DNA from: Ampullaceana balthica
Taxonomy: Eukaryota; Mollusca; Gastropoda; Lymnaeidae
DNA length: 64,000 nt
NCBI GenBank assembly: GCA_944989445.1
Contig: CALYLW010000209.1
Span: 25,001-89,000 of the forward strand
Reading direction: 5' to 3'
A program made the position numbers and the translations under genes. The notes below the pieces were generated by a model that saw only the letters and a list, made by a program, of their open reading frames with translations, made no database searches and was not told the DNA's origin. This document shows, piece by piece, positions 1-64,000 of the stretch (positions are counted from its first letter, which is position 1; every line of letters starts with the position of its first letter).

Positions 1-970
1 ACACACACACATGGACACACACACGCTCACATAGACACACACAAACGCCCACACACGCAAACATGGTCCCACACACACGCAAACATGGACACACACAAAC
101 ACGCACACACAATCACATGGACATACACACATTCACATAAATACACACACGCACGCACAGATAGACACACATGCACATGTACACACACATGCACACATGG
201 ACACACACACGCACACATGGACACACACACGTGCAGACATGGACAGACAGACATAGACACACACACGCACACATGGACACACACACGTGCAGACATGGAC
301 AGACATACATAGACACACGCACACATGGACACACACACATAGACACACACACGCAGACATGGGGGACACACGCAGACATTGACACACACACACGCGCACA
401 CACAGACACACACGCACAGACACACACAAGTGCAAACATGGACACACACACATAGACACACACTTTGACACACACACGCGCACAAATAGACTCACACACG
501 CGCACACATAGACACACGCACTAATAGACACCCACAAACACACACACAAAAACATGGAGACACACACACGCACATATGGACACATACACGCACACACATA
601 TGGACAAACACACACACATGGACACACACGCACTCATAGACACACACACGCAAACATGGAAAACATACGCGCACATGGACAGACACGCATACATGGACAC
701 ACATACACGCACACGTGGACACACGCACACACACACAAACACACACGCACGCATGGAAACATACGCACATATGGACACACACACGCACACATGGACACAC
801 ACACGCTTACATGGACACACACACGCACTCATGGAAACACACACGCACACAGGGACACACACGCACACGTGGACACACACACATATGGACACACACACAC
901 ATGGACACACACACACGCACACATGGTCACACACACACATAGACACATACGCACACATAGACTTCGGGTC
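1..970. repeat. CA-rich microsatellite with ATGG interruptions
   Basis: An almost continuous run of ACACAC broken at irregular intervals by ATGG, ATAG, CGCA or GTGC. It gives long open frames rich in Thr/His (plus strand) or Cys/Val (minus strand), as any stop-free dinucleotide repeat does. The repeat runs off the left edge of the window. Confidence 0.95.
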
Positions 971-999
971 ACGTGGGGATTTTTTTAAACAATTCAGAA

Positions 1000-2995
1000 T
1001 ATTGCAGACTCTAACATGACAAGAGTCGTCTGGTGGTAACAAAAGAATAGAATGTTAAACGTACCACTTTGAGAACCGTTCACCGCAGTGCACTTATATC
1101 TGGTGCACAGAGACACGTATTCGTCACGTGCACCGTTCTTAAATTACATACACATCTAGGTCACTAGGTTACTACACTTTCTTCCAGAATATTATTTGCA
1201 AGAAAAGTTCACCTTTGACCTGAGAGAGAGAACAGAAGTTACGTCATAATTTAACGATCACAATCTGTAACATTCTTCATTCACAATCTGTTTCTCTGTT
1301 GACTTCATCCACACTCAGACCGGATTTACTTGTTACAAGTCTGTGTTCCTTTGTTAACCTCATCGTTTTTGTGGCGCTTCCTAGGACGCTGTTGGTTTTC
1401 ATTTATCCGATTGTTTTGTCATTGACTAAAGTCAAAGGTGTCATTTAGACATGTACATGCTTGTCTTAGTGTCGTTTTTTGGATGATCCGTGACCGAGTG
1501 GCTTCGTTTTTTCAGGGCTTGTCCTTTCTATTTTAAAAATCTATTAATAGAACCTATATATCACTCGGTCACTTCCGGAGGTACCGAAGGGACAACTAGT
1601 TAATATTTGTTCATTACTATTACAGCGAATAGGCTCACTGAACTTGACTAAAACGTGTTCTAAACTTTAATTTTATAGAATTTTAAATAAAAATATTAGG
1701 TTATATTATGTTTTATCTCATATTATGAGAAATAGAACGTTTTTGCGATTATGAATCAAATAAATGTATCAGTGACTCTACCCTTGAGTGAACAAAATGT
1801 GGGTGAGACTGTAATCAGGCTTATAGATTATTAAATAGATAACATGAAAACATGGTATGAATGAGCATGACAGGACGTAAAACAACAGCGCGTTTCGGCA
1901 GAGAGCCTTCCTCAACGAACAAATAGTACACAAATAAAACGAGTGTAAAAAAATAATAAATAAAATGCCTAAAAAAACTATGACCGAATGGTTTATGACG
2001 TTTTCCGGTTTAAGAAATGACAAGCCCCATTTGAATACATAATTGGAAATTGGAGTTTGCTGTCATCTATTGAGAAAATATAGGAGCGAGGTTTGTTTAA
2101 ACAGAATGGCTAACAAGAATATATCGGCTTAACGGCTTCTTCGGGAGATAAAGCAAAACAAGAAACAGATGAATCAAAATAAAAATTAATAAAAATTTAA
2201 AAAAGGAGACAAAAAGTTTTATTCAATCACAACATACAGTCAATTTTGGATAACCAAAAAAGAAAATAATAAAAGTATAAAAAATAATTTTAAAAAATAA
2301 TAATAAAAATACACAATCCAAGTCATCTTATCTATGTAAACATACGAGTATTCATTAGGGAAATAAATTAAAAGGCATCCACTTCAATTAGTTAGTAAAC
2401 ACAAACACTGTATTTAATTAGGTCAAACAACTTGGGTCACGGCGGCCACATTGTAAACGTCTGCTAAAGTTATGTGTTAAATATGGCTTTAAGTACCGGT
2501 AACACGTTTTGATACATTGATCATTTTGCAAACTTTTATTCTGCGTGCCATGTGAACACAGCTCTGCCGCCACACATGATCCATACAGAATTATTCTCTC
2601 AGAATTCCGCACTCTCTGAATGAGTGGAACGTCCCTTCTGTCATGGCCGACCTTGCCTTATCTGGCACTTTTGAAATTTAAAAACAACAATAGGTTGAAT
2701 GCCTGCGTTGTGGTCCGGCAGTAATATGTTTAACAGTTTTTTGTTGTTTTGTTGTTTTAAACTTGCCAAATATTGTGAGAAAAAGAACTTGGCTCCGCGT
2801 CACACAATTCTAAACACAGGCAAAAGCCTCCGATATTTAGAAGAGACCCCCAATGGTGCTAAATCGTCTTCAATTAAAAAAAAAGAAGAATTTTATTATA
2901 ACTGTTAATGACTTGATTGCTTTGTAAAGATGCATTTAACCAAAACTGGTACATATATATACTACGTGACTGCCGAACACAAGAGAACACCGCAA
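1000..2995. other. Unassigned AT-rich sequence
   Basis: I see no gene, transposon end or tandem array. Open frames are under 85 codons, lack family-like sequence and are not supported by splice sites. The sequence is AT-rich, with A-rich runs near 2190-2310. Confidence 0.5.
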
Positions 2996-2999
2996 GGGA

Positions 3000-4958
3000 A
3001 ATAAAACAAACCCGTAAAAACAAAGTTTTTTACTATAAATCCCTTATATTTGAGTCATAATTAAAAGTATTGATTATGTTTCAACGCCACAAATATTTAC
3101 GGACTGACACCGAGTGATGTCCCCTGTCTTTTAACGGGGGATGGGTCGTGAGGGGGTGTTGGCACGACGGTCGACGTCTAAGCGTCAACTCAAACTCACG
3201 TGGAAAAAAACAATAACAAACCGTGAATTTGAATTACATACCTCATTTAAGGATAAACTAAAAATGCATTAATTTAATTGCGGTACGATCGATCGATCTG
3301 AAATTTTAATACGATGCATTGTTAGGTCAGACGGGTCAATGTGTCAAATTTCAGCTCGATCGAATCACGGAAAGTGGGTCATTTTCGACTTTTGTTTTTC
3401 CGCCCGCCCATGAGATGATGAGATGACGACAGACAGAGACGGCCGCGAAGTTAATATAAGGGATTTAAAAAACAAACCCGTGTAAACAAAGTTTTTGACT
3501 ATAAATCCCTTATATATGAGACATAACTTACAGTATTGATTATTTTCAAACATTTACAGACTGAATCTGTCTTAACTCAAGTTTGCTTCATAACCCTAGG
3601 GGGGAGGGGTGGGTGGGAGGGGGAGAGGGGAAAAGTCTGGTCACCGATTCGCTTGACCGAGCTCAGGGTGACACGTAAAATGTAAACAAAAGCACCCCGT
3701 CGCTTCAATGGGTCGCCTCAATGCGTCAACTCAAACTTTCACGTGGGGAAAAAAACAATAACAAACCGTGAATTTGAATTACATACCTCATATAAGGATA
3801 AACTAAAAATGCATTAATTTAATTACGGTACGTTCGATCGATCTGAAATTTTGATAGGATGCATTGTTAGGTCAGACGGGTCAGTGTGCCCAATTTCAGC
3901 TCGATCGGATCACAGAAAAGTGGGTCATTTTCGACTTTTGTTTTTCCGCCCGCCCATGAGATGATGAGATGACGACAGACAGAGACGGCCGCGAAGTTAA
4001 TATAAGGGATTTAATAAAACAAACCCGTAAAAACAAAGTTTTTGACTTTGCTTCATAACCCTGGGGGGGGGGAAGGGGTAGAGGGGAAAAGTCTGGTCAC
4101 CGATTCGCTTGACCGAGCTCAGCGTGACACGTAAAATGTAAACAAAAGCGCCCCGTTGCTTCGACGGGTCGCCTCAACGCGTCTACTCAAACTTTCACGT
4201 GGAAAAAAAACAATAACAAACCGTGAATTTGAATTACATACGTTATATAAGGAGAAACTAAAAATGCATTAATTTAATTACGGTACAATCGATCGATCTG
4301 AAATTTTATTACGATGCATTGTTAGGTGAGACGGGTCCGTGTGCCAAATTTCAGCTCGATCGGATCACGGGAAGTGGGTCATTTTTTACTTTTGTTTTTC
4401 CGCCCGTCAATGAGATGACGACAGACAGACAGAGAGAGAGACAGAGAGACAGAGACGGCGGTGAAGTTAATATAAGGGATTTAATAAAAACAAACCCGTA
4501 AAAACAAAGTTTTTGACTATAAATCCCTTATATATGAGACAGAATTAAAAGTATTGATAATGTTCCAACTCTACAAAAATTTACAGACGGACACAGAGTG
4601 ATGTCCCTTGTCTTTAATAACGGGGGGGGGTGGGGGTGGGATGTGAGGGGGTGTCGGCACGACGGTCGGCGTCAACTCAAAATCTCACGTGGAAGTGGAA
4701 TAAAAAAAACAATAACAAACAGTGAATTTGAATTACATACCTCATATAAGGATAAACTAAAAATGCATTAATTTAATTACGGTACGATCGATCGATCTGA
4801 AATATTGATACGATGCATTGTTAGGTTAGTCGGGTCCGTGTGCCAAATTTCAGCTCGATCGGATCACTGGAAGTGGGTCATTTTCGACTTTTCTTTTTCC
4901 GCCCGCCCAGCCCATGAGATGATGAGACGGCCGCGAAGTTAATATAAGGGATTTAAAA
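3000..4958 (+). repeat. Four tandem copies of a ~500 bp repeat with short inverted ends
   Basis: Units lie at about 3000-3466, 3467-4010, 4012-4482 and 4484-4958. Each begins near AACAAACCCGTAAAAACAAA, followed by TATAAATCCCTTATAT, and ends GTTAATATAAGGGATTTA, so the ends are inverted copies of TAAATCCCTTATAT. Inside are a G-rich stretch, a GATCGATCGATC core, and a (CAGA)n-like run before the right end. The third copy lacks part of its left half. The same family occurs in reverse orientation at 9925-10490 and 46640-49365. It could be a MITE that amplified in tandem or a satellite; no coding capacity is visible. Confidence 0.85.
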
Positions 4959-5530
4959 AGCCTTTGAACCTGCCTGCTTATTCGTTACGCTCTAGCGAGG
5001 CTCTATGTAAACCACGTTTACGTATTCTTCAGTGGTTTCGGCCACTCTACTTGAGTTGAATTCTTATCGCTTCAACTGTATCTTATCTCTCTTTCGCTTT
5101 GTTGACCTACCTGATAGGTACACAAAACAATAACCTTTCTGATTCGATTGAAAGTTTGAATTTTTTGTTGTTTATACTTTGATATTAAGAATTTTATTTA
5201 CGTCTAACTGACTGGTCTTTGTAAACAACAGTTTTATTTCTACTTTAGGCAACCATCTGTGACCTTCTAATTTAGCCAACAATTTAACTGCACTGCAAGG
5301 TCTAGGGCCAATTAAAGCAGTCACAAGCAACCTTAGTAAAGGATAACATTAAGGTCAGTTACCAGTTTAATAACATTAAGGTCAGTTACCAGTTTAAGAT
5401 TTAATTTCTCATTAAAGGAACAAATTGCTCCACTTGCCCTATTAGGGACAAAACTAGTTGATTATCACTTAGTGAAAATTATAAAATATCTTAATTTCTG
5501 ACGTGCAAACTGAAAGAAAGTTTTCGTTTA
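4959..5530. other. Unassigned spacer upstream of the 31 bp array
   Basis: No gene seen. A 27 bp direct duplication (AACATTAAGGTCAGTTACC core) lies at about 5346-5398. The stretch could include distal regulatory sequence of the GMC gene, but nothing specific supports that. Confidence 0.4.
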
Positions 5531-5532
5531 GA

Positions 5533-8500
5533 ACAAAGAGCAGTGCAGTTTACATATATAAGAACAAAGAGCAGTGCAGTTTACATATATAAGAACAAAG
5601 AGTGGTGCAGTTTACATATATAAGAACAACTAGTAGTGCAGTTTACATATATAAGAACAAAGAGCAGTGCAGTTTACATATATAAGAACAAAGAGTAGTG
5701 CAGTTTACATATATAAGAACAAAGAGTGGTGCAGTTTACATATATAAGAACAACTAGTAGTGCAGTTTACATATATAAGAACAACTAGTAGTGCAGTTTA
5801 CATATATAAGAACAAAGAGTAGTGCAGTTTACATATATAAGAACAAAGAGTAGTGCAGTTTACATATATAAGAACAACTAGTAGTGTAGTTTACATATAT
5901 AAGAACAAAGGGTGGTGCAGTTTACATATATAAGAACAAAGAGCAGTGCAGTTTACATATATAAGAACAAAGAGTAGTGCAGTTTACATATATAAGAACA
6001 ACGAGTAGTGCAGTTTACATATATCAGAACAAAGAGTGGTGCAGTTTACATATATCAGAACAAAGAGTAGTGCAGTTTACATATATAAGAACAAAGAGTA
6101 GTGCAGTTTACATATATAAGAACAAAGAGTAGTGCAGTTTACATATATAAGAACAAAGAGTGGTGCAGTTTAAATATATCAGAACAAAGAGTGGTGCAGT
6201 TTACATATATCAGAACAAAGAGTAGTGCAGTTTACATATATAAGAACAAAGAGTGGTGCAGTTTACATATATCAGAACAAAGAGTAGTGCAGTTTACATA
6301 TATAAGAACAAAGAAAGGTGCAGTTTACATATATCAAAACAAAGAGTAGTGCAGTTTACATATATAAGAACAACGAGTAGTGCAGTTTACATATATAAGA
6401 ACAAAGAGTGGTGCAGTTTACATATATCAGAACAAAGAGTAGTGCAGTTTACATATATAAGAACAAAGAGTAGTGCAGTTTACATATATAAGAACAAAGA
6501 GTAGTGCAGTTTACATATATAAGAACAAAGAGTGGTGCAGTTTACATATATCAGAACAAAGAGTGGTGCAGTTTACATATATCAGAACAAAGAGTAGTGC
6601 AGTTTACATATATAAGAAAAAAGAGTAGTGCAGTTTACATATATAAGAACAAAGAGTAGTGCAGTTTACATATATAAGAACAAAGATTGGTGCAGTTTAC
6701 ATATATCAGAACAAAGAGTGGTGCAGTTTACATATATCAGAACAAAGAGTAGTGCAGTTTACATATATAAGAATAAAGAGTGGTGCAGTTTACATATATC
6801 AGAACAAAGACTAGTGCAGTTTACATATATAAGAACAAAGAGTGGTGCAGTTTACATATATCAGAACAAAGAGTAGTGCAGTTTACATATATAAGAACAA
6901 CGAGTAGTGCAGTTTACATATATAAGAACAAAGAGTGGTGCAGTTTACATATATCAGAACAAAGAGTAGTGCAGTTTACATATATAAGAACAAAGAGTAG
7001 TGCAGTTTACATATATAAGAACAAAGAGTAGTGCAGTTTACATATATAAGAACAAAGAGTGGTGCAGTTTACATATATCAGAACAAAGAGTGGTGCAGTT
7101 TACATATATCAGAACAAAGAGTAGTGCAGTTTACATATATAAGGACAAAGAGTGGTGCAGTTTACATATATCAGAACAAAGAGTAGTGCAGTTTACATAT
7201 ATAAGAACAAAGAGTGGTGCAGTTTACATATATCAGAACAAAGAGTAGTGCAGTTTACATATATAAGAACAAAGAGTGGTGCAGTTTACATATATAAGAA
7301 CAAGTAGTAGTGCAGTTTACATATATAAGAACAACTAGTAGTGCAGTTTACATATATAAGAACTACTAGTAGTGCAGTTTACATATATAAGAACAACTAG
7401 TAGTGCAGTTTACATATATAAGAACAAAGAGTGGTGCAGTTTACATATATAAGAACAACTAGTAGTGCAGTTTACATATATAAGAACAAAGAGTAGTGCA
7501 GTTTACATATATAAGAACAAAGAGTAGTGCAGTTTACATATATAAGAACAACTAGTAGTGCAGTTTACATATATAAGAACAAGTAGTAGTGCAGTTTACA
7601 TATATAAGAACAAAGAGTGGTGCAGTTTACATATATAAGAACAACTAGTAGTGCAGTTTACATATATAAGAACAACTAGTAGTGCAGTTTACATATATAA
7701 GAACAAAGAGTGGTGCAGTTTACATATATAAGAACAACTAGTAGTGCAGTTTACATATATAAGAACAAAGAGTAGTGCAGTTTACATATATAAGAACAAA
7801 GAGTAGTGCAGTTTACATATATAAGAACAAGTAGTGGTGCAGTTTACATATATAAGAACAAGTAGTAGTGCAGTTTACATATATAAGAACAAAGAGTGGT
7901 GCAGTTTACATATATAAGAACAACTAGTAGTGCAGTTTACATATATAAGAACAAAGAGTAGTGCAGTTTACATATATAAGAACAAAGAGTAGTGCAGTTT
8001 ACATATATAAGAACAACTAGTAGTGCAGTTTACATATATAAGAACAAGTAGTAGTGCAGTTTACATATATAAGAACAAAGAGTGGTGCAGTTTACATATA
8101 TAAGAACAACTAGTAGTGCAGTTTACATATATAAGAACAACTAGTAGTGCAGTTTACATATATAAGAACAAAGAGTGGTGCAGTTTACATATATAAGAAC
8201 AACTAGTAGTGCAGTTTACATATATAAGAACAAAGAGTAGTGCAGTTTACATATATAAGAACAAAGAGTAGTGCAGTTTACATATATAAGAACAAGTAGT
8301 GGTGCAGTTTACATATATAAGAACAAGTAGTGGTGCAGTTTACATATATAAGAACAAGTAGTAGTGCAGTTTACATATATAAGAACAAAGAGTAGTGCAG
8401 TTTACATATATAAAAACAACTAGTAGTGCAGTTTACATATATAAGAACAAAGAGTGGTGCAGTTTACATATATAAGAACAAAGGGTGGTGCAGTTTACAT

Positions 8501-8668
8501 ATATAAGAACAAAGAGTGGTGCAGTTTACATATATAAGAACAACTAGTAGTGCAGTTTACATATATATGAACAAAGTGTGGTGCAGTTTACATATATAAG
8601 AACAACTAGTAGTGCAGTTTACATATATAAGAACAAAGTGTTGTTGCAGTTTACATATATGAAATTAA
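5533..8668 (+). repeat. 31 bp minisatellite, about 100 copies, TATA-like core
   Basis: The unit contains GTGCAGTTTACATATATAAG followed by AACAA and a variable pentamer-heptamer (AGAGTAG, AGAGTGG, CTAGTAG, GTAGTAG). Middle copies (6020-7250) often carry TATATCAG in place of TATATAAG, and groups of variants recur, indicating higher-order duplication. Because 31 is 1 mod 3, all frames rotate and give spurious 82-83 aa open frames. The array ends 58 bp before the ATG of the GMC oxidoreductase gene, so its last TATATAAG motifs sit at a promoter-like distance. Confidence 0.95.
8621..8660 (+). promoter_or_regulatory. Possible core promoter in the last repeat units
   Basis: The last units carry CATATATAAG (about 8617-8626), a TATA-box-like sequence 100 bp before the start codon, with no other TATA-like element between the array and the ATG at 8727. 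This is an inference from position and sequence only; an upstream non-coding exon would refute it. Confidence 0.25.
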
Positions 8669-8726
8669 GAAAGACTCAAAGCATTAAACGTTTTTATAAT
8701 TGCTCTGATAACAGTCGAGATCTGCA

Positions 8727-8859
8727 ATGTCGTCAACAAAAACTTTTCTATCGCTGGCTGTGGTGGCCATTTTAATTAAAGTGTACATTGACCGGAACTC
8801 ACAATCAAATGGATTACCCACAATTCAACGCTTCAACGAGTCATACGACTATATAGTCG
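8727..8859 (+). CDS. GMC oxidoreductase exon 1
   Basis: Encodes residues 1-44: a hydrophobic segment ([11 protein letters not shown]) and the start of the FAD-binding beta strand (YDYIV). The ATG at 8727 is the only in-frame start before the Rossmann motif. It ends in phase 1 at a strong donor (TCG|GTAAGT). Confidence 0.88.
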
Positions 8860-11800
8860 GTAAGTAATCGATTTGTTTTAAGATTGATATCACATTCAAT
8901 TAATGATATATAAAATAATACAAGAAAGATTAATTTAATAAAAATGAAACAATAATCTATCTCTGCTATAAGGTCTTGTAGTCTGTAACTAAACACGTCA
9001 TTGGCGTTATCTACTCAAAGTCTTTACATCTCTAACACCCCTTAGGGGCCGTCCATAAAGTACGTCACACTATTTTTTGACCATTTTTAACTCGCCCCCC
9101 CCCTTCCCACCTGTCACAAACTGTCACAAATCTTTAAGTACGTCACACTTACGAAAAAAAATTATTAATTTTTTTATTACGAAATAATTAAAATTTAATA
9201 TAAAACGCCGTGACATCACAGATGACCGGACCCTCCTCCCCTGTCACAAACTGTCACACTTTCTTACACCCCACCTCTGGAGCGAGACGTACTTTATGGA
9301 CGGCCTCTTAACGGTGAAAGTGGGCTGATTTATTAAAAAATCGTCGATACCTCCATTATCTACGAAACTTTAAAAGAATAAAAAAAATCTTGCAATTCAC
9401 TCAGACAATTGTAAGAATTACATTTTAAACACGTGCATTTCTTTGACTATACCACTTAACATCTCTAGGATTGTTTCTTCTAACGTAAAGAAATTCTGAA
9501 ATTTTAACCATCGTATTCCTTAAAATTAGCACACAAAAAAAGAGTTAATTCATTGTTAGTAAAATAAAAATGATTTTGTTTTATTCCAGTTTAGTGGTAT
9601 CAAATTCAATGTTTCATGTCTTTTCTGCTGCAGTCGGGGCAGGATCTGCTGGCTGTGTTGTTGCCAACCGTCTGTCGGAGGATGCTGACGTCACAGTACT
9701 CTTGATAGAAGCCGGCGAAGATGATTGGAGCAATCGGAATATTTCTATCCCAGGGCTGGCTGCTGCCACCTGGCGGACTGACATCGACTGGTCGTACTCG
9801 ACTGAGAAACAAAATGGGACGTTGTCGGGGTTTCAAGGCGAGGTAAATATCTGGTGTAGGAAGTTTGGGGTGGGGGAGGTGAGGGTGCAAAGGAGGTGGT
9901 CCGGCCAGGGATCCGCATTTTTAAATCCCCTATATTAACTTCGCGGCCGTCTCTGTCGTCATCTCTCTCTCTCTGTCTGTCTTGGGCGGGCGGAAAAACA
10001 AAAGTAAAAATTGACCCACTTACCGTGATCCGATCGAGCTCAAATTTGGCACACGGACCCGTCTGACCTAACAATGCATCGTTTCAAAATTTCAGATCGA
10101 TCGAACGTACGGTAATTAAATTAATGCATTTTTAGTTTATCCTTATATGAGGTATGTAATTCAAATTCACTGTTTGTTATTGTTTTTTTCCCACGTGAGA
10201 GTTTGAGTTGACGCGTTGACGCGACCCATCGAAGTACCGGCGTGCTTTTTTTACATTTTACGTGTCACGCTGAGCTCGGTCAAGCGATCGGTGACCAGAC
10301 TTTTCCCATCTCCCCCCCCCCGCCACCCACCGCCCCCCCCCCGGGTTGTGAAGCAAAGTTGAGTTAAGACAGATTCAGTCTGTAAATGTTTGTCGCGTTT
10401 GAAAATAATCAATACTGTTAGTTATGTCTCATATATAAGGGATTTATAGTCAAAAACTTTGTTTTTACGGGTTTGTTTTATTAATTTTATTTGAAGGGAT
10501 GGCTTCGTCGGTCAGCTGGCATTGATTAAGTTTTGGGATTTCTGATCTAATTTTATAACAAATCTGACCTCTAAAACAAAAAAGCTAACTTAAACGTTGC
10601 TCCGCGAATTCCCTCGTCAGTAGCACATGGAAATGCAACGGCCAATTCCTTAGTCCGAGTTAACATTAGTAGTGGTCACTAATGTCCATCTCACTGACCC
10701 AGGTATCCTACTGGCCAAGAGGTAAGGTCCTGGGGGGCACCAGTAGCATCAATGGCATGCAGTTTGTCCGGGGCTCCAAGCACGACTACAACAGGTGGGC
10801 CCAGTACACGGGGGCCCAGGACTGGAACTATGAACATGTGCTGCCATATTTCAAGAAGATGGAGGACATGCAGATCCCTGAATTAAGGACTTCAGGTAAG
10901 AAGATAGAGGACATACAGATACCTGAACTAAGGACTTCAGGTAAGAAGATAGAGGACATACAGATACCTGAACTAAGGACTTCAGGTAAGAAGATAGAGG
11001 AGATGCAGATACCTGAACTAAGGACTTCAGGTAAGAAGATAGAGGACATGCAGATACCTGAACTAAGGACTTCAGGTAATGGGTGGCAAGTTGATCGTAT
11101 ATTTAATTTGTTTTTGTCGTTTGGCAGAATTTCTGATATTTAAAACTATTTTACTCTCGAGAAAATTAACAACAAAAAATTATGAGTTAATTAAATTTAA
11201 TATTAATATAAATAATTACCACAATAACACATTTTTTCGTGGTTTAACCTAAATTATTTCATAAGAATTCCTAAAATCAAATCCAACTGTTCTCTCCGGA
11301 TTACCAGCTGTTTTGTCTACTGTCCAGATTACCAACTGTTCTGTCTACTGTCCAGATTACCAACTGTTTTGTCTACTGTCCAGATTACCAACTGTTCTGT
11401 CTACTGTCCAGATTACCAACTGTTCTGTCTACTGTCCAGATTACCAACTGTTCTGTCTACTGTCCAGATTACCAACTGTTCTGTCTACTGTCCAGATTAC
11501 CAACTGTTCTGTCTACTGTCCAGATTACCATCTGTTTTGTCTACTGTCCAGATTACCAACTGTTCTGTCTACTGTCCAGATTACCAACTGTTCTGTCTAC
11601 TGTCCAGATTACCATCTGTTTTGTCTACTGTCCAGATTACCAACTGTTCTGTCTACTGTCCAGATTACCAACTGTTCTGTCTACTGTCCAGATTACCATC
11701 TGTTTTGTCTACTGTCCAGATTACCAACTGTTCTGTCTACTGTCCAGATTACCAACTGTTCTGTCCACTGTCCAGATGACCACGGTCAGGAGGGCCCACT

Positions 11801-14800
11801 GCCCATCAACAGGATCAAGTCCCAGCCATTGGCCAATAAGATCGTAGAAGGGGCTCAAACAGTGGGCTACCCATACAACGCTGACTACAATGGTGCTACC
11901 ATGGAGGGTGAGTGGTTGTATACCTTTACCCACACTTAAATGTGGGTAGTTTTATACATTTACCCCCACTGGAAGGTGGGTAGTTGTATACATCTACTCA
12001 CATTATAAGGTGGGTGGTTGTATACCTTTACTCACACTAGAAGGTGAGTGGTTGTATACCTTTACCCACACCAGAAGGACAAAAATCACACATTTTTATG
12101 CGCATGAGGGGAAAAACAAACAAACAAACACAATTTTTTTAAAAAATAATAAATTAATTAAAATCCCTATTTAAATTAAATTAAACTTTTTTATTCCACC
12201 AGTAAAGTTGTATTTCATTGAATTGATTTGCGACCTGGTTTTGAAATTACTGTTACATTTTTTATAACAACCTGTTGTAAACCTTATATTGATTACCTGT
12301 GTTCACCCACCTGAACCGTCTGACGTCCTCTACAGGTATCTCACATTCCCAAGTCAACGCTGAACGAGACGAGAGATGGAGCACCAGCCGAGCGTACATA
12401 CACCCCATCATTGACAGACCTAATTTACACGTGTCTGTCAGGTCTCATGTACAGAAGGTAACTGAAATTCTGACCATATCATTTTGTTTAAAGCAGAGAT
12501 TCCCAAACAAAGTACTAGGGTGCTCTAGGTACCCGAGGACCCTTGACTACTTATTGAGCCAGACAAGACAATACAATGTAATACAAGTTACCTCCTAACA
12601 CCACCCTCTCATTTGACATATATCAAACAGGAAACCCTGGCTACAGCGAGGACGCAAGTGCTTGAAACAACTAGAGAATCTGTTGTAGCAATCATATTGA
12701 AAACTGAAGAAATAATTTAGGAACCTTTTGTAACTATCATTTTGATTATTGATAAAATAAATTGAGACTCTATTGTAGCTATCATGTAAACGTATCATCA
12801 AAGAGTTGAGTTTATTTTCCCCAGATTGTCATTAACAACAAGAGAGCTGAGGCCGTGGAGGTGATCAAAGATGGCAGAAAATCAACTGTTAAAGTCAAGA
12901 GAGAAGTCATTCTGTCAGCTGGTGCAATAGGTTCACCACAGGTTCTCATGTTGTCGGGAGTGGGTCCTAAAAACCACTTGGAGCAGCTCAAGGTAGTTTT
13001 TTTTCCTTTAGAGTTTTGTCCGCTTCGTAGTCTACAACTACAATCGTAATTCGCATTTTACAAATACATCCTTATTTCATTCTTATTTGAGCCTCACTTG
13101 AGCTTTGTTCCAGTGGTATATCAGCTTTGTTTAAGTAAACTGAAATTGATGTCAAAATAATTCGTTTCTTTATCTATAACTTCACTGGTCGATCTACTGC
13201 TAATATTAGAATTTGCTTTTGAAACTCTTTGCCAACTTGACTTCATTTCTTGCCTGGCAAGTAGCTCAGATTCCTGTAGTTTGTGTTAGTGCACATCTCT
13301 TGTCATCTTGTTGGATTTAATTAACGTTGTTCTTAGTATCATATTTTATCAGTTGATTATTCTTACTTTGTAACACTTGCATGCCAATTTCTTTACACAT
13401 ATTTACACATATTTACATGTACGTGTTATATAAAGAGCTAGCTTTCTGATGAGGGCTTCTGACGAAAAGTCGATTCTTTTTGGGTTTTTTTTTCTTCCGT
13501 TTCCATCTTCCTACTTGACTTGTATTTAGCCTGATTGCAGCCCCAATCGTATAATTTTACCCCAAGATCCCCGTTGTGGCCGACCTTCCAGTGGGTGAGA
13601 ATCTCCAGGATCATTTGTTTCTTGACATGGGAGTCAAGATCAGGGAACCACTGTCTGCAAAGTTTGACAGTCCTTTCAGTTGGTGGACTTACCTGGAATA
13701 CTACATCTTTGGAACAGGTAAATGTTACAACTTGGATTTTACCACTTATACACACAGTACAGGTAATGGTACAACATCTGCCACAGGTAATGGCACAACA
13801 TCTGCTACAGGTAATGGTACAACATCTGCCACAGGTAATGGTACAACATCTACCACATGTAATGGCACAACATCTGCCACAGGTAATGGTACAACATCTG
13901 CCACAGGTAATGGCACAACATCTGCCACAGGTAATGGTACAACATCTGCCATAGGTAATGGTACAACATCTACCACAGGTAATGGTGCATCTGCCACAGG
14001 TAATGGTACAACATCTGCCACAGGTAATGGTACAAAATCTGCCACAGGTAATGGTACATCTCCCACAGGAAATGGTACATCTGCCACAGGTAATGGTACA
14101 ACATCTGCCACAGGTAATGGTACAAAATCTGCCACAGGTAATGGTACATCTCCCACAGGTAATGGTACAACATCTGCCACAGGTAATGGTACAACATCTG
14201 CCACAGGTAATGGTACAACATCTGCCACAGGTAATGGTACAACATCTGCCACAGGTAATGGTACAACATCTGCCACAGGTAATGGTACAACATCTGCCCA
14301 CAGGTAATGGTACATCTCCCACAGGTAATGGTACAACATCTGCCACAGGTAATGGTACAACATCTGCCACAGGTAATGGCACAACATCTGCCACAGGTAA
14401 TGGTACAACATCTGCCACAGGTAATGGTACAACATTTGCCACAGGTAATGGCACAACATCTGCCACAGGTAATGGTACAACATCTGCCACAGGTAATGGT
14501 ACAACATCTGCCACAGGTAATGGTACAACATCTGCCACAGGTAATAATGGTACAACATCTGCCACAGGTAATGGTACAACATCTGCCACAGGTAATGGTA
14601 CAACATCTGCCACAGGTAATGGCACAACATCTGCCACAGGTAATGGTACAACATCTGCCACAGGTAATGGCACAACATCTGCCACAGGTAATGGTACAAC
14701 ATCTGCCACAGGTAATGGCACAACATCTGCCACAGGTAATGGTACAACATCTGCCACAGGTAATGGTACAACATCTGCCACAGGTAATGGCACAACATCT

Positions 14801-17800
14801 GCCACAGGTAATGGTACAACATCTGCCACAGGTAATGGTACAACATCTGCCACAGGTAATTTTACGACTTGAACATGACAACTCAAACCACACGTCGGTG
14901 ATGGTTACATTTAAATTTGACAATATATATTCACACAACAGGTAATAAATGGGTACAATGTAAATCCCATATTTATAGAACTTGAAAATGTAAAATGAGT
15001 GAAAAAAAGGTTTTAAATAATTTTTAATACATTAAGTTTTCGCTGACAGCCCTGAAATAAACTTTCTTAAATCTCTCTTGAGTAGAGCAACTTCTTTATG
15101 AATTTATGAACGAATATTCTACTTTCATTTGTAACCATGCTAGTTGATGGAGATTTTATCCGCTGATAATTCTTGCCTACTTAGGGCTCCTTACATCTGA
15201 CAATTGTTGCCTACTTAAGGCCCCATAACTCTCATAATTATTGCCTACTTATGACCCCTTAAATCTGACAATTCTCACCTACTTAGGCTCCTTACATCTG
15301 ACAATTCTCACCTACTTATGGCTCCTTAAATCTGACAATTCTCACCTACTTAGGGCTCCTTACATCTGCATATCAAGCAGAGACCTTAGCCTTCAGGAGC
15401 ACAACAAAAGAAACAAGGGAGATAGACTGGCCGGACTTGGAGATCCATTTTTTCACTTACCTCCCCCACACCGACGCTGATGTTTTGAGATACAGCGCTG
15501 AGGTAAGGGTTCTGTAAATATGGCAAAGGAGATCTGGCGGGTTTAGTGCATAAGTAGATTTTCGATAAGAAAATGGGGGGGGGGATTAAGACAAAGAAGG
15601 AACATAAAAGATGTCCCAAAAATTAAATTGCATTTATTTATCCTAAACTCTAAATTTCGACAAGATACTTTCATGTTACAGCACCCCGTACATTAATAAA
15701 ACGACATTTGTCACCTGTTCATGTAAAGCTCACAAAAAACTCTCCTGAAGTAACTGGGACCAACGTTTCCTCTAAGGTTCTTTCATATGGTCCGTATGCA
15801 AAGTAAAAAAAAACAACAACTGGTGTGCAAAGTTGGTCAACATCTAGTTTTTGTGCAATATTTTACTAAATTTGCAGTATGGTAATTCTAAACTACTACT
15901 AGATGTCGCTCAGAAATCTGCGCGGCCGCGCAACTTAAAGGGAATATTGGCGTGGAGGCATCCACTCATGATGTTTCAGTATTGTAGAGATCATTTCCCT
16001 CTTGTCACTTGGTTCTAGGAATAAGGGCAAGGCACGCAGTATGAAGAGAGATTCAAATGTTCTTTCAATGGTCTGAGGGGAGATTTAGGGAAACGACGAC
16101 TTCGTGATAGTTGGGATAGTGGGACTTAAAGATGGTGTTGATGGTGTCGAATTTGATGTTTTAATAGTTGTAGTTGATGTTGTAGATGTTGTAGTTTTGC
16201 CGTTGTCCCCCACGATGTAGGTCAACGCTGACCTGGCTGACAGAGACACCTCCACTTACGGGTTCCGTTGTTTGCCATCACTACTTCGACCAGAGAGCAG
16301 GGGGAGAATAACACTTAGGTCACGTGACCCATTCGACCACCCAATAATTTTTGCAAATTACCTGAGCCGACAAGACGACATTGAACTGTTGATTAGAGGT
16401 AGGTAGTGTAGCTCTGTTTACATGAAGTATCACATGAACTGGAATTTGTTTTCATATAAAGAGAGTCAGATTGAAGACTTGTTTATCTCTGTCTGTCGTT
16501 ATTTTTCTTTGGCCTCTTTCTGGCTTAGAGATTAATCTGTTGGCATGTGACTGTGCAGCGGAAACATATAATGATGCAGCTTTTGAAATTTACCAACACT
16601 TTATGCATTTCATTTTAAAGCGTCAATGAAGATGAAGTTTGTTTTAAATTGTCTAACTGATATATCTACTTGTCTATCTCCACCTCCTCGCATAGCACTG
16701 AGGTAAAGGTTGAATTTTTTAAAAAATAGACTTTTTGAAATTGTATTAAAACGTAGCTGTTCTTGTTGTGACTTAAATAGATGTTCTTGCAGTGACTAAA
16801 GTATATGCTTTTTAGTGCTAGAACATAGATATTATTAAAAGTGGTAAAAAAATAGCTATCCAATGAGTGGTATAACGCAGAGAGTGTTCCATGTTTAAAA
16901 AGAGCTGCACTTTTATTTCTGATTTTACTCTTACAGTCCCTGTTGTAAAAAATTATTTTCTAAACTTTTTTTGTCCTAGGAGCTCTCCTACCACACTCAT
17001 CCCGCCCCCTTGTTATAGCATTATTTGACGTTTGGATTTACTTCGGCGCGTTTCAGTTAAGTCCCTTGACAAATCTATTTAAACTTGTCCTCCGAGTCCA
17101 TACTGTTATACGATCTGTTTCCTAACAAGGCGTGCAAGAGTGTAAGAAGATAATCGATTCTAAGCCACTGAAAGATATCGGAGCCCAGTTTACAGATACG
17201 ACTCCAGCCAGGGCCTGCAAGCAGTATCGATATGACTCGCACGAGTATTGGACCTGTGTGCTCAAACTTCGACCCCTCACCATCTACCACCCAATCGGCA
17301 CGTGCAAGATGGGACTAAGTGATGACCCATCAGCCGTTGTGGATCCCCAGCTCAGGTGGGTCTGTGGGATAAAACACAATACGATTTTAGGGTTAACATT
17401 CTAAATGTTTAGTATTTGATATTGAAAGAATGAAAACTTATTATACAGACCACCAATAAAAAAGAAGAAAAGAAAAATTAAATGAAAATTTACAGGTTCG
17501 TTTTCCCCACAATAAAAGTTTTATTAAAAGGAATGAAAAGTAGTCTGGGAATTGAACTCGGGTCTCTTGGTCAGCATGTTAGCATTCACTCGTGCATCTT
17601 AAAAACACCTTTCTTATTCCGTATGCAAGAACAAACACATACAAGTTTTTCTTCTTCCCGTCCGGAATTCGGGCGTGGAATGGGTTGCCTGAAGAATCCA
17701 GGAAAACCAACACTTTATCAACATTTAAATCTCTAATAAAAATGCAGGACTAAACACAAACCATAGATAAGCGTAGGACGCAATAATCTTCTGTATAGAA

Positions 17801-18904
17801 GGAGCGTCTGTAAACAGATAAGATAAGATAAGATAAATCAATCGGCCATAGCGCTCTGGTTATTACATTTTAACTAGCCATCAAAAAGAAATGAACACAT
17901 TAAAAGAATTCTTTGATTATTGTGAATAGAATTTGGTTGATTGATTTAATAGAAGTTTCAGCAACTGGAGATCGAGAAGTTTAAGAAATATTTTGTACAA
18001 AATTTAAACAAAAACTGGTCGAAATGACAGAGCTAGTTTAAACAAACAACAACAACAAACAAACAGACTCATACGCTGGATGTAGACTTGTTGATACAGA
18101 GCTCTCGTAAATTAAAGTCATATCTTTTAATTTGACTTTAAAAAAAAATATTGGATAACCTTCAGGAGTTTAGTTTATTCTTGGCTAAAAGATTTTTTCT
18201 GTTGGCACTATTTTAGCACTTCTCCTTTAACGCATCTGCTTTAACACATTTGTTTTAACACATCTGTTTTAACAAATATGTTTTAACTATTAATTTCTGG
18301 ATTAATCGTTAAAAATTTTATCGATTAAATATCGATTAAAATAATTTTAATCGATAAAAAATCGAATAAAATTTAAGAAAATATTTATACTATTTTTTTT
18401 TCAATTTATCAAAAAATAATTAATTATTAATAATAATTTATATATTTTTTAACGTACAAACTCCTCCCGCATATTATTATAATTTATTAATTTATGTAGA
18501 CGTGGATTTAATAAAATAAAATTTAGATCAAAATATTATTTTTTAATGTCTATAAGACAGGGGAAATAGCTAAATAAAACAAAAATGTGAATTATCTGTT
18601 GTTTTTTTTTACTTCCCTTGAGATGTTCAGTTTAATGACGTCGTAAATTTAAATTTTGGCTTTAATCAAAACTAACTATTAATTCTTGAAATTAATCGTT
18701 AATTTTTCAAAAGTTAACATTTAAATTAATCGTTACCAGCCCTAGTTTTAACACATTTCTGGCTTTTCTTGCAGAGTAAGAGGATTGTCTGGCTTACGTG
18801 TTGTGGACGCCTCCATTATGCCATGGATTGTCTCAGGAAATACAAATGCACCAGCAATCATGATTGGGGAAAAAGCATCGGATATAATCAGAGGAAAAGT
18901 TTAA
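8727..18904 (+). CDS. GMC oxidoreductase (glucose dehydrogenase [FAD, quinone]-like), 11 exons, 596 aa
   Basis: Exons: 8727-8859, 9634-9842, 10703-10895, 11776-11907, 12336-12457, 12825-12992, 13567-13717, 15354-15502, 16221-16398, 17130-17355, 18775-18904. All introns are GT-AG and all phases agree, giving 596 codons, a normal GMC length. Residues 7-21 are hydrophobic (signal peptide or anchor). The FAD-binding GxGxxG motif is 46-51 (GAGSAG) with the acidic residue E70. GMC signature 1 ([13 protein letters not shown]) is 121-133 and signature 2 ([17 protein letters not shown]) is 295-311. The catalytic His is H532 in [10 protein letters not shown], and SGNTNAP (574-580) carries the second active-site position. 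The family oxidises alcohols or sugars using FAD; the substrate cannot be read from sequence. Introns 3, 4 and 7 carry splice-site-containing minisatellites. No break is seen in the coding sequence. Confidence 0.93.
9045..9307. mobile_element. Harbinger-like MITE in intron 1, TTA target duplication
   Basis: Ends are inverted: GGGGCCGTCCATAAAG at the left and CTTTATGGACGGCC at the right, flanked by TTA on both sides (9042-9044 and 9308-9310). It shares ends and C-rich interior with the copies at 22226, 51936 and 54792. A three-base TTA duplication is typical of PIF/Harbinger elements. No coding capacity. Confidence 0.8.
9634..9842 (+). CDS. GMC oxidoreductase exon 2 (FAD-binding fold)
   Basis: Acceptor CTGCTGCAG|TC. 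Codes residues 45-114, with GAGSAG and the LLIEAG strand whose Glu contacts the adenosine ribose in this family. It ends in phase 0 at CGAG|GTAAAT. Confidence 0.92.
9925..10490 (-). repeat. ~500 bp TAAATCCCTTATAT-ended repeat in intron 2
   Basis: A single reverse-oriented copy of the 3000-4958 repeat, running from AAATCCCCTATATTAAC to TATATAAGGGATTTATAG plus the GTTTTTACGGGTTTG tail. It occupies most of intron 2. Being inside an intron with both ends present, it supports dispersal as a mobile unit rather than only tandem growth. Confidence 0.82.
10703..10895 (+). CDS. GMC oxidoreductase exon 3 (signature 1), with repeated donors
   Basis: Acceptor CTGACCCAG|GTA. Encodes residues 115-178, including [13 protein letters not shown]. 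The first donor, ACTTCAG|GTAAGAAG at 10895, gives the family-like join to exon 4. The last 39 bases and the donor are then repeated four more times, all in frame, so the exon could equally end at 10940, 10985, 11030 or 11075, adding 15 residues each time. Confidence 0.9.
10857..11079 (+). repeat. 45 bp tandem repeat spanning the exon 3 donor, 5 copies
   Basis: Each unit holds the end of exon 3 plus GTAAGAAG. Donors follow 10895, 10940, 10985, 11030 and 11075; the first four are CAG|GTAAG and the fifth is CAG|GTAAT. The unit is 15 codons and stop-free in the coding frame ([15 protein letters not shown]). Confidence 0.95.
11286..11775 (+). repeat. 28 bp tandem repeat ending at the exon 4 acceptor, 17 acceptor copies
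   Basis: The unit is a pyrimidine-rich stretch (CTGTTCTGTCTACTGTCCAG) followed by ATTACCAA. CAG dinucleotide ends fall every 28 bases from 11327 to 11775, and the last one joins exon 4. The eight bases after each CAG resemble the start of exon 4 (ATGACCAC), so the unit spans the junction. Every third acceptor (11691, 11607 and so on) is in the exon 4 frame, which stays open back to 11313. Confidence 0.95.
11776..11907 (+). CDS. GMC oxidoreductase exon 4
   Basis: Encodes residues 179-222, including GQEGPLPI and [15 protein letters not shown], which match the GMC family between the FAD and substrate domains. It enters in phase 1 and ends in phase 1 at GGAGG|GTGAGT. Confidence 0.9.
11904..12078 (+). 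repeat. 34 bp tandem repeat starting at the exon 4 donor, 5 copies
   Basis: Donor-like GTGAGT or GTGGGT begins each unit at 11908, 11942, 11976, 12010 and 12044, followed by a GTTGTATACCTTTAC-type core. Three copies have AAG before GT, a better match to the donor consensus than the true exon end. Confidence 0.9.
12336..12457 (+). CDS. GMC oxidoreductase exon 5
   Basis: Acceptor CCTCTACAG|GT. Encodes residues 223-263, including STSRAYIHP and [11 protein letters not shown], the conserved region before signature 2. Phase 0 donor AGAAG|GTAACT. Intron 5 (12458-12824) is AT-rich and contains three diverged ~60 bp units around TTGTAGCAATCAT. Confidence 0.9.
12825..12992 (+). CDS. GMC oxidoreductase exon 6 (signature 2)
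   Basis: Acceptor TTTTCCCCAG|ATT. Codes residues 264-319 with the second GMC signature, [17 protein letters not shown]. Both ends are phase 0. Intron 6 (12993-13566) shows no repeat or gene. Confidence 0.93.
13567..13717 (+). CDS. GMC oxidoreductase exon 7
   Basis: Acceptor TTTACCCCAAG|ATC. Encodes residues 320-369, with [10 protein letters not shown], a GMC landmark. The donor GGAACAG|GTAAAT is phase 1. The reading frame stays open past the donor into the 24 bp array to 14307, so downstream donors could extend the exon in frame. Confidence 0.9.
13753..14868 (+). repeat. 24 bp tandem repeat of splice donors after exon 7, about 46 copies
   Basis: The unit reads GGTAATGGTACAACATCTGC then CACA, so each copy carries CCACAG|GTAATGG, a good donor. 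Read in the exon 7 frame it encodes GNGTTSAT with an N-G-T glycosylation sequon in each unit. A few units are 21 or 27 bp, still multiples of three. One extra base near 14300 shifts the frame and stops it at 14305. Before that point about 23 donors preserve phase 1. Confidence 0.95.
15150..15365 (+). repeat. 33-35 bp tandem repeat ending at the exon 8 acceptor, 6 copies
   Basis: Each unit combines the intron end (CTCACCTACTTAG) with the first bases of exon 8 (GGCTCCTTACATCTG). AG ends occur at 15184, 15219, 15286 and 15353; two copies have TTAT in place of TTAG. The last copy supplies the real acceptor. Confidence 0.88.
15354..15502 (+). CDS. GMC oxidoreductase exon 8
   Basis: Acceptor CACCTACTTAG|GG completes the split Gly codon from exon 7. 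Encodes residues 370-419, with [14 protein letters not shown], typical of the GMC substrate domain. The donor GCTGAG|GTAAGG is phase 0. Confidence 0.88.
15760..15962. mobile_element. Possible small MITE in intron 8
   Basis: The ends are roughly inverted (CAACGTTTCCTCTAAGG against CTTAAAGGGAATATTGG), with a GCGCGGCCGCGC palindrome near the right end. A similar sequence lies at 19099-19314. No clear target duplication. The rest of intron 8 holds short GTTGTAGTTGATG-type repeats near 16160-16200. Confidence 0.45.
16221..16398 (+). CDS. GMC oxidoreductase exon 9
   Basis: Acceptor CACGATGTAG|GTC. Encodes residues 420-478, with [19 protein letters not shown], a conserved GMC C-terminal block. It ends in phase 1 at TTAGAG|GTAGGT. 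Intron 9 (16399-17129) is AT-rich with no recognised feature. Confidence 0.92.
17130..17355 (+). CDS. GMC oxidoreductase exon 10 (catalytic His)
   Basis: Acceptor CCTAACAAG|GC. Encodes residues 479-553 with [11 protein letters not shown]532 is the conserved catalytic base of the family. It ends in phase 2 at CTCAG|GTGGGT. Confidence 0.93.
17600..17840 (+). mobile_element. 5'-truncated CR1/Jockey-like LINE 3' end in intron 10
   Basis: Reading the frame TTCTTCTTCCCG gives [18 protein letters not shown] followed by [16 protein letters not shown] and a stop, the usual C-terminus of this LINE type. A short 3' UTR ends in a (GATAA)n tail. The last ~135 bases recur with no difference I can see at 24585-24717. 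Confidence 0.8.
18220..18290 (+). repeat. ~14 bp TTTAACACATCTG repeat near the end of intron 10
   Basis: About five units of TTTAACRCATNTG-type sequence. A sixth appears at 18747-18760 after an inserted hAT-like element, just before the exon 11 acceptor. TTTAAC resembles a branch-point sequence. Confidence 0.65.
18288..18746. mobile_element. hAT-like element remnant interrupting the intron 10 repeat
   Basis: AT-rich with repeated ATTAATCGTTA and TCGATTAA motifs. The right end reads CGTTACCAGCCCTAG, matching the family of the 40667-41478 element (TAGGGCTG ends). The left end is degraded. Confidence 0.6.
18775..18904 (+). CDS. GMC oxidoreductase exon 11 (C-terminus)
   Basis: Acceptor TTTTCTTGCAG|A. 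Encodes residues 554-596, with VVDASIMP and [17 protein letters not shown], the conserved GMC terminus, then TAA at 18902. No AATAAA signal is visible in the next 200 bases. Confidence 0.93.
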
Positions 18905-19094
18905 AATGTTTAGCATTAATAGATTTTTAAATATATATTGTTGGTTTATCAATGTATTTGTTAACAAAATTCTTATCTCGTTAATATGTTTGTTTTAATT
19001 ACTCGCTGTTAGCAACTAGATCTACGTGTGATATTAGTTCTGTGTGTTCTATGTGTGTCTTTAAATCTTGTCAAGTGGATTACCTGTTGGCGTA

Positions 19095-19317
19095 CAATGT
19101 TCCCTTTAAGTTTCGTAGGTCCTTTTTACAAAATCGTAAACTCGTGTGCAACGTCATGCAGCATTCATCTATTCCATAGAAACTAACAAACACTCATTGT
19201 CATATTATCCGTATATATGTTATAGAAATTCTCTGTTCGGTAACTCCGAACTGCTGCGCGGCGTTGGACAAATACCACGAACATTGAGTTGCCGCGCAGC
19301 GTAGAGGGAACATGGGT
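19095..19317. mobile_element. Possible small MITE 3' of the GMC gene
   Basis: Left end CAATGTTCCCTTTAAG against right end GTAGAGGGAACATGG (inverted), with GCTGCGCGGC and GCCGCGCAGC near the right end. Similar to 15760-15962. No clear target duplication. Confidence 0.5.
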
Positions 19318-19536
19318 CGCGGAAATTTTATTCTTTATGTTTAATTGGGTTAAGGGTAGGGGGGATTAACCTGAGGGGTATCCTCTGGTCGTCATTGGGT
19401 ATGTCTGGATTACTCGGTTTGCGCCGAAATAACTGTCCACACGAATAAGCATAACAAAATACCGTTATATTTCTCTTTCCTGTGTATTTAAACATACAGA
19501 AGTTATGACGAAAACTGAATTCTGAAGTAACTCGCA

Positions 19537-19762
19537 ATGGCAGGGACTAGTACTACGTACGTACTGACAATGGCAGGGACTAGTACTACGTACGTACTGA
19601 CAATGGCAGGGACTAGTTCTACGTACGTACTGACAATGGCAGGGACTAGTACTACGTACGTACTGACAATGGCAGGGACTAGTACTACGTACGTACTGAC
19701 AATAGCAGGGACTAGTACTACGTACGTACTGACAATGGCAGGGACTAGTACTACGTAGGTAC
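19537..19762 (+). repeat. 33 bp tandem repeat, 7 copies, palindromic core
   Basis: Unit ATGGCAGGGACTAGTACT followed by ACGTACGTACTGACA. The core ACTAGTACTACGTACGTACT is nearly self-complementary. It reads MAGTSTTYVLT in one frame, but nothing else suggests coding. Confidence 0.93.
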
Positions 19763-19873
19763 TCGCACTTAAGAGACAACTTGCGGTGACTTTATAGGTA
19801 CTTCCTTTCAGAGATACCTAGGTTAGGACTTTTAATGTACTTCTCATCTGAGATAAATAGCATTGCTCATAAT

Positions 19874-20062
19874 TTGAGATACATCACTATGATTGTGTGT
19901 CTTCTCCCAATCTGAGATACATCACTATGATTGTGTGTGTTCTCCCAATCTGAGATACATCACTATGATTGTGTGTGTTCTCCCAATCTGAGATACATCA
20001 CTATGATTGTGTGTGTTCTCCCAATCTGAGATACATCACTATGATTGTGTGTGTTCTCTCGA
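19874..20062 (+). repeat. 38 bp tandem repeat, 5 copies
   Basis: Unit CTGAGATACATCACTATG followed by ATTGTGTGTGTTCTCCCAAT. Copies are nearly identical. Confidence 0.93.
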
Positions 20063-20730
20063 TTTCTGTGAGTTTAGAAGCCACCTGCTCAACTAATATT
20101 TCTATGTGATATGGTATATAGAATTGATGCTGATATAATGCAAAAGGTGTTTAAGAGACGAGAGAGTAAGAATTATTTCTTTAAACATTTAATATTCTGC
20201 CAGCAGAAAGAAAGAATTAAACATTCAAGTTGACAGCCAGCAGACAGGAATAAAGTAAACATTAAAGTTTAGACGTTGTTTGTTTTGGCTTTTAGAACTT
20301 TGGAAATTGATTTAAAGTTTTCACTGGACAACCGGGTAACCTTGACCTTCGTTTTGTTTTAGAATGTGCTTGACGTCATCACACAACTGAGTGATACATT
20401 TATTAGTTACAATTTCATTTTAAATTAATATGAGAGTCCATTGTACAGTAATATCGACAGAGAAAGACATATGTTACCGCACATTGCTTTATATTTAATC
20501 CGTTATTTTGTGTTTCTTTGTTTCTTTGTTTTTTTTATCATCTGTAAAATTGTGTTAGTAAATTTAAAAAAAACAAACAATAAAAAAACATTTGTTAACC
20601 TTCACAACAATATTCAACAAACAAACATAAATAATAATAAACAATAATAAAATAAATCACGAATATGATTATTATGTGCACATAATTTTTATTATACCAC
20701 TACATATGTCGTTTGTGTAGGTAAAACAAG
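20063..20730. other. Unassigned AT-rich sequence
   Basis: No gene, repeat array or transposon end recognised. Confidence 0.4.
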
Positions 20731-20968
20731 AAGAGCTCAAGGGAAGAAACGGCTATGTCACATTTTTGTAGTTTTGAGATATTCAAAGTTCAAAATTATA
20801 CAGATTTCTCATAAATTAAGTAAATAGATTTGAATTTCTAATTGTGTCAGTTTCATATTTTTTTCATAAAACTTCATTCAGAGCATTCTATTTTTGACCC
20901 TCTATTAGATACAGGGGATAACTAAAAAATTTCTAAAATGTCACAGCCGTTTCTTCCCTTGAGTTCTT
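20731..20968. mobile_element. MITE-like element with ~24 bp terminal inverted repeats
   Basis: Left end AAGAGCTCAAGGGAAGAAAC; right end GTTTCTTCCCTTGAGTTCTT is its reverse complement with one mismatch, and the match continues into CGGCTATGTCAC/GTCACAGCCG. The AT-rich interior has no coding capacity. Superfamily not assigned. Confidence 0.75.
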
Positions 20969-21630
20969 ATTGCTGAGTGCATTTGCAGAAAGTTTAAAAT
21001 TTTACAAATTGGGTAATCATAACAGTAAACTAATGTATAATATTGTTTTATTTACAGAACAAATAAATGGCGCATGAATCTGCCTAAACATTTTCATTTG
21101 GTTACTGGACAACCATCTTAAAGATTTTTTTTGTTTGGAATGAAGCTGATTTAACAGCAGATATGTAAATATGTCTTTAAAATAAAAACTATAATAATTT
21201 GATAACTTATATAGCGTAGTACCCCATGCGAGCAGCTAGACTCACTGGGCTTCAGGTAACAATAGTGACACACATAATTATCAATAAATTCAATGTAAAA
21301 TAGTCATATCCTAAACACAACATTCAATGACATTACGGAGAACGTAAGGTACGGTTATCATTTGGTAAGATGGCAATGTCCACACGATGAGACACGCCTG
21401 CGATAGAATGAGCCGGGTCCTAAGAGTTAAATTGACCCAACATTCATATCATTTGGTATAAAAATCGTAGCTCGTCCGAAAGAGGAATCCATAAGAAAGA
21501 TGCATAATTAAACAAAATATCTTTATGCTTAAAGAAAACGACTCCTGTATGAGATAATATAAGATACAATCATACATTCATTTATGAGATTATTAATATA
21601 CTGGCTCTCAGATAATAAACATGTAGCTAT
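20969..21630. other. Unassigned sequence with part of a dispersed repeat
   Basis: 21197-21260 (TTTGATAACTTATATAGCG onward) resembles 21742-21800, suggesting a truncated copy of the same dispersed repeat. Nothing else recognised. Confidence 0.4.
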
Positions 21631-21631
21631 G

Positions 21632-22225
21632 ATAATATATATGAGAGGAACACGTGGTGGCAAAACTGAGCACTCCCATAAATGTCAGAATAATAATAAT
21701 AATAATAACAATATTTAATAATAATAATAATAATAATAAAATAAATGATAATTTATATAGCGCTGTATCCCAGTAGGGAACCAGGCTCACAGCGCTTGAC
21801 ATTGAGATCATAACATACATAAAATAATTAAATAACCATTCATACCGTAATAACAACATAAAGGACAGTACATTACACATACGCTACGCTAATCATTAAA
21901 ACAAATGTCTTTCTTCAATTTTGTAAATACATTTTGAAAAGATGCGTTTTAAGTGGAGTCTTGAAGGACTTGGTAGTTGGAATACTACGGATGTGTAATG
22001 GTAGAGAATTCCATTGTATGGCCGCACAAAAAGAGAATGCCCTTTCACCAAAAGTTTTAGTTCGTGTCTTAGGAACACAGAGAATAATATATATGAGAGG
22101 AACACGTGCGCAATAATGAACACTCCCCTAGCGTTCATAATTTAAATGAAAGGAACACGTGCGCAATAATGAACACTCCCATAGCTGTCATAATATATAT
22201 GAAAGGAACGCGTGGAGGCAATTAA
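21632..22225. repeat. ~57 bp tandem repeat interrupted by a dispersed repeat
   Basis: Units around GAAAGGAACACGTG...GAACACTCCCCTAGCTGTCAT lie at 21632, 22083, 22139 and 22193, then continue after a MITE at 22660-22830. Between 21690 and 22080 a (TAA)n run and a dispersed repeat (TTATATAGCGCTGTATCCCA onward) are inserted. The inserted repeat has fragments reminiscent of a conserved FGERAFSVCAAIQWNSL-type motif in the minus frame, so it may be a LINE remnant. Confidence 0.7.
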
Positions 22226-22634
22226 GGGGGCGTCCATAAATGACGGCACGCGATTATTGCCGATTTTTACCCCCTCCCCCCCTCGTCACACTTCGTCACA
22301 AAAATTTAGATCCCCCTACAATATGACGTCACAAAGCTTTGACACCCCCACATAAAAGTGGTATTTTCTATTTGAAAATGAGCATGTTTCAAATCACTTT
22401 ATTACCATTTTAGTATGTATTTAGTGTAAGGCTGCACTCTATTATCGTAACACGCGTGAATCCATGTAAAACGTCATTAAATAAACAGTAAGAAATCGAA
22501 TATTTAAGTGGAACTTTGATTTTAAGTAGCGTGTTTTGACGTGACGTCACAAATCATAAACTCTCCCCGCCCCCTCGTCACAAATGTGGGGACCCCCTCA
22601 CCCTAGGTGCGTGACGTCATTTATGGACGGCCCC
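22226..22634. mobile_element. Full-length Harbinger-like MITE, 409 bp
   Basis: Ends GGGGGCGTCCATAAATGACG and CGTCATTTATGGACGGCCCC. The interior is C/G-rich near both ends and AT-rich in the centre. It interrupts one unit of the ~57 bp repeat. TAA lies to the left and ATAA to the right, so the target duplication is imperfect. Confidence 0.82.
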
Positions 22635-22835
22635 ATAAAACTCTCCCCTAGCTGTCATAATATATTATATGAAAGGAACACGTGGTGCCAATACTGAGCA
22701 CTCCCCTAGCTGTCATTTATTATAATATGAAAGAACGCGTGGTGCCAATACTGAGCACTCCCCTAGCTGTCATTTATTATAATATGAAAGGAACGCGTGG
22801 TGGCGATAATGAACACTCCCTTTGATGACGCAAAT
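22635..22835. repeat. Continuation of the ~57 bp tandem repeat
   Basis: One partial and three full units of the 21632-22225 repeat, with AATACTGAGCACTCCCCTAG cores, to the right of the MITE. Confidence 0.8.
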
Positions 22836-23965
22836 GAAGAAATATACTAGTGAACAAACTTAGCAACGTTGTATAAGAAATGTGATCTGATATATAGCAG
22901 GCACAAGCTGGTACCATTTTAAAGATAAGAACTGACATAAATGGAATTACGGACACTTCGACACTTGACGATTCGATCCCGGACGGCTCGACCCTGCCAG
23001 TTCGACCACAGGACGTTTCGACCCTGACGGTTCGACCAAGGACTATTGGACCCCGGGCGATTCGACCCCGGATAGTTCGACCACATGACGTTTCGACCCA
23101 GGACGTTTCGACCCTTTCGTTTCTACACCATGAAATGTTTATTTTATTCTTATTTTTTTTATAAAATTATTTTTTTTAAAATTAATTATTGTTATATTAT
23201 CCATTAAAAATTAATAAGAGAATCTCCACTCCCATCCCAAACACATTTAAAATGGAGCTAATTTGTTATTGGGTTTTTAAAATGTTTATATTTAAGTCGT
23301 TCAAAGATTTTCACTGTCATAACAAAAATAAATGAAAGTACGCACTTCGCAGGCGCTGAAACCATTAGAAACACCCACCCCTCCATTCACTTGTTTCTTG
23401 TGCTCCTTAACCTTCCTCGCAGAAATACTGATCTTAATCAGACGTACAAAGTTGTCAGTATTTAAACGTAATAAATTTCAATAGTTAATACCGCCGCCAA
23501 GCAGACAGTAGCATTCAAGCTGTTTGGCCCGTATGACCTGACTGAACGTTGCGTCATTGCTGTTTACGTTTTGTCCAGGAGTTTCATAATAACAAGTTAC
23601 GAATGCTAAACTCAGTGACCATTACAGCACACAGTGTGCCGGCAAGGTTTATAGGGTAGGCAAATAGAGTGAGTGGGGGCAGAGAGAATGTAGGCACCTT
23701 TTAAAAAGGGCCATCTAACCATATTGCCTTTTATGGGGGTGGAGTTGGGTACGTTTGAGGGGACTTTCTACCTCAGAGGAATGGCGCATTTATCAGAATC
23801 ATGAATTCGGGTTGAATATTGACTGGTTGTCCGTGGATATACAAATAACGATTTCAAACTGTATTTAATTTTTAATAATATTTTTTTGGATAATAATATT
23901 AAGTGAAATTATTTTTATACCAAAAATTAATTTTAAAAACAATAAATTTTTTAAAGTGTATCAAT

Positions 23966-25392
23966 TAGGGGTCTACCGATATGCCTTTTTGCCGATATTG
24001 CCGATACCGATATTACCGATATTTTTTTTGCCGATATGAGTGCCGATATGAGTATTTGTTAGGACAAAAACCAGCGGTCATATTTGATGACGTCATTCTT
24101 AAATTTATCACTCGTAATTATTTATCTTTAATATTAGGGGACTACCGATACGCATTTTTGCCGATATTACCGATATTTTTTTCCGATATGAGTGCCGATA
24201 GGGTATTTGTTAGGACAAAAACCAGCGGTCTTATTTGATGACATCGATCATTCTTAAATTCATCACTCCTAATTATTTATATTTTATATTAGGGGTCTAC
24301 CGATAAGTATTTTTGCCGATATTACCGATATTTTCTTCCGATATGAGTGCCGATATGAGTATTTGTTAGGACAAAAATAACAGCGGTCATATTTGATGAC
24401 GCCATTCTTAAATTTATCACTCGTAATTATTTATATTTTATAATTAAGGGTTCTACCTATATCCAGTTTTGCCGAAATACCGATTTTTTTTCCCGAAACA
24501 AAGATTCCGATGTGTTTACAAGTTCCAGTTCATGACCTACATAGGACTCATAACAAAACGAACCGTCCTTTATAAAATTTAAATCCAGGAAAACCAACAC
24601 TTTATCAACATTTAAATCTCTAATAAAAATGCAGGACTAAACACAAACCATAGATAAGCGTAGGACGCAATAATCTTCTGTATAGAAGGAGCGTCTGTAA
24701 ACAGATAAGATAAGATAAAAATGTACAAGCATATTAGGTACTCCTTTTGAAACTTCAACCTTGACTCATAATTATTAATTCTAACCAATAGTTTAATGCC
24801 TTTTGCACACGGCCACCTTTTATGAATGAAACAATGAGAACAAAGTACAATAGTAATATAGTGAAAATGAGGCTGAAGCTTGAATGGTTGCCAATGACAA
24901 CACGTCTTCACACGGTACATTTTGTTATTCCATACGAAACGAAATGTTTTAGACATCTGCGATTCTGCGTGCATCTTTGCTATTAGAGCAATTACGTGAA
25001 CATAATGTTTACATGGTATCCATTTATTAGAGCAATTACAGTATACATGGCATCGGCACTATTTACACAGTATTTCTGAGTATACGAAAATCGGCCGATA
25101 CCTAAACAATATCAAAGCACATGGCACACTGTATCGTGGCTGCACATATTAATACTAGGACTCTTTTGACTATTTCAATACCGGTATCGATATATTAATT
25201 TGTCGAGATATTGTAAATCTAAATGATAGTTTTTTTGTTTCCGTTTTTTTTTGTGTGGTCAAAATGTCACTTATTATGAAATATCGGTGACGTCAATATC
25301 GGGACCTTTACATGCTACCGATACCGATATTGCCGATATCCAGATATCGGTGCCGATATATCGGCCAGCCGATATATATCGGTAGACCCCTA
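23966..25392. mobile_element. hAT-like element with perfect 8 bp target duplication
   Basis: Ends TAGGGGTCTACCGATA and TATCGGTAGACCCCTA; flanking GTATCAAT at 23958-23965 and 25393-25400. The left part is made of four ~160 bp subrepeats beginning near 23966, 24135, 24293 and 24455, each rich in CCGATATTACCGATATT. A LINE 3' end is inserted at 24580-24720. No transposase is visible. Confidence 0.88.
24580..24722 (+). mobile_element. 5'-truncated LINE 3' end inside the hAT element
   Basis: From ATCCAGGAAAACCAAC to the (GATAA)n tail, the sequence is identical by eye to 17697-17832 over about 135 bases, indicating a recent insertion of the same LINE. Confidence 0.85.
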
Positions 25393-25519
25393 GTATCAAT
25401 ATAAATTTAAAAAAACAAAACAATTTCTACAGTGTATATACGAAGTGGTCGAAACGTCCTGGGGTCGAAACGTCCTGGGGTTGAACTGTCAGAACACCCA
25501 TAAATGAAATCGGCTAAAT

Positions 25520-26262
25520 TACCCCCAGCCCACTTCACACAGCCCTCCTCACACAGCCCACTTCACACAGCCCTCCTCACACAGCCCACCTCACACAGCC
25601 CACCTCACACAGCCCTCCTCACACATCCCACTTCACACAGCCCTCCTCACACAGCCCACCTCACACAGCCCACCTCACACAGACCACCTCACACAGACCA
25701 CCTCACACAGCCCACCTCACACAGCCCACCTCACACAGACCACCTCACACAGCTTACCTCACACAGCCCACCTCACACAGCCCACCTCACACAGCTCACC
25801 TCACACAGACCACCTCACACAGCTTACCTCACACAGCCCACCTCACACTGCCCACCTCACACAGACCATCTCACACAGCCCACCTCACACAGCCCACCTC
25901 ACACAGCTCACCTCACACAGACCACCTCACACAGTTTACCTCACACAGCCCACCTCACACTGCCCACCTCACACAGACCACCTCACACAGCCCACCTCAC
26001 ACAGCCCACCTCACACAGCCCACCTCACACAGCCCACCTCACACAGCCCACCTCACACAGCTAACCTCCCCAAGCCCACCTCACACAGCTTACCTCACAC
26101 AGCCCACCTCACACAGCCCACCTCCCCAAGCCCACCTCACACAGCTTACCTCACACAGCCCATCTCACACAGCCCACCTCACACAGCTAACCTCCCCAAG
26201 CCCACCTCACACAGCTTACCTCACACAGCCCACCTCCCCAAGCCCACCTCATCATCACAATG
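25520..26262 (+). repeat. 15 bp tandem repeat, about 48 copies
   Basis: Unit CACCTCACACAGCCC with variants (AGACCAC, AGCTTAC, CCCCAAGCCC). Stop-free in one frame, giving a spurious 186 aa Ser/His/Pro-rich product. It lies just beyond the stop codon of the minus-strand gene ending at 26374. Confidence 0.95.
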
Positions 26263-26373
26263 TCGTCACAGAAAGCTGAACTTGATGTAACAGATCATCA
26301 ATGTTTAAGTCCCTACCTCATATGGACTTGAGGAAAGTTAATTAGAGCATACAATGGTATCAACTTATTTAAT

Positions 26374-27200
26374 TTAAAGAGCGTCAGACTTGTTAGACCC
26401 TTCTTGGATTAAATTACTGACCATATTTGAGACCAAAATCTCAATATCACTAACCTCTCCTACATCGTCTCCCGAGAGCTCTTTGAACAGTGTGTGTACA
26501 TTTTGATGAAATGTACTTTCTGTCCGAGCTTCAACTAATCTCTCTCTCGTCATTCCCACGTCACTTTCTATTTGTGCCTCCACTACACTCTCCGTCTTCA
26601 CTTGAAATTCACTTTCTTTCTCCGCTGAAAGTTCCCATCCTGTTGTTATTTCAGCTTCACTTTCTGTCTGCGCTGAAAGTTCCCATCCTGTCGTTATTTC
26701 AGTTTCACTTCCCATCTGCGCTGACAGTTTCCATCCTGTCGTTATTTCAGCTTCACTTCCTGTCTTTATTTCAGCTTCACTTCCAGTGTGCGCTGACAGT
26801 TCCCATTCTGTCTTTATTTCAGCTTCACTTCTTGTCTGCGCTGACAGTTCCAACCCTGTCGTTATTTCAGCTTCACTTCCTGTCTGCGCTGACAGTTCCC
26901 ACCCTGTCGTCATTTCAGCTTCACTTCCTGTCTGCGCTGACAGTTCCCATCCTGTCTTTATTTCAGCTTCACTTCCTGTCTGCGCTGACAGTTCACATCC
27001 TGTCTTTATTTCAGCTTCACTTCCTGTCTGAGCTGACAGTTCCAATCCTGTTGTTATTTCAGCTTCACTTCCTGTCTGCGCTGACAGTTCACATCCTGCC
27101 TTATTTTCATATCTACTTCCTGTCTGGATTCTAATTTCACGTCCATTTTCATTTTCAGTATGCTCGGGTTGAACTGCAGTATGTTTAGCGTTGTTCAATC
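26374..27200 (-). CDS. Last visible exon of the basic/acidic repeat gene
   Basis: Acceptor (minus strand) TTCTTACAACAG|GA. Encodes 275 codons: a short unique start, about eleven copies of a 48 bp unit (16 aa, SEAE and ELSAQ cores), then a non-repetitive acidic terminus and stop. The unit count makes length polymorphism likely. Confidence 0.62.
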
Positions 27201-30200
27201 CTGTTGTAAGAATTTGATCATTGAAATGGGATGTAAGAGAAATACCAATGAGTGTTAATTTAAACATTTGATTAATAATTTTTAATTTGAACATCTGATT
27301 TATTTTTGATAATACATATATATGTCAATTTAAACATTTGCTTAACTTATGATAATTTATTTAACTTTCAAAGTATACATCGTATTAATATTTGATAGTT
27401 TTTAATTTAAACATTTGAATATTATACGATAACTGTCCATGTAAGCATATGATTAACGTATAATAATTTATTTGAATCTCAACGTTGGGGCCGTCCATAA
27501 ATGATGTCACGCACCTAGGGGGAGAGAGGTGGTCGACCATTGTTTACGATGCGTGACGAGAGGGAAAGGGTGTTTAACATTGTGACGTCACATCAAAACG
27601 CGCAACTTTAAATAAAAATTGAAAAGGTTAATTGGTCACGAAATTCACTTATATGTTATTTGTTTGGGGCTGGGGGCTCTAAGGATTAATTGATTAATGA
27701 AGGACATCATTCCATGAAAATCGTGATGTGTTGGAATATAAAGTCTCAGTTCTTTCAGTTCTTAAATACATTTTAAAATACTCTTGAATGTTTACATTTA
27801 ACTAGTTATCTGATTGTAAACCACCATCACCTGAATATATCCTTGGTCTACCATCACCTGAATATATCCTTGGTCTACCATCACCTGAATATATCCTTGG
27901 TCTACCATCACCTGTATATATCCTTGGTTTACCAACACATTAAACAAGACGAGGCGAGAAGTGAAAAGATGAGCTTCTCTCGTTAATATTCTTAACTCGA
28001 TTGATTGCTGCTTGGCTAATTTTTCAAAATTACTTTTTGCATTAAATAGAGATCTGGAAAGTGTGGCAATCTGATGGCCTGATTACCTGATGTACTGGGT
28101 ACTCCACGAGAACCAGAAGGTGTACTTTCAACATCAGAACCAGAAGGTGTACTTTCAACATCAGAACCAGAAGGTGTACTTTCAACATCAGAACCAGAAC
28201 GTGTACTTTCAACATCAGAACCAGAAGTTGTATTTTCAACATCAGAACCAGAAGGTGTACTTTCAACATCAGAACCAGAAGGTGTACTTTCAACATCAGA
28301 ACTAGATGGTGTGCTTTCAACATCAGAACCAGGTGTACTTTCAACATCAGAACCAATTGAATCGTTGTTACCATGATGACGTGAGTTCGTGTTGTTTACC
28401 CATGAAGAGATCGGAGACATTTCGGGGAAAATTGCTATACTTTTCTTTGATATTTTTAACTTTGGTATCTCTATTGATGCTTTAGTCTTTGGCGATCTTC
28501 TGGGTACTTTATTTTGTGGAGACGTTCTTGGTACTTTTGGTTGTGGAGAACTTGTTCGTACTTTTGCTTGTTTAGATTTTCTTGGTACTTTCGCTAGTGG
28601 AGATTTTCTTGGTACTTTTGCTTGTTTAGATTTTCTTGGTACTTTTGCTAGTGGAGATTTTCTTGGTACTTTTGCTTGTTTAGATTTTCTTGGTGCTTTT
28701 GCTAGTGGAGATTTTCTTGGTACTTTTGCTTGTTTAGATTTTCTTGGTGCTTTTGCTAGTGGAGATTTTCTTGGTATTTTTGCTTGTGGAGATTTTCTTG
28801 GCACAATTGCTTGTGGAGAATTTGCTTGTATAGATACGTGTGGAGCGTTTGTTTGTAGAATTTCTTGTGGAGGGCTTGCTTGTACAATTGCTTGTTGAGC
28901 ATTTGTTTGTAAAATTTCTTGTGGAGATTTTCTTGGTATTTTGGCCAGTGGAGCCTTTCTGTGTAATTTTCCTTGTTTAGATTTTCTTGGTACTTTTGCT
29001 AATGGAGATTTTCTTGGTACTTTTGCTTGTTTAGATTTTCTTGGTGCTTTTGCTAGTGGAGATTTTCTTTGTACTTTTGCTTGTGGTGATTTTCTTGATA
29101 CTTTTGCTTGTGGAGATTTTCTTTGTACTTTTGCTTGTGGTGATTTTCTTGGCACAATTGCTTGTGGAGCATTTGCTTGTACAGATACTTGTGGAGCGCT
29201 TGTTTGTAGAATTTCTTGTGGAGGGCTTGCTTGTACAATTGCTTGTTGAGCATTTGTTTGTACAATTTCTTGTGGAGATTTTCTATGTACTTTGGCTAGT
29301 GGAGCCTTTCTGTGTACTTTTCCTTGTTTAGATTTTCTTGGTATTTTAGCCTGTGAAGACTTTCTTGGTATTTTTACTTTTAGTTTTGTTGATTTGTCGC
29401 TTGCATGAAATGAATGTAATTCAATCTTTCTTTTTTTGGGTATCGGTTTATTCACGGTGGAGCTGTAAAGGGATCAATATATATTTCGTAATTATTTAGA
29501 TATTTAATCTCCACTCAATAAAACAAATATAAGTACTTCAACTCTGGCAACTTAATAATGTATCTTTTTTCTTTTAATTAAAATTTTTAACAAAAATATC
29601 CGTGGTTCAGAATGTAGTATTTATCTTGTTGAAATGTGGGCTCCTGTTGTGTTCTCATTTGCCCATAAGAAACTATTTTTTCAACAACATATGAGTCATT
29701 TCATTCATTGTCTTTGTCATAGAAATATCTTCATTTATTTAAAAATAATAAAAAGCTTCGATAACATATTTTATAAAATGGAAGTAAACAAACAAAATCA
29801 CATATCAGAAACAAAACAAAAACTAGTCTGTACAATATATAAACATACATTTTTATCAGCTTCTACGCAAATGAGAGTTAAGAGCACTATTTGTGCGTAA
29901 GTGATCTCCCTTTTTTTCCCAAGCGAAATTTTATTGGAAACAATTAGCGTTATACTTGTATTTTCTTATATATATATAACAATAATTCTAAGGAAAAAAG
30001 ACCCCACTCCCACACACAAACACTTTTAAAAAGGCTCTAACAGGAAAACATATTTAAGAAAACGTGATTACGCCACTTTAACTTAGAAAATGATTTTTGA
30101 AATTGTAAAAATCATTATGCAAAGTCAGATTGTGGAATTTGGGACGAGCACTCTATGTTGCAAAAACAGTTGAATTGAATTTTTTATTCATAATTAGTCG

Positions 30201-30450
30201 ATGGCTAGGTAATAAAAGGATAAGTGGGTAACCAAATTTTACAACATACACTTCTTAATTCCCTTCCCATCTCTTGCGATAAAACTGATGATTATAAATG
30301 TTTAATTTATAAATAATTATATCTATTTGTTTGACAAGATCTAATGCAAGGTTTACAAATACTCACCTGCCAACCGCATCACCAAGATGGCATCGCTTCA
30401 CGTCATCCAGGTAAAGAGTTAGTTTTCGTCCCAAATTGATTGTGACTAAT
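26374..30450 (-). CDS. Unrecognised gene: basic K/S/P repeats then acidic repeats (3 visible exons, 5' incomplete)
   Basis: Three minus-strand exons, 30450-30367, 29462-28087 and 27200-26374, join with GT-AG borders and matching phases (2 then 1), giving an open frame of about 760 residues to a TAA at 26374. The first exon reads [20 protein letters not shown] onward. The second has many 9-aa units like PRKSPQAKV, with strong positive charge, then about nine GSDVESTPS units. The third has about eleven 16-aa units like [16 protein letters not shown], then a unique end ([20 protein letters not shown]). I do not recognise a family. The RKSP units recall DNA-binding tails of H1-like or sperm basic proteins, but this is only a compositional hint. 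No start codon is visible; upstream exons must lie beyond the 30 bp array or the LINE. Confidence 0.6.
27487..27690. mobile_element. Truncated Harbinger-like MITE
   Basis: Begins GGGGCCGTCCATAAATGATG and follows the left half of the 54792 copy (GATGCGTGACGAG, CATCAAAACGCGCAACTTTA). The right half is missing or decayed. It lies in the intron between the two long exons of the minus-strand gene. Confidence 0.75.
27822..27940. repeat. 27 bp tandem repeat, 4 copies
   Basis: Unit CCATCACCTGAATATATCC followed by TTGGTCTA. Intronic with respect to the minus-strand gene. Confidence 0.9.
28087..29462 (-). CDS. Long middle exon of the basic/acidic repeat gene
   Basis: Minus strand: acceptor CCCTTTACAG|C at 29462 and donor ACATCAG|GTAATC at 28087; 458 whole codons with no stop. 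The frame lacks an ATG near its 5' end (it begins [12 protein letters not shown]), which argues for an upstream exon. It starts with a lysine-rich unique segment, then imperfect 9-aa units (PRKS-x-x-AKV, about 30), with interspersed [14 protein letters not shown] units, and ends with GSDVESTPS units. Confidence 0.65.
29463..30366. other. Intron of the minus-strand gene, nothing else seen
   Basis: AT-rich. GT-AG borders on the minus strand flank it (GCAG|GTGAGT and TTTACAG|C). The small plus-strand open frame at 29634-29900 has no supporting feature. Confidence 0.5.
30367..30450 (-). CDS. Short upstream exon of the basic/acidic repeat gene
   Basis: Minus strand: acceptor ACATGTTTTCAG|A and donor TTGGCAG|GTGAGT enclose 84 bases, 27 codons in the frame that fits the next exon (phase 2 at both ends): [20 protein letters not shown] then HLGDAVG. 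The family is not recognised. Confidence 0.5.
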
Positions 30451-33262
30451 CTGAAAACATGTGATTTTAGGTTCTTACTTCACTTTCATGTGATGTTAGG
30501 TTCGTACGAAACTAACATAAAATTTTAAGCTCTTTCATCACTGACAAGTGATTTTAGTTTCCCTATTTCACAAACATGTGATTTTAGTTTCCCTATTTCA
30601 CAAACATGTGATTTTAGTTTCCCTATTTCGCAAACATGTGATTTTAGTTTCGCTATTTCACAAACATGTGATTTTAGTTTCCCTATTTCACAAACATATG
30701 ATTTTAGTTTCCCTATTTCACAAACATGTGATTTTAGTTTCCCTATTTCGCAAACATGTGATTTTAGTATCGCTATTTCACAAACATGTGATTTTAGTTT
30801 CCCTATTTCACAAACATATGATTTTAGTTTCCCTATTTCACAAACATGTGATTTTAGTTTCCCTATTTCACAAACATGTGATTTAAGTTTCCCTATTTCA
30901 CAAACATGTGATTTTGGTTTCCCTATTTCACAAACATGTGATTTTAGTTTCCCTATTTCACAAACATGTGATTTTAGTTTCCCTATTTCGCAAACATGTG
31001 ATTTTAGTTTCGCTATTTCAAGAACATGTGATTTTAGTTTCCCTATTTCACAAACATATGATTTTAGTTTCCCTATTTCACAAACATGTGATTTTAGTTT
31101 CCCTTTTTCGCAAACATGTGATTTTAGTATCGCTATTTCACAAACATGTGATTTTAGTTTCCCTATTTCACAAACATATGATTTTAGTTCCCCTATTTCA
31201 CAAACATGTGATTTTAGTTTCCCTATTTCACAAACATGTGATTTAAGTTTCCCTATTTCACAAACATGTGATTTTGGTTTCCTTATTTCACAAACATGTG
31301 ATTTTAGTTTCCCTATTTCACAAACATGTGATTTTAGTTCCCCTATTTCACAAACATGTGATTTTAGTTTCCCTATTTCACAAACATGTGATTTTAGTTT
31401 CCCTTTTTCGCAAACATGTGATTTTAGTATCGCTATTTCACAAACATGTGATTTTAGTTTCTCTATTTCACAAACTTGTGATTTTAGTTACCCTATTTCA
31501 CAAACATGTGATTTTAGTTTCCCTATTTCACAAACATGTGATTTTAGTTTCCCTATTTCACAAACATGTGATTTTAGTTACCCTATTTCACAAACATGTG
31601 ATTTTAGTTTCCCTATTTCACAAACATGTGATTTTAGTTTCCCTATTTCACAAACATGTGATTTTAGTTTCCCTATTTCACAAACATGTGATTTTAGTTT
31701 CCCTATTTCACAAACATGTGATTTTAGTTTCCCTATTTCACAAACATGTGATTTTAGTTTCCCTATTTCACAAACATGTGATTTTAGTTTCCCTATTTCA
31801 CAAACATGTGATTTTAGTTTCCCTATTTCACAAACATGTGATTTTAGTTTCCCTATTTCGCAAACATGTGATTTTAGTTTCGCTATTTCACAAACATGTG
31901 ATTTTAGTTTCCCTATTTCACAAACATATGATTTTAGTTTCCCTATTTCACAAACATGTGATTTTAGTTTCCCTATTTCGCAAACATGTGATTTTAGTAT
32001 CGCTATTTCACAAACATGTGATTTTAGTTTCCCTATTTCACAAACATATGATTTTAGTTTCCCTATTTCACAAACATGTGATTTTAGTTTCCCTATTTCA
32101 CAAACATGTGATTTAAGTTTCCCTATTTCACAAACATGTGATTTTGGTTTCCTTATTTCACAAACATGTGATTTTAGTTTCCCTATTTCACAAACATGTG
32201 ATTTTAGTTTCCCTATTTCGCAAACATGTGATTTTAGTTTCGCTATTTCAAGAACATGTGATTTTAGTTTCCCTATTTCACAAACATATGATTTTAGTTT
32301 CCCTATTTCACAAACATGTGATTTTAGTTTCCCTTTTTCGCAAACATGTGATTTTAGTATCGCTATTTCACAAACATGTGATTTTAGTTTCCCTATTTCA
32401 CAAACATATGATTTTAGTTCCCCTATTTCACAAACATGTGATTTTAGTTTCCCTATTTCACAAACATGTGATTTAAGTTTCCCTATTTCACAAACATGTG
32501 ATTTTGGTTTCCTTATTTCACAAACATGTGATTTTAGTTTCCCTATTTCACAAACATGTGATTTTAGTTCCCCTATTTCACAAACATGTGATTTTAGTTT
32601 CCCTATTTCACAAACATGTGATTTTAGTTTCCCTTTTTCGCAAACATGTGATTTTAGTATCGCTATTTCACAAACATGTGATTTTAGTTTCTCTATTTCA
32701 CAAACTTGTGATTTTAGTTACCCTATTTCACAAACATGTGATTTTAGTTTCCCTATTTCACAAACATGTGATTTTAGTTTCCCTATTTCACAAACATGTG
32801 ATTTTAGTTACCCTATTTCACAAACATGTGATTTTAGTTTCCCTATTTCACAAACATGTGATTTTAGTTTCCCTATTTCACAAACATGTGATTTTAGTTT
32901 CCCTATTTCACAAACATGTGATTTTAGTTTCCCTATTTCACAAACATGTGATTTTAGTTTCCCTATTTCACAAACATGTGATTTTAGTTTCCCTATTTCA
33001 CAAACATGTGATTTTAGTTTCCCTATTTCACAAACATGTGATTTTAGTTTCCCTATTTCACAAACATGTGATTTTAGTTTCCCTATTTCGCAAACATGTG
33101 ATTTTAGTTTCTCTATTTCACAAACATGTGATTTTAGTTTCCCTATTGCACAAACATGTGATTTCAGTTTCCCTATTTCACAAACATGTGATTTTAGTTT
33201 CCCTATTTCACAAACATGTGATTTTAGTTTCCCTATTTTAAAAACATGTGATTGAAGGTTCT
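30451..33262 (-). repeat. 30 bp minisatellite, about 90 copies, beside a splice acceptor
   Basis: Plus-strand unit TGATTTTAGTTTCCCTATTT followed by CACAAACATG. Two decayed units at 30451-30545 run straight into the acceptor of the exon at 30450 (minus strand). Variants (TTTCG, CATATG, TTTTGG, ATTTAAG) recur in blocks of 12 units (360 bp), and the block at 30908-32116 recurs about 1,230 bp further on at 32138-33241. The 112-282 aa open frames are artefacts of a stop-free 30-mer. Confidence 0.95.
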
Positions 33263-33357
33263 TACATCACTTATATAAGCATGATGAAAAATGCAAACAT
33301 TTTTTATATAATATTTATAAAGCGTGTGGTAATTTGTACACATACGGTGAGGAGTAA

Positions 33358-36300
33358 ATGAAATCTGATATCTCTAATATATATTACGGAGTGATTATTC
33401 GGCGATTTCTCCGTATAACGCCGGGGGTTATTATATATATATGTGGTCCAAGGTTGTCATTGCCAGGGCGGGGGTGGAAGATAATCATCCACTGCTCTAG
33501 AAATGCCCTAAAAGGCTTGCGTCTCTTAATGCCTCTGTCAACCAAAATCCAGCTCCTGGCCTTCTCGCGTGGCTCACACAAAAGCCCGGCGGACCATGTT
33601 TCTACTAACAGGAGAAGGGATGAAGGCGGTCAACTGGCGCCTCAAAACCAGTAGCTTCGGGTAGATGAGACTCGTTAACCATGGTCGGTAGCTCATCTAG
33701 GAGAGGGAAACTCTTATTCTAAACCTCCGCTGCCTTGCGGCTAAACCCTCATGGGAAAGGCTAGTGGAGTAAACCCCGACAGAAAATCAGGAAATGGAGC
33801 TCCTAAGGCGGTCTGCTACTGAAACAAATTGCATTCCGGCAGCTCCTGCGACGCGAATAGTGCCAAGCCGTATCGACATTAGTCATTCCATTGGATCCAC
33901 CAATTGCGTGGAGAGGGGGGATCTGCTGTTTGGGCAGCAGCTGGTTCTCCATAATAACACGCCCAGGCTTTATCTTTACAGGAGAGGACACTCCAGCATC
34001 GCCGCAAGGTGTGAACACAACACGGGAAGCAGCAGTTTACCGGTTATAAGCCATAGCTCAATTGGCGTAGAGCTAGGCGCCAGGGGTTGCTTCTGACGGT
34101 GGGAGAGATCACCATGTCTCAATGGATCGCTACCGCCCGCCTCAAGCTGGGCAGCCCCCAGCCAATAAGGTGCTATCCCGCCATGGCCTACCTGCTCCAC
34201 TGGGTGCGTGGAGCTCAGAGGAACTTCTCAACAAGTGGGCCAGTAAATCCTGCACCTAGAAATAAAAAAACCAAAGATAAGAAGACTCCGGCTCTTCGCC
34301 TAGCAAGCTGGAACGTTAGGACTATGTGTCCAGGCATTACTGCCGACCTGCAGCTTATTGATGATGCCAGGAAGACAGCCATCATTGACAGGGAGCTTGC
34401 CAGACTAAACATCGACATTGCCTTCCTTCAGGAGACTAGACTCCCAGAAAGTGGTACCATAAAAGAATACAACTACACTTTCTTCTGGCAGGGTGGACCA
34501 ATGGACACACCAAGGCAACATGGGGTTGGTTTTGCCATAAAAAATGGACTGTGCTCCTCCATAGAACCCCCAACAAAGGGCACTAACAGAATACTAAGAA
34601 TACGACTATCTACATCCTCAGGATAAGCCAACATCATCAGTGCTTATGCTCCAACCTTATCCTCGAGCTCAGAAGCGAAAGACCAGTTCTATGATGATCT
34701 CAATCAAACACTAGCCAGCATACCCACCAATGAAGCAATCTACCTCCTTGGTGACTTCAATGCAAGAGTTGGAAGTGATCACATGGCCTGGCCAACGTGC
34801 CTCGGTTATTTTGGAAGAGGCAGGCTAAATGAAAATGGGCAGAGATTACTAGAGATGTGCTGCTTACATGGACTATGTGTCACAAATACTTTCTTCAACT
34901 GCAAAGCAATCCACCAAGTGTCATGGAGGCATCCCCGCTCTAAACACTGGCACCAACTAGATCTCATCATCACAAGACGCACACAACTGGCCAGTGTCCT
35001 CCTCACACGCAGTTACCACAGTGCAGACTGCGACACAGATCATTCCTTAGTGGCTAGCAAGGTAAGGTTACTGCCAAAGAAATTGTACCGCAACAAAAAC
35101 AAGGGAAAACCACGCATAGGCATCTGCTCCACCAAGAATCCAGAGAGAACAGCAGAATACACCCAGAGACTACAAGAATCTCTTGTACAAATGCCACCAG
35201 TAGACACTATTGAGTCCAAGTGGTCACATCTGCGGGACACCATATATGGCTCAGCTATTGCGGCATTCGGCAAGAGAGAACGCAAAATTGCAGACTGGTT
35301 TGAGGCCCACTGGGAGGAAATGAAACATGTCACCGATGCAAAAAGAAAGGTTCTTTTAGCCTATAAAGACAGGCCTTGCCCAGAAACTCTACATTTCATT
35401 AAGAGCGCCAAGAAGAATGCCCAGCAGGCAGCTCGCCACTACGCTAACACGTATTGGCTCAATCTAAGTTCCAGCATACAGTCAGCTGCTGATAGAGGCG
35501 ATACAAAGGCTATGTACGAGAATATAAAACAAGCAACAGGCCCTATGACCTCCAAGACAGCACCCTTAATGTCAAAAGCAGGGGAAATTATCACTGATCG
35601 GGACAAGCAACTCCAACGGTGGATCGAGCACTACCTGGAATTGTACGCAACTATAAACCATGTCTCAACTGCTACCCTGGACGATATCCCAGACCTGCCG
35701 GTCATGGAAGAGCTCAATAGCCTACCCACAATGGTCGAGCTAAGTAGAGCCATAGATTGCCTAGCCTGCGGGAAAGCCCCTGGTAATGATGGAATTCCAC
35801 CAGAAGTTCTCAAACGTGGAAAAGAAATACTTTTACAGCCTTTGCATGACCTCCTCACTCTGTGCTGGGAACAGGGGCAGATACCACAGGAGTTAAAAGA
35901 TGCCAACATCGTTACACTGTATAAAAATAAAGGAGACAAGAGTGACTGCAACAACTATCGTGGAATCTCTCTCCTCAGTATAGTTGGAAAGGCCTTCGCC
36001 CGAGTTGCATTGACACGCCTGCAGACCCTAGCATCGCGTGTACTCCCAGAATCGCAGTGCGGCTTTCGAGCCGGAAGATCAACCATAGACATGATCTTCT
36101 CTCTGCGCCAGCTGCAGGAGAAATGCAGGGAGCAACATATGCCTCTATACATCGCGTTCGTCGACCTAACTAAAGCTTTTGATCTTGTCAGCAGAAGCGG
36201 CCTTTTCCAGATCTTAGTAAAAATAGGCTGCCCTACACATCTGCTTAACATCATCAAGCAATTCCACGAAAACATGCAGGGCACAGTGTGCTATAACGGT

Positions 36301-37505
36301 GCCACCTCTGAGGCTTTCCCAGTAAGTAGTGGAGTAAAGCAAGGCTGCGTGTTGGCACCTACTCTATTCGCAATATTCTTTTCCATCTTACTCCAGTATG
36401 CCTTCAAGAACAACAGCGAGGGGATATACATACACACCAGAGCTGACGGGAGATTATTCAATATTGCCCGACTTAAAGCCAAGACCAAAATAAGGAAGAT
36501 TTTGCTGCGCGAGCTCTTATTTGCAGACGATGCCGCCTTAATATCCCACACAGCAGACGGCCTGCAGAACCTTGTATCCAGCTTCTCCGCTGCCTGCAAA
36601 GAGTTTGGCCTGACCATAAGTATAAAGAAAACCAACATTATGGCACAGGATGCTGCCTCTCTCCCGACTATCACCATTGACGACTGCAACCTGGATGCTG
36701 TTGACAGTTTTACTTATCTGGGATCAAACATCTCGAGCACCCTCTCACTGGAAGATGAGATAAGTAGTAGGATAGGGAAGGCAGCAACTGTTATGGCTAG
36801 ACTGTACAAAAGAGTCTGGTCCAATGCCAAACTCACAGCAAGGACTAAGCTGCAGGTATACCAGGCCTGCGTACTGAGCACACTCCTCTATGGATGCGAG
36901 TCTTGGACCACCTATACCAGGCATGAAAGAAGGCTCAATAGCTTCCACCTCAGATGCCTGCGCCGCATCCTAGACATCAAATGGCAAGAGAAAGTCCCCA
37001 ACACAGAGGTCCTGGCTCAAGCAAGCATGAGTAGTATTGCAGCAATATTAAGCCAAAGACGCCTCCGTTGGCTTGGACACGTCAAGAGGATGCAAAGTGG
37101 TCGCATACCCAAGGATGTGCTTTACAGCGAGCTGGCGACAGGGAAAAGGTCGGTTGGTCGGCCATGTCTCAGATACGTGGACATATGCAAGAGAGACATG
37201 AAAGTAGCCAACATTGATATACAAAACTGGGAAAACCTGGCAGAGGATAGGTCCATGTGGCGGGCTATAGTGAAAGAAGGATCACTAAGAGCAGAGGAGC
37301 AAACTAGGGCAGAAGCAGTCGGGAAAAGAGCGAGGAGAAAGGCCAGGCAACACTGCCCCACTGCTTTCGTGTGTGTGTCATGCAGAAGAGACTGCCACTC
37401 AAGGATTGGTCTCATCAGCCACACCAAGAGCTGCAAATAATAAAGATAAATCTATCGTCTTTCGTAGACGCACAGATGCCATACAATACAATACAATACA
37501 ATATA
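33358..37505 (+). mobile_element. Nearly full-length non-LTR retrotransposon (endonuclease/RT LINE)
   Basis: A GC-richer segment than its surroundings: about 750 bp of 5' leader (start uncertain), a long ORF, a ~60 bp 3' UTR and an (ATACA)n tail. It inserted close to the end of the 30 bp array. The leader has small frames (for example 33794-34096) that I cannot support as a protein. Confidence 0.9.
34114..37440 (+). pseudogene. LINE ORF: APE-type endonuclease, reverse transcriptase, C-terminal zinc finger; one premature stop
   Basis: From an ATG in good context (ACCATG, 34114) the frame runs 1,109 codons with a single in-frame TAA at 34624-34626 (codon 171). Endonuclease motifs: SWNVRT, LQETR, ISAYAPT (just after the stop), LGDFNARVG, QLDLI and TDHSLV. 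Reverse transcriptase: GKAPGNDGIPPEVLK, NNYRGISLL, GFRAGRSTIDMIF, FVDLTKAFD, SGVKQGCVLAPTLF and the catalytic FADD in LLFADDAALI. Then RRLRWLGHVKRM and a C-terminal Cys/His finger (CVSCRRDCH...HTKSC). Such ORFs are often mis-annotated as craniofacial development protein 2-like. The single nonsense codon implies recent activity; the clade is uncertain (RTE- or Nimb-like). Confidence 0.92.
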
Positions 37506-37517
37506 TATATATATATA

Positions 37518-37599
<82 letters not shown>

Positions 37600-37655
37600 T
37601 AAATATATATATATGTGTGTATGTGTGTATGTATGTATGTATATATATATATTAA
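37490..37655. repeat. ATACA tail and (AT)n/(GT)n microsatellite
   Basis: (ATACA)n followed by a long AT dinucleotide run with TGTGTG and TATG interruptions. Confidence 0.95.
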
Positions 37656-37724
37656 AAACTACTCATCTTATATCCCTGAAAAATTCAAATCTTGTGTTAC
37701 ATCTGCCAACGCAAAAGTCATGCA

Positions 37725-38032
37725 TTATGTTTGCTTTAAAAAGAGGTCGCCCCTGCTTGCGCTGCAAGAAAGATATGTCATTGGCACAGATAAACCATAA
37801 AACGTGAGAGACTATTGCCGAGGAGTCCACCTCCCGGCGGGCAAAAGTGCGTGAGGGCATTCATGTCGTGGAAGCATCCCTCATGGCTTTGAGTGAAGAG
37901 AGAATGGCCAGGAGAAAGGGGAGGGGGGCAGAGGAGCAGGAGTACACGCCATCGTCCCATGAGGATGGACGTTGCCATACAACAAAATGTTTGGTTTGTC
38001 CTGGAAAGCTTCTAGAGTTAAAAACAAAGTAA
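37725..38032 (+). pseudogene. C-terminal fragment of a second, related LINE
   Basis: The frame [20 protein letters not shown], then a TGA where the family has Trp, then ETIAEESTSRRAKVREGI and a Cys-containing terminus (CHTTKCLVC) matches the C-terminal layout of the LINE ORF ending at 37440 (GRPCLRYVDICKRDM...NWENLAEDRS). It is diverged, so a different subfamily. Confidence 0.6.
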
Positions 38033-38169
38033 AGAAAGTATTTTACTTATATAAATGTTCATCCTTCTTGAAATCTTGTTTGTTGGATGTTGGGGTCAAC
38101 ATGTCCACTGTAGCGACACACAGCACATTAACACCGAGGCAGTTGTTCTGAGGACAAAAAGATGACCCA

Positions 38170-38512
38170 CTCCTAGAGTTTAGTGGCAGTAAAAGCATCT
38201 CAACGAGTTTAGTGGCAGTAAAAACATCTCAAAGAGTTTAGTGGCATTAAAAACATCTCAAAGAGTTTAGTGGCAGTAAGAACATCTCAAAGAGTTTAGT
38301 GGCAGTAAAAACATCTCAAAGAGTTTAGTGGCATGAAAAACATCTCAAAGAGTTTAATGGCAGTAAGAACATCTCAAAGAGTTTAGTGGCAATAAAAACA
38401 TCTCAAAGAGTTTAGTGGCAGTAAAAACATCTCAAAGAGTTTAGTAGCAGTAAAAACATCTCAAAGAGTTTAGTGGCAGTAAAAAATATCAAAGAGTTTA
38501 GTGGCATTGAAT
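38170..38512 (+). repeat. 29 bp tandem repeat, about 12 copies
   Basis: Unit AGAGTTTAGTGGCAGTAAAA followed by ACATCTCAA, with minor variants. Confidence 0.94.
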
Positions 38513-39072
38513 TTAAACGTTAACTAGGTATACCCTCAGTTTTTAAACCAACCCTTTTAATTAGGGGCTTTCCATAAATTACAGCCACATGTTTTTTGGC
38601 AATTTTTACTTCCCCCCTCCTGTAAAACTTGCAGAGACCACCCCCCTATAAAATTACGTCAACATTTGATTACCCCCCCCCCACCCCTTTCCCCCCAAAA
38701 AATTAAAAAAATTAAAATAAAATGAAAAAAACAACAATATTTTAATTAGACTAGTTTACAACTACAACACAAATGTGAATGAAAGTAAAATGTTTAGAAA
38801 AACAAATGTTAATTAGCTTTTTACTTAAAACATATTTACAATGTATAACTACAAAGGCTTACTCTAAACAGAAATTAGATTATAGGGTTTACAAAAATGT
38901 TTACACATTACAGCTTTAAATTATGCACATATTTCAAATAAACGCTTTAAAGAATATCTAAATATTTACAAAGACTTGTTCTAACTTCAAGCAGAAACGA
39001 AATGAAAGAGATAAACTATAAATACACTTTTAATTTATTAACATATTTTTTACAAGCAAATCCAAATCTTAT
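38513..39072. other. Decayed MITE half and AT-rich sequence
   Basis: 38574-38760 starts GGGGCTTTCCATAAATTA and has the C-rich stretch of the Harbinger-like MITE family, diverged. The rest is AT-rich. The segment next to 39073 should be the 3' flank of the transposase-like pseudogene at 43606-46638, separated from it by the inserted Mutator-like element. Confidence 0.5.
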
Positions 39073-39394
39073 ATCCTAGCCGAATTACGGACACTTCGAC
39101 CCCGAACGGTTCGACCCTGCCAGTTCGACCCCAGGACGTTTCGACCCCAGGACGTTTCGACCCCGGTCGGTTCGACCACGGACGGTTCGACCCCGGGCGA
39201 TTCGACCCCGGACAGTTCGACCACGGGACGTTTCGACCCCAGGGTGTTTCGACCCCGGACGATTCGACCCTTTCCTTGACCCATTACTTTCTCAGGCGTT
39301 AAATGGTGTTATTTTATTCTTTGTTATTCTTTGTTATTATTTTATTTATGTTTTAAATTTATTTTAGGTATAAAAATAGTTTAACATTATTATC

Positions 39395-39835
39395 TATTTA
39401 AGGACGGGAAGAAGGAAAACTTGTATGTGTTTGTTCTTGCATACGGAATAAGAAAGGTGTTTTTATCCTTATGTCTATCTGAGGGTTGTATTAAGTTATC
39501 TTTGTGTTCTATTTCTAAATTAGAATTAATTGCTTTATATATGATTACTACTTTACTCTTGGTTCTTCTAACCTCTAGTGTTTCAAGGTTTAATCATTTA
39601 ACTAACGGTGTTATTCTAGTCTGTTTTGAATATTCTCCAGTAATGAATCTGGCAGCTCTTTTTTGGATTTGTTCTAGTTTATCAATGTTTTCTTAGGTAG
39701 ATGGCCCCATACAGAAGATGCATATTCCAGTACAGGTCTCACCAAAGTGAGATAGCATTTTAGTTTTATATCTTTATTACATTTGTAAAGGTTTCTTTTT
39801 ATAAAGCCTAAGGTTTTGTTTGATTTTTAATAACT
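39395..39835 (-). mobile_element. CR1/Jockey-like LINE C-terminal fragment
   Basis: The minus-strand frame reads LVRPVLEYASSVWG (with one break), QKRAARFITGEYSKQTRITP, KWLNLETLEVRRTKSKVVII and [20 protein letters not shown], the standard terminus of this LINE type and similar to 17600-17700. Beyond it, 39836-40080 is unassigned. Confidence 0.78.
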
Positions 39836-40666
39836 TCATTGAGATGGGGATTTCATGATAGTTTCTCATTTGGCCTTTGTAACATACCATTATGTGCCGG
39901 CTAACGCACAGTCCCTGGTCTCGGTATAGGCTACTTATCTTGATCTCTCCACCCCAATCAAAGCCACGATGTAATGGGACAAAAAAATGGCATGTGGTAA
40001 GATAGTCCTTTGTAAAGGTACCTCCACTACATTCTCTATGCCCCCACTCCCAGTATTTAACTTTGCCATAACACTCGCAAAACAATAGGTATGCATCACA
40101 CTATAACTTATAGCTCACTTCTCCCTCCACTCCTATCCCAAACATACTTAAAAAGGACCTCGTTTTTATTGGGTCTTATTTTATATATATTTCAGTCTTT
40201 CAAAGATGTTCACTATATAAAAAAAATGAAAGTTTTTTTCTTTTTTTCCCTTTTACAAGGTGTCGGCATGCGCTAAAACTAGGGGACAGCCGAATATCCG
40301 GAATGCCGGATATCCGGACCAAATATCGGGTTTTTGGCCACTATCCTGATTCGTCAAATACCTATGGCAGATCCAAATAGTATCCGGATATTAATGTAGT
40401 AAAGAAATTTTTAAAATTAAATTAAAGTAATATTAATTAGTTTATAAACAAATATATAAAAAGTATTAAAAAGTAAACAAATAAAATAACCAGAAATCAG
40501 TACATTTAACAAGAATTTTCTTCAACAACACAAAGTTTAACCGGAATTTACTAACTAGTAACTATTTTATTTACTCATGTCATTAAATTATTTTCATTGC
40601 TATAGCTGATATATTCATTTTATGTTATATAGTGATAATTTTATGTTAAAAAATAATAATTTTAAG

Positions 40667-41478
40667 TAGGGCTGCGGAAATTATCGATTAATGTCTCGAT
40701 TAATCGTTTAAAAATTTATCAAAAATCATTTGAATCGATAAAAATTAGATTAAAATTTAAGAAAATATTTATAATATTTTTAATTTTTTTAGTAATAAAT
40801 AATAAATTATTAATAATTAATAATAATTTATATATATTTTGTTACGTACAAACATCTCCCGCGTATTATTAAAATTTATTTGATTAATCTATGTTGACCG
40901 GCAGACGTCAACTATAAAATGGCTGACAGCCAGAGCCGTCTTTACACCATTTTGGGCTCCCGGGCAAAGAAATAGTGTTGGGCCCTTCCCCCGCAGGAAT
41001 AAAAAATGAATATAGATAATATATATAAATAAACCTATTCCCATGGGGCCCATATGCTTGTGGGCCCCCGGGCGAATGCCCTATGGGCCTATGCGTTAAG
41101 ATGGCCCTGCTGACAGCATCAGCGCAGTTAAATTTAAACATATAACTAGAAAGTTGAGCAAATATGTTGTTTTTAAGCTAACTTCGGATGGCAAAGTCGA
41201 AGATGGTGTAAACGTTTTACTGTGTCCACTGCCATAAACAATTCTCTTTTAAAGGATCAAATACATCGCTGACGTACCACCTTCAGTACAAATCAAGTAT
41301 CAATACATTGTCATGAAAATTAGTTCAAAATATTCTTAATTCTCAATGTCCGTGAGAAATGTTCAGTTTAATGACGTCATAAATTTCTATTTTTTATTTT
41401 AATCGAAATTATCGATTAATTCATCGATAATTTTTCAAAAGTTAACGATTAAATTTAAATTAATCTATAACAGCCATA
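40667..41478. mobile_element. hAT-like element nested inside the 40280 element
   Basis: Ends TAGGGCTGCGGAAATTATCG and an inverse ATAACAGCCATA; perfect 8 bp duplication ATTTTAAG at 40659-40666 and 41479-41486. Interior ATCGATTAAT motifs match the remnant in GMC intron 10. Confidence 0.85.
40931..41109. mobile_element. 179 bp hAT MITE nested in the 40667 element
   Basis: Ends CAGAGCCGTC and GATGGCCCTG, flanked by CTGACAGC on both sides (40923-40930, 41110-41117). GC-rich (GGGCTCCCGGGC, GGGCCCCCGGGC). This is the innermost of four nested insertions. Confidence 0.88.
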
Positions 41479-43605
41479 ATTTTAAGTTAATTTGTAATTA
41501 CTAGTTTATACTATAGTTAAACAGGAGCCTTGGAAACTTGGACATGCTGAGAGTTGGCTTTCGTTTTTAATTTCTTTGTCGTTGACAGTAGTCAATTTTT
41601 AATACTTTCAATTCAGTATTAAAATGTAAACATTTTACTTATATGACATAAGTTATATCATTTTAATAATTTTATATTCAGTGTTTTTTTTCAAAGTTGA
41701 ACTTTAAATGGTAGTTGCAATTGTGATTTGATTTGCGAACTTAAAAATAAAAATGTTGCTTGCCTTTTGTTTTATATCTTATTCAGTCTTATAATTTTAA
41801 AACTCGTCTATTGTGTATATAATAATTATACAAAATAAGTTATGTACAAATTAAGTTATAAATTAAGTTATTAATATATAACAAATTAAACAAATTAACA
41901 AGCGTTGATCCATTCAAATCATTCAAATCTACTCAAAATATAGTAAAAGAATCAATTTCAATACGAGAAAAATATTTTAAGTTAAAAAGTTACAAGTATA
42001 GATCTTACTTTACTACATAAGATAACAAACTAAGTTAAATAACAGCATATTAAACTTAAATTGTTTGAATAAAAGAACAGTTCTATTATGGCTTTAGATC
42101 ACGACTTCTTGTAAATCACACTACACACTCAGCACAACACTGTTCGCTTGGTAATACTACAAAGTTCGTTGAATTTCGTTCAAGTTCGTTCATTCAATTC
42201 ATTGTAAAATGTTCATCGTTGACTTTGACAATGTAACAACGTCGATAGCAGATACTCTTCATTTATAGGATAATAAATATTTTAATAAATAGTATGAAAT
42301 ACTTGATATGAAGTATTAAAGTACACCCTATTAGCTCTTATACTTAAATGTGGAGATATCCGGATCCGGAATCCGGATCGGCAAATATTAGGGCCTAACT
42401 ATCCGGATTCGGCAAATAGTAAAAAAACCATATCCGGCTGATCCCTAGCTGAAACCATTACAAACCCGCGACTTTTGAATTCACTTCTGTTTCTTGTGCT
42501 CGTTAACACATGTAGACCTACCTCCCTAGCAGAAAGACTGATTTAAATAAGACGTACTAAGTTGTCTAAAGTTAATAAATTTCAATAGTTAATATCGCCC
42601 CATAGCGGAAAATAGCAATCAAGCTGCTGGGCCCGTATGACCTGACTGAAAGTTACGTCATTGTTATTGACATTCTGTTTGAACGTTCAGTTCATTGTAG
42701 TTTTAGTTTATGAGTATGACGAATGCATTAACAGCAGGAATAAAAGTTGTAGTTCACAGTAATATGTTACTGGAAGCAAGCCGTTGGCTACTGTATAAAA
42801 CGAGGTGCATGGATGGTGTCTGGATTAAATTGTAAAGCGGTAATAACGGCGAAAATAATGCGGCGTTTGAACGGGTACCATGGCAGCCTTTTTCAACATT
42901 GACCGCCCCCTAGTCGAAAATTTATCTGGACGAACTGTCCGGGGGTTACATAATGACATGTTACGAAGGCTAGACTAAGTGACGACCACAGGATCCTGTG
43001 TGCTGGCGAATGTTTTCGCGAAGGTAAATAAAGGGAGTATGGTCAGAGATAATGTAGGTAGGTACCTTTATAAAGGACTTATTGACCACATTGCCTTTTT
43101 TATTGTCCGATTACATCGGATCGGTGTTGGGTGGAGTTGGACTTTATACCTCAGAGGAATGGTGTATGTATCACAAACATGAATGGTGTATGTATCACAA
43201 TATTGAATTCGCATTGAAAGTTGACTGGTTGTCAGTGTATATATTTTTTTAATCATCGTAAATTTAACGTTAAAAATAACTATTTCATACTGTTTTTTAT
43301 TTTAAAGAAATAATACAATTAAACTATTTATTTTTATACCAAAATTATATTTAAACATAAATAAATAATTTAAAAACAAAGAATAAACAAAAACCATTTA
43401 ACGCCTTAGAAAGAAAAGAGTTGAATCGTCCGGGGTCGAAACACCCTGGGGTCGAAATGTCCCGTGATCGAACTGTCCGGGGTTGAACTGTCCGGGGTCG
43501 AATCGCCCGGGGTCGAATCGTCCGTGGTCGAACCGTCTTGTGGTCGAACTGGCAGGGTCGAACCGTCCGGGGTCGAATCGTCCGGGGTCGAAGTATCCGA
43601 CCACC

Positions 43606-46600
43606 ATCCTAGCCGCTATATCTTTCATGGAGATGTCAAATGTTCTTAATTTGTTATTATTGGCATGGGTTCTGGGCTGAATAATTTCTTGTGGAACTGA
43701 AACACCAGACAAGTCAACATTTTCTTCATTTAACCATTCTGCACTTAGCATCTACCCATGAGCAATAACTGCCTTGAGCTCTCTCTGTATTTTGGCTGCC
43801 ACTCGCATTGGACGAATTCTTTGCTGTTGGGGTGCATGTAGTATTTGACTGGGCCCAGGCATACATTGTTGTTGCTGTTGAACGTGCCTCTTTAACATGA
43901 CTTAAAGGTGACCGATATTACAGATCCGTTCAAACAATAGCAACTGAATAGATGGACAATATATATCATATGGAATAATTTTTAATGCTTTTGCTGATCG
44001 AAGTAGTATGTTTTCAACGTTCAAAGACGATTATAGAAAAGAGATGGAAATCTATGTGAGTTTATATCAGATACTTCTGGTGCTTTAAGGCCCTCATTAG
44101 TTTGGCAGGCCGGAATTGGTGTAAATCTATCAGCAATAATATCAAAGTACGAGCTTCTAATCGGTTAGCAACAAGTTAAATCACAACATTTGACAATTTT
44201 TAGAAAGTAGTGACTTGTTCTTACATGGTTTTGGCACCAAACGTGATCTTTGATGATTAAATTTTCAATTTCAAGCTCAGACTTTTCAGGCACAATATAC
44301 TCTGCCACTGTTGGAAAATTGTCTATGCTTACTTGCTTCCATATTTCTGACAATGTTTCGCCAGCATATTTGAAGTTTAATTTTTCAAACTCTTCATCAA
44401 TTGTTCGACCATGTGTGTCAAGGTGGCTTCCTAAATGTTCATGTGGCAAAATTAGACCAACAGTTCTTGACTAAGAGGAGCCGATTCGCCTTTCTACTCG
44501 AATATACGCACTTCTACCAGGCACATTCGTTGCTACAAACATTGCATCAATGTTCCGCTTTACAAAATGATGGATGGCCACATCAATAACTTTTTTGATA
44601 CCTTTGATTTTCATCAGGTTCACCATCCACAGACATAATAAGAATCGGTTTGATCATCTTGTTGCTTGGATCCTTTGTAGCAATGTCAACCTCTTTCAAT
44701 TCAAGTAGCCTTTCATAGTCGAGTCCATGGTTATAATCTGATGATGAGCAATGTTTGCCTGATATGATGACTATGTAAGTTGGGCCTGTATATGTTACAT
44801 AAGCTGATGATGAGCAATGTTTGCCTGATATGATGACTATGTAAGTTGGGCCTGCATATGTTACATAAGCTGATGATTAGCAATGCTTGCCTGATATGAT
44901 GGCTATGTACGTTTGGCCTGCATATGTTACATAAGCTGATGATGAGCAATGTTTGCCTGATCTGATGACTATGTAAGTTGGGCCTGCATATGTTACATAA
45001 GCTGATGATGAGCAATGTTTGCCTGATCTGATGACTATGTAAGTTGGGCCTGCATATGTTACATAAGCTGATGATGAGCAATGTTTGCCTGATCTGATGA
45101 CTATGTAAGTTGGGCCTGCATATGTTACATAAGCTGATGATGAGCAATGTTTGCCTGATCTGATGACTATGTAAGTTGGGCCTGCATATGTTACATAAGC
45201 TGATGATGAGCAATGTTTGCATGATCTGATGACTATGTAAGTTGGGCCTGCATATGTTACATAAGCTGATGATGAGCAATGTTTGCCTGATCTGATGACT
45301 ATGTAAGTTGGGCCTGCATATGTTACATAAGCTGATGATGAGCAATGTTTGCCTGATCTGATGACTATGTAAGTTGGGCCTGCATATGTTACATAAGCTG
45401 ATGATGAGCAATGTTTGCCTGATCTGATGACTATGTAAGTTGGGCCTGCATATGTTACATAAGCTGATGATGAGCAATGTTTGCATGATCTGATGACTAT
45501 GTAAGTTGGGCCTGCATATGTTACTGTAACATCTTCGGGTTTACCTTAACCGTCTTTTTCGATTTCAATGCTAGCGTAAACACATGGTATGTGTTTGTGT
45601 ATAGATGCTACTACCCAGTCGTGATCGGGCAATGTAACGCACTATTCGACATGCATTAAAAGTGGAGCTTGCTTGTTAGCTGCTGTCAATCCAATGGGGA
45701 CTCTGGCTTTTTTATCTTAACTGATGAAGCGCACTTCTTTAGGTCCCAACAAAGAAGCCACTTCTTATAGTGATTCAAAGTAGATGTACAAAACCTACCA
45801 TCAATGTGTTTTGAGTGTAAATCATTTTGTGCTCGAATTAACTTCACTGGTACAGTTGTTACATGGCGTTTGCCTTCCGATGATAAACTTCGTTTTGGCA
45901 AGAGCCGATTATAAACAGCGCTTCTACTTATTTGTCAACTTTGAATCTTTAATTGTTCTGTCAAATCATCGAGATTTCTAACACTACGATAAATATCACT
46001 CTGTCTTTTGTCGTGAGCAGCAGACCCATACAATGCAATGTCAATACTGGTTTTTGAAAGGAGTGGCTGATCTTCTTTAATTGTTGGTCGACCAGCTATC
46101 TGTCGGATCTTCAATTTACTGCTGACGTAAGGGTTTTCAGCACAAATTTGAGCTTAAGTTTCTTTTTCCTTTTTTCGGTATATCTTCTGTTTTTCTTGTT
46201 CACACTTCTTTCTTTTCAGTTTCGTTTCTAGCTCATCAACCTTATCTTTTCCCTTCAGTTCCTTTTCCTTATCTACACTTAAAACACCACTTTCTTTTCG
46301 TTTATACAAGCCAATCAAATCGCTCTTAAAGATGCTTATCTGACTCTGTAATTCATCGCGTATTTTTGCTTTGTATTTTTTACATATTTTACATCTCAAG
46401 TAGTACTAGATGGACTAGCTTCTAAATCGATTTCTATGTGGTCTTTTTGGATGGCTTTGTGTTTGATGTTTCAGAACTTCTTTTTCAATTTTTACATGTG
46501 TGGCAGCTTTTTTAGGAAATGCATCTCCAATCTTCATAGACTGGTCTGCCCAGAAGCTCATTAATGTTGCCTTATTTTTATGTGCTAAGGCGGCATAACT

Positions 46601-46638
46601 ATTCAAAACCGAATCTACTTTCTTGGCAAATCGTCCTC
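43606..46638 (-). pseudogene. Decayed transposase-like gene
   Basis: Minus-strand fragments in order: KRGRFAKKVDSVLNSYAALA (46638), RCKICKKYKAK, SSKLKIRQIAGRPTI, PVKLIRAQNDLHSKHIDGRF, VASLLGPKEVRFIS, KARVPIGLTAANKQAPL, LPDHDWVVASIHKHIP, the 22-aa tandem expansion, ILIMSVDGEPDENQRYQK, NVPGRSAYIRVERRI, ILPHEHLGSHLD, HVRTSHYFLKIVKC, and LSAEWLNEENVDLSGVSVPQ. At least seven stops or frameshifts break it. The D- and E-rich conserved blocks and CxxC motifs suggest a DDE-type transposase or a related domesticated family; I cannot name the family. The longest intact piece is 44165-44449. Its 3' end is split by the Mutator-like element and its 5' end abuts the ~500 bp repeat at 46640. Confidence 0.65.
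44738..45528 (-). repeat. 66 bp in-frame tandem repeat inside the transposase-like pseudogene, about 12 copies
   Basis: On the minus strand each unit encodes 22 residues in the frame of the surrounding protein (VTYAGPTYIVIRSGKHCSS plus SAY). The ancestral single copy is evident from the flanks: the array starts after KDG-GKPEDVT and ends SSSDYNHGLDYERLLEL. Copies are nearly identical. Confidence 0.92.
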
Positions 46639-46639
46639 T

Positions 46640-49365
46640 TTTTAAATCCCTTATATTAACTTAACCGCCATCTCTGAAATTTGGCACACGGACCCGTGTC
46701 ACCTAACAATGCATCGTATCAATATTTCAGATCGATCTAACGTACCGTAATTAAATTAATGCATTTTTAGTTTATCTATATAAACTATATGTAGCGGTCG
46801 CTGTTGTTTACATTTTACGGGTGACTTGACTTTACGCCAGCCACCGGTTAACACATCTCGTGTTTTAACCAGGTAAACCACCTGGAGTTGAGTTAACACG
46901 TTGACGCCACCCGTCCATGTCCACACCCCCCTCCCCCCTTCCCCCAGTTTTAAAGCCAGGGGAGATAATTTCGGTTTCAGTCTGTAAATGTTCGTCGCGT
47001 TTGCACATAATCAATACTTAAAGTTATGTCTCATATATAAGGGATTTATAGTCAAAAACTTTTTTTTTCGGGGTTGTTTTATTAAATCCCTTATATTAAC
47101 TTCACCGCCGTCTCTGTCTCTCTCTCTGTCTCTCTGTCTTGGGCGGGCGGAAAAACAAAAGTAAAAAATTACCCACTTCCCGTGAAGGCATCGAGCTGTA
47201 ATTTGGCACACGGACCCATGTCACCTAACAATGCATCGTATCAAAAATTCAGATCGATCGAACTCACAGCTATAAAATTAATGCATTTTTTATTTTATCT
47301 ATATAAACTATATGTAGCGGTCGCTATTGTTTACATTTAACGGGTCACTTGACTTCACACCAGCCATCATTGAACACATCTCGTGTTTTAAACCAGGTGT
47401 ACCGGCGTGCTTTTGTTTACATATTACGTGTCACGCTGAGCTCGGTCCAGCGATCGGTGACCAGATTTTCCCTCTCTCCCACCCGCCCCCCCCAGGGGTT
47501 ATAAAGCAAAGGAAAGTTAAGACGGATTCAGTCTGTAAATGTTTGTCGCGTTTGAACATAATCAATACTTTTAGTTATGTCTCACATATAAGGGATTTAT
47601 AGTCAAAAACTCTTTTTTTTACGTTTTTTAATTAAATCCCTTATATTAACTTCACCACCGTCTCTCTCTGTCTGTCATTCGTCGTCGGGCGGGCGGAAAA
47701 AACAAAAGTAAAAAATGACCCACTTCCCGTGATGCCGTTGAGCTGAAATTTGGCACAAAGACTCGTGTCATCTAACAATAAATGCATTTTTAGTTTATCT
47801 CCATACAACGTATGTAATTCAATTTAACTGTTTGTTATTGTTTTTGTTCACGTGACAGTTCAGTCCGCGCGTTGATGCCATCCATCGAAGTACCGGCGTG
47901 CTTTTCTTTACATTTTGCGTGTCACGCTGAGCTTGGTCAAGCGATCGGTGACCAGACCTTCCCCTCCGGGGGAGTTAAGAAAGATTCAGTCTGTAAATGT
48001 TTGTCGCGTTTGAACATAATAAATACCGTTAGTTATGTCTCATATATAAGGGATTTATAGTCAAAAACTTTGTTTTTACGGGTTTGTTTTATTAAATCCC
48101 TTATATTAACTCCACCGCCGTCTCTCTCTGTCTTGGGCGGGCGGAAAAACAAATGTCAAAAATGACCCAAATCCGTAAAGCCATCGAGTTGAAATTTGGC
48201 ACACGGACCCGTGTCACCTAACAATGCATCGTATCAAAATTTCAGATCGATCGAACGTACAGTAATTAAATTAATGCATTTTTAGTTTATCTATATAAAC
48301 TATATGTAGCGGTCGCTATTGTTTACATTTTAAGGGTCACTTGACTTCACGCCAGCCATCGGTGAACACATCTCGTGTTTTAACCAGGTAAACCACCTGG
48401 AGTTGAGTTAACGCGTTGACGCCACCCGTCCATGTCCACACCCCCTAGCCCCTTCCCCCAGTTTTAAAGCCAGGGGAGATAATTTCGGTTTCAGTCTGAA
48501 ATGTTTGTCGCGTTTGAACATAATCAATACTTTTAGTTATGTCTCATATGTAAGGGAATTTATAGTAACAAACTTTGTTTTTTACGGGGTTGTTTTATTA
48601 AATCCCTTATATTAACTTCACCGCCCTCTCTCTCTGTCTGTCGTTCGTCGTCGGGCGGGCCGAAAAACAAAATTAAAAAATGACACACGTGCCGTAATGC
48701 CATCGAGCTGAAATTTGACACATAGGCTCGTGTCTTCTAACAATGCATCATATAAAAAATTTCAGATCGATTGAACGTACAGATATTAAATTATTTCATT
48801 TTTAGTTTATCTATATAAACTATATGTAGAAGTCGCAGTTGTTTATATTTTACAGGTCACTTGACTTCACGCCAGCCATTGGTGAATCCACATCTCGTGT
48901 TTTAACCAGGTAAACCACCTGAAGTTGAGTTAACGCATTGACGCCCACCCGTCTATGTCCACACCACCTCCCCCCTTCCCCCAGTTTTAAAGCCAGGGGA
49001 GATAATTTCGGTTTCAGTCTTTAAATGTTTGTCGCGTTTGAACATAATCAATACTTTTAGTTATGTCTCATATGTAAGGGATTTATAGTCAAAAACTTTG
49101 TTTTTTACGGGTTTGTTTTATTACTAGTCTTATATTAATTCGCTTTGTAAGTTTAAGCGATCGGACTATCCGAATATTTGTTTACAATTCTTTCACGTGG
49201 ACAGTTCAGTTCACGCCGACCGTCCATGTTCACAACCCTTATCGTCCTTGCGCCCCAGTTTTAAAACCAGGGGAGATATTTCTGTTTCAGTCTGTAAATG
49301 TCGCGTTTAAAAAACATAATCACTACTTTAGTTATGTCTCATATATAAGGGATTTATAGTCAAAA
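46640..49365 (-). repeat. About six tandem copies of the ~500 bp repeat, reverse orientation
   Basis: AAATCCCTTATATTAAC left ends occur at about 46644, 47084, 47632, 48093 and 48598; a diverged sixth copy starts ACTAGTCTTATATTAA at 49124. Each ends ATATAAGGGATTTATAGTC. They share GCGGGCGGAAAAAC, GATCGATCGAAC and TTTGTCGCGTTTGAACATAA blocks with 3000-4958. The first copy has a deletion, and a fragment of a fourth class of interior (GGTAAACCACCTGGAGTTGA) alternates with the standard one. Confidence 0.85.
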
Positions 49366-50286
49366 GGTAAGCTGGCTTTGCACTTACTGTAAAATGTGTA
49401 GACTAAAAAGTAGAAAATAAAAAATATATTTAAAAAAAACAACACTTTTTAAAAACTTGTCTTATACTACAAATTCACTAAAAAGTAGAAAATAAAATTA
49501 AAATTTGAAATTTACAGTCAGAAGAGACCTTTAGTTCCAAATTTATCAAAATGTAAAAGTTTAAAATGAGACAGGAACGTTAAATTGTAGGTGAAATCGA
49601 TTATCTCGTTGTTCGCCATGACTATAAGACTAGGGTGCTTGCTAGCATAGATATTGATAGATTAAGTACAAACTGAGCACCCTAGTCTTATAGTCATGGC
49701 GAACAGCATCATACATTGAATTCCACCGGGTTTCACCAGGTGTTACCAAAAGCATACCAAGTGAATCCTTGATCTTTTCAGAAGCTACAACTGATCGGTT
49801 TCATTAAAAAATTGTTTGGCAATGTCACTCGCAAGATGGCGACACCAAAGAAAAATTTATTATATTCAGCTTTATTCACAACCAATGTTGTAGAGAATTT
49901 ATTGAATATTGCTTTTAGTATTGGTTAAAAATCAATACCAATATCAAAAATAATTATTGGCAATACCAATACCAAAATCAAATTTCAAGAATTATTGCAA
50001 TATCGTCCCAATACTTAAAAAAAGTATTGGCAATACTACCAATACCAATACAATATTGCAATATTAACTACCCTGACTAAACGTAGTTATTATGTTTAAA
50101 CGCGACATTTACAGACTGAAACAGAATTATCTCCCCTGGTTTTAAAACTGGGCGCAGGGACGGTAGGGGGTGTGAACAGTGACGGTCGGCGTCAACGCGT
50201 GAACTGGGCACGTGAAAAAATTATAAACAAATAGTAGGTTCCGTCCGATTAAACTTACAAAGCAAGTTAATATAAGACTAGTAATT
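49124..50286. mobile_element. Element with ~200 bp terminal inverted repeats, related to the ~500 bp repeat
   Basis: The left arm (ACTAGTCTTATATTAATTCG) and right arm (GTTAATATAAGACTAGT) are inverted copies that continue through the GTTTTAAAACCAGGGG and CACGTG regions. The interior 49373-50090 is unrelated AT-rich sequence with (CAATACCAATAC) repeats and a perfect 29 bp inverted repeat. It suggests that the ~500 bp repeat units can act as ends of a longer unit. Confidence 0.65.
49611..49704. repeat. Perfect 29 bp inverted repeat with 36 bp loop
   Basis: Left arm GTTCGCCATGACTATAAGAC then TAGGGTGCT (49611-49639); the right arm is its exact reverse complement at 49676-49704. Transcribed, it would form a long uninterrupted hairpin. 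Confidence 0.9.
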
Positions 50287-50700
50287 AACATGCTACATAG
50301 AGATCAATTGAGAAATGTCAACATATTTTCTTATTTTTTAGCTTATTTTTAGTGTATTTTAAAATTTGTTCAATTTTTGTGGTAATCAGTAAAACAATTT
50401 TGTATATTTATAGAGATATTTTTAATATGAGAGTTTTAAAAATGAATATAATACTAAATTTTAAGTAAAACATTTTTTAAATGAAGAAAAATATTGACAA
50501 ATGAGAGGCCTTTCAAATCATGCAGTCAAGATAATGTTTCATAATTTTAAAGGAACTAAAAGTGTTAGCGACGTGGGCCTGCTACCGGCAAATTTCCTTG
50601 AGCAGAAAGATATCACTGTTGGCTTCTCAGAGAACATACACACCTTCTCACATTTAGTTTTTTTTATTTGATTCACGTCTGGATTAATAATTAGAATTAC
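50287..50700. other. Unassigned AT-rich sequence
   Basis: No gene or repeat recognised, apart from possible intron sequence of the MORC-like fragment. Confidence 0.35.
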
Positions 50701-50826
50701 CTCTTTATGACATTCACTTTTTTTATACAGCTTGATGAACCTGTTCCTGTAGTACAGCATAAAGCCGAAATCCTTGATAGGACTTTCTTCACGCGTGTAG
50801 CCGAATGTCAGGTTAACTGTGGTGTC
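50701..50826 (-). CDS. Possible exon of a MORC-like ATPase
   Basis: On the minus strand, TCGTGTCAACCAG|GAC and CATAAAGAG|GTAATT enclose 42 codons, with NLTFGYTREESPIKDFGFML and YYRNRFIKLYKKSECH. The pattern of an (F/Y)G-x-M-x-Y-x-R-N-R-x-I-K block followed by a Cys resembles the conserved strand after the ATPase domain of MORC family proteins. No neighbouring MORC exon is seen, so this may be a lone exon, a gene fragment or a captured piece of a transposon. Confidence 0.35.
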
Positions 50827-50859
50827 CTGGTTGACACGAGAAGCAATATTATTATTACT

Positions 50860-51780
50860 ACTAGTTTGTGCTGCGGCGCCGTGGCGCCTACGGCGCCTCC
50901 CTTTTTCTAAAACCCACTAACTTGTCCTTGTATGATAAATACGTAATATTACAATTTCTTAAATGTACACAAAGCATTTTATATTAAATTATTTTTTTTT
51001 AATTTTTTATGTCAAAAGCCAAGTAACTTATCTTTGTATTATAAATACGAAATATTCCTGAATATAAAACAAAGTATTTATATAATAATCTTTACAGTGC
51101 TAATCACCACACGATTTTTTAACTAATGTTAGAAAGCAGCGCACCAAATTACTGCACCAAAAAATAACTATTTGAGTCAATCAGCACTGCTTACAACGCA
51201 AAATTTTAAAAAAGAGGAGTGATGTCCCTTAGCGTTAGGCGTCAGCGATAATTGAGCGTAAATCTATATATACTAGGTTGTGCTGTGGCGCCGAGGCGCC
51301 TGCGGCGCCCACTTTTTCTAGGGCACCTATGGTGCCCACCTTTTTCAAAAGCCCAACTAACTTGTCCTTGTATGATAAATACGTAATATTAAACTTCGTC
51401 AAATTTACACAGAGTATTTTATATATAGGGGCTGTAGGGCGCCTACGGTTCCCACTTTTTGGGGGGGGTCAAAAGCGTAAGTAAGTTATCCTTGTTTTAG
51501 TAGCGTCACGGACAGGACAGACGGGACGTGCAGTAAAAAAATCGTGTGGTGATTAGCACTGTAAAAAAATGTTATATAAATACTTTGTGTACATTTCAGG
51601 AATATTTCGTATTTATCATACACTAATTTTAGAAAGCAGCGCATCAAATTACTGCACCAAAACAAAAAACTCTTTAAGTCAGTTAGCACTGTCTGAGTCT
51701 ATGTTTTAAAAAAGCAGAGTGATGTCCCTTAGCGTAAGGCATCAGTGATAATTGAGCGTAAATATATATATAATTACTAG
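50860..51780. repeat. Two tandem copies of a ~410-510 bp dispersed repeat
   Basis: Each starts near TTGTGCTGYGGCGCC with GGCGCC palindromes, passes TAACTTGTCCTTGTATGATA, and ends GAGTGATGTCCCTTAGCG then ATAATTGAGCGTAAAT. Copies at about 50860-51268 and 51269-51780. The second starts TCTATATATACTAG after an A, which could be a Helitron-type terminus. Confidence 0.7.
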
Positions 51781-52140
51781 AGAGCTTCTGTTGCTGTAGA
51801 TAAGATAAGAAGTAAACACAAAAAAAAGTAATGTCCAAAAATTTAATAACACTGTTTGGATTTATGTTTTATATTGCAGACGAAATTAAATACAAAAGAT
51901 TATTGCATCTTACGCTTATCAATGGTTTATGTCTTAGGGGCCGTCCATAAATGACGTCACGCACCTAGGGGGGAGGAGGGGGGTCACACTTTTGTGACGA
52001 TGCGTGACGAGGGGGAGGGGGGGGTTGAAGAAATGTGACGTCACATCATAAGGGTAACTTTAAATAAAACTTCCACTGAAATATTTGGTCCCTTACAATT
52101 TATTTAATGACTTTTTTTTTCTTTTTTTTAAAAAAAATCA

Positions 52141-52240
52141 GTGCTTCTTAATGTGCCGGTCGGTAGGCCATCAGACACTGGTTGGCGTAAGCTATCAAGA
52201 CACGAAAATTAAATCTAATTATAATCCTTAAGTTTGAGAA
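52141..52240. mobile_element. Possible truncated hAT end
   Basis: CAGTGCTTCTTAATGTGCCG resembles the left end of the intact element at 52701 (CAGTGCTTCTCAAAGTGG). No matching right end was found. Confidence 0.4.
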
Positions 52241-52700
52241 TCCACAAGATTACTTATGAAATTGTTACACTGCGTCGTTTGATGTTGACATCAAAGCATT
52301 TGTGATGTAACCGCAGCTCCGTTTGGTTCTCTCGTGGCAGGAGTCGTCCAAATTTTTTGCCCGTTACCCCAAAATATACAAGTTTATGTGTGCGTTACCG
52401 CCCCCCCCCCAACCCTCAGACTCTAGGTCCTGCTCACATGACTCGGGGATTTGGGGGAGCGTCGTTAGCCCCCCCCCAAATGCTTCTGGTGAGTTTTACA
52501 AGCATGACAAGTGTCTAAAAATGATCTGAATAGGATTATGTGTAGATATTTTAAGTCAAAACGACACAGAATATCCTTTTTCTTTAAAAGGGGAGGGAGG
52601 GGGGAGGGAATCTATTTGATAAATTAAAAACGTTTTAAGTTTGATATAATTGTTCGAGGGTTTTTGGTCAAACGCCCCTGGCCATTCTAGTCTTCTAGAT

Positions 52701-52886
52701 CAGTGCTTCTCAAAGTGGTGGTCCGCGGACCGGTGCCGGTCCGTGGGCCATCCGCTGCTGGTCCGCAGATGTTCTCAAAAAAAGGACAGAAAAAATTGTC
52801 AGTGCAGGGAAAATAGTGCCCCGGTGCCTGATGCAATGGAATAAATTCCTACCGGTCCGCCATACTAAAAGGTTTGAGAAGCACTG
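52701..52886. mobile_element. 186 bp hAT MITE with perfect 8 bp target duplication
   Basis: Ends CAGTGCTTCTCAAA and TTTGAGAAGCACTG, flanked by TTCTAGAT at 52693-52700 and 52887-52894. The interior is GC-rich (GGTCCGCGGACCGG). Confidence 0.93.
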
Positions 52887-54530
52887 TTCTAGATATAATG
52901 ATAAATGAGCCCATTTAAATTAGTCAAGTATTCATTAACTTTATTGAATGCATCAAATTCTTGACATCGCAATTCGAGAGGAGCACAAAACAACTTTTCT
53001 TCTTAGCTCAGTTTTTAAGGCATTAATTTTAAATATCACAGAAAGGATACGTGATACAGACAAGTCATGTGAATTAAGATTATTGTCACTCGTGTCAATA
53101 TAAATGAAAGTAGGGTAGATTTAGGTGTCTTCGTATAGTACGTAGGTAAGAAATCTACATAGTTGTCAAATTTTAAAAAAATGCATTTTCTGGAAGGAAC
53201 CGGTTCAATAATGGGCATATGTTCCAAGCGTACACGTACACATGACGTATTTTAATATATCTAGTGGATTGTAGTGGATGTTATATGTCCCAAATGAGTC
53301 TGCATTACCCCAAAGAATTCCCTTTTTGACCGTAGAGGAGGTTATTTACCTCTGTTCGTCGACCTCTTTCATACGGGATGCCCGTCAGTCAATTGAGGGA
53401 TTTTTGAAAAATACATTTTAAAAATTTTATTTTTAAATAATTTTTTTTCTAAACAAAGGCGTTAATCGTGATGATTAATATTCAATGTTTAATTTGTATG
53501 CATTAAAATAAAATATAATCTAAGGATGTTAACACAGTTCGTTTTCTGAAGGCCGGTTAAACGTTTTTAAAAAATGTTTGACGCGGGTTACGATATTACA
53601 ATGTAGATCTTCACTAAATAAATATAAATACTTTAATGACAATAAAAGTGATTTGAAACATACTTATTTTCAAATAGAAAATAAAGTGTTTTTTTTGTTG
53701 TTGTTGTTTTTTTAGGGGGGGGGGTCTAAGTTTTTGTGACGACGCGTGACGAGGGGGGGGAGGGGGTCAAAAATCGGCAAAAAAATCGCGTGACGTCATT
53801 TATGGACGACCCCTTATCTTATATATTATAGATAGCCATTCTATACAGAATATAAATACGTTCTTCGAGTTTTCATTTGTATTAAATTTAAATTAAATGA
53901 ATTCTTTAAAAACACAATATTTAAAAAGACATTTCTCGAAACAATCTTACACTTACTTCAGAATTATTGTTGTCCAAGCTACCATCTGAAGAGATCTGAA
54001 AGATGAAAATAAAACAAACTGGAATCAAATGTGTTCTTGTTTAAGTATTAGATTAACAGTTGTCTTTATTTTATCTTATATTATCTGTTACAGGCACAAC
54101 TTTTAACAGAAAACGCTTATCCGTGATTTATGTCTAGCCTTGCATTTTTACTAGAGTTTTAAATCTTGATGTGTTGGTTTTCCGGTTTCTCCAGGCGCTC
54201 GTTCCCTACTGGAAAAACGAGAATTTTTTCTAGCATGCGGAATGAGAAAAGTGTTTTCATCCCTAAGTCTATCTTTGGGTTATACTAGATTATCTCTGTG
54301 TTGTATTTCCAAGTTGTAAGTTATGGCCGTGTGCATTATTACTACGTTGCACTTTTTTTATTCTTTCTTCTAGTGTTTTAATGTTAAATGATTTAACTAA
54401 TAGTGTTACTTTTGTCAGTTTTAAATATACTCCATTATTGAATTTGGCAGCTCGTTTTTGAATTTGTTCTAGTTTATCAATGTTTTCTTTTGTAGTTGGG
54501 TCCCATACAGAAGATGCTTATTTTTAGTAA

Positions 54531-54755
54531 AGATGCACAATGGTCGAGTGGTATGCGTTTGGCGGGCATAACTAAGTGTCACGGGTTCGAATCTCATGTA
54601 CCTGACTCTAGTTAAGGAAACAAAGGTGGCTGGGAATAGCGTGGACCCCTCATAGCCGTGGTCTGTGAACGCTGCGTTACTTGCCAATACCAGAACGTAA
54701 TATCGCAATAATCTGCTATTTAGAAGGATCGTCTATGAATTCAAACAAAGGCTTC
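54531..54755 (+). mobile_element. tRNA-derived SINE with LINE-like 3' end
   Basis: RNA polymerase III A box TGGTCGAGTGG (54541-54551) and B box GGTTCGAATCT (54584-54594) at normal spacing. The 3' part CGCAATAATCTGCTATTTAG then AAGGATCGTCT matches the 3' UTR of the LINE at 17780-17820 (CGCAATAATCTTCTGTATAG then AAGGAGCGTCT). It interrupts the LINE that is uninterrupted at 39720-39760. Confidence 0.82.
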
Positions 54756-54791
54756 ACCAAAGTAAGGTAGCATTTTAGTTTTATATTCTTA

Positions 54792-55214
54792 GGGGTCGTC
54801 CATAAATGATGTCACGCCCCTAAGGGGTGAGGTGGGTCGACCATTTGTGAATATGTGTGACGAGGGGGAGTGGGGTATTTAAGAACTGTGGCGTTACATC
54901 AAAACGCGCAACTTTAAATAAAAGTTCAACTTAAATATTAGATTGCTTATAATTTATTTAAAGGCGCTTTACATGGCTTCACGTGTGTTAAGATTTTAGA
55001 GTGCAGCCTTTCACTAAATTCTAAATACGTACTTAAAATGACAAAAACGTTCCTTGAAAAATGCTAATTTTCAAATAGAAAATACGGCTTTATGGGAGGG
55101 AGGGGCAAAGCTTTGTGACGTCATATTGGAGGGGGTCTAACTTTTTTTGAAGACGCGAGACGAGGGGGGTGAAAAATCGGCCAGAATCGCATGACGTCAT
55201 TTATGGCCGGCCAC
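54792..55214. mobile_element. Full-length Harbinger-like MITE, 423 bp
   Basis: Ends GGGGTCGTCCATAAATGATG and CATGACGTCATTTATGGCCG; TTA on both sides (54789-54791, 55215-55217). The paralogous LINE segment near 39760-39785 is uninterrupted (ATCTTTATTACATTTG), confirming the insertion and its TTA duplication. Confidence 0.9.
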
Positions 55215-55504
55215 TTATTACTATTACATTTGTAAAGGTTTCATTTTCATACAGCTTAGCGTTTAGCTACATTATTAATTAATTCATGAACAATTCTTGA
55301 TAACTTCTCATTTATTATTACTCCTAAACGCTTTGAATGTAATTTTTAGTTGCCCTTTTCCCAGGATTTGTATTTTTTTTATTTCCATTTCATGATTTCC
55401 CATTGATACTTTTAACGGTTGGCCACTTGGCTGGTTGAGAAGACAACTCCAATAAGTTTCCCATTTTATTACTTCATCTACGTCTTTATGCTATCTTTCT
55501 CAGA

Positions 55505-55562
55505 CTTATCTGTTCATATATATATATATTTATATATATTTATATATATATATATATATATT
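55505..55562. repeat. AT dinucleotide microsatellite
   Basis: (TA)n with TTTA interruptions. Confidence 0.9.
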
Positions 55563-55635
55563 ACAATCATCAGCAAATAACCTAAATTTAGTTCTTGATT
55601 AGATGTTGTTCTGTACATAATTTGTATAAATTAAA

Positions 55636-55755
55636 AAGTGTAAGGGCCTAGGTGTAAGGGCCTAGGTGTAAGGGCCTAGGTGTAAGGGGTCTAGGTGTAA
55701 GGGCCTAGGTGTAAGGGGCCTAGGTGTAAGGGCCTAGGTGTAAGGGGTCTAGGTC
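55636..55755. repeat. 15-16 bp tandem repeat, 8 copies, inside the LINE reverse transcriptase
   Basis: Unit GTGTAAGGGCCTAG(G). On the minus strand the repeat begins in the SGVPQG...LGPL motif of the reverse transcriptase, so it probably grew from the codons of that conserved motif. Confidence 0.88.
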
Positions 55756-56700
55756 AGCTCCTTGTGGAACTCCTGAGTTTTCTGTTGTTGGTGCTGATTT
55801 ATATCCATTAATTATTACAGTTGACTCTCTGCCTAATAGGAAATCTTGATTTCACCGTTGAAGGGGATTAGCTGTGCCAAAGAATTTAAGTTTTTTGAGT
55901 AATTTAAAATGGTGATCTTTTTCTAACGCTTTTTGATAATTCTAGTCATTTTGTATCTATTTGATCATTATTATATACGGCTTTTTACATGTCACCCATT
56001 AAACTTATTAATTGTGTTTCACGTGATCTGTGTTTCCTAAAGCTGTGTTGATGTGGACACAGGGCATTATGTTTCTCTATGTGTGACTATCATCTATTCT
56101 ACTATATATTATGTGTTTAAAAAGGGGGTCACATAATCGCATTAGCTAGTTTCGAAACCTGGGGCACTTTACCCCGGTTTAGAGAGGCTTGAAAAGGAAC
56201 TTGAAGCATTGATGACAGCTCATTGTTTACTTTTTGAAATAGTCTATCTAGCTGGTAATTTGCCTGACCAGTATCTTTGTTTATTTATATGTTTTACAGT
56301 AGTTTATTTATATCTCTTTTGTCTACAGTTATATTACCTATTAGTTCTTTTTTATTTCAGTTTATTGAGATATCCTTGTCACATGTGACTTAAAATGCTG
56401 ATGGGAAATATGTGTTGAGGATGTTAGCTTTGTCTTATTATCATTACAGGTTTGATTGTTTGGAACTTTTAGTCAAGGCTATTTTTCTGTGGGTTCCATT
56501 TTTTCTAGAAGTAATTTAGAACCATACGTTTTTTATTGTTGTCCTTAGAGATGACATTTTTACATAAATATTTTTGAGGTTTCTAAGTTTATGCGTTAAG
56601 TATTTAATTCTTTTAACATTTTCGTATACTTTGTTCTTCATTGACAACTTAGAATCTTTTTTTTTATAAACTTTATTTTTTTCTGGGACGTGATGAATGT

Positions 56701-57330
56701 TTTGTTTTGACTCGGATAACCGCTAATTTGTTTTCATGAATTGTTTGAACTGACGTCACTAATGTCAAGTTTCTTCTTGGCGATGACGTATGTGGTCATC
56801 TCTTCCCTGACTTAGAGCAGTGTATCTTACACATAGTACACATGCCTAAAGAGAAGTGTACGTGTACAAAGTACACATGCATGATAGAAACGTACTTTTA
56901 TTGTTTCGTATTAGAAAACCGTTATTCCACATTTGCTTTTTTTAATCCACCACATCAGTAGTTAATTTTAAGGATTTTGTTGTTTTCGACCCCACTACAG
57001 AGAGTCAAGACGGTAGATTAAATAAATGTTCCATCAACTTGTCCGCGAGCTTCATGCTTCAATAAAGATTTTACTCTGCATCCCCGAAACTATCTTAAAA
57101 TTAGAATATTTTATCGTATTTGTAATACAATTAAATGCAGTACTTGTCGTGGTTTATATTGATAGACTTCCACTAGACTCAGAGACTGTTCCACAGAATT
57201 ACATTCGACTTCTTTCCCTCGAATAATTATTTTCATGCGTGCATCAAGGTAAAGAATGCTGCAATACTTCTGAAAAAAATGGAGGATTGCAAATCATATT
57301 ATTTATGACGCCAATTGTCAAACTATTTAG
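56701..57330. other. Unassigned sequence before the 44 bp array
   Basis: The plus-strand open frame 57026-57226 (66 codons, hydrophobic) has no family match I recognise and no supporting splice or promoter signal. TGACGTCA-type and TGTACACG motifs occur but are not interpretable alone. Confidence 0.35.
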
Positions 57331-60300
57331 CTGGAAAGAGTAAGACATTTACATAACTTGCTTGGATTGATACGCTGGAAAGAGTAAGACATTTACATAA
57401 CTTGCTTGGATTGATACGCTGGAAAGAGTAGACATTTACATAACTTGCTTGGATTGATACGCTGGAAAGAGTAAGACATTTACATAACTTGCTTGGATTG
57501 ATACGCTGGAAAGAGTAAGACATTTACATAACTTGCTTGGATTGATACGCTGGAAAGAGTAAGACATTTACATAACTTGCTTGGATTGATACGCTGGAAA
57601 GAGTAAGACATTTACATAACTTGCTTGGATTGATACGCTGGAAAGAGTAAGACATTTACATAACTTGCTTGGATTGATACGCTGGAAAGAGTAAGACATT
57701 TACATAACTTGCTTGGATTGATACGCTGGAAAGAGTAAGACATTTACATAACTTGCTTGGATTGATACGCTGGAAAGAGTAAGACATTTACATAACTTGC
57801 TTGGATTGATACGCTGGAAAGAGTAAGACATTTACATAACTTGCTTGGATTGATACGCTGGAAAGAGTAAGACATTTACATAACTTGCTTGGATTGATAC
57901 GCTGGAAAGAGTAAGACATTTACATAACTTGCTTGGATTGATACGCTGGAAAGAGTAAGACATTTACATAACTTGCTTGGATTGATACGCTGGAAAGAGT
58001 AAGACATTTACATAACTTGCTTGGATTGATACGCTGGAAAGAGTAAGACATTTACATAACTTGCTTGGATTGATACGCTGGAAAGAGTAAGACATTTACA
58101 TAACTTGCTTGGATTGATACGCTGGAAAGAGTAAGACATTTACATAACTTGCTTGGATTGATACGCTGGAAAGAGTAAGACATTTACATAACTTGCTTGG
58201 ATTGATACGCTGGAAAGAGTAAGACATTTACATAACTTGCTTGGATTGATACGCTGGAAAGAGTAAGACATTTACATAACTTGCTTGGATTGATACGCTG
58301 GAAAGAGTAAGACATTTACATAACTTGCTTGGATTGATACGCTGGAAAGAGTAAGACATTTACATAACTTGCTTGGATTGATACGCTGGAAAGAGTAAGA
58401 CATTTACATAACTTGCTTGGATTGATACGCTGGAAAGAGTAAGACATTTACATAACTTGCTTGGATTGATACGCTGGAAAGAGTAAGACATTTACATAAC
58501 TTGCTTGGATTGATACGCTGGAAAGAGTAAGACATTTACATAACTTGCTTGGATTGATACGCTGGAAAGAGTAAGACATTTACATAACTTGCTTGGATTG
58601 ATACGCTGGAAAGAGTAAGACATTTACATAACTTGCTTGGATTGATACGCTGGAAAGAGTAAGACATTTACATAACTTGCTTGGATTGATACGCTGGAAA
58701 GAGTAAGACATTTACATAACTTGCTTGGATTGATACGCTGGAAAGAGTAAGACATTTACATAACTTGCTTGGATTGATACGCTGGAAAGAGTAAGACATT
58801 TACATAACTTGCTTGGATTGATACGCTGGAAAGAGTAAGACATTTACATAACTTGCTTGGATTGATACGCTGGAAAGAGTAAGACATTTACATAACTTGC
58901 TTGGATTGATACGCTGGAAAGAGTAAGACATTTACATAACTTGCTTGGATTGATACGCTGGAAAGAGTAAGACATTTACATAACTTGCTTGGATTGATAC
59001 GCTGGAAAGAGTAAGACATTTACATAACTTGCTTGGATTGATACGCTGGAAAGAGTAAGACATTTACATAACTTGCTTGGATTGATACGCTGGAAAGAGT
59101 AAGACATTTACATAACTTGCTTGGATTGATACGCTGGAAAGAGTAAGACATTTACATAACTTGCTTGGATTGATACGCTGGAAAGAGTAAGACATTTACA
59201 TAACTTGCTTGGATTGATACGCTGGAAAGAGTAAGACATTTACATAACTTGCTTGGATTGATACGCTGGAAAGAGTAAGACATTTACATAACTTGCTTGG
59301 ATTGATACGCTGGAAAGAGTAAGACATTTACATAACTTGCTTGGATTGATACGCTGGAAAGAGTAAGACATTTACATAACTTGCTTGGATTGATACGCTG
59401 GAAAGAGTAAGACATTTACATAACTTGCTTGGATTGATACGCTGGAAAGAGTAAGACATTTACATAACTTGCTTGGATTGATACGCTGGAAAGAGTAAGA
59501 CATTTACATAACTTGCTTGGATTGATACGCTGGAAAGAGTAAGACATTTACATAACTTGCTTGGATTGATACGCTGGAAAGAGTAAGACATTTACATAAC
59601 TTGCTTGGATTGATACGCTGGAAAGAGTAAGACATTTACATAACTTGCTTGGATTGATACGCTGGAAAGAGTAAGACATTTACATAACTTGCTTGGATTG
59701 ATACGCTGGAAAGAGTAAGACATTTACATAACTTGCTTGGATTGATACGCTGGAAAGAGTAAGACATTTACATAACTTGCTTGGATTGATACGCTGGAAA
59801 GAGTAAGACATTTACATAACTTGCTTGGATTGATACGCTGGAAAGAGTAAGACATTTACATAACTTGCTTGGATTGATACGCTGGAAAGAGTAAGACATT
59901 TACATAACTTGCTTGGATTGATACGCTGGAAAGAGTAAGACATTTACATAACTTGCTTGGATTGATACGCTGGAAAGAGTAAGACATTTACATAACTTGC
60001 TTGGATTGATACGCTGGAAAGAGTAAGACATTTACATAACTTGCTTGGATTGATACGCTGGAAAGAGTAAGACATTTACATAACTTGCTTGGATTGATAC
60101 GCTGGAAAGAGTAAGACATTTACATAACTTGCTTGGATTGATACGCTGGAAAGAGTAAGACATTTACATAACTTGCTTGGATTGATACGCTGGAAAGAGT
60201 AAGACATTTACATAACTTGCTTGGATTGATACGCTGGAAAGAGTAAGACATTTACATAACTTGCTTGGATTGATACGCTGGAAAGAGTAAGACATTTACA

Positions 60301-61056
60301 TAACTTGCTTGGATTGATACGCTGGAAAGAGTAAGACATTTACATAACTTGCTTGGATTGATACGCTGGAAAGAGTAAGACATTTACATAACTTGCTTGG
60401 ATTGATACGCTGGAAAGAGTAAGACATTTACATAACTTGCTTGGATTGATACGCTGGAAAGAGTAAGACATTTACATAACTTGCTTGGATTGATACGCTG
60501 GAAAGAGTAAGACATTTACATAACTTGCTTGGATTGATACGCTGGAAAGAGTAAGACATTTACATAACTTGCTTGGATTGATACGCTGGAAAGAGTAAGA
60601 CATTTACATAACTTGCTTGGATTGATACGCTGGAAAGAGTAAGACATTTACATAACTTGCTTGGATTGATACGCTGGAAAGAGTAAGACATTTACATAAC
60701 TTGCTTGGATTGATACGCTGGAAAGAGTAAGACATTTACATAACTTGCTTGGATTGATACGCTGGAAAGAGTAAGACATTTACATAACTTGCTTGGATTG
60801 ATACGCTGGAAAGAGTAAGACATTTACATAACTTGCTTGGATTGATACGCTGGAAAGAGTAAGACATTTACATAACTTGCTTGGATTGATACGCTGGAAA
60901 GAGTAAGACATTTACATAACTGCTGAGAACGTGGAAAGGAGACATTTACATAACTTGCTTGGATTGATACGCTGGAAAGAGTAAGACATTTACATAACTT
61001 GCTTGGATTGATACGCTGGAAAGAGTAAGACATTTACATAACTTGCTTGGATTGAT
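57331..61056 (+). repeat. 44 bp minisatellite, about 85 nearly identical copies
   Basis: Unit CTGGAAAGAGTAAGACATTT then ACATAACTTGCTTGGATTGA then TACG. The only deviations I see are a one-base deletion near 57430 and a rearranged unit at 60920-60945 (TGCTGAGAACGTGGAAAGG). Such uniformity over 3.7 kb implies recent expansion or homogenisation. Confidence 0.97.
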
Positions 61057-61686
61057 TTTCTTATTTATTCATATGCTTAAGGGGAAACTTTCATTTCTGT
61101 CATCTGTAGGAAATGACATACTCTATAGTTTACTCCTAGAAGTAGAATATTATAGAATATGCTGGAGAATGCTTTGATGCGAACATTTGGAATCCATGTT
61201 TTGAAATTAATTGAACTTTTCAATTAGAATATATGTTAATATGTTGCACATATCTAAGCTTAATAAGACTTTGACAAAATAAATTTTTTTCTTCTAAAAT
61301 TCTCTACAAAAATCTTTGTACTAAATTTCACTTTTCTAAGACAATTTAATGTAAAAGGTGTAAAAATCATCTAAATACTGAATAAATAAAGGTAAAAACA
61401 TGATTTTTTAAAAACCATGTTTTTATAAGTGGATAGGGTTGCCAGATGTCCGGTTTTTAACCGGACTGTTCGTTATTACCGTTATTTGTCCAGTTAAAAA
61501 ATTGAAGCAATACCGGACATGCATGTGTCCGGTATTTTCAATTTTCTTAGTATTTTCTTTAATTCAATACACTAGTAAGCTTTTTTAAGCAATCTTAAAA
61601 TCTTCCGATTATAGAATCGACCGTTTGACCTAATTAGGCATCGAAATTTGCAATTCGGATTGTAATAAAAAACACACCCAATGTCA
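61057..61686. other. Unassigned AT-rich sequence with a repeat-like segment
   Basis: 61437-61540 contains GGGTTGCCAGATGTCCGG and inverted TCCGG/CCGGA motifs that look like a transposon remnant. Nothing else recognised. Confidence 0.35.
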
Positions 61687-61745
61687 TCTATACTAATAAA
61701 AGGCAAAGCCCTCACTGACTCACTCACTGACTGACTGATTCATCA
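61687..61745 (+). mobile_element. Helitron-like 5' terminus
   Basis: Starts TCTATACTAATAAAAGGC immediately after an A, followed by AAAGCCCTCACTGACTCACT. The TC start in an A|T context and this leader are typical of animal Helitrons. The element continues into the satellite; the 3' end is outside the window. Confidence 0.55.
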
Positions 61746-64000
61746 CTAATTCTCCAACTTCCCGTGTAGGTAGAAGCATAAAACTTTGGGAAGTTGTCGA
61801 GTAGCCTCTCGCGACGAAAATTGGAGTAAAAGAATTTTAAAAATAACACTCATGGGGGCCGGGGGCCCAAAAACGTTTTTTTTCCTGATATGGCCTATAT
61901 AAAATTTGAAAATCACCAATTCTCCTATTTCCCGAGTAGGCAGAAGCATGAAACTTTGGGAAGTTGTTGAGTAAAAACCCGCGATGGTAACGGGAGAAAA
62001 AATATTTAAATTATCACTTCCTGGGGGCCGGGGGCCCAAATTAAGTTTTTTCCTTATATGAGCTTTATAAAAACTAAAAATCACTAATTCTCCTATTTCC
62101 CGTGTAGGTAGAAGCATGAAACACTAGGTAGTTGATAAGCACACTTCCGCGATGGTAACAAGCGGAAAAAAATATTTAAATTAACACTTACTGGGGTCTG
62201 GGGGCCCAAATGTAGTTTTTTTCTTATATAAAAAAACTGACTCATCACTAATTCTCCAACATCCCGAGTAGGTATTAGCATGAAACTTTGGGAACTTGCT
62301 GAGTACACTCTCTCAACGATAATTGGCGAATAAGAATTTTAAAATTCACACTGTTGGGGGCCCGGGGCCCAAAAACGCTTTTTTTCCTTATATGGACTCT
62401 ATAGATTATGAAATCACTAAGATTCTCATTTCTCGAGTAGGCAAAAGCATGAAACTTTGGGAAGTTGTTGAGTAAAAACCAGCGATAGCGACGGGAGGAA
62501 AAAAAATTAAAATATCACTTCCTGGGGGCCGGGGGCCCAAATGAAGTTTTTTCCTTATATGAGCTACACAAAAACTAAAAATCACAAATTCTCCTATTTC
62601 CCGTGTAGGTAGAAGCATGAAACACTAGGTAGTTGATAAGCACACTTCGCGATGGTAACAAGCGAAAAAAATATTTAAAATAACACTTAATGGGGGTCAG
62701 GGGGCCCAAATGTAGTTTTTTTCTTATATAAAAAACTGACTCATCACTAATTCTCCAACTTCCCGTGTAGGTATTAGCATGAAACTTTGGGAACTTGCTG
62801 AGTACACTCTCTCAACGATAATTGGCGAATAAGAATTTTAAAATTCACACTGTTGGGGGCCCGGGGCCCAAAAAACGCTTTTTTTTCCTTATATGGACTC
62901 TATAGATTATGAAATCACTAATTTTCTCATTTCTCGAGTAGGCAAAAGCATGAAACTTTTGGAAGTTGTTGAGTAAAAACCAGCGATAGCGACGGGAGGA
63001 AAAAAATATTAAATTATCACTTCCTGGGGGCCGGGGGCCCAAATTAAGTTTTTTCCTAATATGAGCTATATAAAAACTAAAAATCACTAATTCTCCTATT
63101 TCCCGTATAGGTAGAAGCATGAAACACTAGGTAGTGATAAGCACACTTCCGCGATGGTAACAAGCGAAAAAATATTTAAAACAAAAGCTTAATGGGGTCC
63201 GGGGGCCCAAATTTAGTTTTTGTCTTATATAAAAAACTGACTCATCACTAATTCTCCAACTCCCGTGTAGGTATTAGCATGAAACTTTGGGAAGTTGTTG
63301 AGTACGCTTCCGCGATGGTAACAGGCGAAAAAATATTCAAAATTTCACTTACTGGGGGCACAGGGGCCCAAAATGTAGTTTTTTTCCTTATATGAGTTAT
63401 ATAAAAACTGAAAATCACTAATTCTCCTAATTCCTGTGTAGGAAGTAGCATGAAACTTTGAGTAGTTGTTAAGTAACATTCTGCGATGGTAACAGGTTAA
63501 AAAAATATCTAAATTATCACTTACTGGGGGCCGGGGGCCAAAATGTAGTTTTCTTCTTATATAAAAATCTGACTCATCACTAATTGTCCAATTTCTCGTG
63601 TTGGTAGCAGCATGAAACTTTGGAGAGTTGTTAAGTACACTTCCGCAATGGTAACAGGTGAAAAAGAATTTTGAAATTCACACTCATGGGGGCCGGGGGC
63701 CCAAAAACGTTTTTTTTCCTTATTCTGGCTTTATAAAAATTAAAAATCCCTTATTCTCCTATTTCCCGAGAAGGTAGAAGCATGAAACTTTGGGTAGTTG
63801 TTGGATAACATTCCGCGATGGTAACAGGTGGAACAATTATATAAAATATCACATAACGGGGGCCGGGGGCCGAAATGTAATTTTTTTCTTATATGAGCTA
63901 TATAAAAACTGAAAATCACTAATTCTCCTATTTCACGTGTAGGTGGAAACATGAAAATTTGGGCGGTTGTTGAGTACCCTCCCGCAATGGTAGCAGACGG
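61735..64000 (+). repeat. ~167 bp satellite, about 13.5 monomers, reaching the window edge
   Basis: Monomers start ATCACTAATTCTCC near 61741, 61915, 62085, 62250, 62420, 62588, 62750, 62920, 63090, 63252, 63418, 63580, 63750 and 63920. Each has GTAGGTAGAAGCATGAAACT, GCGATGGTAACAGGCG and GGGGGCCGGGGGCCCAAA blocks. Successive monomers differ, but every third is more alike between 62085 and 63250, giving a ~503 bp higher-order unit. Confidence 0.9.

What the first reader, a model, noticed from the sequence alone, without database searches (positions are those of the whole stretch)
10703..15502. One gene, five splice-site-spanning minisatellites
In the GMC gene, the exon 3 donor (45 bp x5), exon 4 acceptor (28 bp x17), exon 4 donor (34 bp x5), exon 7 donor (24 bp x~46) and exon 8 acceptor (33-35 bp x6) are each next to or inside a tandem repeat whose unit carries that splice signal. 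The units differ in length and sequence, so these are five independent expansions. Splice-site copies could create a large set of alternative junctions, or act as decoys that buffer splice-site mutation. I know of no described class of repeats like this; shared origin at exon-intron borders (slippage, R-loops or repair at spliced regions) is inference.
Basis: partly seen in the sequence, partly recalled or inferred. Interest (0 to 1): 0.92.

Follow-up and report, generated by a model that had tools for sequence, protein, structure and literature searches.

The report
Splice-site minisatellites in a pond-snail gene
In a pond-snail enzyme gene several short repeat arrays sit across exon-intron borders; this looks like a kind of repeat already described in amphioxus, and most likely a by-product of a genome rich in minisatellites rather than a new splicing device.

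Summary
A complete 11-exon GMC oxidoreductase gene (596 aa) lies at 8727-18904. Four tandem arrays span its exon 3 donor, exon 4 acceptor, exon 4 donor and exon 8 acceptor. A fifth, 46-copy array starts 42 nt after the exon 7 donor; its unit resembles that donor (weak support). The units are mutually unrelated, so the expansions are independent.

Two points change the reading. First, the class is described: "mirages", minisatellites spanning exon-intron boundaries in amphioxus. Second, borders are not strongly preferred. In genes of the same genome picked without regard to repeats (GMC paralogs, kinesins), 9 of 202 junctions are spanned, against 4.0-4.7 expected if duplications start anywhere in introns: about two-fold. 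Array coverage falls from 21-26% inside introns to about 8% at junctions. This gene is a favourable extreme.

Inner copies show no consistent preservation of GT/AG (7 of 14 arrays above neighbouring dinucleotides), though four arrays here keep nearly all. Best explanation: neutral local duplication across borders, tolerated because the outermost copy can still splice. Which copies are used is untested: there is no RNA.

The parts
8727..18904 (+). GMC oxidoreductase gene: E1 8727-8859, E2 9634-9842, E3 10703-10895, E4 11776-11907, E5 12336-12457, E6 12825-12992, E7 13567-13717, E8 15354-15502, E9 16221-16398, E10 17130-17355, E11 18775-18904
   Evidence: joined exons give a 596-aa open frame; PF00732 and PF05199; 84% identical to a partial Lymnaea stagnalis protein
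10853..11079 (+). 45 bp x5 array across the exon 3 donor (CTTCAG|gtaag); first copy is exonic, all five copies keep CAGGT
   Evidence: TRF; copies; span
11295..11782 (+). 28 bp x17.4 array across the exon 4 acceptor (ctgtccag|ATGACCA); 7 nt of exon inside; 16 of 16 aligned inner copies keep AG
   Evidence: TRF; copies; span
11907..12078 (+). 34 bp x5 array at the exon 4 donor (GAGG|gtgagt); all four inner copies keep GT, one has lost the G before it
   Evidence: TRF; copies; span
13759..14860 (+). 24 bp x46 array beginning 42 nt after the exon 7 donor; unit ACAG|GTAATGG resembles that donor
   Evidence: TRF; weak ungapped match; 45 GGTAA motifs between donor and array end
15163..15368 (+). 33-34 bp x6 array across the exon 8 acceptor (cctacttag|GGCTCC); three of six copies lack AG
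   Evidence: TRF; copies; span
5530..8660 (+). 31 bp x101 array ending 66 bp before the start codon; TATATAAG occurs 80 times in it (core-promoter-like)
   Evidence: TRF; sequence; count; promoter role is inference

Best explanation
These are mirage-type minisatellites. A short segment that happened to straddle an exon-intron border was duplicated in tandem, and the copies then multiplied by slippage or unequal exchange. For a donor the first copy, for an acceptor the last copy, stays joined to the exon and can keep splicing; the other copies lie in the intron and are removed, so the protein need not change. In a genome with abundant tandem arrays a few per cent of borders are expected to be hit, and some genes will carry several. 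Shown: the anatomy, unrelated units, conserved exon borders, the rate in two other sets of genes of this genome. Inferred: outermost-site use, neutrality, the duplication mechanism. A mild excess at borders, if real, may reflect survivorship: an array that contains a needed site cannot be deleted completely.
For: Four arrays span junctions and lie mostly on the intron side. The same anatomy occurs in GMC paralogs (5 of 108 junctions) and kinesin genes (4 of 94). Tandem arrays cover 27% of 200 kb (20 loci; six of them hold about three quarters of it) and 28.5% of 264 kb with the window. Random duplication in introns predicts 4.0-4.7 of 202 against 9 seen. Inner splice dinucleotides are not consistently kept. 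Homologous predicted snail proteins have no insert at the borders. Amphioxus mirages are reported not to interfere with regular splicing (passage).
Against: The excess over the random model is about two-fold (Poisson P 0.02-0.05; P 0.0009 if three diverged terminal copies count), and the window gene is far above it (4 of 9 arrays against 0.53), so some attraction or survivorship is not excluded. By sequence, inner copies of the exon 3 donor, exon 4 acceptor, exon 4 donor and exon 7 donor arrays carry intact sites, so exclusive use of the outermost site is not obvious. No RNA data.
Confidence: 0.75

Rival explanations
1. Splice sites (and core promoters) are preferred birthplaces or refuges of minisatellites, through transcription-linked damage or because arrays holding an essential site cannot be lost.
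For: 9 of 202 junctions against 4.0-4.7 expected, P 0.02-0.05, or 12 with three diverged terminal copies, P 0.0009; window gene 4 of 9 arrays against 0.53; donor-like motifs in array units above controls (7 of 74 against 3.1 at 8 bits, a set that includes the window and the GMC loci); the 101-copy array rich in TATATAAG just upstream of the start codon.
Against: GMC paralogs alone 3 of 27 arrays against 1.42 (P 0.17); kinesins 1 of 11 against 0.88 (P 0.61); no acceptor motif excess; array coverage falls, not rises, at junctions.
Confidence: 0.17
2. The arrays serve to produce many alternative junctions or protein length variants, or as decoys that buffer splice-site mutation.
For: The 45-bp and 24-bp units are multiples of three; the exon 3 frame stays open through all copies; inner copies of four arrays keep GT or AG; AG|GT at unit borders recalls the dual-specific sites reported in tandem-repeat genes such as polyubiquitin (passages of PMC10809524).
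Against: 28, 34 and 33-34 bp units shift the frame; the 24-bp array meets a stop at about 14305 in the exon 7 frame; half of the exon 8 acceptor copies lack AG; over 14 arrays no consistent preservation; no inserts in homologous proteins.
Confidence: 0.07
3. Assembly artefact inflating the arrays.
For: Tandem arrays are error-prone in assemblies; reads were not available.
Against: Copies differ by base changes and indels, and other loci show the same anatomy with other units.
Confidence: 0.03

Closest known systems
Mirages of amphioxus (Adh3, globins BflGb6 and BflGb9, TnC; similar repeats in PGBD5)
   Same: Minisatellite-like tandem units spanning donors or acceptors, several lengths, many but not all copies keep the splice signal (passages of PMC3087553 and PMC3902484)
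   Different: Pond snail instead of lancelet; up to five in one gene; copy numbers up to 46; splicing, polymorphism and somatic instability not tested here
IFI6 (6-16) minisatellite with multiple splice donors (recalled; only a search listing seen)
   Same: A minisatellite whose unit carries a donor (recalled)
   Different: One array in one human gene with reported use of inner donors (recalled)
Intron gain by tandem duplication of AGGT segments (passages of PMC4974935)
   Same: Tandem duplication supplies splice signals
   Different: Here the intron positions are shared with paralogs; no new intron
Dual-specific splice sites in tandem repeats such as UBC (passages of PMC10809524)
   Same: AG|GT at the unit border in the exon 3 and exon 7 arrays
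   Different: Use as both donor and acceptor is not shown here

Membership tests
Mirage (splice-boundary minisatellite) | tandem unit spans an exon-intron boundary | tested here: met
   4 of 5 arrays by TRF; the exon 7 donor array begins 42 nt away, ungapped match p 0.03
Mirage (splice-boundary minisatellite) | both 5' and 3' boundaries can be affected; many but not all copies carry AG/GT | tested here: met
   two donors and two acceptors span; copies
Mirage (splice-boundary minisatellite) | regular splicing undisturbed in mRNA | not testable with these tools
   no RNA; homologous predicted proteins lack inserts
Mirage (splice-boundary minisatellite) | length instability between haplotypes | not testable with these tools
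   one assembly only
Introner-like mobile intron sequence (family recalled) | the same unit recurs at many loci | tested here: inconclusive
   no unit found outside its own array, but only in the 352 kb in hand; the genome-wide DNA searches did not complete
Intron gain by AGGT tandem duplication | intron at a new position | tested here: not met
   intron positions shared with paralogs
Dual-specific splice sites | the same site used as donor and acceptor | not testable with these tools
   needs RNA

The most novel reading that the evidence does not exclude
In this snail genome functional sites (splice sites and perhaps core promoters) act as anchors or seeds for minisatellites, giving a genome-wide class of functional-site arrays, found in unrelated lineages, that hold dozens of near-equal splice sites and could feed new junctions or introns.
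Probability: 0.16. Interest if true: 0.65.

Novelty: new member of a known kind. Interest (0 to 1): 0.36.

Why it matters
It suggests that splice-boundary minisatellites are not a lancelet peculiarity: in this snail 9 of 202 sampled junctions carry one, within about two-fold of what abundant minisatellites would give by chance. It gives a simple null model (unit length against intron length) for judging such cases, and natural competition tests in which many near-identical donors or acceptors compete in one intron.

Tried and rejected
Rejected or not supported: a strong preference of arrays for splice sites (coverage profile; 20-mer duplication test, paralogs 5 of 108 junctions against 632 of 3275 intron positions; seed model); minisatellites in general deriving from splice sites (modest donor excess, no acceptor excess); frame-preserving selection on unit length (6 of 14 spanning or adjacent arrays have a unit divisible by three: 45, 24, 63, 39, 93, 51; the others are 28, 34, 33-34, 59, 29-30, 51-53, 44, 37; read by eye, two of them ambiguous). 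Mobile units: no sign in 352 kb. A null placing whole arrays freely over introns gave 8 seen against 11.9; it lets long arrays cover exons, so I replaced it by the seed model.

Limits of the counts. Six junction calls of the GMC paralogs were dropped by hand as doubtful before counting (script). Of the 94 kinesin junctions 62 come from 31 intron pairs (for one intron in L033 I took the second-best pair, and the pair in L040 scored poorly) and 32 were called singly from a splice score near a profile hit; two of the four spanned kinesin junctions are among these 32. The 13 kinesin loci were chosen from about 30 for compact span, before their repeats were seen, which may favour array-poor genes. 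The expected rate comes from 75 complete introns (34 inside arrays), the 202 junctions include incomplete introns. The Poisson test ignores clustering within genes. The dinucleotide test was run without gaps (7 of 14, means 0.72 and 0.83; the exon 7 row is wrong there) and again with gaps (7 of 14, means 0.76 and 0.83); the exon 3 row counts an exonic stretch as a copy and the exon 8 row counts one AG too few, by the copy table, and setting the exon 3 row right would make it 8 of 14. The test measures likeness to the functional copy, so it is blunt.

Papers that gave nothing on the point: PMC3152781 (no hit); PMC6905558 and PMC7931591 (passages: an intronic minisatellite in an abalone gene; repetitive introns; no border-spanning arrays mentioned in the passages seen). 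PMC2812944 (passages) reports tandem repeats that change human gene structure.

Full report
Where it is. The window is contig C209:25001-89000 of a 1.097-Gb assembly. The best of the 120 listed protein matches is from the pond snail Lymnaea stagnalis (partial, 84% identical in the alignment), so the genome is most likely that of another lymnaeid snail; the species was not identified.

The gene. Eleven exons at 8727-18904 join to one open frame of 596 aa with GMC_oxred_N and GMC_oxred_C. Intron positions recur in paralogs of the same genome. Five predicted proteins from four other snail species show no insert at the borders they cover (the nearest is partial).

The arrays. TRF confirms the five. 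Exon 3 donor: 5 copies of 45 bp, the first exonic; the four inner copies share changes that the exonic copy lacks, as expected when inner copies homogenise. Exon 4 acceptor: 17 copies of 28 bp, including 7 nt of exon. Exon 4 donor: 5 copies of 34 bp, all with GT. Exon 8 acceptor: 6 copies of 33-34 bp including exon sequence, three without AG. Exon 7 donor: 46 copies of 24 bp starting 42 nt downstream; the donor resembles the unit weakly without gaps (p 0.03) and better with one gap. The units are unrelated to each other, and none was found elsewhere in the 352 kb in hand.

Is it special to splice sites? Tandem arrays make up 27% of 200 kb fetched in 20 loci, unevenly: six loci hold about three quarters of it. 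In 128 junctions of the GMC family (window gene included) array coverage is 1% in exons 30-60 nt from the border, 8% just inside the intron and 21-26% at 150-800 nt. A fair null is that a duplicated unit starts anywhere in or across an intron. Under it the window gene has 4 spanning arrays of 9 against 0.53 (P 0.001, selected), GMC paralogs 3 of 27 against 1.42 (P 0.17), kinesin genes 1 of 11 against 0.88 (P 0.61). Counted by junction, 5 of 108 GMC-paralog and 4 of 94 kinesin junctions are spanned, 9 of 202 in all, against 4.0 expected (4.7 with arrays collapsed to one unit; bootstrap range 2.2-5.7; P 0.02 and 0.05). So there may be a two-fold excess, not an exclusive link. At 9 of 202, a gene with 20 junctions has 4 or more spanned with probability 0.011 and 5 or more with 0.0016, which over an assumed 20,000 genes is about 215 and 31 genes: a reader of many windows will meet one.

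Function. Nothing shows that inner copies are used. Whether they are kept by selection is unclear: in this gene the inner sites of four arrays are nearly all intact, while in the exon 8 acceptor array three of six copies lack AG; over 14 arrays the splice dinucleotide beats the mean of neighbouring intron dinucleotides in 7 (means 0.76 and 0.83; caveats in Tried and rejected). Units not divisible by three would shift the frame. Use of the outermost copy is the simplest reading, but without RNA it is inferred; intact inner sites make some leakage plausible.

What is known. Minisatellites spanning exon-intron boundaries are described in amphioxus as mirages, with units of 10-160 bp, AG/GT in many but not all copies, different copy numbers in two haplotypes, and no interference with regular splicing as judged from Adh3 data and globin RT-PCR (passages of PMC3087553; one passage of PMC3902484). 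The original Adh3 paper was not read. My searches (listings, with only 12 of 89 papers seen) showed no such report for snails; that is not proof of absence. The finding is a new member of a known kind.

Beyond the finding. A 31-bp array of 101 copies, with TATATAAG 80 times, ends 66 bp before the start codon. If it is the core promoter, the same anchoring would apply to promoters; this is inference. It keeps the survivorship idea alive as the most novel reading.

Noticed in passing
5530-8660: 101 copies of a 31-bp unit, TATATAAG 80 times, end 66 bp upstream of the GMC start codon: a possible array of core promoters.
   Followed up: partly
18212-18287 and 18746-18774: A 14-bp repeat (TTTAACACATCTGC) in intron 10 resembles, by eye, the stretch just upstream of the exon 11 acceptor about 500 bp away.
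   Followed up: no
27823-27938: On the minus strand a 27-bp x4 repeat with TTCAG|GTGATGG lies in an open frame; it may be another donor-spanning array of an unidentified gene.
   Followed up: no
34057-37440: Open frames; the one at 34627-37440 has a reverse transcriptase domain and a weak endonuclease match, a LINE-like element.
   Followed up: no
L014:3909-4607 and 5778-6105, L016:1931-3528, L018:8067-8366 and 8460-8586, L035:1556-2584, L036:4925-5956 (reverse complement of the locus), L038:3500-4713, L040:3664-3766: The nine other splice-boundary arrays found in GMC paralogs and kinesin genes of the same genome.
   Followed up: yes
L013:1-8824: A 46-bp x200 array fills most of an intron and ends about 36 nt before the exon 11 acceptor of a GMC paralog; its unit does not resemble the acceptor.
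   Followed up: partly
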